A DNA stretch of 64,000 nucleotides. Source: Chthonomonas sp. (GTDB lineage Bacteria; Armatimonadota; Fimbriimonadia; Fimbriimonadales; Fimbriimonadaceae). Of this stretch, positions 1 through 64,000 are shown in pieces (positions within the stretch are counted from its first letter, which is position 1; each line of letters starts with the position of its first letter). The notes beneath the pieces were generated by a model. That model did not search any database. It saw nothing but the letters and a program-made list of their open reading frames with translations, and had not been told where the DNA came from. The position numbers and the translations under genes are program-made. The stretch lies in contig JAEURQ010000001.1 in NCBI GenBank assembly GCA_016788425.1, positions 62,001-126,000 on the forward strand. The letters run 5' to 3'.

Positions 1-11
1 AATTTTGGCCC

Positions 12-1739
12 ATGTCAATTAGTCAGGTTAAGAAACTTAGTGAGCACAAAGGGTGCTCGTGGACCATCGGGGTCCTGATGATCCTTGCGCTCGGCACGAG
101 CATGTTCCAGTGTCAGGGCAACAGCACCGGCGGCGGGGCCGATCAGGCGAGTAAGGAGATTCCGCTCGGAATGGTGGGCTCCACGCCGATTTTGCTTTCG
201 CAGGTCAGCGACCGCGTCCGCGCCATCGAAGAGCAGCAGCCGAACCAATCGCTGGCGGCCGAGATCGTGCCGGATGTTTATGGCAACATGCTCTTCAATT
301 CGGTGGAAGCCGCCTACGCGCTCGAAACCGTAAAGCGCGCTGGGTTCAAGCCGACCGACGAAGAGATCATTAACCAGTTCAATGCGTCCATCAACTCGCA
401 ACTTGAGCAGATGCGCATGCAAATGATCATCCAAAAGAAACTCAAGAGCGATGCGACCGACCAAGATTTCGCCGCCGCCTTTGAAAAGGAAGCCAAGCGT
501 CCGCTGGAGCAAGCTCGCAAGGAGGCTCTGGATGGATTCCGCAAGGCGCTCGCTGACCCCACGAAGCGCGAAGCAATCATCGCCGAGGGCAGCCTTTCGC
601 TGTACGGCGAGAAGCTGAAGGACGAACTTACGTTCGACGATGCCGACCTGAAGGTGTCGCGCGACATCCTCATGGTCAAGCGAATCTACAGCAAAGACCC
701 GGCCAAGATCGAGTCCGCGCAAAAGGATCTGAAAGCGGGCCAGTCGTTCGAAGACGTGATGGAGAAGTACTCGGAGGACATGCCGGAAGAGGGCAAGCGG
801 CTTCGAGACTCGACCCAAAATCTACCCGTGGGCATGGTGCTGGGCACGGCCAAGGCCGAGCTCAAGAGCGCCAAGCAAAGCTCCACCGTCGGCCCGCTGC
901 CGACCGAAGAAGGGCAGGCGATCTACTTTATCGTCAAGCGCACGGTCAACCCGATTAAGGAATTCGACAAGATCAAGGCGTCTGTTCGCGACGAAGTGGT
1001 CGGCCAAGCCGCCAGCACCATTCGCACCGAAAAGATTGCCGCCGTCCGCAAGGAAGGCGTGACCTGGAAGAGCGACGGCGCGAAGAACCTGTTCACGGTT
1101 TACAGCGACAACTTCGACCCGAAGAATCCGGCAATGATCACCAAGTACGAAGGCATCCTGGAAAGTCCGCTCAGCGGAGAATCGGAAGCGGATCGACGCC
1201 TCACTATTTTCTCTCGACAGATTGCTCTTCAACGTTTGATGAAAGCGTGGACCCAAGAGCAAAAGACCAAGAACATTGAGCGCATTCTGGCCACCACCGA
1301 GGAGTATCTGGGGACGACCGAATCGGTCGGTCTTCGACTTGAACTCACCAAGAACCTCATTGCCGCCAAGCGGCCCGAAGCCGCAGGTCAACTCGTCAAG
1401 GCAATCCAAGCCAACTCCGGTTTTGAGCCGGTGAACGAAGCCAATTTCGGCAACCTGGGCGCGACCTTGCTCTCGCTGAAAAACGCGAAGCTCGGCACGC
1501 CGGAAGAAATTAAGGCCGCCGAAGACCTCCTCAAGCAGTGGCGACAAGACAAGCTCGCGACCGACAAGGAGCGCGCGGAGATTAAGAAGCAGGGCGAAAA
1601 GATCGCCGAAGACGAGCGTAAAGCCGCCGAGGCCGAGAAAAAGGCCGCCGAGGCTGAGAAAAAGGCCGCCGACGCCACAAAGGCCAAAGACAAGGCACCT
1701 AGCTCCAAGGACTTGACCGGCGAGAAAACCGGAAACTAA
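12..1739 (+). CDS. Parvulin-type peptidyl-prolyl cis-trans isomerase (SurA/PrsA-like)
   Basis: Predicted extracytoplasmic folding factor of 575 residues. A hydrophobic N-terminal segment (about residues 19-35) acts as signal peptide or anchor; a Cys follows it but the preceding residues do not fit a lipobox. A SurA-like helical region (about 50-215) precedes a parvulin domain (about 215-320), recognised by the VSRDILMVKRIY strand, the QSFEDVMEKYSED helix and the closing YFIVKR strand. The C-terminus is an Ala/Lys/Glu coiled coil. It lies 1 nt upstream of rsmI, so they are probably cotranscribed. Only 11 bases precede the start, so its promoter cannot be judged. Confidence 0.82.
   Translation: MSISQVKKLSEHKGCSWTIGVLMILALGTSMFQCQGNSTGGGADQASKEIPLGMVGSTPILLSQVSDRVRAIEEQQPNQSLAAEIVPDVYGNMLFNSVEAAYALETVKRAGFKPTDEEIINQFNASINSQLEQMRMQMIIQKKLKSDATDQDFAAAFEKEAKRPLEQARKEALDGFRKALADPTKREAIIAEGSLSLYGEKLKDELTFDDADLKVSRDILMVKRIYSKDPAKIESAQKDLKAGQSFEDVMEKYSEDMPEEGKRLRDSTQNLPVGMVLGTAKAELKSAKQSSTVGPLPTEEGQAIYFIVKRTVNPIKEFDKIKASVRDEVVGQAASTIRTEKIAAVRKEGVTWKSDGAKNLFTVYSDNFDPKNPAMITKYEGILESPLSGESEADRRLTIFSRQIALQRLMKAWTQEQKTKNIERILATTEEYLGTTESVGLRLELTKNLIAAKRPEAAGQLVKAIQANSGFEPVNEANFGNLGATLLSLKNAKLGTPEEIKAAEDLLKQWRQDKLATDKERAEIKKQGEKIAEDERKAAEAEKKAAEAEKKAADATKAKDKAPSSKDLTGEKTGN
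1623..1670 (+). repeat. Short in-frame tandem repeat in the PPIase coiled coil
   Basis: About two and a half copies of an 18-bp unit coding for AAEAEK-type residues sit near the 3' end of the PPIase gene. The copies differ by single bases. This is a low-complexity coiled-coil repeat that could vary in copy number. Confidence 0.7.
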
Positions 1740-1740
1740 C

Positions 1741-2433
1741 GTGGGCGGGCGACTGGTCGTTGTGGCGGGGCCGATTGGCAACCTCAGCGACCTTTCGCCG
1801 CGCGCCCGGGAAGAGCTCGCCAACGCCGACGGTTGGTTTGTGGAGGACACCCGAATCAGCGGCAAACTGCAAACCGTGCTCGGCGTGAAAAAGCCGATGC
1901 GCACGCTCAACGAGCACACCACGCCACGGGCCGTTCAAGCCTACGTGGACGAGGTGGCCAAAGATCAAACATGGGCCGTGCTCAGCGACGGCGGCGCCCC
2001 CGCGATTAGCGACCCCGGCGCGCTACTGGTAGACCTTGCCCGCGAAGACGACATTGAAGTGGACGCGATTCCGGGTCCCAGCGCGGTGACCACCGCTCTT
2101 ATGCTCAGCGGATTTTACGCGCAACGATTCGCCTTTCTTGGGTTTTTGCCCCGCAAGCCCGGACCTATGGGCCGCGAGCTCGAAGCCTACGCCGAAAGCA
2201 CGCTCACGCTGGTGGTGTTCGAGTCGCCATTTAGGGTGCGAGCGTTCTTGGAAGTCGCCGGAAAAGCGCTTCCCGGAAGGCGATATGCAATTTGTCGAGA
2301 AATGTCGAAGGCTCACCAGCAAGTTTTTCGCGCTGAGTTGCCAATAATTCCCAGTGAGAAAGAAGTTCCCTCCAAAGGAGAGTTCACAATCGTCTTAGAA
2401 GGCAAGCGGAGCCGCGACTCGGGATTCGGGTAG
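1741..2433 (+). CDS. rsmI: 16S rRNA (cytidine-1402-2'-O)-methyltransferase
   Basis: SAM-dependent methyltransferase that 2'-O-methylates C1402 in the decoding centre of 16S rRNA. The tetrapyrrole-methylase fold is clear: the N-terminal VVVAGPIGNLSDLSPRA strand-loop, EDTRISGKL, the SDGGAPAISDPG loop and IPGPSAVTTAL. At 230 residues it lacks most of the small C-terminal domain of longer (about 280 aa) homologues. The start is GTG, 1 nt after the PPIase stop. No other family fits this motif set. Confidence 0.93.
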   Translation: MGGRLVVVAGPIGNLSDLSPRAREELANADGWFVEDTRISGKLQTVLGVKKPMRTLNEHTTPRAVQAYVDEVAKDQTWAVLSDGGAPAISDPGALLVDLAREDDIEVDAIPGPSAVTTALMLSGFYAQRFAFLGFLPRKPGPMGRELEAYAESTLTLVVFESPFRVRAFLEVAGKALPGRRYAICREMSKAHQQVFRAELPIIPSEKEVPSKGEFTIVLEGKRSRDSGFG

Positions 2434-2459
2434 GCTTGCGCAGCAAGAAATTGCATAGT

Positions 2460-3395
2460 ATGAAAAAGTTCGCACTTTGGATTTTGATGGTCCTGACGCT
2501 GATTTCCTCGGCGTTCGGCCAATCCAGCACGGAAACCTACCGCCTGCAAGCGGAAGACGTTCTCCGCATTCAAGTCTTTGGCCTGCAAGAAATCGCGGCT
2601 GAAGTGCGAGTCGGACGCGACGGAAAGGTCACCGCGCCGTTCATCGGTAGCATCCGCGCCGAAGGACTGACGGCCAGCGAACTTGAAGCCGAGCTCGCCC
2701 GCGAGTATGTCAAGAAGCTCCGCCTTCGCGACCCGCGCGTCTCGGTGACGATCGTACAATTCCGCCAGATGACGGCTTCGATTACGGGTGCTGCGAACCG
2801 CCCGGGTCTGATTCCGATTCGCCAGGGCGACACCGTTCTGGACCTCATCGCCGCGGGTGGTGGCCTGTTCCCACAGAACGCCGCCGATGGCAAGCGCGCT
2901 ACGCTTCAACGTCGCGGTAGCAAGGAACTCATTCCCGTGGACCTAGACGCCCTGCTCAAGCGCGGCGACCTTTCGCAAAACTACGAATTGATGGACGGCG
3001 ACGTGCTCGCCGTGCCGGAAAATCTGAACAACCGCGTGTTCGTGTTCGGAGCTGTGCAACAGCCGGGTCCAAAGCTGTTCCGCGACGGCATGACGCTCAG
3101 CGAGGCGTTGGTCGAATCGGGCGGCGACATTCCCTACCGCACCCAACTGAGTAAGACCACGGTTCAACGACCGCGTCCGGGCTCGCCGGGGCAGTACGAC
3201 TTTATTCAAGTCGACCTCATCAAGTTCCTCAAGAAGAACGACGCGAATCAGAACCTGGCGCTTCGCCCGGGCGACATCGTGTTCTTCGCCGATAGCAAGA
3301 CGCCGGATGCCAACCGCATCGCTCAGCTCTCCACGTCGGTGGCCAACTTCTTCTTCATCCTCGATCGATTCGGCCTGAACATCATCGGCCGCTAA
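2460..3395 (+). CDS. Polysaccharide export protein (Wza-like, SLBB domains)
   Basis: Predicted outer-membrane or periplasmic polysaccharide export component of 311 residues. The chosen ATG gives a clean signal peptide (MKKFALWILMVLTLISSAFG); an in-frame TTG at 2436 would add 8 polar residues. A poly_export domain follows (YRLQAEDVLRIQVFG through RVSVTIVQ, about residues 25-105). Two SLBB beta-grasp domains come next, beginning ASITGAANRPG and RVFVFGAVQQPG, each with the D/S-L-x-E/D-L-I/V-x-x-x-GG pattern. No lipobox Cys is seen, unlike classical Wza, and no glycosyltransferase or tyrosine kinase lies in the window. Confidence 0.85.
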   Translation: MKKFALWILMVLTLISSAFGQSSTETYRLQAEDVLRIQVFGLQEIAAEVRVGRDGKVTAPFIGSIRAEGLTASELEAELAREYVKKLRLRDPRVSVTIVQFRQMTASITGAANRPGLIPIRQGDTVLDLIAAGGGLFPQNAADGKRATLQRRGSKELIPVDLDALLKRGDLSQNYELMDGDVLAVPENLNNRVFVFGAVQQPGPKLFRDGMTLSEALVESGGDIPYRTQLSKTTVQRPRPGSPGQYDFIQVDLIKFLKKNDANQNLALRPGDIVFFADSKTPDANRIAQLSTSVANFFFILDRFGLNIIGR

Positions 3396-3416
3396 TCGCG
3401 AACAACGTTCGGCAAG

Positions 3417-3446
3417 CGAGGTCCTGGTAACGCTACCAGGACCTCG
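3417..3446 (+). terminator. Rho-independent-type hairpin after the exporter gene
   Basis: A perfect 13-bp stem (3417-3429 with 3434-3446) closes a 4-nt loop ACGC. An outer inverted repeat (GAACAACG near 3399, CGTTGTTC near 3446) can extend it. The following tract is only moderately T-rich. It ends the PPIase-rsmI-exporter unit. Confidence 0.8.
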
Positions 3447-3453
3447 TTGTTCG

Positions 3454-3482
3454 TTCAAAATGCGGGTTCTGCCGGGTAAACT
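3454..3482 (+). promoter_or_regulatory. Promoter of pdxS with -10 close to the start codon
   Basis: TTCAAA (3454-3459) and TAAACT (3477-3482) are separated by 17 nt. Nine nt lie between the -10 and the pdxS ATG, so the predicted mRNA is leaderless or nearly so. Confidence 0.55.
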
Positions 3483-3491
3483 TGCCGTGAG

Positions 3492-4406
<915 letters not shown>

Positions 4407-4796
4407 TCACAGGCGCGCTCGGTGGCGCACCATGTGATCGACAATGAGCGGAGCGAAGTCAACCGCATTGACTTCGCTCCATTTTGCCCAACTCACCTCG
4501 GCGATTTCGGCTTGCGCGAGGACCTCGCCGACTACCTCTGCCGTGAACACGTCGGCCGTCATCTCGGTGTTGGCCTCGTTGGCCGGCGCGCACACCACGC
4601 GCTCCAGAAACTGCACATCCCGCAACTCGCAGCCCAACTCTTCGCGGAGTTCACGGCGCAACGCGTCCTCGGGGGCTTCGTTTGTAAGGGGTTTGCCGCC
4701 CGGCTGAAACCACTTCGTTGTGCCGTGCTTACGAACCACAAGGATTTGGTCATTCCGTTGGGCCAAAAGAGCCACAACATAGAGCTTTGCGGTCAC
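4407..4796 (-). CDS. Nudix hydrolase
   Basis: Small 129-residue pyrophosphohydrolase that cleaves nucleoside diphosphates linked to another moiety; substrate unknown. A complete Nudix box is visible at about residues 33-55, matching GX5EX7REUXEEXGU (GKPLTNE, then REL and EELGC). The start is GTG at 4796, five nt from a -10 box (TACACT on the minus strand) shared with the divergent nuclease gene. The stop codon abuts that of pdxS. Confidence 0.88.
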   Translation of the reverse strand: MTAKLYVVALLAQRNDQILVVRKHGTTKWFQPGGKPLTNEAPEDALRRELREELGCELRDVQFLERVVCAPANEANTEMTADVFTAEVVGEVLAQAEIAEVSWAKWSEVNAVDFAPLIVDHMVRHRARL

Positions 4797-4800
4797 AATT

Positions 4801-4807
4801 TAGTGTA
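4801..4807. promoter_or_regulatory. Symmetrical bidirectional -10 element between Nudix and EEP genes
   Basis: The 7-mer TAGTGTA reads TAGTGT on the plus strand (4801-4806) and TACACT on the minus strand (4807-4802). It sits centrally in the 15-bp gap: 5 nt separate it from GTG of the Nudix gene and about 5 nt from ATG of the nuclease gene. Both transcripts would be leaderless. Known bacterial bidirectional promoters use this type of -10 symmetry; the assignment here is by sequence only. Confidence 0.6.
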
Positions 4808-4811
4808 GCGG

Positions 4812-5828
4812 ATGAAGGCAGCCGTCTCCCCAGTTCGATCTCGCAAGCAGGTGCGTCGCCCGCGTGTTGTCACGTGGTTGTATGCCTGGGCGGCGCTGGT
4901 TCTGCTGATATGGGGTGTGAGCGCCGCCGGCAACGATCGCGCGTGGTGGGGCACCGCGCTGGCCTCGGTGCCGCCGCAGGTGTGGCTCATCCCCACCGCG
5001 CTGCTGCTGGTCATTGGTGTGGCGGGCAAAAACCTGCGGCTCATTTGGGTGCCTCTGGTTGCCTGCGCCTTGGTGCATCTGGGGCAGATGGGATTTCGCT
5101 GGGCATTGGTCACTGGTAGCTCGATGCCCGAGCTCAAGGTGCTGACCTGGAACCTGCGCCACGGCGAGCGCGGCATGAACTCCATTGTCGCCGAGCTTCG
5201 CCGGATTGACGCCGACGTGTTGCTGCTCCAAGAAACTCATCAGGGCGAACTGGGCGACAGTCCATTCCAGGTGCTGCGCGAGAAGCTGCCGGAATACAAT
5301 TTCGTCGGCGGCGAGGAGACGATGATCCTGAGCAAGCTACCGATCCGGGAATCGCGGGTCAACGAGCTTCCGCTGGCGAGTCATCGACGGTTCGTCCCGC
5401 AAGCCGAGATCGAATTCGAGGGCAAGGTCGTCACGCTGTATTCCGTGCACCTGCTCAACGGGCTCCGCCCCGATTGGCTCAAGGGCCCCAGCGGCCTTCC
5501 GCGCAAGCTCGACCACGCCGAAAAGCAGCGTTGGGACCAGATTAAGGCGGTGGACGGCGCGATCCGCGCCGAGGGTCCGGTGATCATCGGAGGCGACTTT
5601 AACACGTTGCCGCGCGGCGCGATCTATCAGCATTTTGCCGACCGCTACACGGATGCCTTTGCCGCCGCGGGGCGCGGCCTCGGCTGGACCTTCCCCGACT
5701 ACTTCCTCACCGCGCGCATTGACTACCTCTGGAGTTCGCCGGAACTGGTTCCGGTGGAGGCGAATGTGGTGGGCGCCCGCGCCAGCGACCACCTGCCGGT
5801 GCTCGCGAAGTACATCCTCAAGAAGTAA
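4812..5828 (+). CDS. Membrane-anchored endonuclease/exonuclease/phosphatase family protein
   Basis: 338 residues with two or three N-terminal membrane helices (about 17-100) followed by an EEP catalytic domain (about 104-338). Family motifs are present: LKVLTWNLRHG with the metal-site Asn, LLLQET with the metal-binding Glu, IIGGDFNTLP, RIDYLWSS and the closing SDHLPV Asp-His. The domain probably lies on the outer face of the membrane. EEP enzymes cleave DNA, RNA, phosphoinositides or sphingomyelin, and nothing here picks the substrate. It is divergent from the Nudix gene with a 15-bp gap. Confidence 0.86.
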   Translation: MKAAVSPVRSRKQVRRPRVVTWLYAWAALVLLIWGVSAAGNDRAWWGTALASVPPQVWLIPTALLLVIGVAGKNLRLIWVPLVACALVHLGQMGFRWALVTGSSMPELKVLTWNLRHGERGMNSIVAELRRIDADVLLLQETHQGELGDSPFQVLREKLPEYNFVGGEETMILSKLPIRESRVNELPLASHRRFVPQAEIEFEGKVVTLYSVHLLNGLRPDWLKGPSGLPRKLDHAEKQRWDQIKAVDGAIRAEGPVIIGGDFNTLPRGAIYQHFADRYTDAFAAAGRGLGWTFPDYFLTARIDYLWSSPELVPVEANVVGARASDHLPVLAKYILKK

Positions 5829-5888
5829 CGTATCTGGCCCTGGTCGCCGCCGGAGACCACCAGTTTTCAAAAAAGTCACGTGATTTGT

Positions 5889-5894
5889 TACAAT
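5889..5894 (+). promoter_or_regulatory. -10 box of the low-GC islet
   Basis: TACAAT lies 9 nt before the ATG at 5904, with a weak TTTCAA at 5865-5870 (18-nt spacer). This suggests a leaderless transcript for the small ORF. Confidence 0.45.
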
Positions 5895-5903
5895 TCGCCT
5901 GCG

Positions 5904-6053
5904 ATGACGGTTAGAGTACTGTTAGAGGATGTTGCTACAGAGATGGATATGAATGAGGTTGGGTACGTAACATCCATTCCCCTGTTCGAGCGGCCCGTGC
6001 ATAAGCTCTCCCATGGAACCCGGTTGTGGGAGTATCAGAGGCAGCCACAATGA
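5904..6053 (+). CDS. Small ORF (49 aa), unknown function
   Basis: An uninterrupted ATG-to-TGA ORF of 49 codons beginning MTVRVLLEDVATEMDMNEVG. Two facts suggest it is real. Its TGA overlaps the ATG of the next gene in an ATGA arrangement, and a TACAAT -10 box lies 9 nt upstream of its start. The composition is charged, with no membrane segment or signal peptide. I recognise no family. It could be a leader peptide coupling translation of the next gene, a small partner protein, or a remnant. Confidence 0.4.
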   Translation: MTVRVLLEDVATEMDMNEVGYVTSIPLFERPVHKLSHGTRLWEYQRQPQ

Positions 6054-6847
6054 TTGGACATGTCAGTATCGCGGTCGGGCTATTGTTTTTGGGTGGGAAT
6101 GGCACATCATCGTCAGAACTAGTGCCTTCGTGGAAAGTTGACCAACTGAAACTCGCGACGAGAAGTCGATCTGCCTTTATGCGCTGGCACAATCTGGAGC
6201 ATGATCGTCGGAACGCTTACGATGCGATTAACCGTCTTTCGAACCGGAGCAGCAGTAGCATGTCCTACCAGGACTCTTTGGAGCTTCTGATCCTCTTAAG
6301 CTACACTAGTAGCTTCAAGTGGCCGCAAAAGAATACCGCTGACTTCTTTCTTGCCATGTTGGACCGTAAGGACATTGACCGCGATCGCGCGCTGATTGCT
6401 TACAGCACGCTGATTCGACACGGAGGAAAACCTGATCCGAAAATTATCGGCTTGTTTGATCGTTGGTACCCAAATGCGATCGAGTTTCAAGCGTCCGTGA
6501 TTACCAGTTATTACAAGTTGTTTGAGATCAAAAAGGCGGACTCGTATTGGAGAATGTTTAGAGAAAGGCTCGCCAGTCGCAACAGCGCGGCGTGGATGAC
6601 TGCTTTCTTAGACAGCTATAGGGATCTTTACATCTTGGTTGAAGATGGAACCAAGGTACGCAAGGAGCGACTACCGTTCGTTCTCAGGCACACGCAAGCA
6701 AACATCAAAAACATGACGGAGGTGATGGCCCGCAAGGATCCTCCGCCGTACTGGGTTGAGTGGAGCACCTCCCACCGCGATTTCTACATCGCGGCGGAGA
6801 AAAGTGTAAGGGAGCAAATGGCGGCGAAGAAGGAAGGCGGCAAGTAG
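6050..6847 (+). CDS. Exported protein of unknown function (low GC)
   Basis: Chosen ATG at 6050 (AGAGG about 9 nt upstream) gives a 265-residue protein with a short hydrophobic N-terminus ending near LLFLGGNGTSSSE, probably a signal peptide. An in-frame GTG at 6026 would spoil it. The rest looks mostly alpha-helical, rich in Arg, Tyr and Trp (SWKVDQLKL, FDRWYPNAIEFQASVI, SYWRMFRERLASRN), reminiscent of helical-repeat proteins but without a clear TPR consensus. Codon use and base composition differ from neighbours: line 6301 is 27/60 GC by hand count. I recognise no family. Confidence 0.65.
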   Translation: MIGHVSIAVGLLFLGGNGTSSSELVPSWKVDQLKLATRSRSAFMRWHNLEHDRRNAYDAINRLSNRSSSSMSYQDSLELLILLSYTSSFKWPQKNTADFFLAMLDRKDIDRDRALIAYSTLIRHGGKPDPKIIGLFDRWYPNAIEFQASVITSYYKLFEIKKADSYWRMFRERLASRNSAAWMTAFLDSYRDLYILVEDGTKVRKERLPFVLRHTQANIKNMTEVMARKDPPPYWVEWSTSHRDFYIAAEKSVREQMAAKKEGGK

Positions 6848-6850
6848 GGC

Positions 6851-7660
6851 TTAGCCCTGAACCAAATCCAAGATCGTCACCTCCGGGCGGCAGAACAGCC
6901 GACTCGGAGGGCCGGTCGTGCCGAGCCCGCGATTCACGTACAACGGCGTGGCGGCGTCGGGGAAGTAGCCGCGCAGATAGCGGCGGCCATTCTTGCTGGT
7001 CACCGGCGCGTACCCCCAGGGCGTGGTGAATTGCCCGCCGTGCGAGTGCCCGCTCAGCATCAAATCTGCGCCATCCGGAACCCAGTCCACTAGGTCGGGC
7101 TCGTGCCACAGCACAATCGTCGGCTGCTCGGCGTCGGCCAGTTCCATCGAGCCAATCGGGTCGGCTTGGCTGGCGTTGGCCGAATCAATTCCCACTATCT
7201 GCACGCCATTGAACTCGGCCACATCGTTGCGCAATAGCTTGATGCCGAGCTTGCGGAAGAGCGGCTCTAGCAGCTCGGGGTAGCCGCCCAAGTAGTCGCG
7301 ATTGCCGGGCACGGCAAACACTCGCCCGCCGCTATTCGCGAGGCCGCCAAGCGCGGCTTCAAGCTGGTCGAGGCTCTCGGCCGTCCACCGATGGACAAAA
7401 TCACCCCCGAGCAGAATCAGGTCCGGTTCGTGCTCCAGAAGTTTGGCCACGGCGCGCTGCGTGAGGGCGATGGTGCCCGCGTCGCAGATGTGAAAGTCGC
7501 TGAGGAAGCCGACTCGCAGCCCGTTCAGCGCGGTCGGCCAGCGGCGTAGGCGCAATCGCTTGCGGGTGACTTCGAGCTTATGCACCTCGACCAACGCCCC
7601 GTATAGCAGTAGGCCCGCGCTCGCGCCAGCGACGGTGGCAATGGCTTTTCCCAGCTTCAT
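6851..7660 (-). CDS. Calcineurin-like metallophosphoesterase (YaeI/YkuE-like)
   Basis: 269 residues with an N-terminal membrane segment (about 5-22) and a calcineurin-type dinuclear metal phosphoesterase domain. All metal motifs are visible in order: SDFHICD, LLGGDFVHRW, PGNRDYLGG, WHEPD and GHSHGGQ. The closest named families act on UDP-2,3-diacylglucosamine or cyclic/lipid phosphodiesters; the substrate here is unknown. It is divergent from the LacI regulator across 76 bp, with an AT-rich TAATAA on the minus strand 9 nt before the ATG. Confidence 0.86.
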   Translation of the reverse strand: MKLGKAIATVAGASAGLLLYGALVEVHKLEVTRKRLRLRRWPTALNGLRVGFLSDFHICDAGTIALTQRAVAKLLEHEPDLILLGGDFVHRWTAESLDQLEAALGGLANSGGRVFAVPGNRDYLGGYPELLEPLFRKLGIKLLRNDVAEFNGVQIVGIDSANASQADPIGSMELADAEQPTIVLWHEPDLVDWVPDGADLMLSGHSHGGQFTTPWGYAPVTSKNGRRYLRGYFPDAATPLYVNRGLGTTGPPSRLFCRPEVTILDLVQG

Positions 7661-7719
7661 CTCAAGTCATTATTACGCGATTATTGCGGCTAATGTGCCG
7701 AATCGCGAGCCCGATGGGA

Positions 7720-7725
7720 TACAGT
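7720..7725 (+). promoter_or_regulatory. -10 box of the LacI-family gene
   Basis: TACAGT lies 11 nt upstream of the ATG at 7737; no convincing -35 is visible. The predicted leader is at most a few nucleotides. Confidence 0.45.
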
Positions 7726-7736
7726 AGAAGCGGCGA

Positions 7737-8783
7737 ATGAAGCGAATTACTTTGGCCGACGTGGCCAAGGAGGCGGGTGTCTCAGTGCAGACCGCGTCGC
7801 ATGTGATGGCAGAGAACCTGACGGTTCGGCTGCCTGAATCCACGCGCCAACGGGTACGCGAAGCCGCGGCCAAACTCGGCTACCAACCCAATCGCCTGGC
7901 CCGCGCCATGAAAACCGGCCGCACCAACGTGCTGAGCCTGTGGATGCCTGTGGATCGCGCCAACCCCGCCTACATGGTGGTGGTCAAATATCTCAGTCGG
8001 TTTGTTCGCGAGGCGGGCTACGAGCTCAACATCGTCGGCCTGTCGAGCGACGTGGCTTACGGCGCCGAACGCACGATGCCGACCACCTGGCCGGTGGATG
8101 GGATGATCGTGTTTGATGCCGGTCGCGCGGTGCGCATTTTCCGCGAAGACCCGATGAACCAGCGCATCCCGACGGTCATCATCGGCCTCGAAGAGTTTGA
8201 GAACTGCGACACCTGCGCTTGGGATGTGGCCGGCGGCGTCCGAGGAGTGGTGCAGGGCCTCATTTCGCAAGGTCGCAAACGCATTGCCTATCTCGCGCCG
8301 CGCTGGGTGTTGGAAGACTATCCCAACGAGCAACGCCGCACCGGCTATCGCACGGCACTAGAAACCGTGAAGCGCCCCGAACTGCTGATTCCGACGACCG
8401 GAGAATCCACGCACGAAGCCGAGCTGGCCATCCGCGACTTTTTGGCCCACAACGATCCGCCCGACGCGATTTTCGGCTTCCTCGATCCGCTCGCTCTCGG
8501 CGCGGTCCGCGAGCTCGATCGCCAAGGCATCCGCGTGCCGGTGGATTGCGCGATTTGGGGCTACGGCAACTTCCCCGAAAGCGAGCAATCGCGCGTGCCG
8601 CTCAGCACCATCAATGCTCCGCTGGAGGCGCTGATTCGCCAGGCGGTGCTTTGGATCACCGATAGAATTAATCACCCGGATCGTGAGAGCCGGGTGATTT
8701 CCTTGGACCTGGAGGTTCATCAGCGCGAGTCCTCCATTCCGCTTCGCCTCGCCGAGCCTAAGGCTTTTGAGGCAGGATCATAA
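7737..8783 (+). CDS. LacI-family transcriptional regulator
   Basis: 348 residues with the standard LacI layout. The N-terminal helix-turn-helix reads TLADVAKEAGVSVQTASHVM, then a hinge (RLARAMKTGRTNVL) and a periplasmic-binding-protein effector domain (about 60-335) with the typical WGYGNFPESE region, usually WGFDN or GYDN. The recognition helix has QTASH in place of the usual STVSR. The ligand is unknown, and no sugar transporter or glycosidase lies beside it, so it may act remotely or on itself. Its 3' end overlaps the converging ATPase gene by 26 bp. Confidence 0.92.
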   Translation: MKRITLADVAKEAGVSVQTASHVMAENLTVRLPESTRQRVREAAAKLGYQPNRLARAMKTGRTNVLSLWMPVDRANPAYMVVVKYLSRFVREAGYELNIVGLSSDVAYGAERTMPTTWPVDGMIVFDAGRAVRIFREDPMNQRIPTVIIGLEEFENCDTCAWDVAGGVRGVVQGLISQGRKRIAYLAPRWVLEDYPNEQRRTGYRTALETVKRPELLIPTTGESTHEAELAIRDFLAHNDPPDAIFGFLDPLALGAVRELDRQGIRVPVDCAIWGYGNFPESEQSRVPLSTINAPLEALIRQAVLWITDRINHPDRESRVISLDLEVHQRESSIPLRLAEPKAFEAGS

Positions 8784-10392
8784 GGTAGCGATCCGGGTCG
8801 ATCCCAACGCCTTCGCAGCGCAAATGTCGCTGTTCAATCTGCTCCATTTGCAAGCGTCGGAACATCGCCGGCTGCGGGCTCAGATGCACCGGCTTCCCGG
8901 TTTGTAGCACCTGGCTGATGCCGGTGATGGCTTCGGCAATCGCGCGCTCCTGGTGGTCGGCGGCCATCGCGCCGCTCCGCACCAAGTTCTCGAGAGCGGC
9001 GGCGATTTGGCCGTAGGTGTTCGACTTCACAACCTCGGTCGGCACCACGCGATTGAGCTCACGGATTTTGCCTGGGCGGTTGTTGTAGGTCGTCTTCATC
9101 GCGATCATGCCATCCGCCTGATGGATGTCGTTCACGATCACGGCGTTGATTTTTCGCTCGCGAATCGCGCGCTCCAGCCGAGTCTTCGCGATTCCGTAAG
9201 GGAATACGCGGAACACGGCGGTCGCCCGCTTTTCGGTTTGCACCTTGTCGCGGGGCGGCGCGGGCTCGCGTCGCTTCAGGTCAGCTTCGGGCAAGACGCC
9301 TTGCTCGGCGTTTTTCGGCAAGCTCGGATACGGCTCATTGAACCCGGGAACGTTGAGTTCGGCGGTTGCTTCTTGTTGCACCACCTCGACCTGGCCAGAC
9401 GTGTTGCGGACGCGAATCTCGGGCCGCGGCGGCACGCCGCGCAGAATCAGGTCCACCGTCTTCATCACGTTGTGGTGAACGGCCACGCGGTCGTAATCGA
9501 GCAACTCAATGACCACATCAAAAGTCGGCGGAGCCTTGCGCTCGAGCACGGTCTTTTGGGTGCCGCGACGCTTGGCTTCGTCGTCGCTGAGCGTCACCGC
9601 TTGGATGCCGCCGATGAGGTCGGCTAGCGCCGGGTTGAGCATTAGGTTTTCGAGCGTTTGACCGTGCGCCGTGCCCACCAATTGCACGCCGCGCTCGTTG
9701 ATGGTGCGGGCGGCCTGGGCTTCGGGCTCGTTGCCAATTTCGTCAATCACAATGACCTCGGGCATGTGGTTCTCCACCGCCTCGATCATCACGTTGTATT
9801 GCTCGCTCACGCGCGGCACTTGCATGCGGCGGGCGTTGCCAATGCCGGGGTGCGGCACATCGCCGTCGCCGGCAATTTCGTTGCTCGTGTCGACGATGAT
9901 GACGCGCCTATTGACCTCGTCGGCCAGCACACGGGCGACTTCCCGGAGCTTGGTGGTCTTACCGACGCCGGGCTTACCGAGCAGCAAAATGGACTTGCCA
10001 CTCCGCACGATGTCATCAATAATGTCGATGGTGCCTTCGAGGGCGCGGCCCACCCGGCAGGTGAGACCGACGATCTTGGTCGTTCGGTTGCGAATCGCCG
10101 AGATGCGGTGGAGCGTGCGCTCGATGCCGGCGCGGTTGTCCTCGCCGAATTCGCCGAGCGACTTGACCACGTACTCGATGTCCAAATCGGAGACGATCAC
10201 GTTTTCCATGCGGAAGACGCGGTCGCGAAGCCGGACCTCAGCGGGCCGACCGTAATCCAGGACGACCTCGACCAGCTTTTCAAGGTCCGGCTCCACCTGA
10301 AGGCGCTCTCGCACCACCGGCGGTAGGATATCTAGGAACTGGGGAAGGCCATCGGAGAAGATGGTAGTGAACTCGTCAATCGTGTGAGACAT
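8758..10392 (-). CDS. AAA ATPase with C-terminal R3H-like domain (Ycf45/SpoIIIAA-like)
   Basis: 544 residues. The N-terminal region resembles SpoIIIAA, followed by a P-loop ATPase with Walker A GKPGVGKTT (139-147), the IIVDTSNEIAGDGD motif, and Walker B VIVIDEIG (213-220). The C-terminus aligns with the R3H nucleic-acid-binding region of the Ycf45 family of cyanobacteria and plastids, but the signature Arg-x3-His appears as Arg-x3-Met (FRRLQM), so binding may be altered. The role of the family is poorly known, and no sporulation genes are nearby. Transcribed alone, it overlaps lacI tail-to-tail by 26 bp. Confidence 0.86.
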   Translation of the reverse strand: MSHTIDEFTTIFSDGLPQFLDILPPVVRERLQVEPDLEKLVEVVLDYGRPAEVRLRDRVFRMENVIVSDLDIEYVVKSLGEFGEDNRAGIERTLHRISAIRNRTTKIVGLTCRVGRALEGTIDIIDDIVRSGKSILLLGKPGVGKTTKLREVARVLADEVNRRVIIVDTSNEIAGDGDVPHPGIGNARRMQVPRVSEQYNVMIEAVENHMPEVIVIDEIGNEPEAQAARTINERGVQLVGTAHGQTLENLMLNPALADLIGGIQAVTLSDDEAKRRGTQKTVLERKAPPTFDVVIELLDYDRVAVHHNVMKTVDLILRGVPPRPEIRVRNTSGQVEVVQQEATAELNVPGFNEPYPSLPKNAEQGVLPEADLKRREPAPPRDKVQTEKRATAVFRVFPYGIAKTRLERAIRERKINAVIVNDIHQADGMIAMKTTYNNRPGKIRELNRVVPTEVVKSNTYGQIAAALENLVRSGAMAADHQERAIAEAITGISQVLQTGKPVHLSPQPAMFRRLQMEQIEQRHLRCEGVGIDPDRYLMILPQKP

Positions 10393-10546
10393 TGCTCTAA
10401 TCGAAAAGACTTCGACCTCTGTTGATGGGGTTCCAGGTTTTCGAAATCTTTCCCACTATTTAACGCAAAACTGGTACTCCGTGTTCAGTTGGGCCTAGGC
10501 CAAAATGGGATGTTGAAACGTGGCACCAACTGGGGCGTTATGACGA

Positions 10547-10552
10547 TACATT
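10547..10552 (+). promoter_or_regulatory. Possible -10 box of the exported-protein cluster
   Basis: TACATT lies 14 nt upstream of the ATG at 10567, in a 174-bp gap otherwise without clear features. The -35 region is not recognisable. Confidence 0.35.
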
Positions 10553-10566
10553 AAGCGGAAACCCTG

Positions 10567-11889
10567 ATGAAGCGATTGAATGTTGGACTGTTGACCCTGG
10601 CGGCTGTGATTTTGGCCGGATGTGGCGGACAAACCGCCACGCGAAGCGTAACCGTGAGCGGACGCATCACTGACGTGGACGGAGCCCCGATTCGCGGCGC
10701 AACCGTGACCGCCGGAAGTGCGACCACCACAAGCTCGACCAACGGCGCGTACGTGCTGGACCGCGTGCTGAGCATTGACCAAGCGGTGATTGCGGAATAT
10801 GTGGACGGCAACGGCGTGACCTACCGAGGTCGCAACCTCGCGCGGGTTTCCGAAGGCGAGCAGACGATCAGCGTGAACATGATGATCGCGCCCACGTCTT
10901 CGCTGGCCAGGATTAGCGGGTACGTGGAAGATCGCTTCGGCAACCGCATCGTCGGAGCCCGGGTGTTTGCCTACGGTGGCGGCGCTTACAGTAGCTCCAG
11001 CGCGGTGAGCGGCGACAATGGCCGATTCGTGATTCGCGACCTGATTTCGGGCGTGGATTATCAGCTGAACGCGGGCGCAGTCGGCTACAGCAACGATTTT
11101 GATTCGGCCACGCTCAACGCGGGCCAAGAGCGTAGCATGCTGTTTGTGCTCGGCGACGCCGGGTTCCCGGTGTTGCCCGCGCCGACCGGTCTGACAACGC
11201 TCGCCTGGACCTCGCAACCGGCCAGTCGCGACGCTCGGCATAACGCCGCGATGACGCAGGTCAAGAGCCTGTTTGACCCGGGCTACGCCACGCGTCGGGC
11301 CGCCAAGACGCGACTTACCAATTCAGCCGCGCCGATTGAGGTGGAAGTCGAGTGGACGCCGCTGCAAGGCAACAATTTCTTGGGTTACGGCATCTACCGT
11401 GGCGAAGGCAGCGGCACGATTGTCGGCCGCGACTACTGGCGCGAGCCGCTCGGCGGCGCTTACATTGATGGCGACGTCAACTTGCGTCCGGGCCGAACCT
11501 ACAACTATCAGATCACCGCCCTCGGCACGAGCTATCCGGAGGATCCGGATGCGGAAGGGCCGCGCAGCTCGGTGGTATCGGCGGAAACCTTGGACGACCT
11601 GTTCTTGACCGCGCCGAACTTTGGCACCGCCCCGAATAGCTCCATTCAGTTCCGGTGGCAAGCCGGTTCGGGCGCCGAAAGCTACGTGGTGTACCTTTTT
11701 GATGAGTACCCGGGGCCGGGCGTGCAAAGCATCTGGAACAACGCGTCCTCGCCGACCACCTCGAACGTGCTCAACTACTCGGGCAGCGCGCTCGCCATCA
11801 ACAACACGTACTATTACGTGGTGCTCGGGCTGGCGAATAGCCAAAGAAGCCGAACCATCAGCGCGGTTGATTCGTTTGTGTATCGGTAA
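10567..11889 (+). CDS. Lipoprotein with carboxypeptidase-regulatory-like and Fn3-like domains
   Basis: 440 residues with a lipoprotein signal peptide ending in LAGC (Cys19). Two CarboxypepD_reg-like beta domains follow: one around VSGRITDVDGAPIRGATVTAG (about 28-110), the other around ISGYVEDRFGNRIVGARV (about 117-190). The last third (about 255-440) has fibronectin type III-like beta sandwiches (VEVEWTPLQGNNFLGYGIYRGEG; QFRWQAGSGAESYVVYLFDE). No catalytic motif is seen; it is likely a surface or adhesion scaffold. It heads a run of three exported genes. Confidence 0.8.
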   Translation: MKRLNVGLLTLAAVILAGCGGQTATRSVTVSGRITDVDGAPIRGATVTAGSATTTSSTNGAYVLDRVLSIDQAVIAEYVDGNGVTYRGRNLARVSEGEQTISVNMMIAPTSSLARISGYVEDRFGNRIVGARVFAYGGGAYSSSSAVSGDNGRFVIRDLISGVDYQLNAGAVGYSNDFDSATLNAGQERSMLFVLGDAGFPVLPAPTGLTTLAWTSQPASRDARHNAAMTQVKSLFDPGYATRRAAKTRLTNSAAPIEVEVEWTPLQGNNFLGYGIYRGEGSGTIVGRDYWREPLGGAYIDGDVNLRPGRTYNYQITALGTSYPEDPDAEGPRSSVVSAETLDDLFLTAPNFGTAPNSSIQFRWQAGSGAESYVVYLFDEYPGPGVQSIWNNASSPTTSNVLNYSGSALAINNTYYYVVLGLANSQRSRTISAVDSFVYR

Positions 11890-11921
11890 TAATCGGAGTC
11901 CGGTTTCGCCTTCCCAACACC

Positions 11922-14555
11922 ATGCGCAGTCTGCTTTTCGCTAGTCTGCTGGGCCTGAGTTCGCTCGGCTCAGCCTCCCTGCTTCGGCTGGATTTGCCCT
12001 CCTCGCGGAGTGCCGATCGAGTCGTGGCGGCGGATGCGGCGGTGCGCAGCTTTGCGAAGTCGGTCGCGGGACTCACTCGCCGCGAGCGCGATGGTCAGCC
12101 GCAGCGATTTAGCTTGCCGGTGACGGTGATTCTCAATGGCACTGCGGGGAGCCGGGGGCGCGACAACGAGATTACGCTCGCCTTTGATTCAAGCGGCAGC
12201 GGCGCGTTTCCGACCGATTACAAGACTCTGCTGGAGTCCATTTTCAACACCGTGAAGCCGCGACTCACGGCGGTGTTCGGGCAGCCCTTCGCGGGCGGCT
12301 CGGTGCGCGTGGTGAACTACGACGCCGAGATCGGCGATCGCGACGCGGTCGCGGGTGGCTACTTCCTCTACGATCCCGCGGCGGCCACTCCGGCCCAGAT
12401 TCGGTTCCCCGTGTACTCGGATTCGGTCGGAATCAAGGCTGAATCAGTCGCCGTGAACTTTGTGCACTGCCTGTTGCTGGCTTACATGGGCAACCGCACG
12501 TTGCCGAACGACGCGTGGCGAGAAGGTCTGGTGCGCGCGGCCACCATGAACATTTGCCGAACGCCGGGCGCGCTGCCTTCGACGCTGGATAGCACCGCGA
12601 TTGAGCAGGTGCTCGCCTCCACCTACGACCTCGGCCCGACCTACGACCTCAACAATCAAAAGGGCCTGGTTTGCCGCGATTTCATCGCGCCGAACCTGCG
12701 CAACGTAAGCCTGCCGATCGGCGGCGCCACCGGCGGCCTGTACCTGGTTCGGTTCCAAATGGCCGGGTCCGCACTGCAAAAGGTGCTCGTCGAGTATCCG
12801 ACGTTTGCCCGCGAACTCCTGACGCGCTACTACGCCGCGCCGAGCACGGCGGTGAACACGCTCGCAACTCAAGCGGTGGATGCCGCCGCCGGCGTGGCAA
12901 ACGCCACGGTCGAGGGCCGAAGCTGGTCGGAGTGGTCCCGCTCGCAATACATTTTGGATTCACGCGTCGCGGCTGGATTCCGGTTGATGGTGAAGTCGTT
13001 CCCCATCACGAGCGGTCTCAGCGGCAACGATTTCGGCGTGTTCGCCTTTGAAACGCACGCCTTTAACCTCGACAAAAACGGCAACGAAACTCTGGCAACG
13101 GACACGATTTATCCGATCTATTGGGGCTCCGATTTCAGCCGGGTATTCGCCTCGGCCCAGGATGACCGCGTGGACGTGGTGCAGGGCTATGGCAGCGTCG
13201 TGCCGAACTTCGGCGATGCGTTTGGCGGCACCCCCTACCGCGTGACCGTGGACTTTGGCGCTCAGGACGAAAACGTGCGCGTGTTCGCTTCGGCCGGCGG
13301 CGTGGCGACGGTCGCCAACCCGGTTCCGGCGAACCTGTATGGCACGGTCACGGGCATCGAACTTGAAGGTTCCGCGACCTACGAAGTGAGGGTCACGTGG
13401 AGTGGCGGCACCTTCACCACGCCGGTCACCAACTTTGCGTTTGGCGGACGCGTTCCCAGCGGAAACTGGACCGGCACGCAGCGCCGCGTTCAAGTGGACC
13501 TGTTGCAGACCCTGCAAGGCAACACCACCGTCGTGTATTCCCGCGTGGTGAACAAGGGTCCGGGCGAGCTGGCGCTGAACCTGAATGTCAACTCCGAGTC
13601 GACTCTCACGGGCGGAAACTTCAACGCCGGATTGAACCTTCTCGGCATCGAAGGCGAACCCTACTCGGCGGATGTGAGTGGCCTGCTCGGCGGCTCGGCG
13701 CTCATCGCGCGCTGGAACGCCGCGACCGGCAAGTACGATCTTGCGCCGACGACTGGCGTGGCGCGGGCCGGACAGGCCTACTACGTGCGCAGCGACAGCG
13801 CGTTTACGGTCAGCTATCCCGGCTTCAAGTTCCCCTCGATCCCCAATTCGGTGCGCACGCGGGCCGGATGGAATCTGATCGCCAACCCGACCTCGCGAGT
13901 CATCAATCTGAGCGATTTGCAAGTCGTGGTCGGCACGAGCTTCCCGCGAACCTACGCCGATGCGCTTGCCTCCACGCTGGTTGGGCCGCAGGTATTTCAA
14001 TTCATCCCCAGCGCGCCGAACGTGGCCTCGGGCGTTCCGGAAACCGGATCGCTGTTGCCCGTCACGTCGCTGGCTCCGGGCCAGGCCGCCTTTGTGCGGG
14101 TGCTCGCGCCGGAAGGAGCCACGTTTGTGTTCCCCGGGCCGAGCTCGGGCCGCGCGCAACCTCCGGCCAGCGGAGACACCTATCGCCTCAACCTCAGCGG
14201 GCCAGGCGAATCGGCCTTTGCCGAGTTGGGTCTGAGCGCCACGGCGACGAGCGGTTGGGACAAGCGCGAGGATTCGGCGCTGCCGCCAAGCTTGGGCGGG
14301 CTGCAGGTGAGTCTGGGCAATTCGCTGCGATACGTGCGCGAGGTGCGGCGACGCGGCCAATTGCAAGTGTTCAACGTGACGTTCGAGAATCTGCGCGTCG
14401 GGCAATCCTACACGCTGAACCTGGCGCAGCCGACGACCAAACCTATTCGGGTGTTTATCGGTGCGAGGGGCGGGCCACGGCTTGACCTCGGCCAAACCTA
14501 CACGTTCACGGCCAAGAAAACGACCGAGCGAGTCCGCGTGATGGTGGCCAAGTGA
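11922..14555 (+). CDS. Large exported protein with degenerate gluzincin-like motif
   Basis: 877 residues beginning with a signal peptide (SLLFASLLGLSSLGSA). Residues 60-215 resemble the layout of gluzincin metallopeptidases, with a helix at the HExxH site and a later W-x-E-G-L helix. Here the first motif reads HCLLL (182-186), so the catalytic Glu and second His are missing, while Glu201 in WREGL is retained. The rest is beta-rich (YRVTVDFGAQDENVRVFASAGG, YEVRVTWSGG), consistent with tandem immunoglobulin-like sandwiches and a C-terminal adhesion domain. I recognise no named family. It overlaps the next lipoprotein gene by 4 nt. Confidence 0.72.
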   Translation: MRSLLFASLLGLSSLGSASLLRLDLPSSRSADRVVAADAAVRSFAKSVAGLTRRERDGQPQRFSLPVTVILNGTAGSRGRDNEITLAFDSSGSGAFPTDYKTLLESIFNTVKPRLTAVFGQPFAGGSVRVVNYDAEIGDRDAVAGGYFLYDPAAATPAQIRFPVYSDSVGIKAESVAVNFVHCLLLAYMGNRTLPNDAWREGLVRAATMNICRTPGALPSTLDSTAIEQVLASTYDLGPTYDLNNQKGLVCRDFIAPNLRNVSLPIGGATGGLYLVRFQMAGSALQKVLVEYPTFARELLTRYYAAPSTAVNTLATQAVDAAAGVANATVEGRSWSEWSRSQYILDSRVAAGFRLMVKSFPITSGLSGNDFGVFAFETHAFNLDKNGNETLATDTIYPIYWGSDFSRVFASAQDDRVDVVQGYGSVVPNFGDAFGGTPYRVTVDFGAQDENVRVFASAGGVATVANPVPANLYGTVTGIELEGSATYEVRVTWSGGTFTTPVTNFAFGGRVPSGNWTGTQRRVQVDLLQTLQGNTTVVYSRVVNKGPGELALNLNVNSESTLTGGNFNAGLNLLGIEGEPYSADVSGLLGGSALIARWNAATGKYDLAPTTGVARAGQAYYVRSDSAFTVSYPGFKFPSIPNSVRTRAGWNLIANPTSRVINLSDLQVVVGTSFPRTYADALASTLVGPQVFQFIPSAPNVASGVPETGSLLPVTSLAPGQAAFVRVLAPEGATFVFPGPSSGRAQPPASGDTYRLNLSGPGESAFAELGLSATATSGWDKREDSALPPSLGGLQVSLGNSLRYVREVRRRGQLQVFNVTFENLRVGQSYTLNLAQPTTKPIRVFIGARGGPRLDLGQTYTFTAKKTTERVRVMVAK

Positions 14556-15427
14556 AGAACTTTCTGATCCTTTTGGTTGCGGCCCTGTTTGCCCTCGTGG
14601 GTTGTGGCGGGGGAGGCGGCGGTGCAAGCACCAACTTTGCCGTGACCGGCACCGTGATTTGGCTTCCAAGCAACGATGTTCCGAACCCCGCCGCGACGAC
14701 GCAAATCGGTTCGCGCGCGGTGCTCACCAGCCTCGTGGACGGCAGTTTTGTGCAGAGCGCGCCGGCGGGCACCGCCTCCATGCAGGTGTCCCACGTTCCG
14801 GCGGGTGGCGCCCCCGTCGCGTTTACCTTTAGATTCCCGGCCATCGCCGCGAATGTTGATCTTGGCCAGCTTGTGCTCGGCCCGGAAAAGGTCATTGTGC
14901 GCGGGCGTATCCTGGCCGCCGATACCGGCAGCCCGATCAGCGGGGCACGCGTGTTCTTTGGCGGACAGTTCGCGACGACGAACAGTGCTGGCGAATTCAG
15001 CGTGCTGGACGTCGGATATTCGAGCTCGGCGCTGGCGAACTTCCTTACGATTTCGGGTCGCGTCACGGCGACGAGCTACCTGCCCGTGACTTTCGGCGCG
15101 AGTTCCGGAGCCACCGCGGGCGTGGTGAATGTCGGCGATATTCAGTTGCCGCCCACCAGCAGCGACACGCCGCCGACTCTGCCCGGCAACCTGTTTGGCA
15201 CGATCAATCCGTCGGCCAGTGGCGCGGGAACCGTCGTGCAAGTGCTTAACGGTAGCGGCACCGCGATTCGGCAGTTCACCACGGGTTCGGACCGCAAGTT
15301 TGCGTTTTGGCTGAGCGCCGGAACCTACACCCTGCGCGCCACAAACGGGGCCCTTTCGAGCGGCGACGTGAGCGTTACCGTCACCAGCGTGGACGTTCCG
15401 GTGACTCGCGATTTGACCTTGAACTAA
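14552..15427 (+). CDS. Lipoprotein with carboxypeptidase-regulatory-like domains
   Basis: 291 residues starting at GTG in a GTGA overlap with the preceding stop. The lipobox ALVGC (Cys18) is followed by a Gly-rich linker. At least two CarboxypepD_reg-like domains are visible: VIVRGRILAADTGSPISGARVFFGG and NLFGTINPSASGAGTVVQVLNGSGTA (the first around 113-150). No catalytic residues are seen. Together with the two upstream genes it probably forms an envelope-associated set of unknown role. Confidence 0.78.
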   Translation: MKNFLILLVAALFALVGCGGGGGGASTNFAVTGTVIWLPSNDVPNPAATTQIGSRAVLTSLVDGSFVQSAPAGTASMQVSHVPAGGAPVAFTFRFPAIAANVDLGQLVLGPEKVIVRGRILAADTGSPISGARVFFGGQFATTNSAGEFSVLDVGYSSSALANFLTISGRVTATSYLPVTFGASSGATAGVVNVGDIQLPPTSSDTPPTLPGNLFGTINPSASGAGTVVQVLNGSGTAIRQFTTGSDRKFAFWLSAGTYTLRATNGALSSGDVSVTVTSVDVPVTRDLTLN

Positions 15428-15449
15428 GCATTTCCCCAGGCGCGCGGCG

Positions 15450-15455
15450 TATAGT
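15450..15455 (+). promoter_or_regulatory. -10 box of the acyl-CoA ligase gene
   Basis: TATAGT lies 8 nt before the ATG at 15464, predicting a leaderless mRNA. No good -35 at 17 nt. Confidence 0.55.
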
Positions 15456-15463
15456 AACGCGAT

Positions 15464-17197
15464 ATGGCGGAGATGAAATCGGTCGGCGCGCTGTTGCGTC
15501 GCTCGGTAGAACGGAATCCGGGCAAAGTGGCCCACATCGTCCCTTGGGCCGAGCGTGGCGAGGTGACCTACGCCCAGCTCTGGGAGTACGTGACGATCGC
15601 GGCGTGGCGCATGGATTCGCGCGGCATTAAGCGCGGCGACCGCATCTGCGCCTACAGCGAAAACTGCTTCGGATGGTCGGTGCTCGACTGGGCCTGTTTC
15701 TGTTTGGGCGTGGTGCTCGTGCCGATTTACCCCAGCCTCCCCGGCGACCAAGCCGGCTTCATCGTCAACGACTCTGAGGCCAAGATCATCTATTGCGGGT
15801 CGGAAAAACTCCAAGCCCAAGTGGAGCCGCATATCTCGGTGCCGACGGTGTATCTCGGGTCTGCCCCCGAAGACTTTTTCCGGTTGATGGACGAGGGCCG
15901 CGCAACAATGCCGGCCGACTACGAGGCGCAACTTCTGGCGATTATTGAGAACGCCTCCCTGGACGATCTCGCGACGATCATCTACACAAGCGGCACCACG
16001 GGCAGCCCGAAGGGTGCAATGCTTCCCAATCGCGCGTTCGTCAAGCTTTGCGAGAATATTCACAGCCAGTTGCCGGTGGATGAAAACGACTTGTTCCTCT
16101 CGTGGCTCCCGTTGAGCCACGTGTATGAGCGTTTTGCCGGGCACGTTCTGCCGATGGCCCTCGGTGGCCAGATCGCCCATAGCCAGGGCATCGCCTCGCT
16201 CGGGTCGGAGCTGACTAAGCATCGCCCCACCATCATGCTTTGCGTGCCGCGGTTCTTGGAATCGCTCAAAGACCGTATCAGCGATGCCGCGGCCAAGCAG
16301 GGTGGGCTGAAAGCCAAGCTATTTGGATGGGCGGTCGCCCAAGGCAAGGTCGCCCGCGCCGGCGGGTTTGCGCCTTTCCACGGCGTGCTCGATAAGGTCG
16401 TCGCGAGCAAGATTCGTGCGCGCACCGGGGGTCGGCTCAAGTTCTTTGTCAGCGGCGGCGGTGCGTTGCCCGCCCATGTTAGCGGGTTCTACCGAGCGCT
16501 CGGCATCGAAGCGTTGCAAGGCTATGGCCTCACCGAAACCTGCGCCGCAACCTCCATTAACCACCCGTTGCGCAATCGGCCGGACACCATTGGCGAGCCC
16601 ATCAACGGGCTGGAAATGAAGATCGCCAGTGATGGTGAAATTCTCATTCGAGGCTACTCGGTGATGACCGGCTACTACAATCAGCCCGAAGCCACCGCCG
16701 CATCCATAGACGCCGACGGCTGGTTCCATACCGGCGACATCGGCGTGCAGGATGGCAACCACTTCCGGATTACCGATCGCAAAAAGGACATCATCGTGCT
16801 GGCCAACGGCAAGAACGTCGCACCACAACCGATCGAAAACAAGCTCCGCGAGAGCGCGCTCATCAAGGAAGTCGCCTTGTTCGGCGACGGCATGTCGGTC
16901 ATCTGCGGGCTCGTTGTACCCGACTTCGAGCGCCTCACTCGCCTCGCCCTGGAAGCCGGCATCAAGGTTGCCGACCCCAAGGAATTGGTGAAGCTGCCCG
17001 CTATTCGCGAGATGTTCAAAGCCGAGATTGACGTGGTGAACCGCGGCTTGGCCGACTTCGAACGGCTTCGCAAGTACGAGGTTCTGCCGAACGAGTTTTC
17101 GGTGGACGGCGGGGAACTTACGCCCAGCCTCAAGGTGCGTCGCAAAGTTGTCCGCGAGAAGTACAAGGACTTGATTGACGGAATGTCGGGCGGCTAG
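15464..17197 (+). CDS. AMP-forming long-chain acyl-CoA synthetase (FadD15-like)
   Basis: 577 residues. It activates fatty acids to acyl-CoA via an acyl-adenylate. The P-loop IIYTSGTTGSPKGAML (about 170-186), the LPLSHVYERF motif, the A5 motif LQGYGLTETCAAT, the WFHTGDIG motif and the DRKKDIIVLANGKNV hinge match the long-chain ligase subfamily, and the length is typical. It is not beside other beta-oxidation genes. The stop TAG shares a CTAG with the stop of the converging gene (4-bp overlap). Confidence 0.92.
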   Translation: MAEMKSVGALLRRSVERNPGKVAHIVPWAERGEVTYAQLWEYVTIAAWRMDSRGIKRGDRICAYSENCFGWSVLDWACFCLGVVLVPIYPSLPGDQAGFIVNDSEAKIIYCGSEKLQAQVEPHISVPTVYLGSAPEDFFRLMDEGRATMPADYEAQLLAIIENASLDDLATIIYTSGTTGSPKGAMLPNRAFVKLCENIHSQLPVDENDLFLSWLPLSHVYERFAGHVLPMALGGQIAHSQGIASLGSELTKHRPTIMLCVPRFLESLKDRISDAAAKQGGLKAKLFGWAVAQGKVARAGGFAPFHGVLDKVVASKIRARTGGRLKFFVSGGGALPAHVSGFYRALGIEALQGYGLTETCAATSINHPLRNRPDTIGEPINGLEMKIASDGEILIRGYSVMTGYYNQPEATAASIDADGWFHTGDIGVQDGNHFRITDRKKDIIVLANGKNVAPQPIENKLRESALIKEVALFGDGMSVICGLVVPDFERLTRLALEAGIKVADPKELVKLPAIREMFKAEIDVVNRGLADFERLRKYEVLPNEFSVDGGELTPSLKVRRKVVREKYKDLIDGMSGG

Positions 17198-17784
17198 CGA
17201 GTTACTTTCCGCACCCAGAGAATTTCGCACGCGCCGCCCTTGTTGTCGTCGCGGCTAATGGAACTTGTCACCTGAAAGCCGTCGTTGCGCGTCGCGCGGA
17301 TCAGCCAACCCTCGAGCGTCACGATCGTGTTCGGCTGGATCGCGGCGAGTTCGTCGGCAATCCACTCGCGGTCGGGGCAGCAGTGCACGTTCGCGAGTTT
17401 CGAGCCCACCACCTCGTAGGGCAAGGCGTCTTGGTTCAGCGGCGAGACGAACACGTGCCGCACGTCTTGCGAGATCCGGAAGTCGCGGATCACCTTGGAG
17501 TTGCTCATCGGCCCCCAACCGAGCGCAAGGTCAATCGGCATGAGGTCGGAATCGTCTTCGCGCGGGTACGGCTTGACACTCAGCACGCGGGCGCGGATTC
17601 GGTAATTGAATAGCGGCGTGATGCGGTAGCGCCCGCTAAAGAACGGCTTGGCGATGGTGGCAGTTTGGCGCGGCTCCTCGGGCACCAGCATGCCCTCGGG
17701 TAGCTCTGAACTCGCCCGAAACTTGAGGACGCCGATGCCGCCGACCACGGCGATGACGGACGCCGCCAGCGCGACTTGCTTCAC
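17194..17784 (-). CDS. Conserved exported protein of unknown function
   Basis: 196 residues from GTG with an N-terminal hydrophobic segment (about 3-20). The interior LALGWGPMSNSKVI motif and the C-terminal TSSISRDDNKGGACEILWV motif resemble an uncharacterised exported family that I recall mainly from Proteobacteria. In that family an LxWGPMSD box, a central N-x-H-region and a terminal SSLSRxDxGxGACEVxWV box are conserved. The function is unknown. It lies 18 nt downstream of the NAGPA gene on the same strand, so the two are likely cotranscribed. Confidence 0.68.
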   Translation of the reverse strand: MKQVALAASVIAVVGGIGVLKFRASSELPEGMLVPEEPRQTATIAKPFFSGRYRITPLFNYRIRARVLSVKPYPREDDSDLMPIDLALGWGPMSNSKVIRDFRISQDVRHVFVSPLNQDALPYEVVGSKLANVHCCPDREWIADELAAIQPNTIVTLEGWLIRATRNDGFQVTSSISRDDNKGGACEILWVRKVTR

Positions 17785-17802
17785 GCTTCAATCATCGGCA
17801 GA

Positions 17803-18675
17803 TTATTTCCGGTTGCCTAGGCTCGCCTGGCGCTCGCTCGTGGGCTTGGCGGTGGTTGCCGTGGGCAACGGCCAGTACTTCGTCGGGCAAGTGACCAGGA
17901 ATGTCGCCGGCCCGGCGTGGCGACGGCGAATGGGATATTGCGCCCAGTCACCGGCATCCGCCGAAAGCTCCTTGAGAATGAGCATGTTCGTCAGGCTGCG
18001 CCCGGCCGAAATCACGCTCTTGCCGCGATAGCTAAGGTGCGTCGAGCTTCCGCCATCGAGCGCGACGGCGTCCACCACGCCCAGTTTCTTCATCGCGTTG
18101 CCGATGTCGCGCAAATAAACATTGCTGTTGGTGGCGATAAACACGAGGTTGCCGTCTTTGGTCACGCCCGCCGCGGTGCGCTTGGCCTTGCTCCACACCC
18201 GCGAATCGCGAAACTTCTGCGCTTTCGGATTGGGGGCCACGACGCCACCGGACATGATGCGAACGGTGCCGCGCAAGGCGTACCGGTAGGGGAACCAGTT
18301 GAACGTCTGGCGGTAGGGAATATCAAAAACGCGCACGTCGCCGAACCACGTGACGCCGAGCACCGAGCCGCGATTTCCTTCGGCGACGAGCTTTCCATCG
18401 ACGAGAACGTCCGCGACGGGCAGGGCCGAGGCGGGGTTAAAAAAGGTGCCGGTGATTGCAGCGGTGGCCTTGTTGTCGCGCACCAACGAAGATGCCGTCC
18501 GGAATCGGGAAGACGCGGCGGTCTCGACCGCGACGCGATTGCTGCGCATGTCGGCAACCACGGCGTGATAGCGGACGCCATTGCTCAGCACCGATCGATA
18601 CGCGATCGGCTTCGTGGTCCCGGCCCAACTTGCGCCGGAGATCACAATTGCGAGCGATATTGCGGTCCCCTTCAT
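17803..18675 (-). CDS. Exported phosphodiester glycosidase (NAGPA) family protein
   Basis: 290 residues beginning at the ATG at 18675, with a clear signal peptide (MKGTAISLAIVISGASWAG). An upstream in-frame ATG (18684) lies only 3 nt from the -10 box and would fall outside the transcript. NAGPA-domain motifs are visible: AAITGTFFNP, the AAGVTKDGNLVFIAT strand, and VDAVALDGGSSTHLSYRG. The domain is named after the enzyme that uncovers mannose-6-phosphate; bacterial members include YoeB/exopolysaccharide-linked proteins. The substrate here is unknown. Confidence 0.82.
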   Translation of the reverse strand: MKGTAISLAIVISGASWAGTTKPIAYRSVLSNGVRYHAVVADMRSNRVAVETAASSRFRTASSLVRDNKATAAITGTFFNPASALPVADVLVDGKLVAEGNRGSVLGVTWFGDVRVFDIPYRQTFNWFPYRYALRGTVRIMSGGVVAPNPKAQKFRDSRVWSKAKRTAAGVTKDGNLVFIATNSNVYLRDIGNAMKKLGVVDAVALDGGSSTHLSYRGKSVISAGRSLTNMLILKELSADAGDWAQYPIRRRHAGPATFLVTCPTKYWPLPTATTAKPTSERQASLGNRK

Positions 18676-18687
18676 AGTAAGCATCGT

Positions 18688-18693
18688 AGTTTA
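18688..18693 (-). promoter_or_regulatory. -10 box of the NAGPA gene
   Basis: TAAACT on the minus strand lies 12 nt before the ATG at 18675. The start at 18684 would lie upstream of the expected transcription start, so this element decides the start codon. Confidence 0.5.
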
Positions 18694-18781
18694 ATCTAGG
18701 TTTGTGCCAAATTGGACGGCCCCCTTTCGTTCAAGTTCAAAAAACTGGTAGTCGCCGGGCCCACAGTCCTAACGCGCCAGG

Positions 18782-18787
18782 TAGAAT
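18782..18787 (+). promoter_or_regulatory. -10 box of the ctaA-ctaB fusion gene
   Basis: TAGAAT lies 6 nt before the ATG at 18794, consistent with a leaderless transcript. Confidence 0.5.
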
Positions 18788-18793
18788 GAGGGC

Positions 18794-20713
18794 ATGGCGG
18801 AACGGCCAAAATCTGACGCGGACCTTCCTGACGCCGCCGTTAGTGTTGATCGTTCATCTTCACAAAAGCGTCAAGTTCTGCCTCTCACCCCCTCTTCTCC
18901 CGCCGCGCGCTGGGCGCTTGGCGTCATCCTTTGGACCCTCTTGGTTATCGCCTGGGGCGCGTTTGTGCGAGCCAGCAAGTCGGGTGACGGCTGTGGCGCT
19001 CACTGGCCGCTTTGCAATGGTGAGTTTCACCCCGGCGGAATGCCGATCGCCTCGTGGATCGAGTACGCGCACCGCATTTCCAGCGGACTCGTCATGCCGA
19101 TGGTGCTTTGGCTATGGGTGCTCGCGAACCGGGCTACTGAGCCGGGCCATATTCTCCGGCGCACGGCGCGCAAAGTCGCCATTTTCACCCTTATCGAAGC
19201 GCTGCTCGGCGCCGTGTTGGTGAAGTTCAGCCTGGTTGGCGAAAACAGTAGCCTCACGCGGGCGGCGGTCATGGGCGTGCACCTGTGCAATACGCTCATT
19301 CTGCTGGGCTTTATGGTCGCGTTTTGGTGGCTGGCCCGCGGCGGCGAGTCGGTGCGCATTCGCGGTGCCGGAAAGCTTTCGACGATCTTCCAGTTCTCCA
19401 TGGTCGGGCTGATTCTCACGAGCGTCAGCGGCGCGATTGCCGCGCTCGGTGACACCCTATTCCCGGCCAAAACGCTCGCGCAAGGATTGCGGCAAGATTT
19501 CTCCGCGGATTCGCCGACGCTACTCATTCTGCGCACGTGGCACCCGGTGGTCTCCGTCTCGGTCGCAGTGATGATCGTGGTTTACATGAGCGGCCTGCTT
19601 CGCTCGAACATCTCTCCGGCGGGCAAAAAGTACGCTAAGTGGGTGCTCGGCATTGTTTACGCGCAGCTCGCCATCGGCGTCATCAACGTGCTTCTCCTCG
19701 CGCCGGTCTGGATGCAGATTGTCCACCTGGTCGTCGCGGATTCTATTTGGATTGCGCTGCTGCTCGCGGCTTTCACGACTTGTGCACGCCCCGAGGCAGT
19801 AGGCTTAGAGCAACCCTTGACCGAAACCCTTTCTGAACCCGCTGTGGCGGGCGCCACCTGGCGCGATTACCTCGCGCTGACCAAGCCGCGCGTCATCAGC
19901 CTATTGCTGCTGACCACGCTTCTTTCGGCGTTTATCGCCGCGGGTGGCTGGCCGGGCGGCTGGTTGCTGCTCGCGCTCACCTTTGGTGGATACGCGGCGG
20001 CGGGTGCGGCCAACACCTTCAACATGGTGTACGACCGCGACATTGACATTCGCATGGAGCGCACGGCCAAGCGCCCGACGGTCACCACCAAAATCTCCGC
20101 GCGCAACGCCATGATCTTCGGGTTCGCGCTCACCGTGTTTAGCTTCGTGCTGCTCACGCTGGTGGCCAACGTGTTGGCCGCGAGCATGGCGATCGCCGGA
20201 CTGTTGTTTTACGTGTTCATCTACACGATGGGCCTCAAGCGGCGGACGCCTCAGAACATCGTGATCGGTGGCGCGGCGGGATCGTTCCCGCCACTTGTGG
20301 GTTACGCGGCGGTGGCGAACCAACTACCGGCGCTCGCTTGGGTGCTGTTCGCACTGATTTTCCTTTGGACACCGGTCCACTTCTGGGCGCTGGCGCTGAT
20401 GATCAAAGACGAGTACAAGGACGCCGGGGTGCCAATGCTGCCGGTTGTCAAGGGCGAGCGCGCGACGGTCATTCAGATCGGGTTCTACACGATCTTGACG
20501 GCGGCGTGTAGTTTAATTCCGATCGTGCAAGGCGAGGCGCGGACCGTTTACCTGGTGTCAGCCGTCGTTTTGAATATCTTTTTGATCCAATTTACGGCGA
20601 AACTTATTCAACGTCCAGAGCGGCCTCAGGCGTTCAAAGTGTTCAAGTATTCTATGGTTTACTTGGCTTTAATGTTCCTGATGATAGCGGTGGACAGGGC
20701 TCGGTGGATGTGA
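18794..20713 (+). CDS. ctaAB: Fused heme A synthase - protoheme IX farnesyltransferase (CtaA-CtaB)
   Basis: 639-residue polytopic membrane protein combining both steps of heme A synthesis. The N-terminal half (about 35-325) is CtaA/COX15-like, with the paired-Cys GDGCGAHWPLC loop and His ligands in EYAHRISSG, MGVHLCNT, RTWHPVV and IVHLVV. The C-terminal half (about 355-635) is a UbiA-type farnesyltransferase with NMVYDRDIDIRMERT and the second loop KDEYKDAGVPMLPV. A charged linker joins them. It sits directly upstream of the complex III/oxidase operon that uses heme A, and is presumably regulated with it. Confidence 0.95.
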   Translation: MAERPKSDADLPDAAVSVDRSSSQKRQVLPLTPSSPAARWALGVILWTLLVIAWGAFVRASKSGDGCGAHWPLCNGEFHPGGMPIASWIEYAHRISSGLVMPMVLWLWVLANRATEPGHILRRTARKVAIFTLIEALLGAVLVKFSLVGENSSLTRAAVMGVHLCNTLILLGFMVAFWWLARGGESVRIRGAGKLSTIFQFSMVGLILTSVSGAIAALGDTLFPAKTLAQGLRQDFSADSPTLLILRTWHPVVSVSVAVMIVVYMSGLLRSNISPAGKKYAKWVLGIVYAQLAIGVINVLLLAPVWMQIVHLVVADSIWIALLLAAFTTCARPEAVGLEQPLTETLSEPAVAGATWRDYLALTKPRVISLLLLTTLLSAFIAAGGWPGGWLLLALTFGGYAAAGAANTFNMVYDRDIDIRMERTAKRPTVTTKISARNAMIFGFALTVFSFVLLTLVANVLAASMAIAGLLFYVFIYTMGLKRRTPQNIVIGGAAGSFPPLVGYAAVANQLPALAWVLFALIFLWTPVHFWALALMIKDEYKDAGVPMLPVVKGERATVIQIGFYTILTAACSLIPIVQGEARTVYLVSAVVLNIFLIQFTAKLIQRPERPQAFKVFKYSMVYLALMFLMIAVDRARWM

Positions 20714-20743
20714 AGACGATCATCATGGGAGACAACCTTTCGG

Positions 20744-20749
20744 TAAACT
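20744..20749 (+). promoter_or_regulatory. Candidate -10 box of the act-cox operon
   Basis: TAAACT lies 24 nt before the actA ATG, in the only gap (60 bp) between ctaAB and the operon. The leader would be about 17 nt. The -35 is not evident. Confidence 0.4.
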
Positions 20750-20773
20750 GGTCATTTAGCATGGGTGGGTTGA

Positions 20774-21523
20774 ATGCCTAACATTTTTAAGCCAAGTTCG
20801 AACTCTGCGGCCAAGCTCAGCTTGCTGCTGGGTCTTGCGGCGCCAGTCCTCGGTTTGGGGATTGGTTCCGCCGTCAGTCGGTCCTCGGCCAACACGGGGG
20901 TCGGCGTCGCGCTGGACCAACCGATTCCGTTTAGCCACAAGCACCACGCCGACGAGCTCGGCATCGACTGCCGCTACTGCCACACGTCGGTGGAAATCTC
21001 CGCCAAGGCCGGTTTGCCTCAAACCGAAACCTGTATGACGTGCCACTCGCAAATTTGGACGAACAGCCCGCTCCTTGACCCTATCCGCAAGAGCTACGAA
21101 ACCGGCAAGCCGATCAAGTGGAACCTGGTCAACAAGGCGCCCGAGTTTGTTTACTTCAACCACAGCCTGCACATCGATCGCGGCGTCAACTGCAATAACT
21201 GCCACGGCGCGATTCAGAAAATGCACATCACGGCCAAGGGTCGCCCGTTCCACATGGTCTGGTGCTTGGAGTGCCACCGCGAGCCGGAGAAGTACCTGTA
21301 CAAGGACAAGACTCAACCCAACTTGAGCCCGCGACAGCAAGTGTTTAACCTCTACCAAAAGGTCCAATTGGATCGCAATCCGGCGGAATGGTCGGCTCCC
21401 GAGCGCAACCTGGCCAAGGGTCTGGAGCAAAAGGGCGGCGACATCGAAGAAGGCAAGAAGATCGTGCTCGAGCGCGGTTTGAAGAAGGCGCAGATGGAAG
21501 ACTGCTCGGTGTGCCACTACTAA
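20774..21523 (+). CDS. actA: Alternative complex III subunit ActA, multiheme cytochrome c
   Basis: 249 residues with an N-terminal membrane anchor or signal (about 8-32) and five CxxCH heme sites: CRYCH, CMTCH, CNNCH, CLECH and CSVCH. Five hemes match ActA of the quinol-oxidising alternative complex III, where it relays electrons on the periplasmic side. It is the first gene of a tightly packed operon that ends with the oxidase genes. Confidence 0.94.
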   Translation: MPNIFKPSSNSAAKLSLLLGLAAPVLGLGIGSAVSRSSANTGVGVALDQPIPFSHKHHADELGIDCRYCHTSVEISAKAGLPQTETCMTCHSQIWTNSPLLDPIRKSYETGKPIKWNLVNKAPEFVYFNHSLHIDRGVNCNNCHGAIQKMHITAKGRPFHMVWCLECHREPEKYLYKDKTQPNLSPRQQVFNLYQKVQLDRNPAEWSAPERNLAKGLEQKGGDIEEGKKIVLERGLKKAQMEDCSVCHY

Positions 21524-21539
21524 GGAATTGAACGAAGAC

Positions 21540-24500
21540 ATGGCCGACACGAAGAATCAAGGTTTTGACATCGCCGCCGTCCGCGAGAAGCTGGCGAAGA
21601 AATCCGGTCCCGAATACTGGCGCAGTTTCGAGGAAGTCGCCGAGACGCCCGAGTTTCATGCCTGGGTGGAAGACGAGTTTCCGAACCGCAGCAGCCTGCT
21701 CGACATCAACCGCCGCGACCTGATTAAGTTCATGGGCGCGAGCATGATGCTGGCCGGTCTCGCCGGTTGCCGCTCGCTGGTGCTCCCCACCGAAAAGGTG
21801 GTGCCGTACGTCACCAAGCCGGAAGACATTATTCCGGGTCGCCCGCTGCAGTTCGCGACGGTGCTCGGTCACAACCAAAGCGCGCTCGGCGTGCTGGTGA
21901 CCAGCTACGAAGGTCGCCCGGTGAAGGTGGAAGGCAACCCGAACCACCCGCAAAGCAAGGGTCGCTCGAGCAGTTTTGCTCAAGCCGCGATTCTGGACAT
22001 GTACGATCCGGACCGCGCGCGTGAAGTTCACAAGAAGAATTTCCCGAGCACCTGGGATCAGCTCGGTCGCGACGCCGATGCTGCATTTACCGCCGCGGCA
22101 AAGGACGGCAAGGCGATCGTCATCCTCACCGAGACCATTGTCTCGCCGACGCTGAAGTCGCAGATCACGCGGTTCCAAGCGAAGTACCCGAACGCCGAGG
22201 TCATGCAATACGACGCGGTGTCGCCGGACAACATGCTGGAAGGCAACCGCATGGCGCTGGGTCAACCTGCCCTCACGGTGCCGAGCCTCGATGGCGCGGA
22301 AGTCATCCTCGCGGTTGACGCCGACCTCTTTGGCGACATGCCGGATTCGGTCCGGTTGGCGAGCGAATTTGCCGCCGGTCGCGGGCTGGAAAATACCAAC
22401 CGACTTTACGCCATTGAATCCACGCCGACCCTGGCGGGGGCGATGGCCGATCACCGCCGGGCGGCGAAGCCGAGCCTGGTGGAAGCCTATCTCGAGGCTC
22501 TGCACACGGCGATCCTGGGCGGAAGCGGGTCCGCGCCGACCGGCGTTGACGCCGCGTTCGTCGCGAAGGTGGCCGCCGATCTCAAGGGCGCCGGAAAGGC
22601 CGTCGTGGTCGCTGGGTTCTCGGTGAGCGCCGCGGGCCACGCACACGTCGCGCACATCAACGATGCCTTGAGCGGGGTGCAATACCAAGCGCCGTTAATG
22701 CCGCAGCCGGGGAGCCAACTTGCCGGTCTTCGCAAGCTCACGCAGCAAGCCGCCAAGGGCGAAGTCGGCGCGCTCGTGATTTTGGGCGGGGACCCGGTTT
22801 ACAATGCGCCGGCCGACCTGAAGTTCGCCGAGGCGCTGAGCAAGATTCCGTTTTCGGTTCACCAAACCGAGCACTACAACGACACCAGCTTCCTCACCAC
22901 GTACCAGGCTCCTTGCAGCCACGTCTTTGAGGGCTGGGGCGATCTCCGTTCCCTCGATGGCACCGTCAGCGTGCAACAGCCGCTCATCGCGCCGCTGTTC
23001 AACACGAAGACAGCTTCGGAAATGATCGCGTCGCTGGCGGGTCGTCCGCGTACCAGCCATGAGCTGGTCAAGGAAACCTACGCCCCGATCGCCAAGACGG
23101 CGGCTTGGGATAAGGCTTTGCACGACGGCGTGATCGCCAACAGTGGCGCGCCGAAAACCATGGCCGTGACTGGTCAACCAGGCGCGGCGCCGAAGCCGGC
23201 CAACGGCCTGGAAATCGCGTTCCGCCCCGACCCCACCCTGTGGGATGGTCGCTACGCCAACAACGGCTGGATGCAAGAACTTCCGAAGCCGCTGACCACG
23301 ATTACCTGGGATAACCCGGCGCTGATTTCGCCGCGAATGGCGGACCAACTTGGCATCAAGGATGGCGCGCACATCAAGGTGGTGGTCGGCGACAAGTCGG
23401 TCGAACTTCCCGCTCTCATTTGCGTTGGCCACGCCGACGACTGCATCACGCTGATGATCGGCTCCGGCCGCAAGGAAGTGGGTTCGGTCGGCCACGGCGC
23501 GGGGGTCAACGTCAACCCGGTGCGCAACAGCGCAGGATTTTGGATGGCGAACGGCGCGGTGGAACTCGCCGGCGGTCGCACCGACCTCGCGCTGACTCAG
23601 ACTCACCACTCCATGCAGGGCCGCGACATCGTTCGCGCGTTCGATGTCGAGGATGTCCGTAAGGGCACGATGGACATTCCGGAGCACCACTTCGATATCC
23701 ACACCAACATGTATCCCGACACCAAGGACGAGTTTCCTTGGGATGGGGCGCAGTGGGCGATGACCATTGACCTGAACCTGTGTACCGGCTGTAACGCCTG
23801 CGTGACGGCTTGCCAAGCGGAAAACAATATTCCCGTGGTCGGCAAGCTCCAGGTGCTCAAGGGTCGCGAAATGCACTGGATCCGCATTGACCGGTACTAC
23901 CGAGTCGGCGCGGGGAACGAGGCGAAGGACCCGAACGATCAACTCGACCCCAAGAATCACGCGAGCGACGTGTTCAACGGTGACGAAATTTCGACCGTGA
24001 TGATGCCGCTGGCGTGTATGCACTGCGAAATCGCACCGTGCGAACCGGTTTGTCCGGTCGCGGCGACGGTTCATAGCCATGAAGGACTGAACCAAATGGT
24101 TTACAACCGCTGCGTCGGTACCCGCTATTGCTCGAACAACTGCCCCTATAAGGTTCGCCGCTTCAACTTCCTTAACTACACCGACAACCAAGGTCAGTTT
24201 ATGGATCGCACCGAAGTGCCGTACACCTGGACGGTGACTTCGACCGAAAAGCCGAGCGGACGCGCCATGCTGAAGCTACTCAACAACCCGAACGTCACGG
24301 TTCGCGGTCGGGGCGTCATGGAGAAATGTACGTACTGCGTGCAGCGCATCAACGCCGCGCGCATTGATGCCAAGCGCGACAAGCGAGCGATTGCCGACGG
24401 CGAGATCATTACGGCTTGCCAGGGAGCTTGCCCGACCAACGCCATCGTGTTCGGAAACATCGCCGACGCGAACAGTGTGGTCAGCAAGAACCGCAAGAAT

Positions 24501-24598
24501 CCTCGCAACTACTTCTTGCTGGAAGAGCTCAACACGCGCAACCGCACCACCTATCTTGCAAAGATGCGAAATCCAAACCCGGAGATGAATAACGTCTA

Positions 24599-24599
<1 letters not shown>
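21540..24599 (+). CDS. actB: Alternative complex III subunit ActB (molybdopterin-like plus iron-sulfur)
   Basis: 1019 residues. ATG at 21540 is preferred (AAGGA at 21522-21526); an in-frame TTG at 21528 lies too close to it. A twin-arginine-type region (RRDLIKFMGASMMLAG, about 62-77) indicates Tat export of the folded protein. A catalytically silent molybdopterin-oxidoreductase-like domain spans roughly 80-720. A ferredoxin-like region follows with four Cys clusters: CTGCNACVTAC, CMHCEIAPCEPVC, CVGTRYCSNNC and CTYC plus CQGAC. It overlaps actC by one base. Confidence 0.94.
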
Positions 24600-25977
<1,378 letters not shown>

Positions 25978-25978
<1 letters not shown>

Positions 25979-26544
25979 TGGGCCACGGACACGAGCCCAA
26001 GGACCTGTTGTATGGCATCTCGGCGGAGTTTGATCACGCCGATGACCTGATGCGAGCCGCGAATCGCGCTCGCGAGGCGGGTTACAAGGTGATGGATGCC
26101 TACACTCCGTTCCCGATTCACGGGCTGGATGAGGCGATCGGCTTCCGCGATTCGAAAGTTGCGTATAGCATCTTCTTCGCGGGTCTAGCGGGCTTCCTCG
26201 GTGGGCTCGCGCTGACCTACTACACGTCGGTCATTGACTATCCGCTCAACATTGGCGGTCGCCCGAAGTTCAGCTGGCCGAGTTTCTTCCCCATCATGTA
26301 CGAGTGCACGATTCTGCTTGCAGGGATCACCGCCGTGTTCGGTTGCTTGGCCTTTAACGGGCTGCCGCGACCTAACCACCCGGTGTTCAACGCGAACAAT
26401 TTTGAACGCGCCTCGCAAGACCGCTTCTTCCTGTGCATCGAGCGCAAGGACGAGGCCTTTGACAAGGTGGAAACCAAGAAGTTTATGGACTCGCTCGGAG
26501 CGATTAAGGTCGACTTTGTCTACGCCGACGAGGAGGGCTGGTAA
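25978..26544 (+). CDS. actD: Alternative complex III subunit ActD (DUF3341)
   Basis: 188 residues with two membrane helices (about 62-85 and 103-127) and the DUF3341 signature: an N-terminal YGISAEFDHADDLMRAANRAREAGY domain and the DAYTPFPIHGLDEAIG motif. It is a peripheral structural subunit of the complex. TAATG overlaps join it to actC and actE. Confidence 0.93.
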
Positions 26545-27197
26545 TGAACGCGAAACACGGACTTTTGATCGGGGCGGCGGCGGTGATGCTGGCCGGTTGC
26601 CACACCGACATGTGGACTCAACCTAAGGTGACCACCTATAAGGAGTCGGAGATGTTTGAAGACGGCAAGTCGGCGCGGCCGCTGGAAGCGGGCGTGGTGG
26701 CGCGCGGCCATCTGAAAACGGACAAGGCGCGATTCCAGGGCCGCGACGCGGCGGGCGGATTCGTGACGGCGATGCCGGAAACCCTGACGATTTGGAATAA
26801 GAAGGTGAGCACGAGCAAGGACCTCAAGGTGGTGCTCAAGCACGGCCAAGAGCGCTTCGACATCTACTGCTCGCACTGTCACGGCAAGCTCGGCGACGGG
26901 AACGGCATGATCACGCAGCGCGGTTTGGTGTTGCGACGCAAGCCGGCCTCGTACCACGACGATCGCCTGCGCAAGATGCCGATCGGCTATTTTTATCACG
27001 TGATGACGGACGGCTTCGGAACGATGTTCGCCCAAGCACCGCGTGTTTCGGTGGATGATCGCTGGGCGATCGCCGCCTACATTCGAGTTCTGCAAGCCTC
27101 GCAAGACGTGGACCCGAACTCACTCACTCCGGAAGAACGAGCTATGGTGGACAAGAAGGAAGAAGCGGCGACGCACGCCGAAGGAGAAGGGCACTAA
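26544..27197 (+). CDS. actE: Alternative complex III subunit ActE, monoheme cytochrome c lipoprotein
   Basis: 217 residues. The lipobox LAGC places the acylated Cys at residue 19. The family MWTQPKVTTYKESEMFEDG segment follows, then one CxxCH site (CSHCH) in a class I cytochrome c fold with a distal Met candidate in RLRKMPIGY. It likely passes electrons from the complex to the oxidase. It has an acidic/His-rich tail and one-base overlaps with both neighbours. Confidence 0.93.
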   Translation: MNAKHGLLIGAAAVMLAGCHTDMWTQPKVTTYKESEMFEDGKSARPLEAGVVARGHLKTDKARFQGRDAAGGFVTAMPETLTIWNKKVSTSKDLKVVLKHGQERFDIYCSHCHGKLGDGNGMITQRGLVLRRKPASYHDDRLRKMPIGYFYHVMTDGFGTMFAQAPRVSVDDRWAIAAYIRVLQASQDVDPNSLTPEERAMVDKKEEAATHAEGEGH

Positions 27198-28369
27198 TGG
27201 CCTCGACAGAAGCTCAAGGGCGAGTGAATTTCGGCCCGATCGGCAACGCATCGGTGCTCGTGGCCCTCATCGGCATCATCGGTGTCGGTGTGGGAGTCGC
27301 GACTGGTGCCGTCGGCAAGCAAGCCTACATGTTTGGATTCGCCTGTTACATGGCGATGGTGCTCGGCTGCCTCGGCCTGACCCTGCTGCACCATGTGTGC
27401 CGCGGGTCGTGGAGCCTCAGCGTGCTGCGCATTTTGGAAGCGGGCGGTGGCCCGGCCGCCGTGGGCGGACTCGGACTCGCGTTCATTCCGCTGTGGATTT
27501 TCCGCAACGATTTCTATCACCACTGGATTCACCCGGAACATCCGTTCGCGCACTGGTTTAAGCGCGCGTATTTCACGGAGACCTCGTGGACCATCCGCGC
27601 GGTGATGTTCCTCGCGATTTGGTTCGTCATCTCGCTAGCCATGCGCAATTCAACGCGGCGACAAGATACGTCCGGCGACTTGAACGAGCAGCACTTCCGC
27701 ACCAACTACGGCGTGGCCGGATTGATCCTGTTTATCCTCACGGTGACCTTCGCCAGCACGGACTGGATTATGTCCATGGACCCGCACTGGACGAGCTCCA
27801 TTTTCGGTGTCTGGTTTGCCATTAGCGGCGCGCTCATGGCGCTGACGTTTGCCACGGCTTTGGTGCTTTCGAACCGGAACAAGGCTCCGTACAACGAGAT
27901 CGTGAGCCACCACTTGCAAAAGGACCTTGGCAACATGTGCTTTGCGATCACCATGCTGTGGGCGTATTTCACGCTCTCGCAGTGGATCATCATCTGGTCG
28001 GGCAACTTGCCGGAGTTCACGAGCTATTACGTGCTGCGAAACCAAAAGGCAGGCTGGTTCCTGTATCTCGGCGGCCTCAACATCTTGGTTGGGTTCTTCG
28101 TGTGCTGGTTCGCGTTCCTCACTCCAAAGGTCAAGCGCAAGCCGGAGCTGCTCATTAAGTTCTGCATCCTCGCTTGCCTCGTGCGATTCTTCGATCTTTA
28201 CTACTGCGTGATGCCGTTCATGCGGGTGACTTTCTCGTTCTGGGATATCGTCGCCGTGGGCGCGTTCGCCGCGCTGTGGCTGGCGATCATGGGCAAGGAG
28301 AGCACCAAGGCACCGATCGTTCCGGAATACGACACCCGACTTCAGGAGATTGCACACCATGCACACTAA
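27197..28369 (+). CDS. actF: Alternative complex III subunit ActF (NrfD-like membrane protein)
   Basis: 390 residues with about ten transmembrane helices, a paralogue of ActC lacking the quinol-site residues. Typical ActF segments include GLTLLHHVCRGSW, FRNDFYHHWIHP, TSWTIRAVMFLAIW, STDWIMSMDPHW and the closing FDLYYCVMPFMR. Its 3' end overlaps the small membrane protein gene by about 11 nt. Confidence 0.93.
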   Translation: MASTEAQGRVNFGPIGNASVLVALIGIIGVGVGVATGAVGKQAYMFGFACYMAMVLGCLGLTLLHHVCRGSWSLSVLRILEAGGGPAAVGGLGLAFIPLWIFRNDFYHHWIHPEHPFAHWFKRAYFTETSWTIRAVMFLAIWFVISLAMRNSTRRQDTSGDLNEQHFRTNYGVAGLILFILTVTFASTDWIMSMDPHWTSSIFGVWFAISGALMALTFATALVLSNRNKAPYNEIVSHHLQKDLGNMCFAITMLWAYFTLSQWIIIWSGNLPEFTSYYVLRNQKAGWFLYLGGLNILVGFFVCWFAFLTPKVKRKPELLIKFCILACLVRFFDLYYCVMPFMRVTFSFWDIVAVGAFAALWLAIMGKESTKAPIVPEYDTRLQEIAHHAH

Positions 28370-28757
28370 CCACGAAATCGATCAGGAAGCCCACGACGAA
28401 GCGGTGCGCCTCAACTACGAGCCGCGCGATCTCAGCGTCTTCGTGATGGGCAAGTCGGTCTTGATTCTGTCCCTCATGTTCGTGGCGATGGTGCTGATTT
28501 CGTACGGCACGATTCAGGTACTCACCAAGCTGATGGGCATCCCCGAGCCGCGCACGCATAAGCCAGAACTTCGCAAGGAGCTTCCCGGCGGGCCGCTGAT
28601 CCAAAGCGGTGTGGCGGCCAAAAAGGACATGGCTGATCTTCGCGCCGGCGAGAACGACAAGATTGAAAACTATCGCTCGAACGGAGCAACCGGCAAGGTT
28701 TCGATTCCGCTCGACAAGGCATTAGACGACGTCGCCGCGCAAGGGAGTATTCGCTAA
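28359..28757 (+). CDS. Small single-helix membrane protein of the act-cox operon
   Basis: 132 residues from the ATG at 28359, placed about 10 nt after an AGGAG inside actF; an ATG at 28350 is too close to it. One membrane helix (about 29-54) is followed by an extracytoplasmic tail with a PEPRTHKPELR proline region and the C-terminal box SIPLDKALDDVA. I recall IPIDRAM-type boxes in small proteins of similar respiratory operons. The role is unknown; an assembly or bridging function between complex III and oxidase is a guess. Confidence 0.72.
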   Translation: MHTNHEIDQEAHDEAVRLNYEPRDLSVFVMGKSVLILSLMFVAMVLISYGTIQVLTKLMGIPEPRTHKPELRKELPGGPLIQSGVAAKKDMADLRAGENDKIENYRSNGATGKVSIPLDKALDDVAAQGSIR

Positions 28758-28758
28758 C

Positions 28759-29637
28759 GTGAAGGACAAACTCGGCGCCGCTGGATTCTGGGGAGCACTT
28801 ATCCTGGTGCTCGCCATGATCGGCCTGACCATCTGGTTCCCGGCGCGTGGCAAAGCCAAGGCGATGGATAACCAAATGGGCGTGAACGAGCAACTGAAGC
28901 GCGTTCTTCCTTCGGGCTTGCGGTTCACCAACGAGACCGGCGAAAAGGTGCTGCTAAGCAGCTACCTCAACAAGGGTCGCCCGCTGTTGCTCGTGCCGAT
29001 GTTCTACGACTGCAAGGGCGCGTGCATGGCGATTTCCGAGGCCACGATTGAAGCCGCGATTGGCATTCCGCAAACCACGGGCACCCTCTACGACATCGTG
29101 GTCTTCAGCCTGGACCCGACCGAAACCTCGGTCGACGCGCTGAAGCGTCGCGACTACATGCTGGAATGGTACGGCAAAAAGACGCCGCGACCGAACGCCG
29201 AAAAGGGCTGGCACTGCTTGGTTGGCGACGAAGATTCGATCAAGAGTCTCACCGACAGCATCGGCTACAAGTTCACGCGCGACAAAAAGACCGGCCTGAT
29301 CAATCACCCCGCCGCGGTTGTGGTGGTGAGTCCTGAAGGCATTGTTTCGCAGTACTTCTACGGCACGGAATACCCGTCCAAACTCGTCGCGCAGAGCCTC
29401 AACGCGGCGAAGGAAAACAAGATTGAAAACCTCACTCAGCAACGAGTGCTGATCGGTTGTTTCCAATACAACCCGATCACCAAGCAATACGTGCTGGTGG
29501 CGAGCGACGCACTGAAATGGGCCGCGATCTCCATGGTGATCGCAACTTTCCTCGGCATTATGTATCTCTCAATTCGGTATCGTACGACTCCGGTTCCCGC
29601 CAACCACAAGGTGAAGGAGGAGCAGCATGGAGAATAA
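28759..29637 (+). CDS. SCO1/SenC-family copper chaperone
   Basis: 292 residues from GTG. An N-terminal helix (about 10-28) and a C-terminal helix (about 253-273) flank a thioredoxin-fold domain. The copper-binding CxxxC (CKGAC) and the downstream His in LINHPAAVV are present, as is the VVFSLDPTET region. Sco proteins load or reduce the CuA site of CoxB, whose gene overlaps this one by 11 nt. The C-terminal membrane helix is unusual for classical Sco but common in complex III-linked versions. Confidence 0.9.
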   Translation: MKDKLGAAGFWGALILVLAMIGLTIWFPARGKAKAMDNQMGVNEQLKRVLPSGLRFTNETGEKVLLSSYLNKGRPLLLVPMFYDCKGACMAISEATIEAAIGIPQTTGTLYDIVVFSLDPTETSVDALKRRDYMLEWYGKKTPRPNAEKGWHCLVGDEDSIKSLTDSIGYKFTRDKKTGLINHPAAVVVVSPEGIVSQYFYGTEYPSKLVAQSLNAAKENKIENLTQQRVLIGCFQYNPITKQYVLVASDALKWAAISMVIATFLGIMYLSIRYRTTPVPANHKVKEEQHGE

Positions 29638-30595
29638 ATGGCTAGAAATGCAGCCGCCGAGGGCCTCCAACTGGGCCGACTCGGTCGACTTGATGTTCTA
29701 TGTCATCACGGCCCTCACGGTCGTGTTCACCATCCTCGTCGCGATCATGCTGTTCTACAGCATCATCAAGTACCGACGCGGAAAGGTCGCCGACCGATCG
29801 AACCCGGTGCACGATCACCAAGTGGTGGAAGCGCTTTGGACGGGCTTGCCGCTTATCCTGGCGCTGGGCATCTTCTTCTGGAGCACCGCCGTGTACGTCA
29901 AGATGCGCAATATGCCCGACCACGCTTACGAAGCCTTTGTCATCGGCAAGCAGTGGATGTGGCACGTGCAGCACCCCAACGGCATTCGCGAAAACAACGA
30001 GCTCACGGTGCCGATCGGCCAGCCAGTCAAGCTCACCATGATCTCGCAAGACGTGATCCACGCGTTCTACATTCCGGCGTTCCGAATGCAGTATCACGTG
30101 ATTCCGGGCCGCTACACGAGCATGTGGTTCACCCCGACCAAAACCGGCGAATTCCACCTGTTCTGCAACATGCTTTGCGGCGTGCAGCACTCGGAAATGA
30201 TCGGCAAGGTTAACGTGTTGAGCCCGGCCGAATTCGCTAAATGGATGGAAAAAGCGGGCAACCGATTTAGGCCGACCGCCTCTACTGTCGCCGAGAAAGG
30301 CAAGCAACTGTACGACGATATGAAGTGCGGCACCTGCCACGTCGATCGCGATATCGAGAACGGTCCAACGCTTTACGGCATTTTTGGAGCCACCCGCGCC
30401 ACCAACGTGGGCAACGTGGTGGCCGACGAGGACTATCTGCGCGAGTCGCTGATCAACCCGTACAACAAGCTCACCAAGGGCTACGGCAACACCATGCCGG
30501 TTTACAAGTACAAGGAAGCGATCAACGAAGAGCAGATTCGTCAACTCATCGAATACATGAAGACTCTGGGCGCTGCGCCGGGAGCACAACGCTAA
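29627..30595 (+). CDS. coxB: Cytochrome c oxidase subunit II with fused cytochrome c (caa3 type)
   Basis: 322 residues: two membrane helices (about 22-45 and 66-88), a cupredoxin domain, and a C-terminal cytochrome c domain. The CuA site reads [12 protein letters not shown] (180-191), so both Cys, His188 and Met191 are present, but the usual Glu between the Cys residues is replaced. The heme site is CGTCH (234-238), with a distal Met candidate in [10 protein letters not shown]. The fusion lets the complex accept electrons directly, without a soluble cytochrome c. Confidence 0.95.
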
Positions 30596-30599
30596 CCCA

Positions 30600-32291
30600 A
30601 TGAGCACTACGATCAGCAATCCATCGACCGCCAAGGGCGCGCCGGAACCGAATCCGAACGAGAAGCCGGTCAACTATATCAACGTGAGCCACACGTTGTC
30701 CAGTTGGCTGCTCACCAAGGACCACAAGCGGATCGCGCTGCTCTATCTGTTCTCGGTCTCCATCTTCTTTGCGATTGGTGGCTTGGCCGCGGGCATGATC
30801 CGGGCGGAACTCCTCTTCCCGCGCGGCTCGCTCCTTCAATCCGAAGGCTACAACCGCATGTTTACGGCGCACGGCGCCATCATGATCTTCTTCTTCCTGC
30901 TGGTCGCCATTCCGGCGATCCTCGGGAACTTCTTGATCCCGCTGATGATCGGCGCGCGTGACCTCGCGTTCCCTCGTTTGAACCTGCTAAGTTGGTACCT
31001 GTACCTGCTCGGCGGTACGTTCGGCGTGCTCGGCATGATCTTTGGCGGCGTGGACGTCGGCTGGACGTTCTACACTCCGCTGAGCTCGATGTACTCTAAC
31101 GGCCAGGTGACGCTCGTCATCATGGGCGCGTTCATCGCCGGCTTCAGTAGCATCGCCACCGCGGTCAACTTCATCGCCACTATCCACAAGATGCGGGCGC
31201 CCGGCATGACCTGGGATCGGCTGCCACTGTACGTGTGGGGCCACTACGCGACCAGCATCATCATCATCCTGGGAACACCCGTTGTCGCGATGACGCTGCT
31301 GCTCGTGGTGCTCGAACGCACGTTCGGCATCGGCTTCTTTAGCCCCGAACTCGGCGGCGACCCGGTGCTGTTCCAGCATATGTTTTGGTTCTATTCGCAC
31401 CCGGCGGTGTATATCATGATCCTGCCCGGCTTCAGCGTGATCTCGGAGATCATTGCCTGCTTCAGCCGAAAGCGGATTTTTGGTTACCACTTCGTTGCCT
31501 TTAGCTCGATGGCCATCGCCGGCCTCGGCTTCTTGGTGTGGGGTCACCACATGTATGTGGCTGGTCAATCCATGTACCAGGGCACGGTCTTCTCGTTGCT
31601 CAGCTTCTTGGTGGCCATCCCCTCGGCGGTCAAGGTCTTTAACTGGGCCGCGACCATGTACAAGGGTTCGGTCATTCTAGAAGCGCCGATGATCTACGCT
31701 CTCGGCTTCCTGGGGCTGTTTACCGTCGGTGGTCTCACCGGTCTGTACCTCGCCGCCATGGCGGTGGACGTCCACCTGACCGCAACCTACTTCATCGTCG
31801 CGCACTTCCACTACGTCATGGTCGGCGGAACGGTGCTTGCCTTCCTCGGCGGGATCCACTTCTGGTGGCCCAAGATGACCGGGAAAATGTTCCACCGGGG
31901 CTACGCCAAGTACAACGCGGTGCTCGTGTTCGTGGGCTTCAACCTCACGTTCTTGCCGCAGTTTGCCGCGGGCTTCCTGGGCATGCCGCGACGCTACCAC
32001 TACTATCCGGAAGAGTATCAAGTCTGGATGGTCATCTCGTCGTTCGGCGCGCTTGCCCTGGGGGCAAGCCTCATCTTCCCGGTCTTCTACTTGCTGCATA
32101 GCTGGAAGAAGGGCGAAGATGCGGGCCCGAACCCGTGGGGCGCGAAGGGTCTGGAGTGGGAATGTGCTGCTTCACCGCCCGATCCGCACAACTTCTTGGT
32201 CACCCCGATTGTCACCGAAGAGGCTTACAACTACGATGCCGAAGCGGAAGAGCGTGAGCTCGCCGCCGCGGCCCGAGGAGAAACGCTCTAA
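30600..32291 (+). CDS. coxA: Cytochrome c oxidase subunit I (A2-type heme-copper oxidase)
   Basis: 563 residues with twelve expected helices. Heme a and a3/CuB ligands are in place: [12 protein letters not shown], the HPAVY site (His267 and the crosslink-type Tyr271), WGHHMYVAG and [11 protein letters not shown]. The loop reads YSHPAV where A1 enzymes have GHPEV, so the D-channel Glu is absent and the Tyr-Ser signature of A2-type oxidases is present. The [11 protein letters not shown] entry Asp is kept. It catalyses oxygen reduction with proton pumping. Confidence 0.97.
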
Positions 32292-32974
32292 TGTCGCACG
32301 CAATTGAACACAATCACGGGCACGGCAACGAAGAAGTCTTCGAGCAGTTCGAGAATATCGATCAGCAGCAGCGGACCTACGTGCTCGGCATGTGGTCGTT
32401 CCTTGTCACCGAGGTCATGTTCTTCGGCGTCATCTTTATGGCGTACTTCCTCTACCGATGGAAGTACCAAGCCCAGTTCTATCATCTGCACGAGGAACTA
32501 AACATCGCCTTGGGCGGCCTCAACACGGCCAACCTGCTGTTTAGCTCGCTCGCCGTGGTTCTGGCGGTTCGCCATGCCCAGCTCGGTGAGAACAAGAAGG
32601 TGATCAAGTGGCTCGGCGTCACGATTCTCTGCGGCTTTATCTTCATGGGCATCAAAGCCATTGAGTACAAAGCCAAATACGATCACGGCATCTTCATGCT
32701 CATTCCGGGCGGCACGTTCGAATGGCATGATCCGATGGTCAACGCGGGCATCGCCAAGCTGTTCTTTAGCCTGTACTTCGCCGCGACCGGCCTCCACGGG
32801 GTGCACGTCGTCATCGGCATTATCATCTTCACCGTGCTCGCGGGGCTCTATGCCAAAAACCACAAACTGGTGCGCAACGACTACATCCCGCTCGAACTCT
32901 GCGGTCTGTATTGGCACTTCGTCGACCTTGTGTGGATCTTCTTGTATCCGCTCTTCTATCTGATTCCTAAGTAA
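32291..32974 (+). CDS. coxC: Cytochrome c oxidase subunit III
   Basis: 227 residues with five membrane helices and typical subunit III segments: LGMWSFLVTEVMFFGVIFMAY, FFSLYFAATGLHGVHVVIG and YWHFVDLVWIFLYPLFYL. The N-terminus is His-rich (HNHGHG). It overlaps coxA by one base. Confidence 0.95.
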   Translation: MSHAIEHNHGHGNEEVFEQFENIDQQQRTYVLGMWSFLVTEVMFFGVIFMAYFLYRWKYQAQFYHLHEELNIALGGLNTANLLFSSLAVVLAVRHAQLGENKKVIKWLGVTILCGFIFMGIKAIEYKAKYDHGIFMLIPGGTFEWHDPMVNAGIAKLFFSLYFAATGLHGVHVVIGIIIFTVLAGLYAKNHKLVRNDYIPLELCGLYWHFVDLVWIFLYPLFYLIPK

Positions 32975-32979
32975 ACGCC

Positions 32980-33438
32980 ATGGCAAATTCGACAATGAAA
33001 GACTTTCACGCCGAGCATCACGTTCAGCCGGCAAGCCTCTACTTCAAGACGGCTTTTGCTCTGGCGATCCTGATGGGCGCGACGATTGCGGCGGCGTTCA
33101 TGCCGAAGTTCGCCCCGGTGCTGGCCACCACGGCGTGGGGCTCGTGGGTGATGAACATCATCGCCCTCGGCATCGCGGTGTTCAAAGCGACCTTGGTCAT
33201 CCGCATTTTCATGGGCGTTAAGTTCGCCGATGAAATCACGAAGATGTACGCGGTCGGCGGCTTTGTCTGGGTCACGTTCATGACCATCATGTTCATTGAC
33301 TACTTCAGCCGCCCCTACGAAAACGTGCAAGGTTGGGAGAAGACGCATCCGGCGGCAATGCCCCGAGCGGCCTATCCCGACGACCACGAATTGGATACTA
33401 CCAAGCAGAATCCGATTCGACCGTTCCAGCAGAACTAG
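32980..33438 (+). CDS. coxD: Cytochrome c oxidase subunit IV-like protein
   Basis: 152 residues with three membrane helices (about 22-42, 50-73 and 85-108), as in bacterial subunit IV (CoxD/CyoD-like), including KATLVIRIFMGVKF. The last gene of the operon, 5 nt after coxC, followed directly by a strong terminator. Confidence 0.87.
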   Translation: MANSTMKDFHAEHHVQPASLYFKTAFALAILMGATIAAAFMPKFAPVLATTAWGSWVMNIIALGIAVFKATLVIRIFMGVKFADEITKMYAVGGFVWVTFMTIMFIDYFSRPYENVQGWEKTHPAAMPRAAYPDDHELDTTKQNPIRPFQQN

Positions 33439-33440
33439 CG

Positions 33441-33467
33441 AAAGGCGCCCGCGAGGGCGCCTTTTTT
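33441..33467 (+). terminator. Terminator of the act-cox operon
   Basis: A 9-bp GC-rich stem (33442-33450 with 33455-33463), GCGA loop and a run of six T residues. The T-run also encodes the last bases of the dapB stop codon on the other strand. Confidence 0.9.
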
Positions 33468-34284
33468 ATTCGACGTCGCGAAGGAGCGCGTCGAGCCCGA
33501 CGGTGAGCCCAGACAGGCTCCAGACTCGGCGGCAGCAAAGCTTCACGCCATCCATAAACCCCGTGCGATCGGTGCTGTCGTGGCGGATGGTGAGGGTTTC
33601 GCCTCGCGACCCAAACAGCACTTCCTGGTGGGCGAGCAACCCCGGCAAGCGGATGCTGTGAATGCGCACGCCGCGCACATCGCCGCCGCGCGCGCCTTCG
33701 ACCTTCAAGATGTCGCGATGCTTTTCAGGCTCGCGAAGCCGCGCATCGGCAATCACCTGCGCAGTTTGGGTCGCAGTGCCACTCGGCGCATCGGCCTTGG
33801 CGTCGTGGTGCAGCTCAATAATCTCGGCGTTTGGCAGCCAGCGCGCCGCCTCGGCGGCAAACTTCATCATGAGCACGGCACCGATGGCGAAGTTCGGCAC
33901 GATCATCGCCGGGGTGCCCGACTCCTCGGCGGCCATTGCGATCTCGCGTTGCTCCGGCTGCGAAATTCCGCTGGTGCCGACGACCACTGCCACCCCTCGC
34001 TTGAGCGCGGAGAGCGCGTGCCCAGCGGCGCTCGTCGGATGCGTGAAGTCCACCAGCACGTGGCACTCCTCCGCGTCGAGGGCCGCGCCCACTTTATCGC
34101 CGATCACCAAATCGGGAGCGATCGGCCCGACCACGTCGCGCAAGGTCCGGCCCACGTTTTCGCGATCCACGGCGACGGCGATCTCCACGTCGAGGTCGTT
34201 GGCGACCGCTCGGACAACTTCCTGACCCATCCGACCGCATGCGCCGACCAGACAGACTTTTACGACATTCGTTGGCTTTGGCAT
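33466..34284 (-). CDS. dapB: 4-hydroxy-tetrahydrodipicolinate reductase
   Basis: 272 residues. An NAD(P)H-dependent enzyme of lysine/diaminopimelate synthesis. The Rossmann GACGRMGQEV, the VDFTHPTS motif, VVGTSG, VPNFAIG and the substrate loop ELHHDAKADAPSGTA are all present. It is translated from an ATG that overlaps the stop of the upstream exported-protein gene (TAATG). The stop codon TAA lies in the T-tract of the converging cox terminator, leaving no spacer. Confidence 0.96.
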   Translation of the reverse strand: MPKPTNVVKVCLVGACGRMGQEVVRAVANDLDVEIAVAVDRENVGRTLRDVVGPIAPDLVIGDKVGAALDAEECHVLVDFTHPTSAAGHALSALKRGVAVVVGTSGISQPEQREIAMAAEESGTPAMIVPNFAIGAVLMMKFAAEAARWLPNAEIIELHHDAKADAPSGTATQTAQVIADARLREPEKHRDILKVEGARGGDVRGVRIHSIRLPGLLAHQEVLFGSRGETLTIRHDSTDRTGFMDGVKLCCRRVWSLSGLTVGLDALLRDVE

Positions 34285-34934
34285 TACTTTCCGCTCCCCA
34301 GCTTGCGCACCAGCCGAACCGGCCCTTCGACCACCAGCGGCAAGCCGCGGTCGTCCACGATGCTGGAAATCTCCTTGCCCCGAGTGCCGCTAATCAGCCA
34401 ATGGCCTTCAAACTTCTGGCCGTCAATGGTCACGGTCTTTTTGCCCTTGTAGGTGGTGGTGTGCAGCCGCCATTCCTGCTCGGCCGCGCTAAACACGTAG
34501 GCGCTGGTTTGGGTGCCCAGCTTGGGCTTGGTCGAGATGAACCAGTGCTCGGCTTGGTTCTTGGTCGGGCCGTCGGGCTTGTTCACCGCGCGAGTCTGGC
34601 TCTCCGAGCCCTTGCGCACGGTGAGGTTTGCGCCCTGGTCGCCGAAAAGCGCCGTCACCAAGTTCTTGGGTTGCCCGACCTGATTGAATTCGTAGATCAT
34701 GCGGACTGGCGCGCCCTCGGCCGAGTACACCGACTCGTTGCGAATGATCACCGCGCCCGGCTTGGGCCGGTTGAACGTCATGGTCATGGTCAGCTGCTTG
34801 CCGCCATCGGGCAGGAGTCGCTGATTGATCACGGCCTCGCCCACCACTGCGTCCTCCATGTACATGGTCAAGGTGACTTCGGCGCGTGCGGCATGAGCAC
34901 CCGCCAGAAGCCCGCAAAAAAGCGCGAGTCTCAT
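34284..34934 (-). CDS. Exported protein of unknown function upstream of dapB
   Basis: 216 residues from ATG at 34934, with a signal peptide (MRLALFCGLLAGAHAARA). A longer in-frame extension upstream is rejected because a TATACT -10 box lies only 6 nt before this ATG and the extension would run into rel. The mature part is beta-rich (VTLTMYMEDAVVGEAVINQRL; TTTYKGKKTVTIDGQKFEG), resembling lipocalin or DUF-type barrels, but I recognise no family. It forms a two-gene operon with dapB. Confidence 0.72.
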   Translation of the reverse strand: MRLALFCGLLAGAHAARAEVTLTMYMEDAVVGEAVINQRLLPDGGKQLTMTMTFNRPKPGAVIIRNESVYSAEGAPVRMIYEFNQVGQPKNLVTALFGDQGANLTVRKGSESQTRAVNKPDGPTKNQAEHWFISTKPKLGTQTSAYVFSAAEQEWRLHTTTYKGKKTVTIDGQKFEGHWLISGTRGKEISSIVDDRGLPLVVEGPVRLVRKLGSGK

Positions 34935-34940
34935 GGCGTA

Positions 34941-34946
34941 AGTATA
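34941..34946 (-). promoter_or_regulatory. -10 box of the exported protein-dapB operon
   Basis: TATACT on the minus strand lies 6 nt before the ATG at 34934, a strong leaderless-type element. Confidence 0.6.
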
Positions 34947-34979
34947 GTTAGATTTTCTGTGTTTCGCCGTTCGTCGGTG

Positions 34980-34985
34980 TACACT
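34980..34985 (+). promoter_or_regulatory. -10 box of rel
   Basis: TACACT lies 12 nt before the rel ATG at 34998. It faces away from the -10 at 34941, so the two promoters must share their -35/spacer region. Confidence 0.5.
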
Positions 34986-34997
34986 AACCGCTCCGGC

Positions 34998-37208
34998 ATG
35001 AATGCGTTCGAGATCGACCATAAATGGGAAGATCCGGAAGGTCTGCACGACCTTCTGACCTCGATTCGCGCGAAGCATCCCGAAGCGAATATCAAGAAGA
35101 TTCGCTACGCGTATTACGTCGCCGAGCAGGCGCATCGCGACCAGAAGCGGGGCAGCGGCGAACCGTACATCACGCACCCGCTAGCCGTTGCCCAAATTCT
35201 GGTGGACCTCGACATGGACGAGGAGGCCGTGGTGGCGGCGCTGCTCCATGACGTGCTCGAGGACAGCGAGGACTTCACGTCGCAGTTTTTGGAAGAGAAA
35301 TTCGGCGAGGTAGTGAAGGACCTGGTGGAGGGCGTCACCAAGCTCAAGCTCAAGCAAGCCGATGGCGGAGCGCGCCTCACCGAGACCACGCGCGCCGCGG
35401 AAACTCTGCGCAAGATGCTGCTGGCGATGGCGCAGGACATCCGCGTCATGGTCATAAAGCTGGCCGACCGCCTGCACAACATGGGCACGCTCGACGGCCT
35501 GCCACCCGAGAAGCGCACGCGCATCGCCAACGAAACCCTGGACATCTACGCGCCGCTCGCGGCCCGGCTCGGCATTTGGCAGATCAAGTGGCAGCTCGAA
35601 GACCTTGCGTTCAAGTATCTGCATCCCAAGGAGTTTCAGGAGATCAGCGACTTGGTCGGCAAGAAGCGCATCGAGCGCACGGATCAACTGAACGCGAGCA
35701 TCGCCATTCTTAAAGACCGCTTGTTGGGGCGGGGAATCAAGGGCGTCGAGGTGAATGGCCGTCCCAAGCACCTCTACAGCATTCACAACAAGATGGTGAA
35801 GCAGGGGTTCAAATTCGAAGAGATTTTGGACCTGATGGCGATCCGCATCATCGTTCCCTCGGTGAGCGACTGCTACCTCGCGCTTGGCATTGTCCACGAC
35901 ATTTGGCTGCCGATGCCCGGCTACTTTAGCGACTACATCGCCAAGCCAAAATCCAACGGCTATCAATCGTTGCACACCAAAGTGTTTGGACCGTTTGAAG
36001 AGCCGATCGAGGTGCAGATTCGGACCCGCGAAATGCACCGCGTGGCCGAATACGGCGTCGCCGCGCACTGGTCGTACAAGGAGGGCGAGGAGCAGAAGTC
36101 GCAGCCCGGTGAATTCAGCCGCCTTCGCGAGCAGCTTTTCGACTGGTCGAGTGACAACCGCACGTCCAGCGACTTCCTGCGCACCCTCAGCCAAGACCTC
36201 TTCAGCGAGCAAGTGTTCGCGTTCACTCCCAAGGGAGACGTGATTGACCTGCCCGCCGGCTCCACGCCGGTGGACTTCGCGTTTCGGGTTCACTCGTCGC
36301 TGGGCCTCAAGGTGGTGGGCGCCAAGGTCAACGGCCAGATGGTGCAGCTGAACCGCGAGCTAAGCAACGGCGACGTGGTGGAGCTCGTCACGCGTAGCAA
36401 CGCGCAGCCGAGTCTAGATTGGCTGGAGTTTCTCAAGAGCGCGAACGCGAAATCGAAGGTGCGCGCGCACTTCCGTCGCCTGAACAAGGGCGACAACGCC
36501 GCGCGTGGCCGCGAAGCGCTGGAAAAAGAGCTCAAGACGTTGGGCATTGAGCCGCGCGAACTGCTCGGCGAAGATCGCCTGACCGCGCTCGCCCGCGAGC
36601 ACTACAATTCGAGCGACGCCACCGACCTGCTAGCCAAGGTCGGTGAAGGGCAGATCACCGTGCAAAGCGTGGTGCTGAAGCTGCGCGGCATCGTCCAACC
36701 CGACAAAAAGGCCGACACGCTGCAAGTGACCAAGGTGGCCAGCGAGGGCAACACGCTCAAGGTCACCGGCTCGCTCGAGCACATGATGATTCGGCGCGGG
36801 AAGTGTTGCGATCCGCTACCCGGCGAAGAGTGCGTGGGCTATGTCAGCCGCGGTCGCGGGCTGCTGATTCACCGCAAACTTTGCCCCAACGTGTTGCACT
36901 ACGAAACCAAGGAGCGCGAACGCCTGATCCCGATGGATTGGCCGAGCGACGGCACGCCGTACCCGGTACAACTGCGCATCATTTCGCTGAACCGGCAAGG
37001 CCTGCTCATGGATGTGAGCACGATTTTCGGCGAAAGCAAAACCAACGTGGTGGCGGCGAAGATTCGGACGTTGCCAAACCAAACCGCCGAAATTGAGGTG
37101 GTGATCGAGGTGCGCGACATTGATCACCTGAACCAATTGATGGTGCGCATCGGCAACTTCAGCGACGTGATTAGTCTGCTTCGTGTGTTTGGTCGGACGG
37201 TGAAGTAA
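34998..37208 (+). CDS. rel: RelA/SpoT-family (p)ppGpp synthetase/hydrolase
   Basis: 736 residues with the long Rel layout. The HD hydrolase domain (about 45-200) has HPLAVAQIL, HDVLEDSE and KLADRLHNM intact. The synthetase domain (about 240-350) has GRPKHLYSIHNKM and the substrate-binding PKSNGYQSLHTKV. A TGS domain (about 395-460) and a C-terminal ACT domain (about 660-736) follow. The loop that is RFKD in bifunctional and E-x-D-D in RelA enzymes reads YFSD (309-312), so synthetase metal preference cannot be predicted. The start is fixed by the -10 at 34980. Confidence 0.95.
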   Translation: MNAFEIDHKWEDPEGLHDLLTSIRAKHPEANIKKIRYAYYVAEQAHRDQKRGSGEPYITHPLAVAQILVDLDMDEEAVVAALLHDVLEDSEDFTSQFLEEKFGEVVKDLVEGVTKLKLKQADGGARLTETTRAAETLRKMLLAMAQDIRVMVIKLADRLHNMGTLDGLPPEKRTRIANETLDIYAPLAARLGIWQIKWQLEDLAFKYLHPKEFQEISDLVGKKRIERTDQLNASIAILKDRLLGRGIKGVEVNGRPKHLYSIHNKMVKQGFKFEEILDLMAIRIIVPSVSDCYLALGIVHDIWLPMPGYFSDYIAKPKSNGYQSLHTKVFGPFEEPIEVQIRTREMHRVAEYGVAAHWSYKEGEEQKSQPGEFSRLREQLFDWSSDNRTSSDFLRTLSQDLFSEQVFAFTPKGDVIDLPAGSTPVDFAFRVHSSLGLKVVGAKVNGQMVQLNRELSNGDVVELVTRSNAQPSLDWLEFLKSANAKSKVRAHFRRLNKGDNAARGREALEKELKTLGIEPRELLGEDRLTALAREHYNSSDATDLLAKVGEGQITVQSVVLKLRGIVQPDKKADTLQVTKVASEGNTLKVTGSLEHMMIRRGKCCDPLPGEECVGYVSRGRGLLIHRKLCPNVLHYETKERERLIPMDWPSDGTPYPVQLRIISLNRQGLLMDVSTIFGESKTNVVAAKIRTLPNQTAEIEVVIEVRDIDHLNQLMVRIGNFSDVISLLRVFGRTVK

Positions 37209-37263
37209 TCCTCGTATATTTTCCGTCTAGCAATCCAACTAGCTGGTGGAATCTCCTGGGTAT

Positions 37264-37974
37264 ATGTTAACCACCGCACTCGCTACGCTCGCTCTGATGA
37301 GCCCCGATTCGATTGCCACCGTACCGGTGAGCAATCCCGACCCGAATTGGCAAGCGCGCCACGCCCGCAACCTGGGCCTTTCGCAGCGCTCCACCGAGGT
37401 GTTGCTCCTCGGCGATTCGATTACGGCCAACTGGGACGCGGTTCCGGCGACTCTCCGCAGCAGCACCGGCACCACCAGCGTCGCCAACTTTGGCATTCAG
37501 GGCGATCGCACCGAGCATATTTTGTGGCGATTGCAATCGGGCGAAGGCGCGGGCACGAATCCGAAGGCGATTCTGCTGATGATCGGCACCAACAACGCCG
37601 GCGCGGGGAATCAATCGGAGTTTGACGTGTTCCTCGGCACGCAAGCCGTGGTGGGCGAACTGCGCAGGCGGTTCCCGGAAGCCCGGATTCTCATTCAGGC
37701 GATTCTGCCGCGCGGAGCGCAGGCCAGCGACCCGCTGCGCCGCGAAATCGCGGCCGCCAACGACCTCGTGATTGGGCTGCGGGATGGCCAGCGCGTGTTC
37801 GTGCAGAATTTCTCGCGCTCGTTCGTCGCGCCGAACGGGACGTTGCGCACCAACCTTTTCCTGCCGGACATGATTCACCCGAACGCAAACGGCTATGCCG
37901 TATGGGCCCGAGCGGTTAAGCGCAACTTGGCGCTGATGCGGGTAGGAAGAAACCCCGTGGATATCATTCGATAA
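37264..37974 (+). CDS. Exported SGNH/GDSL hydrolase (PAF-acetylhydrolase-like)
   Basis: 236 residues from ATG at 37264, which gives a short signal peptide; an in-frame GTG at 37246 is less likely. The SGNH blocks are clear: LLLGDSITANW (nucleophile Ser), NFGIQGDRTEHILWRL (Gly), MIGTNNAG (Asn) and DMIHPNANGY (Asp-His). It resembles platelet-activating-factor acetylhydrolase gamma-type esterases acting on acyl or acetyl esters, possibly of polysaccharides. It follows rel by 55 nt and may have its own promoter. Confidence 0.85.
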   Translation: MLTTALATLALMSPDSIATVPVSNPDPNWQARHARNLGLSQRSTEVLLLGDSITANWDAVPATLRSSTGTTSVANFGIQGDRTEHILWRLQSGEGAGTNPKAILLMIGTNNAGAGNQSEFDVFLGTQAVVGELRRRFPEARILIQAILPRGAQASDPLRREIAAANDLVIGLRDGQRVFVQNFSRSFVAPNGTLRTNLFLPDMIHPNANGYAVWARAVKRNLALMRVGRNPVDIIR

Positions 37975-38065
37975 CCGCGGGGTTCAGAGCGCCGGACGCC
38001 CCTTATTCAAATTCGGATAGTGTCCTCTCCTCGTTTGTTGCTTCGTCCGACAACTTTATCTTATC

Positions 38066-38092
38066 GCCGCTTGACAGCGTTTGTCAAGCGGC
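38066..38092. terminator. Perfect hairpin between the SGNH hydrolase and groEL
   Basis: An 11-bp perfect inverted repeat (38066-38076 with 38082-38092) with a 5-nt loop, followed by ATTTTG. It is probably the terminator of the upstream gene; a protein-binding palindrome is possible. Confidence 0.6.
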
Positions 38093-38156
38093 ATTTTGCA
38101 TTCATTCCATGGACTTGACGAGGTGCACGAAATCCGCGCTAAATCTGCCCAGACCG

Positions 38157-38186
38157 TTGACGTCGAGGGCCGAATCGTCGTATAAT
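38157..38186 (+). promoter_or_regulatory. Sigma-70-type promoter of groL
   Basis: TTGACG (38157-38162), an 18-nt spacer and a perfect TATAAT (38181-38186). The leader is about 46 nt, with AGGA 7 nt before the ATG. This is the best consensus promoter in the window. Confidence 0.8.
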
Positions 38187-38212
38187 TAGCAGACAGGCGC
38201 GCTGACTGCTAA
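38186..38212. promoter_or_regulatory. CIRCE-like operator (HrcA site) upstream of groL
   Basis: TTAGCAGAC, nine nt, GACTGCTAA. The CIRCE consensus is TTAGCACTC-N9-GAGTGCTAA: spacing is exact and 15 of 18 arm positions match. It overlaps the last base of the -10 and the predicted transcription start, as expected for HrcA repression. Confidence 0.62.
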
Positions 38213-38235
38213 GTTTGCCGCGCCACTAGGACTAG

Positions 38236-39870
<1,635 letters not shown>

Positions 39871-39881
39871 ACCCATTCTGC

Positions 39882-39907
39882 GGGGAGTGCTCACCTGAGT
39901 GCTCCCC
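39882..39907 (+). terminator. Hairpin after groL
   Basis: A 12-bp stem (39882-39893 with 39896-39907, two G-T pairs) around a CC loop. No T-run follows, so it may be an attenuator, an mRNA 3' end stabiliser or a binding site rather than an intrinsic terminator. Confidence 0.45.
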
Positions 39908-39918
39908 CGGTCCACAAG

Positions 39919-41676
39919 ATGGCTAACCGTAAGCTTCGCGTCTTCTTCGCTCACACGAGTGAGTTCGCTCGCCTAAGGGGCAAGCTCAAAAAGAGCTTCA
40001 AGAAGATGTCAGAGGGTTGTGATGTACAGGTGGAGTTGGTAGCATGGAATGCCGTACTCCCTCAGAGTCCGAAACGAGTTCAGGATGTTTTTAACGGGCT
40101 GATCGCAGATTGCGAACTCTTCTTACTACCAGTTGGACTTTCTCTTGGTCGCGAAAGCGATATACCTGGTATAGGAAGCTATTGCGAGGAAGAGTTTCAC
40201 GTTGCTTGTGACCTGCGGACGAAACAGATAAGAGATACTGGAACAGCGGCACTCCACATAGCACTTTTCGTAAGAGAAGGAGGATCCGACACGACTGATT
40301 CCCGAGTTTCAAAATTTGTTGAGAAAGTCTCTCCAGACTTCATTTTTGCTAAGTATCGAAATGATCACCACTTGCAGCATGATATTGAAGAACTAGTTCG
40401 GAAGTATCTATCCGGAGAATATCCGAATAAGGAGTTGGCTTCGCGACCAGTTGTCTACAATCGCGAAGCTTCTGAAATGCGCGATCAGTTACACATCCAA
40501 TCTCTCGAGTTGCTCGCAGATTTCGCCACTTCACTTTACTCGGGCAAGTTGGTACGGGCAGGGGAAATCTCGGACGAAATTGCCAGAAGCGCTAAAGTCG
40601 AAGGAGATGTTTTGCGCGAATTCTCAAGCATCGTTGCAGATACGATCTCGATCGCACGTTCTGGGCCTAACACTGCGGATGCAATGAGGGGCAAAGTGAT
40701 GAGCAATCTCACCAAACTCGGACGGTTGGTAAGCGCTATGCTTGAGGGCAACTTCGCCGATCAGGTTACCTTGGTTCAGCAGATTGATGGTATGGAGGGA
40801 GAATGGCATAGGATTCAACTTGAGGTGGCCTACAGAAAGCGTGATTTTGATTTTATCATCGCGGATCAACAGCCGCGCTTTGGACCAGGCTGCGATCCAT
40901 CGGTTCCGGCAAACCTGGCTCTGTGCTACTTTAGAAAGGGTGACTTTCGGCGAGCAGTTGAGTTTTCTGACCTCGCACTAGAAGGGAGAAGGACAATACC
41001 GCTTGCGAGGAGTCTGTGGATGGCTCAGGAACAAAGAAGCTGGATATGTCTAGCAATGGGTGATTATGATGATTCGCGGTTCTGGATTCAAAAGTGCCTG
41101 AACTCTTGCCTTCATGAGGGCGCACATGTGGCTGCTCTCCGGATTTCTAGGAGCATGCTACTAAAGTACCAGGAAGCGAAGGCGGCCGAAAGCGAAGTCA
41201 CTAAGTTGATGAATGGTTTGCTTCGTACGAGTAATGACTTCCCTGAGGACGTAGCACTTCTGATGAGACTCTGGCTCGAGTTGTGTTTGCTGGATGAAGA
41301 GTCTGTAATATCATTACTCCTCAAGAATGATAATGCACTCATCTCCCTTTGTAAAGGGTCAATGCGTGACAATCTCTGTGTCGCCGAATTGCTCAGAGAT
41401 GTGGGGATCCTCGCACTGCGGAAGCAGCATCGGGAGGGTATCTCAGTAATATTATGTTGCTACGAGCAAGTGATTATGCGCCAAACGCCAGGCAGAAACT
41501 TGTCGTCCGATATCTTGAATTTTTTCATGTATCATTTTATTCGTGCAAATTCTAGCGGTAGTGTTTGTGTTTTCGGCTTTGACGGCGAGAAGCTAAATTA
41601 CTTGAAGGAGCATAACATGTTGCCAACAGTAATAAGCGATACTTTGACTACCACATCGCCAAACAGCGCCGCGTAG
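39919..41676 (+). CDS. DUF4062/TIR-like N-terminal domain protein with TPR-like helical C-terminus
   Basis: 585 residues. The N-terminal 170 residues match the layout of DUF4062/TIR-like domains of STAND and effector proteins: an initial strand KLRVFFAHTSEF, a central Trp (ELVAWN), a Gln helix (RVQDVFNGLIADCELFLLPV), the G-rich loop and a conserved EEEFHVAC helix. The rest is helical with TPR-like pairs around residues 320-400. No NTPase or membrane segment is seen. Base composition is much lower than groL (27/60 against 36/60 GC in sampled lines), suggesting horizontal acquisition. It might act in immunity or signalling; this is unproven. A bidirectional terminator follows. Confidence 0.68.
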   Translation: MANRKLRVFFAHTSEFARLRGKLKKSFKKMSEGCDVQVELVAWNAVLPQSPKRVQDVFNGLIADCELFLLPVGLSLGRESDIPGIGSYCEEEFHVACDLRTKQIRDTGTAALHIALFVREGGSDTTDSRVSKFVEKVSPDFIFAKYRNDHHLQHDIEELVRKYLSGEYPNKELASRPVVYNREASEMRDQLHIQSLELLADFATSLYSGKLVRAGEISDEIARSAKVEGDVLREFSSIVADTISIARSGPNTADAMRGKVMSNLTKLGRLVSAMLEGNFADQVTLVQQIDGMEGEWHRIQLEVAYRKRDFDFIIADQQPRFGPGCDPSVPANLALCYFRKGDFRRAVEFSDLALEGRRTIPLARSLWMAQEQRSWICLAMGDYDDSRFWIQKCLNSCLHEGAHVAALRISRSMLLKYQEAKAAESEVTKLMNGLLRTSNDFPEDVALLMRLWLELCLLDEESVISLLLKNDNALISLCKGSMRDNLCVAELLRDVGILALRKQHREGISVILCCYEQVIMRQTPGRNLSSDILNFFMYHFIRANSSGSVCVFGFDGEKLNYLKEHNMLPTVISDTLTTTSPNSAA

Positions 41677-41677
41677 C

Positions 41678-41711
41678 GCCACCTCCGCAAGGGGGTGGCT
41701 CTTGTTTGTTT
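41678..41711. terminator. Terminator between the DUF4062-like gene and the PSD1 gene
   Basis: A 9-bp stem (41678-41686 with 41691-41699, one G-T pair) with a GCAA tetraloop, followed by TCTTGTTTGTTT. It can end the plus-strand gene. Confidence 0.75.
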
Positions 41712-44205
41712 ACGACTTCGTGATCGCTTCGTCGAGGTTCAAAATGACGCTCGCGACGACCGACCAGTCGCCCTTGAGGTCGGTGAGCAGACGCCGCAGA
41801 CTGGCGATTTCGTCCGTACGCGCCGGACGCGACAGCGCCCACAACATTCCGGTGCCGAGCTTGTGCTCGATGGAGCCCGCCGTGCCCGCCATGCGAGCCC
41901 CGAGCGCACGCGACGCCTGCACCATCATGGGGTCGTTCATCAGGGCCAGCGCCTGCATCGGCGTGTTCGTGCGGATGCGGCGGATTGTGCACTCCTCGCG
42001 ACTCGGCGCGTCGAACGTGCCGAAGCTGGGATAGGGCGAGGTGCGCTTGGCGAAGGTGTAGAGCCCGCGACGATAGAGGTCGGCACCGGTGCTCTGCCGC
42101 CAAGTTTCGCCGCTGTAAGGCGTGTTCCAAACGCCATCGGGTTGATGCGGCATCACGCTAGGCCCGCCACGTTTGAGCGACAACAGACCGGCGCTGAAGA
42201 GGGCCGTGTCGCGGATCATTTCCGCCTCCATGCGGAAGCGCGGACCCCGCGCCAGTAGCACGTTTTGCGGGTCGTGCTCCAGGGCCGAGGGAGAAACTCG
42301 CGATGACTGGCGATACGTCGCCGACATGACGATGGTCTTTAGAAGCCGCTTTTGATCCCAACCGCCGCGCACGAAGTCGGCGGCGAGCCACTCCAGCAGT
42401 TCGGGGTGTGAGGGGTCGCTCGCGCGGGTCCCGAAGTCCTCGGTCGTTTCGACGATGCCGCGGCCAAAGACCTGCTCCCAAATGCGATTGACGTGGACCC
42501 TCGCGGCCATCGGGTTTTGCGGCGACACCAACCACCGGGCAAGGCCGAGGCGATTCTTCGGCAAACCGGCGGGGGTCGCGCCGAACGTGGCCGGGGTCGC
42601 CGGTTGCACCGGCACCGAATCGCCTTTGTATTCGCCGCGCCGCTTAATGTAGGTCTTCGGGATGCCGATGCTCGGGTCGTCGCGCATCACCAGGGTCTTG
42701 ACCACCGCTTGCTCGGCTTGCCGAATCTGGGCGTCCAGTTGCCTCGCGCGGTCGGGATTGGTCTCGGCTTGGCGAGCAGCGCGGAGTTTCTCGATCGCCT
42801 CCCGTTGGCCGGGTTGGTAAACCGGTAGTTCGTCTTCGTACCAGGTCTCCTCAAAGCCCTCGCCGACCTTGCGGACGTTCGGCTTGTTGAAGTACGCGTA
42901 CATCGCGAAGTAGTCCTTTTGGGTGAGCGGGTCGAACTTGTGGTCGTGGCACCGCGTGCAGGCCATTGTGCTGCCCATAAACGCCGTCGCGGTCGTGTTG
43001 ACGCGGTCGATCAAAACGTTATACATCGCCTCGCCTTCGTCCACGCCGCCCTCCATATTCTGCATCGTGTTGCGGTTGAACCCGGTCGCGATGCGCTGCT
43101 CTTGGGTCGCGTTGGGCAGTAGGTCACCGGCGAGTTGCTCAATCGCAAACTGGTTGTACGGCATGTTCGCGTTCAGGGCATTGACCACCCAATCGCGCCA
43201 AGGCCAAATCACGCGCGATTCGTCTTTTTCGAACCCATTGGAGTCGGCGTAGCGGGCCAAATCCAGCCAAGGCCGGGCTTGCCGCACACCGTACTGCGGG
43301 CTCGCGAGGAGCCGGTCCACGACCTTTTCGTACGCGCCTGGCGAAGTGTCGCGCAGGAACTCGCGGATGTCCGCCGGACTCGGCGGCAGCCCGGTGATAT
43401 CCAGCGAGACTCGTCGCAGCAGCGTGTAACGATCGGCGGCCGGGCTCGGTGCGAGCTTTTCGGTGGCGAGCCGTTGGCGCACAAAGGCGTCAATCGGCTG
43501 AGTGACGCCCGCAACCTTGGGCACCGCCGGCATGGTCAATGGCCGATACGCCCAATGCTTCGGTTTGGCTCGGGCTTGCGCGGCGAAGCTCGCGCCTTCG
43601 TTGATCCAGCGGCGGAGCGTATCGCTTTGCGCGGGGAGCAGCGCCGGGAATCCGCGCGGCATCTGCGGCTTGCCGTCGTAACCCATCACCCGCCGAAACA
43701 GGTTGCTCTTTTCGGCATTCCCCGGTGAGAGCTGAGCCAGCAGCTGCTTCGCGTCGCGCAGGTCGAGACCGGCTTTGGGATCGTCGGAGTGGCACGAGTA
43801 ACACGCGGCCTTAAGGATCGGTTGCACTTCCGTCGCGAAGTCCACGGGGTCGGTGAAGTGCGCGCCCTCACTGATCCATCGCGAGACCAATTCGACTTGC
43901 GCCGGAGCCAGGGCTGGGAAGCCTTTGGGCATCAGATTCTTGCCTTTGATTCCACGCAAGGAATGAACAAGCACACTCGCGCCGGGATTGTGGGGCACCA
44001 CCACTCGTGCGATGCTTTTGGTCGAGGTGAGATTGAGCCCGGCGGCCGGTGATTCGACGCCATGACAGCCGAGGCAATTCGCGCGGAATAGGGGCGCGAT
44101 CTCGGCATTGAACGAAACGCGCGGCTTGGCGGTCGTGGTCTGCACGGTGGTCGCGGCGATCGGCAAGGCGGCGGCCAACGCCAGTAGTCCGTAGGCGTGT
44201 TTCAT
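41710..44205 (-). CDS. PSD1-type protein (planctomycete cytochrome C, DUF1549 and DUF1553 domains)
   Basis: 831 residues with a signal peptide ([18 protein letters not shown]). The N-terminal region carries two cytochrome-like CxxCH sites (CLGCHG and CYSCHS, about 45-150), then a DUF1549 domain ([19 protein letters not shown]) with a third CxxCH ([12 protein letters not shown]), then DUF1553 ([34 protein letters not shown]). Such genes are linked to polysaccharide degradation in several phyla, but the biochemistry is unknown. ATGA overlap with the upstream DUF1501 gene; both are expected to work together outside the cytoplasm. Confidence 0.92.
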
Positions 44206-45653
44206 CGCAGCAGCTTCTCCTTGACCTCGCCGAACACATCGGTGAGTCGGAAGTTGCGACCTTGGAATCGGTAGGTCAGCTTGGTGTGGTCGAGCCCCAT
44301 CAGGTGCAAAATCGTCGCGTGCAGGTCGTGCACAGTAATCGGGTCGGCGGTGATGTTGTAACCAATATCGTCGGTTTCGCCCACGGTGACTCCCGCCTTG
44401 GTGCCGCCGCCCGCCATCCAAATGGTGAACGCCCGACCATGGTGGTCGCGCCCGAGGTAGGTGGACCCGTGCCGCGCCTCGTTCATGGGAGTGCGGCCGA
44501 ATTCGCCGCCCCAAATGACAAGCGTGTCGTCGAGCATTCCGCGCTGCTTCAGGTCTTTCACCAGCGCGGCGGAGGCTTGGTCTACCTCGCGGCACCGATG
44601 CGGGAAGCTGTGCATCAGGTCGTCGCCTTCGCCGGTCCCGTGCGAATCCCATCCGCGGTGATAAAGCTGCACAAATCGCGAGCCGCGCTCCAGCATGCGG
44701 CGGGCCAACAGACAGTTGTTCGCGTAGCTCTGCTCGCCGGGTTTGGCGCCGTACATGTCGAGGGTCGCCTGCGATTCCTGCTTGAGGTCCACGAGGTCGG
44801 GCACGCTGGACTGCATGCGATACGCCATTTCAAAGGAGTTAATGCGCGTGGCAATCTCCGGGTCGCCCACCATCTCAAAGTTCTGCTGATTCATCTCCTT
44901 GAGCGTGTCGAGCGCGCGCCGCCGCATGGCGTCCGAAACGCCATCGGGGTTGTTGAGAAACATCACCGGATCGCCCTTCGCACGGAATTCTGCGCCTTGA
45001 TAGAGCGTCGGCAGGAAGCCGCTAGACCAAAGGCATTTGCCGCCATCGGGGTTGTTTTGGCCGGAGAGAAGCACCAGGAAGCCGGGCAGGTCCTTCGAGT
45101 CGGTGCCCAGGCCGTAGGTCATCCACGAACCCATGCTTGGCCGACCCGGCAAGTGGAACCCGGTGTTCATGAAAATCTGCGCGGGGGCGTGGTTCACCTG
45201 CTCGGTGCTCATGCTACGGACAATCGTGATGTCGTCGGCAATCTGGGCGATGTGGGGCAGTACTTCGCTGATCCACGCGCCGCTCTGACCGTGCTGTTTG
45301 TACTTATAAGGCGAGCCCAACAGGTTCGGTTTGCCGACGATGAACGGAAACTTCTCGTCCTTGATGTATTCGTCGGGGCACGGCTTCATGTGGTTGGCCA
45401 TGAGCACCGGCTTCGGCTCGAAGAGGTCGAGCTGCGAAGGGGCACCGGCCATAAACATGAACACCACTCGCTTGGCTTTCGGTGCGAAGTGCGGGCCGCG
45501 GACATCGAGCATGCTGGGCGCGGCGAGCGCCTGGCCATCCATAAGGTGCGCAAGGGCGAGCCAGCCGATGCCGTAGCCGACGCGGCTAAACAGTTGCCGG
45601 CGGGTCATCAGCTTCATCTCCTCCTCGTTGAGTTCGCGCTGGAGCCAATCCAC
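44202..45653 (-). CDS. DUF1501 family protein (sulfatase-like fold, Tat-exported)
   Basis: 483 residues from GTG at 45653, which sits 6 nt after a TAAAGT -10 box. A twin-arginine signal ([21 protein letters not shown]) starts at about residue 17. Family motifs include [19 protein letters not shown], the HQ-like [19 protein letters not shown] and WGGEFGRTP with [14 protein letters not shown]. The alkaline-phosphatase-like fold lets one expect a metal-dependent hydrolase, but the substrate is unknown. It is cotranscribed with the PSD1 gene. Confidence 0.92.
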
Positions 45654-45659
45654 AACGCT

Positions 45660-45665
45660 ACTTTA
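45660..45665 (-). promoter_or_regulatory. -10 box of the DUF1501-PSD1 operon
   Basis: TAAAGT on the minus strand lies 6 nt from the GTG start at 45653. Confidence 0.55.
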
Positions 45666-45701
45666 GCAGGGTTTTGGATTGGGGGAAAGGGTCAAATCGG
45701 G

Positions 45702-45707
45702 TAATCT
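45702..45707 (+). promoter_or_regulatory. -10 box of speE
   Basis: TAATCT lies 7 nt before the ATG at 45715, with TTGGGG at 45679-45684 (17-nt spacer). Confidence 0.5.
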
Positions 45708-45714
45708 ATTGGTC

Positions 45715-46542
45715 ATGCCAACTGACTTGACGGCATTTACTTTCCCCATTCGCGGAGAGAAATTGTCGCAGACGGTGGAAGTTCGCGATGTGATTTTTCG
45801 CGGCCAATCACCCTACCAATCCATTGAGATTTTTGATACGGAAATCTTCGGGCGCATGCTCCTTTTGGATGGCCACATTCAGCTCACCGAGTTCGATGAA
45901 AAGGCCTACCACGAAGGGCTCGTCCAGATTCCGTTGATGAACCTGGACCGTCCGAGCCGCGCCCTCGTGGTCGGCGGAGGCGATGGTGGCGTGATTCGCG
46001 AACTGTGCCGAAGCGCGAGCATGACGCACATTGACATGGTTGAAATCGACCAGCTGGTCGTGGATACCTGTCGGCAACATTTGCCTTCGCTGAGCGCGGG
46101 CGCATTTGACGATCCACGTGTGCACCTGCACATCGCCGATGCGTTTCCGTTTGTTAAGCAAGACCTTAAACCCTACGACCTTATCGTCGTGGATTCGACG
46201 GACACTTACGAAGATGAAGAAGGCGAAATCAGCGAGATGCTCTTCACCAAGGAGTTTTATCAAGACTTAGCTCGTTTGTTGCAGCCGCAAGGGCTGCTTG
46301 TCACTCAGGCAGATAACCTGGTTTTCTGCCCCTACTCGCTCGAAGATATTAAGGGACTGTTTGGTCAAGTATTCCCGGTCGTGGAATCGTACCAGGCGCT
46401 CGTACCTAGCTTTGGCGGGTTTAGTGGCTACTGCACGGCAAGCCACGGTCGCAAGTTGGACCCCAAGGCCGCCATTCCCGCCGGGATGCAATATCTCAAC
46501 CCGGTCACTTACTCACTGGCTTTTCAGCCACTCAGTTTCTAA
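45715..46542 (+). CDS. speE: Spermidine synthase (aminopropyltransferase)
   Basis: 275 residues. It transfers aminopropyl from decarboxylated SAM to putrescine or a related amine. The N-terminal beta domain holds GRMLLLDGHIQLTEFDEKAYHEGL. The Rossmann part has VVGGGDGGVIRELCR, HIDMVEIDQLVV and the catalytic DLIVVDSTD. No speD lies nearby, so its decarboxylated SAM must come from elsewhere. The start is fixed by the -10 at 45702. It is followed by rnj after 3 nt. Confidence 0.93.
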   Translation: MPTDLTAFTFPIRGEKLSQTVEVRDVIFRGQSPYQSIEIFDTEIFGRMLLLDGHIQLTEFDEKAYHEGLVQIPLMNLDRPSRALVVGGGDGGVIRELCRSASMTHIDMVEIDQLVVDTCRQHLPSLSAGAFDDPRVHLHIADAFPFVKQDLKPYDLIVVDSTDTYEDEEGEISEMLFTKEFYQDLARLLQPQGLLVTQADNLVFCPYSLEDIKGLFGQVFPVVESYQALVPSFGGFSGYCTASHGRKLDPKAAIPAGMQYLNPVTYSLAFQPLSF

Positions 46543-46545
46543 TTC

Positions 46546-48201
46546 ATGAATACAGAACCAAAACTCAGAATTCTGCCTTTAGGCGGAAGCGGCGAAATTG
46601 GCCGCAATTGCACGGCTGTCATCCAAGGCGATGACATCCTCATCGTCGACTGCGGCCTCTCGTTCCCGAACGAAGAAATGCCCGGCGTTGACATTGTCAT
46701 CCCCGACTTCACGTTCCTTCGCCAAAACAAGGAGAAGATTCGCGGTCTCGTGTTGACTCACGCGCACGAGGATCACATCGGCGCGGTGAGCTACCTTATG
46801 CGCGACATTAAGTGCCCGATCTACGGCGCCGAGTTTACGCTCGCCATGCTCAAAATGAAGCTGGAAGACAAGCTTGACGTGCGTACTCTGGACTTCCAAA
46901 CTGTGAAGTTCGGCGAAATGGTCAAGGTCGGCAAGCTCGAATTCGAGCTCATCCGCATCACGCACAGCATTCCCGAATCCGGGGCCGTGGCCGTGCACAC
47001 CGAGCTCGGCGTCGTGCTGTTTACGGGCGACTTCAAGTTCGATTTCTCGCCGGTCGACGGCAAGCTCACCGACATTACGCGGCTGAGCGAACTCGGCAAG
47101 CAAGGCGTACTTTGCTTGCTTAGCGACAGCACGAACGTGGATCGTCCGGGCTGGGGTCCTAGCGAAACAACCGTTTCGGCGGGTCTGCAAAAGGCGTTTC
47201 TCAACGCGCCGGGCCGCGTGTTGCTCACCACGTTTGCCAGCAACATTCACCGCATGCAACAGGCGTTTACTGTGGCGCACCAAACCGGTCGCAAGGTGGC
47301 CGTGGCCGGGCGTCGCATGGAAAACACGATTGACCTTTGCAATAAGCTGAAGTACATCAAGATTCCGGCGGACACGTGGGTGAAGCTCGATCAGACGCAC
47401 AACATTCCCGATAACAAGCTGGTGATCCTTTCGACCGGAAGCCAAGGCGAGCCGATGGCCGCCCTGAGCCAGATGTCGCGCGAGGAATATAGCCGCTTGC
47501 GCCTGAAGGCGGGGGACACGATTGTCTATTCGGCGCGCCCGATTCCCGGGAACGAGGGCGCGATTTGGCGGGTCATCAACCGCTTGTTCCGCTTGGAAGC
47601 GAACGTAATTTACGACGACACCGACCCGGTGCACGTGAGCGGACACGCGTATCAAGAGGAGATCAAGATGATGATCAACCTGACGCGGCCGTTCTACCTG
47701 GCGCCCGTGCACGGCGAGCCGCGACACCAGTTTGTCTATCGCCAACTCGGGCAGCGCATGGGCTATCCCGACCACCGCATCTTCACCATGACCGACGGCT
47801 ATCCCTTGGAATTTGATGACAAAGACGCCTGGATGGGTGAGTTGCAGCCCTGCGGTCAAGTGCTGGTGGACAACGCGGGCAACACGGGAATTGACGATGA
47901 CGTGCTGCGCGATCGCCTTTCGATTGCGAAGGACGGAATCCTCATTCCGATTATCGCTGTTGACGTGGAGCGCGGCGCGATTCTTGGTGCGCCGACGATC
48001 GAAACGCGCGGCTTCGCTGGGCCGGACAAGATTGTGCAAGATGCCGTGGAAGTGCTCGCCGAAGCGCTCGACGAGCTTAAGCCGAGCGACTTGCACGACG
48101 TGACGAGCGTCAAGCGCGTGGCGGCCGAGACGGTTCGCATCTTCGTGAATCGCAAGGCCAAGATGCGGCCGCTCGTCGTCCCCACAGTGGTGGAGGTCTA
48201 A
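46546..48201 (+). CDS. rnj: Ribonuclease J
   Basis: 551 residues. RNase J is a 5'-3' exo- and endoribonuclease of the metallo-beta-lactamase/beta-CASP family, central to mRNA turnover in bacteria lacking RNase E. The metal motif THAHEDHIGA, the later FTGDFKFD and STNVDRPGWG, the beta-CASP GSQGEPMAAL and HVSGHAYQEE motifs, and the C-terminal region are all present. The usual length is near 550. Cotranscribed with speE and prfB. Confidence 0.95.
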   Translation: MNTEPKLRILPLGGSGEIGRNCTAVIQGDDILIVDCGLSFPNEEMPGVDIVIPDFTFLRQNKEKIRGLVLTHAHEDHIGAVSYLMRDIKCPIYGAEFTLAMLKMKLEDKLDVRTLDFQTVKFGEMVKVGKLEFELIRITHSIPESGAVAVHTELGVVLFTGDFKFDFSPVDGKLTDITRLSELGKQGVLCLLSDSTNVDRPGWGPSETTVSAGLQKAFLNAPGRVLLTTFASNIHRMQQAFTVAHQTGRKVAVAGRRMENTIDLCNKLKYIKIPADTWVKLDQTHNIPDNKLVILSTGSQGEPMAALSQMSREEYSRLRLKAGDTIVYSARPIPGNEGAIWRVINRLFRLEANVIYDDTDPVHVSGHAYQEEIKMMINLTRPFYLAPVHGEPRHQFVYRQLGQRMGYPDHRIFTMTDGYPLEFDDKDAWMGELQPCGQVLVDNAGNTGIDDDVLRDRLSIAKDGILIPIIAVDVERGAILGAPTIETRGFAGPDKIVQDAVEVLAEALDELKPSDLHDVTSVKRVAAETVRIFVNRKAKMRPLVVPTVVEV

Positions 48202-48207
48202 GTCGGC

Positions 48208-49323
48208 ATGCTCACTCCGGAACAGTTTTCCGAACTTCAAGAGGCGCGCGCGAAGCTGGATATGATTCGCAACCACCTCGATCAGCCGCGTCTGAAAAAG
48301 CAGATCGCTGAACTGGAGGAGCAAAGCGCAAGCATGACCTTTTGGGATGATCCCACGAGCGCAAACAAGACTCTACAGGTTCTCTCGGGATTAAGAAACC
48401 GAGTGGAACCTTATGACAAACTCAGCAAGACTTGCGACGACCTAATTGAGCTAAGCGAACTGCTAAAGTTGGAGCCAAACGAGGAATTAGGAACCGAAGT
48501 GGTCCAAATGTCCGCGAAGTTCCTAAAGGACCTGGACGCCTACGAACTCGAAACTCTGCTGAGCGGCGAACACGATGGTCGTAACGCGATCTTGGAAATC
48601 AACGCTGGTGCTGGCGGAAGCGAAGCCTGCGACTGGGCGAGCATTCTCTACCGGCTCTACCTGCGCTGGTGCGAGCGCAAAGGCTTTAAGTACGAATTGC
48701 TGAGCGAAACCCTCGGCGATGTCACCGGTTACCGCAGCGTGCAGATCATGATCTCGGGCACCAACGCCTACGGCTACCTGAAAGCCGAAGGCGGCGTGCA
48801 TCGCCTGGTGCGCATTTCGCCGTTCGACAGCGCGGCGCGGCGGCACACGAGCTTTGCCAAAGTCGAGGTTCTGCCCGAAGTCGAGGAGTCCGATGTCGTG
48901 ATTAACCCCGACGACCTAAAGGTTGAAACCCTCCGCGCCGGTGGCGCGGGCGGTCAGCACGTTAACAAGACGGAATCAGCGGTGCGCCTCACGCACATCC
49001 CGACCGGCATCGTCGTCAACTGCCAAAACGAGCGCAGCCAGCACAAAAATCGCGCGGCCGCGATGAGCGTTTTGGCCGCCCGATTGGCCGAGCGCCAGCG
49101 ACTGATCGACCTCGGCAAAATGAACGATCTGAAGGGCGACAGCGGCCCCGCCGAATGGGGTCGCCAGATTCGCAGCTACGTGCTTCAACCGTATACATTG
49201 GTGAAAGATCACCGCACTGGCCACGAAACCGGCAACACCACCGCCGTTTTGGATGGCGACATCGACGGCTTTATCGAGGCGTTCCTCAAGCGTCCGCCGA
49301 GCGAAGATTCGTTTATTGAATAG
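48208..49323 (+). CDS. prfB: Peptide chain release factor 2
   Basis: 371 residues. It recognises UGA and UAA stop codons. Diagnostic motifs are [18 protein letters not shown] (SPF) and the catalytic [17 protein letters not shown] (GGQ). The reading frame is continuous: where most bacteria have an in-frame UGA with a programmed +1 frameshift (near codon 25), this gene reads CTCGAT, so autoregulatory frameshifting is absent. It lies 6 nt after rnj. Confidence 0.97.
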
Positions 49324-49345
49324 TTAGGAGGCAAATGGTTTCAAA

Positions 49346-50620
49346 ATGTTGGCTGCCCTTGCATTCGTCGCTGCCATGATGGCCAATCCCGTTCCCACCG
49401 CGAGTCAGGCGGCCTGGCACGAGCTGGACTACTACGCGTTTGTACACTTTGGCGTGAACGCGTTCACCAATCGCGAATGGGGTCTGGGCAACGAGTCTCC
49501 CAGCCTGTTCGCGCCTACCGCTCTCGACACCGATCAGTGGTGCCGGACATTCAAGGGAGCCGGAATGCGCGCCGTGATTCTCACCGCCAAGCATCACGAT
49601 GGGCTCTGCTTGTGGCCGACCAAGTTTTCTGCCCACAACATCACGCAGAGCGCGGTGCGCGGCGACCTCATTGCCATGCTCCGTAAGTCGTGCGACCGGT
49701 ATGGCCTGAAACTGGGGTTATATCTCTCGCCGTGGGACCGGTTCCACCCGCTCTATGGCACGCCGGAATACAACGACGCTTACGCCGGACAGTTGGAGGA
49801 GATCACCACCAACTATGGCGAGCTATTCGAGGTGTGGTTCGACGGCGCGAACGGCGAAGGGCCGAACGGCAAGCGGCAAGTGTACGATTGGCCGCGATTC
49901 CAGGGCATTGTCCGCAAGAATCAGCCGGACGCGGTGATGTTCTCCGACGCCGGGCCGGACATCCGTTGGGTCGGCAACGAGTCGGGCGAGGCGAGCCTGA
50001 CGAATTGGAACACGGTGCGTAGCGACCGATTCGAAATGGCGACGCCGCACACGGTCGAGCTCGGCACGGGCCACGAGGATGGCGATGTGTGGCGGCCCGC
50101 CGAGTGCGATGTCAGCATCCGTCCGGGGTGGTTTTATCACCCTGAGGAGGATAGCAAAGTGAAGAACCTGGCTCAGCTGCGGAGCCTGTGGCTCAAGTCC
50201 GTCGGGCGAGGAAGCAACTTGCTCTTGAACGTTCCGCCGGATCGAACCGGCCAAATCGCCGCCCCAGATGTCGCGGCGTTGCAACAGTTCCGCAAGTGGC
50301 GCGACGAAACGTTCCGGCCAATCGCCACCACCTCACCCAAAGATGGAAGAGTGAATTTTGGACGAGCGGTGACGGGCAACCTAATCGAACTCCGCGAAGA
50401 CATGAGTCAAGGGCAGGCGGTGCGCGCATTCCGGCTGGAGGCCAACATCAACAATCAGTGGGTCAAGCTGGCCGAGGGCACAACCATTGGTAATTGCCGC
50501 TTGCTTGAAACCCAAGGATTCACCACCAATGAACTGCGAGTGATTGTCCGCGCCAAAACCGGTACGACCGCCAAACTCAAACCGGTTAAAGTATTTATGG
50601 ACCGATTGGGTTCTAAATAA
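49346..50620 (+). CDS. Alpha-L-fucosidase-like glycoside hydrolase, family 29
   Basis: 424 residues with a short N-terminal hydrophobic segment suggesting export. The GH29 barrel is recognisable from YYAFVHFGVNAFTNREWG, AVILTAKHHDGLCLWPT, GLYLSPWDR and FEVWFDGANG, with Asp166 the expected nucleophile. A C-terminal beta domain (about 340-424) looks like a discoidin-type carbohydrate-binding module. An AGGAGG sits 14 nt before the chosen ATG. It likely removes fucose from exogenous glycans. Confidence 0.88.
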   Translation: MLAALAFVAAMMANPVPTASQAAWHELDYYAFVHFGVNAFTNREWGLGNESPSLFAPTALDTDQWCRTFKGAGMRAVILTAKHHDGLCLWPTKFSAHNITQSAVRGDLIAMLRKSCDRYGLKLGLYLSPWDRFHPLYGTPEYNDAYAGQLEEITTNYGELFEVWFDGANGEGPNGKRQVYDWPRFQGIVRKNQPDAVMFSDAGPDIRWVGNESGEASLTNWNTVRSDRFEMATPHTVELGTGHEDGDVWRPAECDVSIRPGWFYHPEEDSKVKNLAQLRSLWLKSVGRGSNLLLNVPPDRTGQIAAPDVAALQQFRKWRDETFRPIATTSPKDGRVNFGRAVTGNLIELREDMSQGQAVRAFRLEANINNQWVKLAEGTTIGNCRLLETQGFTTNELRVIVRAKTGTTAKLKPVKVFMDRLGSK

Positions 50621-50641
50621 TCATTAGGGTGCCGAACGAAA

Positions 50642-51229
50642 TTACAGCTTCAAATATGGTCGAAGCTTGGCCAGCGTCTTGTCGCCGATGCCCTTGACAT
50701 CGTTGAGCTGCTCAATCGTGCGGAACCCGCCGATCTGCACGCGGTACTGCAAAATGCGCGTGGCCATAGCCGGGCCGATCCCGGGCAACGATTCCAAATC
50801 CGCCTGATTCGCCGTGTTTATGGATATGGGACCGGTCGGTCCCGAATTCCGCGGCGGACTATAGGAAGGGGTCGCCGCGCCATCCGGAACGTAGGTCATC
50901 GCCGGTGGAGTCTCTTCGCCGAGGCTCGGAACATAAATCCGCTCGCCATCGCGAACTCGCTTTGCCAAGTTCACGCCATCCTGGTCGGCGTCCTTTCGCA
51001 GGCCGCCTGCCTGCGCAACCGCATCCTCCATGCGTGCCCCCGGCGCGAGCTTGTAAGTGCCCGGGTTACGCACGGATCCGCCGATCTGCACCACCATGTC
51101 GCCCGGCGAAAAGCGGGTGCTCGTGCCGCCGCCTTTGCTCAACGAAATGCCCGCCAATCCCGCCACCGCGGTTAGCGAAACTAACAGCGTCGAGATCCCC
51201 GCTTTTTGGCGTGACGACAAATCCGACAT
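50642..51229 (-). CDS. ComEA-like helix-hairpin-helix protein with SLBB domain
   Basis: 195 residues: an N-terminal membrane anchor (about 11-28), an SLBB-type beta-grasp (VVQIGGSVRNPGTYKLAPGARMEDAVAQAGGL), a Pro-rich linker, and two helix-hairpin-helix motifs (INTANQADLESLPGIG, VKGIGDKTLAKLRP). This is the domain order of ComEA, the DNA receptor for transformation. No comEC lies nearby. The start is fixed by a -10 box 9 nt upstream. Confidence 0.88.
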   Translation of the reverse strand: MSDLSSRQKAGISTLLVSLTAVAGLAGISLSKGGGTSTRFSPGDMVVQIGGSVRNPGTYKLAPGARMEDAVAQAGGLRKDADQDGVNLAKRVRDGERIYVPSLGEETPPAMTYVPDGAATPSYSPPRNSGPTGPISINTANQADLESLPGIGPAMATRILQYRVQIGGFRTIEQLNDVKGIGDKTLAKLRPYLKL

Positions 51230-51238
51230 TCAACCTAC

Positions 51239-51244
51239 ACTATA
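51239..51244 (-). promoter_or_regulatory. -10 box of the comEA-like gene
   Basis: TATAGT on the minus strand, 9 nt before the ATG at 51229. Confidence 0.55.
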
Positions 51245-51294
51245 GGCCGTCCAACCAACCCAGAAAAAGTGAGGACATGTCTACCAAACTTGCA

Positions 51295-51325
51295 CAAAAA
51301 AGACGGCGGGGGAGAGGTCCCGCCG
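51295..51325 (-). terminator. Terminator of the small exported protein gene
   Basis: A 7-bp GC stem (51304-51310 with 51319-51325) followed on the minus strand by a T-rich run corresponding to the A tract at 51295-51301. Confidence 0.8.
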
Positions 51326-51343
51326 CCGGTGGTCAGAGGGTTA

Positions 51344-51736
51344 CTAGGCACGAGCGAAGTAGTAATACTTCTTGCCGTTCTTCCAAGTTGTCTTGCGCAC
51401 ATACTTCTTACCGTTGTGCCACACGGTGGACCGGTTATAAGCCTTGTAGCGAGCCTGAGCGGCGCGGTTCTTGCTCTTGCGGTCTTCCTCGTATCGGTAG
51501 GCCGAATATAGGGCCCCACCCGCACCAAGGAATGTTAGGGTCCCGTTTTTGGTCACCAAGCCAACTAGGCCCAGCAAGCCGGAACCAATTCCGATCTTCT
51601 TCCACTCTTCCTTCTTCTGTTCGCGCCGCTTCTCCTCGCGGCTCTGCGCCATCGCGGTGGTGGGCACCGCCGTCAGCAACATACTCGACACGCTCAACAG
51701 CGCGATCGATTTGGTTATCGTATTCGAAAACTTCAT
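51344..51736 (-). CDS. Small exported protein of unknown function
   Basis: 130 residues with a clear signal peptide (SIALLSVSSMLLTAVPTTAMA), a charged EEKRREQKKEEWKK stretch, a hydrophobic Gly-rich segment (about 49-80), and a basic C-terminus with two similar boxes, VWHNGKKYVRKT and TWKNGKKYYYFA. I recognise no family. A strong Shine-Dalgarno GGAGG lies 9 nt before the ATG, so this gene is leadered, unlike most neighbours. A terminator follows. Confidence 0.7.
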   Translation of the reverse strand: MKFSNTITKSIALLSVSSMLLTAVPTTAMAQSREEKRREQKKEEWKKIGIGSGLLGLVGLVTKNGTLTFLGAGGALYSAYRYEEDRKSKNRAAQARYKAYNRSTVWHNGKKYVRKTTWKNGKKYYYFARA

Positions 51737-51831
51737 TTCTTCATACCTCCACTTAGTTAAACGACTCTCGAACCGGCGCAGGGCCGATTCTCACGGATTT
51801 CTTAGGGGAGCGGCGGCGAAATTTATGTGGT

Positions 51832-51858
51832 TTGACCGGTTGGTATAAGAGCCATAAT
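51832..51858 (+). promoter_or_regulatory. Promoter of the DinB-family gene
   Basis: TTGACC (51832-51837) and CATAAT (51853-51858) with a 15-nt spacer, 12 nt before the ATG at 51871. The in-frame TTG at 51832 is therefore more likely part of the -35 than a start codon. Confidence 0.4.
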
Positions 51859-51870
51859 TGGCCTATCGCC

Positions 51871-52326
51871 ATGCTCGAAGAAGCGCATTATCTCGAAACC
51901 TGGGCCATCAGCGCCCGCCTGAATCACTACATGCTCGATGGCATCGCGCCCGAGGCGTGGCTGCTCAAGGTGCCGAAGTCCAAGTCGCCGGCGGGGCACT
52001 TCGCGCACATTCACAACGTGCGACGGATGTGGCTCAAGTCGGCGGCACCCGAGCAGTTGGAGGGCCTGGACAAACTGGAAGACCCCACCATGGAGGAGGT
52101 GCGCGCCCAGCTTACGGCGAGCGACGCCGCCATGACGGTGCTGCTGGAGCAAGGGTTGGCGTCGGGGCGAGTCAAGGGATTCAAGCCGCACCCCATGGGC
52201 TACCTCGGCTATCTCATCTCGCACGAGACCTTCCATCGGGCGCAGGTTGAGCTGGCTTTGCGGCAGCTCGGCCACCCGCTCAGCGACAAAGTTGCGTTCG
52301 GATTTTGGGAATGGGGTGTGCGTTAG
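51871..52326 (+). CDS. DinB-family protein
   Basis: 151 residues from the preferred ATG. A four-helix-bundle DinB/YfiT-like protein with the putative metal His residues in AGHFAHIHNVR and SHETFHRAQV. Members include metal-dependent thiol transferases and DNA-damage-induced proteins of unknown function; nothing here selects one. It is followed by tRNA-His. The start choice follows the promoter layout. Confidence 0.82.
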   Translation: MLEEAHYLETWAISARLNHYMLDGIAPEAWLLKVPKSKSPAGHFAHIHNVRRMWLKSAAPEQLEGLDKLEDPTMEEVRAQLTASDAAMTVLLEQGLASGRVKGFKPHPMGYLGYLISHETFHRAQVELALRQLGHPLSDKVAFGFWEWGVR

Positions 52327-52358
52327 AGCCGTCAGTTCGGTCATAATGAGCGTAGCTC

Positions 52359-52435
52359 GGCGGGTATAGCTCAGGGGTTAGAGCGCCTCTCTGTGGAAGA
52401 GGAGGTCGTGGGTTCGAGACCCATTATCCGCCCCA
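52359..52435 (+). tRNA. tRNA-His (anticodon GTG)
   Basis: Full cloverleaf: acceptor GCGGGTA paired with TATCCGC, D arm GCTC/GAGC, anticodon stem CCTCT/AGAGG with loop CTGTGGA, and T arm GTGGG/CCCAT with TTCGAGA. Base 52359 is the G at position -1 that pairs with C73 (52432), the histidine identity element. The 3' CCA is encoded (52433-52435). An upstream CATAAT at 52342-52347 is a likely -10. Confidence 0.97.
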
Positions 52436-52489
52436 TTTCAATTTTCAAATTTTTGTGGTCATCATTCCCCAGGTTATAAACATTGGGGC

Positions 52490-52505
52490 GACCTATGATT
52501 AGGTC
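52490..52505 (+). promoter_or_regulatory. -10 box and palindrome directly before thyX
   Basis: GACCTATGATTAGGTC abuts the thyX ATG. It contains the -10 candidate TATGAT (52494-52499) inside a GACCT-N6-AGGTC inverted repeat, so it could serve as both promoter and operator. Confidence 0.45.
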
Positions 52506-53396
52506 ATGTCGCGCATTGTCGTCCCCGAAGCAGAAGCCCTCCTGGAGAAAGAACTCCGGTGCCTCGACAAGGGATTTGTTCGGCTGGTGGACTACATGGG
52601 CGGCGACGAGCGCATCGTCCAGGCGGCGCGCGTCAGCTACGGCGCGGGCACCAAGAGCTACCGCCAAGACCGTGGCCTCATCCACTACCTGCTGCGCAAC
52701 GAGCACACCTCGCCGTTTGAGCAAGTTGTGCTGACCTTCCACTGCAAGATGCCGATTTTCGTGGCGCGCCAATGGGTGCGACACCGGACGGCCCGCCTCA
52801 ACGAAATCAGCGGCCGGTACTCCATCATGCGCGACGAGTTCTATGTCCCCGAGCCGGGGCAGATGAGCTTCCAAAGTGAAAGTAACAAGCAAGCGCGTTC
52901 GGACGAGCAACTCGACCCGGCGCTGGCCCAAACCATGATCGACGAAATGGCCGCCGATCAGCGCCAACTCTACAGCCACTACACGGGCATGATGGAGAGC
53001 GGACTCGCCCGCGAAGTCGCGCGCGCAAACTTGCCGCTGTCGCTCTACACCGAGTGGTATTGGCAAATTGACCTGCACAACCTGTTCCGATTCCTTTGGT
53101 TGCGGCTCGATGCGCACGCGCAGTACGAAATCCGGGTGTTCGCCGAAGCCATGGCCACGTGCGCGCAAGCCGTCGCGCCACTCGCCTACGAAGCGTTCGA
53201 AGAACATCTGGTGGGCAGCGTCAAGTTCAGCCGAGCCGAATCTGCCGCCTTGGCGAACCTCATCGCCGGCAAGCCTCACGGCCTCGACGGGCGCGCGGCG
53301 GCGATTTTCGAAGCCAAGCTCGCCAAGATGCAGGTGGCGGAACCAGCCAGCGAAGTGGAAGACCTCGCGCCACCCACAGCCGCCGCGCTGAGCTAG
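52506..53396 (+). CDS. thyX: Flavin-dependent thymidylate synthase
   Basis: 296 residues. It methylates dUMP to dTMP with FAD and methylene-tetrahydrofolate, replacing ThyA. The RHRX7S motif is present: RHR at 92-94 and Ser102 in RHRTARLNEISGRYS. The NLPLSLYTEWYWQIDLHNLFRFL region also fits. It is followed after 5 nt by ruvC, suggesting a shared transcript for nucleotide supply and DNA repair. Confidence 0.95.
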   Translation: MSRIVVPEAEALLEKELRCLDKGFVRLVDYMGGDERIVQAARVSYGAGTKSYRQDRGLIHYLLRNEHTSPFEQVVLTFHCKMPIFVARQWVRHRTARLNEISGRYSIMRDEFYVPEPGQMSFQSESNKQARSDEQLDPALAQTMIDEMAADQRQLYSHYTGMMESGLAREVARANLPLSLYTEWYWQIDLHNLFRFLWLRLDAHAQYEIRVFAEAMATCAQAVAPLAYEAFEEHLVGSVKFSRAESAALANLIAGKPHGLDGRAAAIFEAKLAKMQVAEPASEVEDLAPPTAAALS

Positions 53397-53401
53397 GCGC
53401 C

Positions 53402-53872
53402 GTGGTCATTCTTGGCATCGATCCCGGTCTGGAGCGCATGGGCGTCGGCCTTGTCCGGCGCGTGGGTTCGCGGCTCGAGAACGTGCATCACGAGCTCGTC
53501 AAGACGCCGCAGATTCAATTGCCGGATCGTCTGCGCCTCATCGAAGAGCAGCTTTCCGCGGTCATCGCGGCGCACAAACCGGACGCCGTCGCAACCGAGC
53601 GGTTGCTGTTTACGGTCAACAAGACCACGGCCATGGATGTGAGCAAGGCGCTCGGCGTGGCTCTGCTCGTCATCAGCAAGTTTGGGCTGCCGTGGACCGA
53701 ATACTCGCCGCCGGAGATCAAGCAAGCCGTGGTGGGCAATGGCAATGCCGACAAAAAGCAGGTGCAGTTTATGGTGCAACGGTTGCTGAGCCTGCCCGCG
53801 CCACCCAAGCCCGACGATGTGGCCGACGCCCTGGCCATCGCGATCACTCACGCATTTCGCACGCGATTTTAG
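53402..53872 (+). CDS. ruvC: Crossover junction endodeoxyribonuclease RuvC
   Basis: 156 residues from GTG at 53402. RuvC cuts Holliday junctions. The acidic catalytic set is visible: Asp7 in GIDPG, a Glu in ATERLLF, and two Asp residues in DDVADALAIAI. YSPPEIKQAVVGNGNADKKQV is the family DNA-binding segment. An upstream in-frame extension lies inside thyX and is rejected. ruvA and ruvB are not in the window. Confidence 0.95.
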   Translation: MVILGIDPGLERMGVGLVRRVGSRLENVHHELVKTPQIQLPDRLRLIEEQLSAVIAAHKPDAVATERLLFTVNKTTAMDVSKALGVALLVISKFGLPWTEYSPPEIKQAVVGNGNADKKQVQFMVQRLLSLPAPPKPDDVADALAIAITHAFRTRF

Positions 53873-53908
53873 GTCGCGCGTTCATGTAGACTAAAGCGTA
53901 GAACACTC

Positions 53909-55768
53909 GTGCGAAAGCGCAAACTCACCGACCAAGTGCAAGAACGCTTGGCGAACCTGCCCACCAAGCCCGGCTGCTACATCTATTGCGGCGAGGATGG
54001 CAATGTGCTGTACGTGGGAAAGGCGATCAATCTGCGGTCGCGGGTGCGTAGCTACTTCCAAGATTCCGCGCGCCACAGCGCGCGCATTGAGCGCCTAGTT
54101 CACAAGGTGCGCGACATCGAAACGGTGATCGTGGCGAGCGAGCTCGAAGCGCTGGTGCTGGAATGCAACCTCATCAAGCAGCATCGCCCGCCGTACAACG
54201 TGCGGATGCGCGACGACAAAAGCTACCCCTACGTGATGATCACGAAGGAGAACTTTCCGCGCGTCCTGTTCACCCGCAACCCCCGTCGCGGCGCGGGGCG
54301 CGTGTTCGGCCCGTTTAGCAGCGCATGGGCGGTGCGCGATTCGCTGCAGTTTCTGCACAAGACCTTCCCGCTGATTCCGTGCGGCAAAAGTTGGAGTGGC
54401 CGCGACGAGCAACGCCCCTGTCTTTACTATCATCTGGGCCAGTGTCTTGCGCCGTGCGCCGGATTGGCCGACCGCAAGCAGTACGAGGAGATCATCGCCG
54501 AGGTCGAGCGGTTTTTGGCGGGGAAGCACGACGACCTGGTCACCCGCATCGAAAAGCAGATGCGCAAGGCTTCGGAGGACCTCGATTTTGAGCTCGCGGC
54601 CAAGCTCCGCGACCGCATTCGAGCGGTGGAGCAGGTGCAAGAGCGGCAGAAGGTGCTCTCCGCCGACGGCAAGGACCGCGACGTCATCGCCGTTGTCAAC
54701 GACGAGCGCGGCGCGGCGGTGCAGATGCTCTACATCCGCAATGGCAAGCTCATCGGTACCCGGCAATTCATTCTCGATGGCGCGCAGGAAGCCTCGCCGG
54801 GCGAAGCCGTTCAAGAGTTTGTGAAGCAATACTACGCCCAAGCGCCCGAGGTCCCGCGCGAGGTTTTGCTGCCGGTCGAAATTGAGGAGCGCCAAATCGT
54901 GCAGGCGTGGCTTCGCCAAAAGCGCGGTTCGGCGATCACGGTGGAGGTTCCGCAGGGCGGCGAGAAGCTGCGCCTGCTGGAGATGGCCGCCGACAATGCC
55001 GAGCAGGCGCTCACGAGCTATCGGCAAGAAGCTGAGCAAAAAGAAGCCTGGGTCGAAGAAGCGACAACACAACTCGCCGAGGTGTTGGGGCTGCCGACTC
55101 CGCCCATGCGCATCGAGGGCTACGACATCTCGAACGTGCAGGGCACAGCCCCGGTCAGCAGCATGGTGGTAGTCGAAAACGGCGAGGCCGCGAAATCGCA
55201 GTATCGCAAGTTCGCGATCAAGTATCAGCCGGAGACGCCGAACGACTTTGCGATGATGAACGAGACGCTCATGCGACGTTTGCGCCGGTTCTTGGATGGC
55301 GATCCCAAATTCGCCCCGCTGCCCGACCTCATCATGATCGACGGCGGGCAAGGCCAGCTCGGCGCGGCACTCAAGGCTCGCGACGAACTCGGCCTCACGG
55401 TACCCATGGTCGGCCTGGCCAAGCGTTTGGAACTCATTATCGTTCCGTTCGCGGTTGGCGAAGGGAAGTATGAGTACAGCGACGTTGAGTTGCCGATGAT
55501 GTCGCCCGGCCTGCTGTTGCTTCGCCGCTTGCGCGACGAGGCGCACCGATTCGCGCTTTCGTTCCATCGCAAGGTTCGCAGCAAGCGCATGACCGGTTCC
55601 GCGCTAGAGGAGATTCCGGGCGTGGGCCCGCGCCGGTTGCGGCTGCTATTGCGAACGTTCGGGTCGCTCGACGCGATCTCAAGGGCGAGCGTGGATGACC
55701 TCGCCGCCGTCCCCACCATGACGAAGGGGCTGGCGGAGAGGATCCACAATATCCTCAGCGAAACCTAG
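53909..55768 (+). CDS. uvrC: UvrABC system protein C
   Basis: 619 residues from GTG. UvrC makes both incisions in nucleotide excision repair. The GIY-YIG domain (KPGCYIYCGEDGNVLYVGKA), the zinc-type Cys cluster (CLYYHLGQCLAPCAG), a UVR motif (DFELAAKLRDRIRAVEQV), the RNase H-like endonuclease domain (EGYDISNVQGT, DLIMIDGGQGQL) and the C-terminal HhH (IPGVGPRRLRLLLRTFGSLD) are all present. A TAGACT at 53887-53892 is a possible -10. Its stop TAG shares a CTAG with the converging aminotransferase. Confidence 0.97.
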   Translation: MRKRKLTDQVQERLANLPTKPGCYIYCGEDGNVLYVGKAINLRSRVRSYFQDSARHSARIERLVHKVRDIETVIVASELEALVLECNLIKQHRPPYNVRMRDDKSYPYVMITKENFPRVLFTRNPRRGAGRVFGPFSSAWAVRDSLQFLHKTFPLIPCGKSWSGRDEQRPCLYYHLGQCLAPCAGLADRKQYEEIIAEVERFLAGKHDDLVTRIEKQMRKASEDLDFELAAKLRDRIRAVEQVQERQKVLSADGKDRDVIAVVNDERGAAVQMLYIRNGKLIGTRQFILDGAQEASPGEAVQEFVKQYYAQAPEVPREVLLPVEIEERQIVQAWLRQKRGSAITVEVPQGGEKLRLLEMAADNAEQALTSYRQEAEQKEAWVEEATTQLAEVLGLPTPPMRIEGYDISNVQGTAPVSSMVVVENGEAAKSQYRKFAIKYQPETPNDFAMMNETLMRRLRRFLDGDPKFAPLPDLIMIDGGQGQLGAALKARDELGLTVPMVGLAKRLELIIVPFAVGEGKYEYSDVELPMMSPGLLLLRRLRDEAHRFALSFHRKVRSKRMTGSALEEIPGVGPRRLRLLLRTFGSLDAISRASVDDLAAVPTMTKGLAERIHNILSET

Positions 55769-56889
55769 GCCGAGTAGAACCCGCGAATCGTCTCGGCGAC
55801 GTAGGCAACGTCGTCGTTGGTCATCGTCATGTTCATCGGAATCATCAGGCAGCGCTCAAAGAACCGCTCGGTTTTGGGCAGGCTCACCTTGAAGCCAAGG
55901 CCCGGCCATTGGTGCACCGCCTTGCCCGACCATTGGATGAGCGTGCCGATATTGTTTTCGCCCAAGTGTGCTTTAAGCTCGTCGCGGCGGTCCGCTTCAA
56001 TTTCGTAGTTTTGGTAAACGTCAAAGTGGTCCGGGTCGGCGTCGGGCGCGGGCGGCAAGGTCAGTTGCTCCATGTCGCCCAACAGCGACTGGTAGAGCCC
56101 GGCGATTTCGCGGCGACGCGCGATGACCTCGTCGTAGGTCGCGAGTTGGAAGTTAAGAATCGCGGCCTGCATGTTATCCAGGCGCGAATTGAAGCCCCAC
56201 GTGCGAATCTCGCCATCCGCGCGGCGACCGTGGTCGCGAAGCATGGTCACCTTATCGGCGACCTCGTCGTCGTTGGTGACGAGTCCGCCGCCATCGCCGA
56301 AGCACCCGAGCACCTTGGCCGGATAGAAACTAAACGTGCCGGCCGCGCCGAAGGTACCCGCCGAGCGACCCTTCCACTTGGAGCCAAGTCCTTGCGCGGC
56401 ATCCTCGACAATGAACAAGCCGTGCTGATCGCACACTGCCTGAATCGCGTCCATATTGCAGGTGCGGCCGTTCACTTGGACGGGGCAAATCGCCTTGGTT
56501 TTGCTGGTGATATGGCGCTCCAGATCGGTGTGATCCATCATGTGGTCGGCGCCCATTTCCACCGGCACCGGCACTCCGCCCGCCATCGCGATCGCGCTGG
56601 GCGTGGCCACCATGGTGTGGCTCGGGAACAGGACTTCGTCGCCTTGCTTGAGGCCCCCGGCCATCAGGCCAATCTGAATCGCGTCGGTGCCATTGGCCAG
56701 GCCAAACGCGTGCTTTGCGCCGACAAACTTCGCAAGGTTTGCCTCGAAATCGAAGACATCCTTTTGCATGATGAACGCGCCGCGATCGAGCACGTCGCCC
56801 ATGATCTCCATGAACTTTTCGCGGTCCTTGGCAAAGGCACCTCGGTAGTTAAAAAAGGGAACGCTGGGCTTTTGGGGAGCGAGAGACAT
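55765..56889 (-). CDS. DegT/DnrJ/EryC1/StrS-family aminotransferase
   Basis: 374 residues. A PLP-dependent sugar aminotransferase that converts a keto-nucleotide sugar to an amino sugar. The Schiff-base Lys192 lies in FSFYPAKVLGCFGDGG; IVEDAAQGLGS carries the cofactor Asp. The substrate is unknown, and no sugar-nucleotide dehydratase is adjacent. A TAAAAT -10 box lies 7 nt before the ATG on the minus strand. Confidence 0.92.
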   Translation of the reverse strand: MSLAPQKPSVPFFNYRGAFAKDREKFMEIMGDVLDRGAFIMQKDVFDFEANLAKFVGAKHAFGLANGTDAIQIGLMAGGLKQGDEVLFPSHTMVATPSAIAMAGGVPVPVEMGADHMMDHTDLERHITSKTKAICPVQVNGRTCNMDAIQAVCDQHGLFIVEDAAQGLGSKWKGRSAGTFGAAGTFSFYPAKVLGCFGDGGGLVTNDDEVADKVTMLRDHGRRADGEIRTWGFNSRLDNMQAAILNFQLATYDEVIARRREIAGLYQSLLGDMEQLTLPPAPDADPDHFDVYQNYEIEADRRDELKAHLGENNIGTLIQWSGKAVHQWPGLGFKVSLPKTERFFERCLMIPMNMTMTNDDVAYVAETIRGFYSA

Positions 56890-56894
56890 GCCCT

Positions 56895-57800
56895 CTATTT
56901 TACTTGGTTGACCGGCGCGGGCGACACAATTGGCGCGGGCTGGCTCGCCCGGTAGATGCCGTATCCGGCGAGAGCCATCGCGATGACGGCGACAAAGGCC
57001 GTCATTCCGCGCTCAGCGGGTGCCATGCGGAACTCCTTCCAGTTGACGATGAGGCACGTGAGGCCGATGGGGAGCAGCGCCGGAAGTTGCCCCAGGCTCA
57101 CCGGCCCCAGCGAGAACTCGCCGAGGTACAGCACGATCAGCATATAGGCCAACAGCGTGATGCACGTCCACTTGAGCGTGGCGCGCGCGCGCATGTCGAA
57201 CCGAAAGATCGTGACGAACAGCAGGCCGATGATGAAGAAATCGGCGGGGCCAACGTACGCCGCCGGGCCGATGCCGAACGTGGGAATTTGGTACGCCGCC
57301 GCCTGAAACACCTCCGGCTTTTGCTTAAGAATGACCTGCGTAATCGAGGTCGGGTTAAAAATCAGGAACATGTCGAACCCGGCGAGGAAAATCGCGATCG
57401 GCGGAATCAGGTTCTTGTCTTTGATGATCGAGGCGACGAGGCCGCCGAGACCGGTTGTCCAGCAACTCAGCCCGGCCATGGCCAACGATTCCAGCACGAC
57501 CTTGCCGAAGCTCGGCTGCTTGCCCATGGCCTGACTCGCCAACACGCCAAGCACATGCAGCGCCACTCCGACGAGGAACAGAACCAACGAGCGGCTCACG
57601 TTGAGCCACCGCGCGGCGACAAATGTGGCTACGATCGGCCCGATCAAAAAGAGCGCGGTGACCAGCACCTGACCGATGTGCGCCACCACGGGGTTGGTGA
57701 CGGCTATTTGGTCCACGATGAGACGGAGCACAAACAGACCCCCGATGAGGGCGAAGTAGCGACCCCACTCGGGCCGGGGCAAAGTCTCGGCGGATTGCAC
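56895..57800 (-). CDS. Polytopic membrane protein with presenilin/SPP-like motifs
   Basis: 301 residues from GTG, with about eight or nine transmembrane helices. Three spaced motifs resemble presenilin/signal peptide peptidase intramembrane aspartyl proteases: FD at 142-143 (canonical YD), GPAD at 184-187 (canonical GxGD) and PAL at 240-242. The interval from the second Asp to PAL (53 residues) matches the spacing in archaeal and human members. The second Gly of GxGD is Ala here. It lies 5 nt upstream of the DegT gene on the same strand and has its own -10 box 6 nt before its start. Confidence 0.68.
   Translation of the reverse strand: MQSAETLPRPEWGRYFALIGGLFVLRLIVDQIAVTNPVVAHIGQVLVTALFLIGPIVATFVAARWLNVSRSLVLFLVGVALHVLGVLASQAMGKQPSFGKVVLESLAMAGLSCWTTGLGGLVASIIKDKNLIPPIAIFLAGFDMFLIFNPTSITQVILKQKPEVFQAAAYQIPTFGIGPAAYVGPADFFIIGLLFVTIFRFDMRARATLKWTCITLLAYMLIVLYLGEFSLGPVSLGQLPALLPIGLTCLIVNWKEFRMAPAERGMTAFVAVIAMALAGYGIYRASQPAPIVSPAPVNQVK
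56897..56902 (-). promoter_or_regulatory. -10 box of the DegT aminotransferase gene
   Basis: TAAAAT on the minus strand, 7 nt before the ATG at 56889, overlapping the 3' end of the membrane protein gene. Confidence 0.5.
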
Positions 57801-57806
57801 GAGTCG

Positions 57807-57812
57807 AGAATA
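57807..57812 (-). promoter_or_regulatory. -10 box of the presenilin-like gene
   Basis: TATTCT on the minus strand lies 6 nt before the GTG start at 57800. Confidence 0.5.
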
Positions 57813-57900
57813 CCGCCCTAAAGAAACCGCGATAAATGCCCAAGAATCTGAATTGCACCCGTTTACTCGGAGGCAAAAAACCTCAAGTGGATTCTTAGGA

Positions 57901-59421
57901 ATGGATACCGAAAAGTTCGAATGTCTCGCCGCGCAAGCGTTGGTTGGCCGCTATCTGGCGGGTGACGACCTGCCGGCGGAGCAACAATCCGAGTTGGAAA
58001 CGCACCTCGCGGCGTGTCCGGATTGCACGACCTTGCTTGAGGAAAAGCGCGCAGAGCTCATGCGAGAGCTCGCCAACAACAACGACTCGGCCACGCCTTC
58101 GCCCGCCACTGCCGAGCCTATTTCCGACGGAAACGAGGTCCTCAGCGCCGATCAAATCGCGGCGATGATGGATGCCGCCAACGCCGCCCCGGTCGCTGAT
58201 CCACTCCCGGATGTCGATGACAACGCTGTATTGACGCCGGACCAGATCGCGGCGATGATGGACGCCGCGAACGCGGAGCCGGTCGCCGACAATACCGCTC
58301 TGAGCGCCGACCAGATTGCGGCCATGCTCGAACCCGAACCCATCACCGCCACGAGCAACAGCGCGGTGGAGATTGTTTTCGACGAAGAAGAATTGCCCAC
58401 GGCGAACGTCGCCGCCGCTCCTGAGCCCGTGGTCGCCGCGGCCCCCGCGCCGGTGACTCCGACCGTGAGCGACGCCGAAACCGACGCGATTTTGAATGGC
58501 GGGATTGACGATTCTCACCTCGACGATTTGCTCGCCAACATTCCGCTACCCGTCGCCGCTCCGGTGGTGGAGGAAGTTGCGGTGGCCAACGAAGACGCCA
58601 TTCCGGTGGTGGCCGAAGCCCCGGAAGAGCCGAAGGAAGAAAAGCCCAAAGTTCGCATCCGTGTGGAAGGGTTGCCTATTCTGCTTGGCAAGAATCTCAA
58701 GACCATGGCCTATTCGGCCAGCCTCGGTTTGGTGCTGGTCGCCATGACGACCTTCGCCAAGAATCCGAGCACCATTTTCGGTGAACGCGCAGTGCCGCCG
58801 ACAGATGGCGCTGCCCACGGTCAGGAAGCTCCGAAGACTGACGAACACAAGCCCGACGAGCACAAACCCGACGAGCATGCCGAACCCAAAACTGATGCTC
58901 ACGGTGAAGAGCCGAAAACCGATGAGCACGCTGAGCCCAAAACGGATGAGCATGCGACGGAACCAAAAACGGACGAGCATGCCGAAGAGCCGGTGAAAAC
59001 CGACGCTCACGCCGAAGCCGATCCGCACGCCGAAGAAGACCCCAGCGCCGCCATGAAAGCGCGCATGAACAAGTTTGCCAGTGCCTCGGAAAAGGCGGCT
59101 GCTGCCGAAACCGCTCACGGCGATGAGCACGCTCCGGAGCCAAAGAAGGCGCCCAAGGCCACGCCGAGCGTCTCGCAGGAGAACAGCTACATGGTTGCTC
59201 GCGAAGGCAGCACAACCCACAAACCGCAAACTGGCCACAAGAAGGAAGTCAGCCACAAACCGACCGCGCCGAAGACCAGCGTGCGTCGCAAACCGGCCAC
59301 CTCTCACGCCGCGCCCAAGCGAACGACGGCCAAAAAGCCCGTCGCCAAAAAGCCGAGCGCACCGAAACCCTCAGGCGGCGGACTCAAGATTTACGACGAA
59401 CACGGGAATCCGATCAACTAA
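57901..59421 (+). CDS. Zinc-finger membrane protein with repeated FliM-like motifs and acidic/His repeats
   Basis: 506 residues. An N-terminal anti-sigma-type zinc finger (Cys8, His35, Cys39, Cys42) is followed by three near-identical LSADQIAAMM boxes at 81-90, 111-120 and 134-143, with two looser copies near 190-215. The boxes resemble the LSQDEIDALL CheY-binding peptide of FliM. One membrane helix lies at about 266-286. An extracytoplasmic part has nine TDEH/PDEH/TDAH repeats and a very basic Pro/Lys tail. No sigma factor gene is adjacent. It is probably cotranscribed with the STN-domain gene 4 nt later. Confidence 0.68.
   Translation: MDTEKFECLAAQALVGRYLAGDDLPAEQQSELETHLAACPDCTTLLEEKRAELMRELANNNDSATPSPATAEPISDGNEVLSADQIAAMMDAANAAPVADPLPDVDDNAVLTPDQIAAMMDAANAEPVADNTALSADQIAAMLEPEPITATSNSAVEIVFDEEELPTANVAAAPEPVVAAAPAPVTPTVSDAETDAILNGGIDDSHLDDLLANIPLPVAAPVVEEVAVANEDAIPVVAEAPEEPKEEKPKVRIRVEGLPILLGKNLKTMAYSASLGLVLVAMTTFAKNPSTIFGERAVPPTDGAAHGQEAPKTDEHKPDEHKPDEHAEPKTDAHGEEPKTDEHAEPKTDEHATEPKTDEHAEEPVKTDAHAEADPHAEEDPSAAMKARMNKFASASEKAAAAETAHGDEHAPEPKKAPKATPSVSQENSYMVAREGSTTHKPQTGHKKEVSHKPTAPKTSVRRKPATSHAAPKRTTAKKPVAKKPSAPKPSGGGLKIYDEHGNPIN
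58833..59042 (+). repeat. Tandem acidic/histidine repeats in the zinc-finger membrane protein
   Basis: About nine imperfect copies of a four-residue (T/P)D(E/A)H unit with Glu/Pro/Lys linkers, encoded by near-identical codons. The protein segment could bind divalent metals; DNA copy number could vary between strains. Confidence 0.75.
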
Positions 59422-59425
59422 CCTC

Positions 59426-60070
59426 ATGAAGACTCTAACCAAGTTCATTGCCCTGCTCGCGCTGACCATGTCGGCCGGCGCTGGGCTCGCTCAAGCCGAC
59501 GTCAAGATTGACCAGGGCACGATCACCATCAGCTCGCGAGGCCGCGACGTCCGTGAGATTCTGCACGACCTCTTTATTCAAGCGGGCCGCAGCTACGTGG
59601 TCGAGCACAACGTCAAAGGCTCGCTTTTTCTCGCTCTGCGAGGCATGGAGTTTGACGAGGTTCTCGAGGTGATTTGCAAGCAGTCGAGTTTGGACTACAC
59701 GCTCAAAAACGACATCTACTTCTTCACGCAAAAGGCGGGCAACAAGCCCAGCCCGCACGCGCCGACGACGGCAGCCCCGGCGGCCAAACCGACCGGTCGC
59801 CTTAACGCAACGGTGCTCAAGAAAACGGTGAACACCAACTTTCTGCGGACGGACCTGCGCACGATTGCGGCGGAACTTGGCAAGCAAACGGGCGTGACGA
59901 TTACGATCCACGCGGACGTGCCGAAGTACGCGCTCGACCTCGTGCTGAAGAAGTCATCGCTCGGTTACGGCCTCAAGATGATCACCGAAGCCCTAACTCT
60001 ACAAACCGTGTTCACCGAGACCGGCACGATCAATCTCGTCCCGGCGACCGCGAAAACGGACAAACACTAA
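59426..60070 (+). CDS. Exported STN-domain (secretin/TonB N-terminal) protein
   Basis: 214 residues with a signal peptide (MKTLTKFIALLALTMSAGAGLA). Two STN-like folds are visible: ISSRGRDVREILHDLF with FDEVLEVICKQSSLDY and, after a Pro/Ala linker, RTDLRTIAAELGKQTGV with YALDLVLKKSSLGYGL. This domain is found at the N-terminus of secretins and TonB receptors; here it stands alone, so it may be a periplasmic partner of a secretin. It follows the zinc-finger gene by 4 nt. Confidence 0.8.
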   Translation: MKTLTKFIALLALTMSAGAGLAQADVKIDQGTITISSRGRDVREILHDLFIQAGRSYVVEHNVKGSLFLALRGMEFDEVLEVICKQSSLDYTLKNDIYFFTQKAGNKPSPHAPTTAAPAAKPTGRLNATVLKKTVNTNFLRTDLRTIAAELGKQTGVTITIHADVPKYALDLVLKKSSLGYGLKMITEALTLQTVFTETGTINLVPATAKTDKH

Positions 60071-60267
60071 GCGCGCCAAAGCGCTCGGATTCCTGACCCG
60101 GAAAGGAAGGCCCCCGCTAGGAGCATGATGATGCTCATCGGCGTGGGGCCGTCTTCTTGTTTCCAAAGCTGCCATCCGCCGCTGAGGCTGAGCACACCGC
60201 AGGCGACCAGCAGAATGTTCACGGCGCGCCACGAGAACATGCGCCATCGGGCAAAAAACCGCCTCAC
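60067..60267 (-). CDS. Small two-helix membrane protein, uncertain
   Basis: 66 residues from GTG (or 57 from an internal ATG at 60240), with two hydrophobic helices (about 15-33 and 44-60) joined by a short polar loop. Its stop converges on the STN gene with a 4-bp overlap. The gap holds nothing else. No family is recognised and there is no strong start signal. Confidence 0.42.
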   Translation of the reverse strand: MRRFFARWRMFSWRAVNILLVACGVLSLSGGWQLWKQEDGPTPMSIIMLLAGAFLSGSGIRALWRA

Positions 60268-60317
60268 TTTCCGAGTTTTACCGTTTGGCTAAGATTCCGC
60301 GCAAAACGCGCCAACAA

Positions 60318-60323
60318 TAAACT
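60318..60323 (+). promoter_or_regulatory. -10 box of the diguanylate cyclase gene
   Basis: TAAACT lies 7 nt before the ATG at 60331. AAGGA sits immediately against the ATG and is too close to act as a Shine-Dalgarno, supporting a leaderless start. Confidence 0.55.
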
Positions 60324-60330
60324 GCAAGGA

Positions 60331-62040
60331 ATGGCAAAACAAACCCCGAAGATTCCGGACGAGCGCAAACAGGCGCGGCTATTGGGCTATCTCAGCATCC
60401 TGGCCACGGCAACCCTGATTGCGAGTCTCGCGGTGCTCGGCCTGACCACGCTTTGGTTCAATCGAACCAGCCACAGCCAAGCCAAATTCCTCACCCTCTT
60501 GGAGCGACAACACGCCGGGGCCGAACGCCTGAGCAAGCAAGCCATGGTCGTTTCGGAATCGCGCCGATCGCCGCGCACTCGCGGCGTCGCAGTAACGCCC
60601 AAGTACGGCGCCAAGACCCTCGACAAGTTCGTGAGCGAACTCGGCGAGTGGCAAAGCCGCCAAAAGATTTTAGTGCTGGGTGATGCCAGCATCGGGCTCG
60701 AAACGCCGCCCAGCACCTTGTTTGGCGCGGCTTTCGCCGAGAGCGACAAGTATTACGCCAAGCTCGTCGAGGGCTTTACCTTCCTGCGCGAGAACCCGAC
60801 CGCTGACGGCGACACGCCGGCCTTGCGCTCGAAACTCGCCGAGATGGCCAAGGTCACCGACCCGTTCCGCGACTCGCTGCGCAAGGTCGCCGACGTCATG
60901 GAAGGCGAAATCAAGAAGCGCGACGCGCTCTACGCCAAGATCACGGTCGCGTGCTCATTGCCGATCATCATCACGCTTTTGTTTATCGTGTTCGTGATGA
61001 CCAAGGGCAACCTTGCTCGCCTGAACCGGGCGATTCGTGAGCTCGAAGGCGCGAAGGGCAAACTGGCCGATTCGCTTAGCGAGGCCAAGACGGCGCTTAA
61101 CCTCTCGCACATGGCGAGTCGCCGCTTTGAACAACTTTTTGCCGGTCTGCCGATTGGATGTTTTACCTGCGACGCGCACGGGGTGATCTACGAGTGGAAT
61201 ACCGCCGCCGAACAACTTACCGGTTTCGCGCCGTTTGAGGTCTACATGAAGTCCATTTACGAAACAGTGTATGCCGGCGGCGATCACCAACTGATCCGCG
61301 GCTACATTGACCGCGTGATGGCGGGCGAAGAAATCAACGGCGTCGAGATGGAAGAAACCCGCAAGGACGGAAGCCGCTACACCGCCATGGTGAACCTGCT
61401 GCCGATGAAGGGCGCAAGCGGCGCCATCAGCAGCGTCATCATCGCCAACGCCGACATCACGGCCCTGAAGATTCGCGAGCACGAACTCGCCGAGAGCCGC
61501 GAAGAACTGCGCACGCTCAACCTTAAGCTGACCGCGCTCGCGACCACCGACGGCCTGACCGGCCTCATGAATCACCGCGCGTTCCAAGAGACCCTCGAGC
61601 GCAGTTACAAGGAGACGCAAGTCACGAGCGGCGATCTGAGCCTTGTGCTGCTGGACGTGGACCGCTTTAAGCAGTTTAACGACGAGTTTGGTCACCCCGC
61701 CGGCGACGCCGTATTGCGGCAAGTCGCCAAGATTCTCGCCCAAACCATCGGCGACAAAGGCTACGTGGCCCGCTACGGTGGCGAAGAGTTTGTCGTGATT
61801 CTGCCCGGCATGCCGGCCCAGACCGCGATGCAAGTGACGGAACTCGCCCGAGTAGCTCTGGAGCAGGCGACGTGGCCGAACCGAGAAGTCACGGCGAGCT
61901 TTGGTGTGGCCACGCTTGGCGCGGCCTACTCGCAGCCGAGCGAGCTGATTCGCGATGCCGACCAGGCGCTGTATGCCTCCAAGGCGGGTGGTCGAAACCA
62001 AGTCACGCATTTTGACCAGCGAAAAGAATCGGTGGCTTAA
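60331..62040 (+). CDS. Membrane-bound PAS-GGDEF diguanylate cyclase
   Basis: 569 residues. Two membrane helices (about 20-42 and 206-228) flank an extracytoplasmic sensor. A cytoplasmic PAS domain (FTCDAHGVIYEWNTAAEQLTG, about 270-385), a coiled linker and a GGDEF domain follow (DGLTGLMNHRAF, LLDVDRFKQFND, ARYGGEEFVVI). The intact GGEEF predicts active cyclic di-GMP synthesis. The RxxD inhibitory site before it is absent, so product inhibition is probably weak. Confidence 0.93.
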   Translation: MAKQTPKIPDERKQARLLGYLSILATATLIASLAVLGLTTLWFNRTSHSQAKFLTLLERQHAGAERLSKQAMVVSESRRSPRTRGVAVTPKYGAKTLDKFVSELGEWQSRQKILVLGDASIGLETPPSTLFGAAFAESDKYYAKLVEGFTFLRENPTADGDTPALRSKLAEMAKVTDPFRDSLRKVADVMEGEIKKRDALYAKITVACSLPIIITLLFIVFVMTKGNLARLNRAIRELEGAKGKLADSLSEAKTALNLSHMASRRFEQLFAGLPIGCFTCDAHGVIYEWNTAAEQLTGFAPFEVYMKSIYETVYAGGDHQLIRGYIDRVMAGEEINGVEMEETRKDGSRYTAMVNLLPMKGASGAISSVIIANADITALKIREHELAESREELRTLNLKLTALATTDGLTGLMNHRAFQETLERSYKETQVTSGDLSLVLLDVDRFKQFNDEFGHPAGDAVLRQVAKILAQTIGDKGYVARYGGEEFVVILPGMPAQTAMQVTELARVALEQATWPNREVTASFGVATLGAAYSQPSELIRDADQALYASKAGGRNQVTHFDQRKESVA

Positions 62041-62098
62041 CCCCGCCTTAACCATCGGTTAGTACAGTGAATTCAGCCCTTTCGTTGGGCGGCGTAGC

Positions 62099-62124
62099 TT
62101 GACAACCGATCTTCCATGTAAAAT
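62099..62124 (+). promoter_or_regulatory. Possible promoter of the KOW/barrel-protein operon
   Basis: TTGACA (62099-62104) and TAAAAT (62119-62124) are strong boxes, but the spacer is only 14 nt, which is short. The leader would be about 16 nt with an SD. Confidence 0.4.
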
Positions 62125-62135
62125 GCGAACTCTAG

Positions 62136-62140
62136 TAGGA
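62136..62140 (+). promoter_or_regulatory. Shine-Dalgarno that selects a TTG start
   Basis: AGGAG lies 7 nt before TTG at 62148, the only start candidate that gives the full N-terminal barrel. Confidence 0.7.
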
Positions 62141-62147
62141 GTTCACA

Positions 62148-63269
62148 TTGGGTAGCGCATACACGCCAGGTTTAACCGTCAGCGGAGACGTCATTGTCCG
62201 CCGCGTCCGTCGTCTTCCGATTAAGGGGGAAGTCTTGGTCAAAGTTGGCGACCATGTGACGAGCGACTCGGCTGTGGCGCGAGCCCTCTTGCCAGGCCTC
62301 TTGCAGACGATGAAGATCGCCGACCTCCTCGGGGTAGAAGCCAAGGAAGCGCGGCCATTTCTCGAAGTGAAGGAAGGCGACAAGCTCGAAAAAGGGCAGT
62401 TGCTTTGCGAAACCAAGGGATTCTTCGGCCTCGGCAAACGCAAGGTGCTGGCCGAGTTTGAAGGCACCATCGAATCCATGTCGGATATCACCGGCAACAT
62501 GCTGATTCGCGAGGCCCCGATTCCGGTGGACATTTCCGCCTACGTCGATGGCAAGGTCGCCGAGGTGATTGACGGCGAAGGCGCGATTATCGAAACGCGC
62601 GGCGCACTGGTGCAAGGAATCTTTGGCATCGGCGGCGAACGCAACGGCCCGATCCGGTGCGCGGCCAGCGGGCCAGACCAGATTCTGGAGCCCGAGCACA
62701 TCCACGACACGGATAAGGGCAAGATCCTTATCGGCGGCGCGGGAATCACGTTCAGCGCGATGAAGAAGGCCGACGAGCTCGGCGTCATCGGCATCATTGT
62801 CGGCGGCATCAAGGATAGCGACCTCACCCACTTTTTAGGCTACGACATTGGCGTGGCCATCACCGGCCAAGAGCCCATCAACACCACGCTCGTGGTGACT
62901 GAAGGCTTCGGCTACCTCAACATGGCAGATCGGACGTTCAAGCTACTCCAATCGATGGAAGGGCGAACAGCGAGCATCAATGGTGCGACTCAGATTCGAG
63001 CGGGTGTTATCCGACCGGAAATGATTAGCCCCGATTCCTCGCTATCTGGAGATGCCCGCGCAGCAGGGGGCGCCTTGGAACTAAAGATCGGTACGCCGAT
63101 CCGGGTGATTCGCGAACCGTATTTCGGTCGCCTCGGAACCGTCACCGGGCTGCCTGCGCAGCTCATGGTGGTGGAGTCGGGGACAGAAGTACGGGTGTTG
63201 CAAGCGAAGCTCGACAATGGTGACGAGGCCCTAGTGCCGCGCGCCAATGTTGAGATTATCGCGACATGA
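62148..63269 (+). CDS. Barrel-sandwich and KOW-like domain protein of unknown function
   Basis: 373 residues from TTG. The N-terminal half has strands typical of lipoyl/biotinyl-like barrels (VLVKVGDHVTSDSAVAR, LEVKEGDKLEKGQLLCETKG, ISAYVDGKVAEVID). A Gly-rich middle (ILIGGAGITFSAMKKADELG, IIVGGIKDSDL) may bind a nucleotide or ligand. The end (PIRVIREPYFGRLGTVTGL) is KOW-like. No Lys lipoylation motif is seen. Its stop overlaps the response regulator start (ATGA), suggesting functional or stoichiometric coupling. Confidence 0.75.
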   Translation: MGSAYTPGLTVSGDVIVRRVRRLPIKGEVLVKVGDHVTSDSAVARALLPGLLQTMKIADLLGVEAKEARPFLEVKEGDKLEKGQLLCETKGFFGLGKRKVLAEFEGTIESMSDITGNMLIREAPIPVDISAYVDGKVAEVIDGEGAIIETRGALVQGIFGIGGERNGPIRCAASGPDQILEPEHIHDTDKGKILIGGAGITFSAMKKADELGVIGIIVGGIKDSDLTHFLGYDIGVAITGQEPINTTLVVTEGFGYLNMADRTFKLLQSMEGRTASINGATQIRAGVIRPEMISPDSSLSGDARAAGGALELKIGTPIRVIREPYFGRLGTVTGLPAQLMVVESGTEVRVLQAKLDNGDEALVPRANVEIIAT

Positions 63270-63937
63270 AAGTCCTGCTCGTAGAAGACGAACCCACCAT
63301 CGTAGAAACCGTGTCCCTGAAGCTTCGCCGCGAAGGGTACACGGTTTTTTCGTGCCCGACCGCCGAGGAAGGCATGCGGATTCATCGCCAGGTGAAACCC
63401 GACTTGCTGCTGCTGGATGCCATGCTTCCGCAGCGCAGCGGCTTTGAACTGTGCCGCGCCATCCGCAAAGAGAGCCAGGTGCCGATCATTTTTCTCACCG
63501 CGCGGGCCAGCGATTCCGACCGCGTGACGGGCCTGGAAATGGGCGCCGACGACTATATCACCAAGCCATTTAATCTGGCCGAGCTCGCGGCCCGCGTGAA
63601 GGCCGTGCTGCGGCGCACGAATTCGGACAAGCCCGTGGACGCCGTCGAAAGCGGCAACCTGCGCCTGGATCCGAGCCGACACGAGGCCATGATGGATGGC
63701 AAGCCGCTGGACCTTTCGCCGAAGGAGTTTCAGCTGCTCTACTTTCTAATGCGCTATCCCGGCCAGGTGTTTGGTCGCGACACGCTTCTCGACCGCGTGT
63801 GGGGTCAGGACGCCTTTGTGAGTCCGCGAACCGTGGACGTGCACGTGCGGTGGTTGCGGCAACGCATCGAGCCGGATGCCGCCAATCCGGTGCGGATCAT
63901 TACGATTCGTGGCGTCGGCTACCGATTTACCGCCTAA
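63266..63937 (+). CDS. OmpR-family response regulator
   Basis: 223 residues. A receiver domain (KVLLVEDEPTIVE acidic pair, phosphoacceptor Asp in LLLLDAMLP, TAR and KPF residues) is joined to a winged-helix DNA-binding domain (LDLSPKEFQLLYFLMRYPGQVFGRDTLLDRVWG, TVDVHVRWLRQRIE). No histidine kinase lies next to it within the window; a gene beginning at 63957 is not a kinase from its first residues. Confidence 0.94.
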   Translation: MKVLLVEDEPTIVETVSLKLRREGYTVFSCPTAEEGMRIHRQVKPDLLLLDAMLPQRSGFELCRAIRKESQVPIIFLTARASDSDRVTGLEMGADDYITKPFNLAELAARVKAVLRRTNSDKPVDAVESGNLRLDPSRHEAMMDGKPLDLSPKEFQLLYFLMRYPGQVFGRDTLLDRVWGQDAFVSPRTVDVHVRWLRQRIEPDAANPVRIITIRGVGYRFTA

Positions 63938-63944
63938 GGCTGGC

Positions 63945-63950
63945 TATACT
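63945..63950 (+). promoter_or_regulatory. -10 box of the last, partial gene
   Basis: TATACT lies 6 nt before the ATG at 63957. Confidence 0.55.
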
Positions 63951-63956
63951 GCGAAC

Positions 63957-64000
63957 ATGAATCGTCGCGAATTCCTTGTCGCCTCGGCCGCCATCCCCGC
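63957..64000 (+). CDS. Partial gene: start of a Tat-exported protein
   Basis: Only 14 codons are inside the window, MNRREFLVASAAIP, which is the beginning of a twin-arginine signal peptide. The rest is outside, so the product cannot be named. A TATACT -10 box precedes it closely. Confidence 0.6.
   Translation, partial: MNRREFLVASAAIP

Follow-up and report, generated by a model that had tools for sequence, protein, structure and literature searches.

A −10-like box between two divergent start codons, and candidate two-headed leaderless promoters in a Fimbriimonadaceae-like genome

Two divergent genes in the 64,000-nucleotide stretch of DNA analyzed here (the window, part of a 2.67-Mb genome in four contigs) are separated by 15 bp (AATTTAGTGTAGCGG, positions 4797 to 4811), and the locus raises the question of whether a single −10 element could serve them both. 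The minus strand carries a gene for a NUDIX hydrolase (4407 to 4796, 129 amino acids; Pfam PF00293, 1e-15, 58.4 bits against a cut-off of 21.1) that starts with GTG at 4796 to 4794. The plus strand carries a gene for an endonuclease/exonuclease/phosphatase family protein (EEP; 4812 to 5828, 338 amino acids; PF03372, Exo_endo_phos, 3.5e-27, 96 bits against a cut-off of 24.5) that starts with ATG at 4812 to 4814, so that the first bases of the two start codons lie 16 bp apart. An in-frame TAA directly upstream of the GTG (4802 to 4800, minus strand) and an in-frame TAG directly upstream of the ATG (4806 to 4808, plus strand), both read from the sequence, rule out ATG, GTG, or TTG starts further upstream for either gene. 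Both starts are also backed by proteins of a relative, genome G005, with alignments that begin at residue 1 (49% identity for NUDIX, 41% for EEP). The dicodon gene caller had picked an EEP start at 4917, a choice rejected in view of the in-frame stops and the protein alignment. No Shine-Dalgarno (SD)-like core (GGAG, GAGG, or AGGA) was found in the 20 nt before either start.

The NUDIX gene is tight at both ends, as its stop codon abuts that of pdxS (4406/4407, within 4404 to 4409) with zero bases between them, and the 15-bp gap precedes its start. The best match of PdxS (82%) lies in a Fimbriimonadaceae metagenome-assembled genome, where a different open reading frame (ORF) follows pdxS (locus L101). 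When used as a query against the genome contigs, the EEP protein returned no relative, and an Rfam search of the window matched only a tRNA at 52360 to 52432.

The gap contains the 7-mer TAGTGTA (4801 to 4807), a pseudo-symmetrical −10 candidate of the form TA...TA. It reads as TANNNT on each strand, as TAGTGT on the plus strand (4801 to 4806) and as TACACT on the minus strand (4802 to 4807), each exactly 5 nt from its start codon, and the −11A of one strand pairs with the −7T of the other, and vice versa. The sequence and its ORFs thus agree with a sequence-only reading of this DNA, which had described a 15-base gap with such a box about 5 nt from a GTG and an ATG. From 4600 to 4811 (212 bp), the plus strand has no further TANNNT besides TAGTGT, and on the minus strand between 4797 and 4990 the only such words are TACACT and an overlapping TAAATT that touches the GTG. 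TANNNT at 5 to 8 nt from both ends arose in 1.2% of shuffles of the gap 15-mer and in 0.24% of random 15-mers with the base composition of the 864-kb sample described below.

The same reading had placed −35 regions inside the opposite coding sequences, and none were seen there. On either side, the best −35 match had 3 of 6 positions, the commonest value among 20,000 random places, and scans of 4600 to 5000 for sigma-70 consensus sites and terminators returned no promoter-like site and no terminator.

Both halves of such an arrangement have precedents. Bidirectional promoters that arise from −10 symmetry are described in Escherichia coli, Salmonella, and other prokaryotes (Warman et al. 2021, via PMC12825309 and PMC10268837), where they were found by mapping of transcription start sites (TSS). 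The TSS of such promoters lie on opposite strands, 7 to 25 bp apart, with 18 bp as the commonest distance and with 10 and 23 bp also seen. For the Deinococcus-Thermus group, Actinobacteria, and others, leaderless genes are described that have no SD sequence and carry TANNNT about 6 to 7 nt before the start (PMC12340547 and PMC3160421), and TACACT is reported as the commonest form in Deinococcus radiodurans (PMC12340547).

Leaderless-type starts were surveyed across 864 kb, made up of the window and 40 stretches of 20 kb each, in which a simple dicodon model called 710 genes; this gene caller is crude, and most starts were taken as called. Of 709 genes, 71 had a TANNNT that ended exactly 6 nt upstream of the start codon, compared to a mean of 7.4 genes at distances of 12 to 24 nt, with raised counts at 7, 8, and 9 nt as well (24, 18, and 24 genes). 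At 5 nt there were 13 genes against a background of about 7, the two genes of the window pair included. The commonest word among the 71 boxes at 6 nt was TAAACT (16 boxes), and an SD-like core was absent in 139 of the 145 genes with TANNNT at 5 to 9 nt; neither feature was found in 412 of the 709 genes. The bases in front of the 71 boxes were commonly GG (G in 56% and 69%), and no −35 element was detected in this class in general. The usual extended −10 element is TGn, from which the GG differs. By the same method, the 6-nt peak comprised 15 of 120 genes in Mobiluncus, 6 of 118 in Austwickia, and 6 of 113 on plasmid 1 of Deinococcus deserti, samples from the Actinobacteria and Deinococcus-Thermus groups, in which leaderless genes are known (PMC12340547 and PMC3160421). 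Overall, starts of the leaderless type, as judged by the position of the box, are common in this Fimbriimonadaceae-like genome. A second peak of TANNNT was seen at 9 nt (24 of 709 genes, and 10 of 301 genes sampled from the family's other genera), which may stem from a 3-nt leader or from calls that placed the start one codon too late.

Seen against this class, the symmetry of TAGTGTA adds little, since any TANNNT followed by A reads backwards as another TANNNT, and the next base was A in 15 of the 71 boxes. Both boxes in the window have a spacing of 5 nt, where the class optimum is 6, and both lack the GG that is frequent in the class. The 71 boxes at 6 nt, with the window pair excluded, served to train a weight matrix and a spacing term, and the resulting score was applied to 707 genes and 2277 decoy start codons. 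The NUDIX reading scored 2.24, a value reached by 18% of genes and 0.7% of decoys. In the EEP direction, TAGTGT was not the best-scoring alignment; the best reached −4.0, a value attained by 38% of genes and 11% of decoys, and the density ratio of genes to decoys was 1.4, near background.

The two genomes of the genus that were searched supplied one relative only, G005, in which NUDIX and EEP are still divergent. The sequence-only reading had named lack of conservation of the gap in relatives in which both genes stay divergent as evidence against it, and this is what the relative shows, with a gap of 64 bp compared to 15 bp in the window. In the DNA alignment, AGTTTAGC of G005 falls on AGTGTAGC of the window, so that the position of the NUDIX box aligns. 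The box of the relative is TAAACT, 7 nt before the start, and scores 7.99, above all decoys. T4801, which the EEP reading needs, is G in G005, where the symmetry is therefore lost and the NUDIX reading kept; the EEP start of the relative scores −9.7 and is without such a box. For TACACT as a candidate leaderless −10 element of NUDIX, the decoy comparison and the relative thus make promoter activity likely, and a leaderless NUDIX mRNA would fit the leaderless-type class of this genome. The suggestion that the box also acts as the −10 element of EEP, with a second leaderless mRNA, fared less well, given the density ratio, the spacing of 5 nt, the poor match to the class, and the asymmetry of the box in the relative. 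TAGTGT is a candidate for weak activity in this direction, without score or conservation support, and we consider the chances that it is used to be evenly balanced. Taken alone, the window site would be a weak case of a compact two-way design, with one direction supported.

The more general idea, that the −10 elements of two genes can be housed in a gap of about 20 bp, recurs elsewhere in this genome. The 864-kb sample contains 114 divergent neighbors, 18 of which have ATG or GTG starts 12 to 25 bp apart, and in 6 of these 18 TANNNT lies 5 to 8 nt from both starts; 5000 shuffles, which model AT-rich start regions incompletely, gave 0.18 such pairs on average and never more than 3. Some of the 18 pairs are expected to be spurious, since most starts were unverified and start combinations lying as much as 60 nt downstream of the modeled start were permitted. 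Besides NUDIX/EEP, the six comprise genes for an HD-domain protein and aconitase (locus L063, 14798/14818, gap 19, TAGAATA), a DeoC-type aldolase and a GSDH-cytochrome c protein (L071, 12883/12903, gap 19, TAGTTTA), an inositol monophosphatase and a penicillin amidase (L080, 11899/11920, gap 20), two 3-keto-disaccharide hydrolases head to head (L095, 11888/11909, gap 20), and a peptidase M55 and a CoA transferase (L076, 1375/1399, gap 23). The pairs at L080 and L095 both contain AGTATAGT; mutually unrelated and exactly 6 nt from both ATGs, they are the cleanest cases of the putative design, and the 6-nt spacing on both sides suggests that selection may have tuned the box. A seventh pair, found by pattern search, consists of the divergent end-joining partners Ku and LigD (L313, 1503/1522, G000:C4:607446-607469), in which TACAATA occupies a gap of 18 bp and the boxes lie 6 and 7 nt from the ATGs.

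Pattern searches across the whole genome found CATN{5,7}TANNNTAN{5,7}ATG at nine places, compared to none for the reversed control. Long ORFs flank three of these on both sides (HD/aconitase, aldolase/GSDH, and Ku/LigD), four others have a gene on just one side, and two mark no gene start. The pattern of the AGTATAGT type occurred at two places (one for the control), both of them real pairs. The exact geometry of the window was found at two places, the second inside a gene, compared to seven for the reversed control, and is thus not enriched. Scores were in line with these counts: both AGTATAGT pairs exceeded all decoys on both sides, the four other pairs had fair to strong scores on both sides, between 0.3 and 10.2, values reached by at most 1.7% of decoys, and the window pair was the lowest-scoring of the compact dual pairs.

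No compact dual pair was present among 101 divergent neighbors in the comparison samples (47 from seven other genomes of the family, 16 from Austwickia, 18 from Mobiluncus, and 20 from D. deserti plasmid 1). The difference between 6 of 114 and 0 of 101 gave a Fisher p of 0.031; leaving out the window pair, which is what drew attention to the class, raises it to 0.062. None was seen either among 12 divergent pairs of G005, which was left out of this test; its sample was poor, with 73 genes called and no G or C in three of the five stretches whose GC was printed. In G005, the orthologues of the HD, GSDH, and M55 genes have different neighbors, and that of the penicillin amidase gene lies at a contig end; with three of the four looked-up pairs re-neighbored and the fourth at a contig end, the compact pairs look young rather than like conserved units. 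In one other genus, HD and aconitase are still divergent in two genomes, and the gaps there are wider. Given the examples in this genome that are better than the window pair, the compact design looks real.

The explanation that we favor, to which we give about an even chance, is that the 15 bp contain a single sigma-70-type −10 element with no −35. A polymerase facing NUDIX would use TACACT and start at the GTG, giving a leaderless mRNA, as class statistics and the relative indicate. The A that follows the element on the NUDIX strand creates TAGTGT toward EEP, and a polymerase in the opposite orientation would probably make a weaker leaderless EEP mRNA. By analogy with E. coli, where the polymerase orientations at symmetrical promoters are reported to exclude each other (PMC12825309), the two orientations would be mutually exclusive. 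With neither a −35 nor a leader, each round of transcription would then serve one gene or the other.

Somewhat short of an even chance is a one-way promoter. Here TACACT would yield a leaderless mRNA for NUDIX alone, TAGTGT would be a by-product, and EEP transcription would begin at an unrecognised promoter within the NUDIX gene and give an mRNA with a leader that lacks an SD sequence. The near-background score of the plus-strand box and the relative, which retains the NUDIX reading only, both fit this account. Also in its favor, many of the sampled genes (412 of 709) have neither an SD-like core nor TANNNT at 5 to 9 nt, and the genome holds a further TAGTGTA (L308, G000:C2:584140-584163) where the TACACT reading faces a 331-amino-acid gene and the TAGTGT reading no more than a 47-amino-acid ORF. 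Yet TAGTGT is the sole plus-strand TANNNT in 4600 to 4811, the consensus scan of 4600 to 5000 offered no promoter-like site in its place, the ATG at 4812 has no SD-like core in front, and two good boxes are present at the other compact pairs. That the box is a chance occurrence, with no promoter in the gap and both genes served from upstream in each other's coding sequence, we regard as improbable. A spacing of 5 is near background, 1.2% of gap shuffles do equally well, and the place was chosen for its look; against this, the NUDIX box lies in the same place in the relative, in a stronger sequence, and the leaderless-type class is strong in this genome.

The favored explanation combines two known things, symmetrical −10 elements and leaderless starts. 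With the bidirectional promoters known from −10 symmetry it shares the TA...TA box and the reciprocal pairing of −11A and −7T. Unlike in those promoters, the start codons themselves are here 16 to 24 bp apart (16 at the window pair and 21 at the AGTATAGT pairs), so that the promoter would be the entire intergenic region and both mRNAs leaderless. Like the leaderless genes of the Deinococcus-Thermus group and Actinobacteria, the genes here lack an SD sequence and have TANNNT near the start, though at 5 nt (7 nt for NUDIX in the relative); unlike the genes in PMC12340547 and PMC3160421, one box may serve two of them. Divergent pairs are not treated in those two papers, whose main texts contain neither "bidirectional" nor "divergent". 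The lysG/lysE pair of Mycobacterium tuberculosis is described as divergent, with overlapping promoters and one leaderless transcript (PMC5648196), and resembles the present arrangement in these respects; it differs in its 108-bp intergenic region, its −35 elements, its regulator site, and a leaderless start that comes from a second promoter (PMC5648196). No description of compact bidirectional leaderless promoters was found in searches of open-licence PMC papers.

This genome has at least seven compact divergent start pairs in which a gap of 15 to 23 bp would hold a −10 element for each gene, NUDIX/EEP among them. Boxes at start codons that have no −35 and no leader can be read in reverse if an A comes next; a gene brought head-first by rearrangement to a position behind a leaderless gene may thus meet a ready promoter, which selection may then tune. 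We put at slightly below even the chance that this genome carries a class of two-headed leaderless promoters, in which 15 to 23 bp would form the whole control region of two genes, Ku/LigD included, coupled by polymerase orientation alone. If so, the lower limit for a two-gene control region would be one melted box with start codons on its rims. Such pairs, with no −35, no leader, and no known regulator, would offer clean natural tests of how polymerase chooses its orientation, and could show whether mutual exclusion keeps partners arranged head to head, such as Ku and LigD, in balance. They would also suggest that −10 symmetry is directly readable from the genome sequence wherever many genes are leaderless.

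Follow-up and report, generated by a model that had tools for sequence, protein, structure and literature searches.

The locus and its surroundings

The window, by which we mean the whole stretch of 64,000 nucleotides analysed here (Chthonomonas sp., contig JAEURQ010000001.1), carries on its reverse strand a gene for a membrane protein with a predicted presenilin fold (Table 1). The protein contains F142-D143, G184-P-A-D187 and P240-A-L242. Searched as a single sequence, the window protein matched nothing significantly in Pfam, NCBIfam or the PDB, and for this reason the family had to be built first.

Table 1. Features of the presenilin-fold gene and of the genes around it (window coordinates)
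Feature	Position	Strand	Remarks
Presenilin-fold membrane protein, CDS	56895-57800	-	301 aa; GTG start; stop within span; nine predicted helices
Asp143 codon, first putative catalytic aspartate	57372-57374	-	in helix 129-148; invariant in 77/77 homologues; aligned with PSEN1 Asp257 (hhalign)
G184-P-A-D187 codons, GxGD equivalent with second putative catalytic Asp	57240-57251	-	aligned with PSEN1 GLGD (hhalign)
P240-A-L242 codons, PAL motif	57075-57083	-	followed by conserved Pro244; family profile places it on PSEN1 PAL
Two short helices (153-160, 162-168) in the position of presenilin TM6a	57297-57344	-	AlphaFold secondary structure
zf-HC2 (anti-sigma-type zinc finger) protein, divergent neighbour	57853-59421	+	one apparent membrane span
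Small secreted-looking protein, directly after the zf-HC2 gene	59468-60067	+	matches FecR C-terminal weakly (E 4.7e-5, narrowly under the cut-off)
PAS-GGDEF diguanylate cyclase	60157-62040	+	N-terminal membrane part
DegT/DnrJ/EryC1 sugar aminotransferase	55765-56889	-	5 bases downstream of the presenilin-fold gene
uvrC-like gene	53909-55768	+	3′ end overlapped by the aminotransferase gene by 4 bases

Co-transcription of the aminotransferase and presenilin-fold genes is possible. The zf-HC2 protein encoded on the other side ends in a long repetitive tail rich in DEHKP/EPKTDEHAE. When 60 loci were compared, with neighbouring genes called by a rough script, the gene order around the presenilin-fold gene proved variable: a glycosyltransferase-like gene precedes it in 11 of the 60 and an HMG-CoA-lyase-like gene lies after it on the opposite strand in 14; these two names were read from the sequence. 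Since neither of these genes adjoins it in the window, no substrate was inferred from them, and no conserved neighbour naming a substrate was found in the loci compared.

A family conserved across Armatimonadota

Of 61 related genomes, 59 yielded a homologue when searched with the window protein, and a profile search extended this to 241 of 255 Armatimonadota genomes, nearly always in one copy. The gene is thus near-universal in the phylum and no isolated rarity. Genomes that lack the gene include G029 and G143 (both 1.5 Mb, genus g29) and all three genomes of genus g102 (G182-G184), a grouping by genus that points to loss in particular lineages. One 7.6-Mb genome (G079) carries two adjacent tandem copies (L097:129-1079 and L097:1104-2009), both of which keep the two Asp residues and GPGD. 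A contig scan with the window protein as a single query returned no relative. The sole probe of other phyla was a scan with an alignment (A4) that amounts to one 9-residue pattern; it returned 39 loci, mostly labelled Armatimonadota or its classes (Fimbriimonadales, Chthonomonadia and others), with some labelled only 'bacterium' and two labelled Actinomycetota.

Conservation was counted over 77 aligned homologues from across the phylum. Six residues are invariant (G119, P134, D143, G184, D187 and E263), and N253 (76/77), P240 (73/77) and L242 (72/77) are nearly so. The protein is therefore a conserved membrane protein with an invariant Asp pair in adjacent helices, an invariant G184 and a near-invariant PAL, and this degree of conservation indicates that the motifs are more than chance. 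The residue before D143, in contrast to the Asp itself, is not conserved; it is mostly hydrophobic (V 26, F 24, I 12, with Tyr in only 3). The Asp alone, and not 'FD', is accordingly a family motif, and on this detail the sequence-only reading needs correction. Downstream of D143, V at +4, P at +7 and G at +9 (64, 52 and 61 homologues, respectively) form a pattern that many homologues have in common with presenilin, where the corresponding segment reads DLVAVLCPKG (CPKGPLR).

At the third position of the second motif (A186 in the window protein), Ala occurs in 48 homologues and Gly in 29. As a whole, the 184-187 motif reads GPAD in 42, GPGD in 13, GVGD in 10, and GFAD and GLGD in 4 each, with four single variants. 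The canonical forms GPGD, GVGD and GLGD hence occur within the family, and the window lineage is an Ala variant inside a family that keeps GxGD elsewhere.

Predicted fold

The window protein was modelled by AlphaFold2 with 47 family sequences (pLDDT 94.3, pTM 0.89). The model contains nine long helices (12-31, 37-63, 68-91, 98-123, 129-148, 185-200, 205-226, 242-252 and 261-286) and two short ones within 153-168; D143 lies in helix 129-148, D187 in helix 185-200, and PAL stands at the start of helix 242-252. The order of Asp143, GPAD187 and PAL240-242 within helices, as claimed from the sequence alone, was confirmed by sequence and model alike, as was the spacing of 53 residues from D187 to P240, which ranges from 43 to 54 across the 77 homologues. 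As a second model, we used a distant GPGD homologue, about 25% identical to the window protein (AlphaFold, pLDDT 88.5).

Foldseek alone gave weak E-values (best presenilin match 0.19 and 0.058 for the two models) and poor superpositions, and VIA-align was run on its candidates. For the window model, the top 16 rows were all PSEN1, SPPL2a or PSH, with Z from 14.4 to 9.6 (PSEN1 14.4 over 187 residues at 2.9 Å, SPPL2a 11.9, PSH 10.2), and the first unrelated row was an ATP/ADP translocator at Z 6.5. The GPGD-homologue model gave 23 consecutive presenilin, SPPL2a or PSH rows with Z from 14.7 to 9.7, adding PSEN2 and inhibitor-bound PSH, before the first unrelated row at 7.1. Helical bundles may reach Z 13-14 by arrangement alone, without kinship, and we argue for real kinship here because the next fold scores far lower, a distant homologue gives the same result and the sequences, as shown below, agree. 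Presenilin, SPPL2a and PSH share the fold predicted here. The comparison with presenilin and SPP structures proposed in the sequence-only reading thus came out in favour of its presenilin/SPP-type protease assignment, as far as models can tell: the fold matches stand far above unrelated folds, the motifs are in register with PSEN1, and no confident match to an unrelated transporter or DUF family appeared for the window protein.

The structural alignments begin in helix 2 at PSEN1 residue 73 (TM1) and stop at PSEN1 residue 451. The end of the range pairs residue 258 with PSEN1 451, which places PAL in register (258-240 = 451-433). Judged from these ranges and this register, helix 2 would lie on presenilin TM1 and the D143 helix on TM6. 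Between them lie only helices 3 and 4, against TM2 to TM5 in presenilin, a shortfall of two helices. Both models predict four helices ahead of the first catalytic helix and a single helix beyond that of PAL.

Sequence-profile similarity to presenilin

When a profile of 41 members was compared with all PDB chains, the best match was the presenilin-1 CTF (2kr6, E 0.021), and the alignment paired both GxGD and PAL with their presenilin counterparts. In an hhalign comparison of the family with PSEN1, whose segments match the PDB entries in full, D143 fell on D257 and GPAD on GLGD with a score of 33.4, against 16.6 for reversed PSEN1; the hhalign probability was only 34%, whereas none of 60 block-shuffled copies exceeded 0.9%. 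Over 255 genomes, the Pfam Presenilin model (PF01080) gave sub-threshold matches only, and 11 of the 30 loci it returned (L116-L145) belong to the presenilin-fold family. These matches fell separately on the first-Asp region (profile positions 144-209) and on the GxGD-PAL region (334-392).

None of the Pfam A22 models (PF01080, PF04258 and PF06550) scored above its curated cut-off on any member. In 61 genomes, neither of the two SPP models (PF04258 and PF06550) detected the family gene, and PF06550 gave not even a sub-threshold match to it there; in a direct scan, PF04258 matched one member weakly (E 0.0025). Since the SPP models miss the gene in these 61 genomes and the Presenilin model returns it below threshold in part of the 255, the profile hits, on which this point rests, suggest kinship to presenilin proper (A22A) rather than to SPP (A22B).

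Compared with the features that define A22, the family shows the presenilin fold on predicted models (top rows Z 9.6-14.7, as against 6.5 and 7.1), two Asp residues in adjacent transmembrane helices (129-148 and 185-200) and PAL about 50 residues after the second Asp (53 in the window protein). The first Asp is not preceded by Tyr in the window protein, which has FD, and Tyr stands there in only 3 of 77 homologues; the second motif is GPAD, with GxGD in 29 of 77; and the nine helices are arranged differently from those of A22, in which five precede the first catalytic helix. The protein belongs to a presenilin-fold diaspartyl family related to A22 and is filed as neither presenilin nor SPP because the literal YD and GxGD, the helix arrangement and the Pfam cut-offs all fail, despite the fold, PAL and the Asp pair.

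Membrane orientation

Averaged over the family, the loops after helices 2, 4, 6 and 8 contain 1.27, 2.03, 2.78 and 2.53 K+R residues, respectively, and those after helices 1, 3 and 7 contain 0.32, 0.84 and 0.44. In the long loop that joins the two catalytic helices (149-184), 42 residues include 3.05 K+R on average, which is sparse. The positive-inside rule would put the N-terminus inside and would leave outside both the C-terminus and the loop that joins the catalytic pair. In presenilin, the loop between the catalytic helices is cytosolic. SPP and SPPL proteases have the reverse topology of presenilin and cut type II proteins (PMC7768045). The active site of the window protein is therefore probably inverted relative to presenilin, that is, SPP-like, if the positive-inside rule is followed; this orientation is not certain, because the loop between the two catalytic helices is of mixed charge. 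With an inverted catalytic pair, substrates would be N-in/C-out helices.

Predicted activity and alternative readings

Taken together, we consider it very likely that the gene product is a presenilin-fold diaspartyl intramembrane protease, belonging to a phylum-wide bacterial branch, with proteolytic activity as a prediction. In the mechanism that we propose, D143 and D187 would activate a water molecule between them, PAL would line the active site, and a substrate helix would be cut within the membrane. The natural substrates may be leftover signal peptides and type II anchors (N-in/C-out), a step less certain than proteolysis itself, and the role may be one of housekeeping or membrane clearance. 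The apparent membrane span of the divergent zf-HC2 protein is rightly oriented for such a protease, and this protein is a candidate substrate, which is only a guess because no similar ORF was found beside the other homologues compared.

In the alignment, the natural Ala of GPAD corresponds to PSEN1 G384A and PSH G219A. Both of these changes lower the rate without abolishing it, and a Gly-to-Ala change at this position slows PSH, presenilin and SPPL2b and leaves them active (PMC2947513). In the GPAD lineages, Ala in place of the GxGD Gly may thus make for a slower or more selective enzyme.

The alternative that survives best, and which we nevertheless regard as improbable, is that the protein is a pseudo-protease, in which the presenilin fold and the two Asp residues are retained to serve as a scaffold, a membrane-protein chaperone or an ion leak. 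The YD tyrosine is missing in nearly all members, Gly has given way to Ala in 48 of 77, and protease activity is a prediction only, all of which would fit such a protein; yet both Asp residues and G184 are invariant in all 77 homologues, which a scaffold would not need, and presenilin-type enzymes carrying the Gly-to-Ala change are merely slower (PMC2947513). There is very little chance that the helical arrangement is a coincidence in an unrelated multi-pass transporter or acyltransferase, as could be read from the matches to human HGSNAT (Z 6.1 and 7.1) and to phosphate transporters (about 6), since both models show a clear drop to these from the presenilin-type rows (Z at least 9.6), and presenilin, with the motifs in register, is likewise the choice of the sequence profile. 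That the protein is a type IV prepilin peptidase (A24) resembling presenilin by convergence is hardly credible: these peptidases are bacterial and carry GxGD, which speaks for it, but no prepilin peptidase model is among the listed Pfam matches of the 47 and 41 members scanned, a PAL motif follows the second Asp, and the fold matches name presenilin, SPPL2a and PSH. PMC7768045 cites a work titled on GxGD in bacterial polytopic aspartyl proteases.

Within the preferred reading of an intramembrane protease, a bolder version would make the family a bacterial sister lineage of presenilin proper (A22A), inverted in the membrane, nearly phylum-wide and mostly in a natural, G384A-like GxAD state. We hold this version to be possible and rather doubtful.

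Significance

Presenilin is an Alzheimer-linked protease, and G384A is an Alzheimer mutation. Presenilin-type proteases are known from eukaryotes and archaea. According to the 2010 report on the archaeal enzyme, their presence outside eukaryotes had not been demonstrated before (PMC2947513). In the literature searched, presenilin and Armatimonadetes were never named together, nor were intramembrane protease and Armatimonadota. If active, the protein described here would offer a small bacterial relative for the study of how presenilin evolved and works, and one that might be made without the gamma-secretase partners Aph-1, Pen-2 and nicastrin. With both canonical and Ala-bearing forms of GxGD, the family amounts to a natural experiment on the position that G384A alters in presenilin, and it adds a new sample to the presenilin/SPP tree. 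A gene family outside the coverage of Pfam and NCBIfam also gains an explanation. Should the sister-lineage reading be true, presenilin-type enzymes would be a core gene of a bacterial phylum and not only a possession of archaea and eukaryotes.

Comparison with known systems

The archaeal enzyme PSH/MCMJR1 of Methanoculleus marisnigri is likewise a prokaryotic, single-chain protein of the same fold (Z 10.2-11.6), with two Asp residues and PAL. Its GxGD is also found in the canonical members of the family, and its G219A form, slower but active, equals the natural GPAD (PMC2947513). It differs in being archaeal and in having YD and GxGD intact, and PF06550, the Pfam model related to it, detects none of the family in 61 genomes.

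With SPP and SPPL2a (A22B, PF04258), the family shares the fold (SPPL2a Z 11.9-12.9), the catalytic anatomy and probably the orientation of the active site, whereas it lacks YD and has fewer helices before the active site.

The closest system by sequence profile is presenilin-1/-2 (A22A, PF01080). Here, the shared features are the fold (Z 14.4-14.7), a total of nine helices, an Asp pair on neighbouring helices, the motifs G-x-G/A-D and PAL and, downstream of the first catalytic helix, a P-x-G segment and short helices. In contrast to presenilin, the window protein lacks the YD tyrosine and the long loop between the catalytic helices, has GPAD for GLGD, and is probably inverted in the membrane; it is short of two helices in the stretch from TM1 to the first catalytic helix, and has extra helices at the N- and C-terminal ends (1 and 9).
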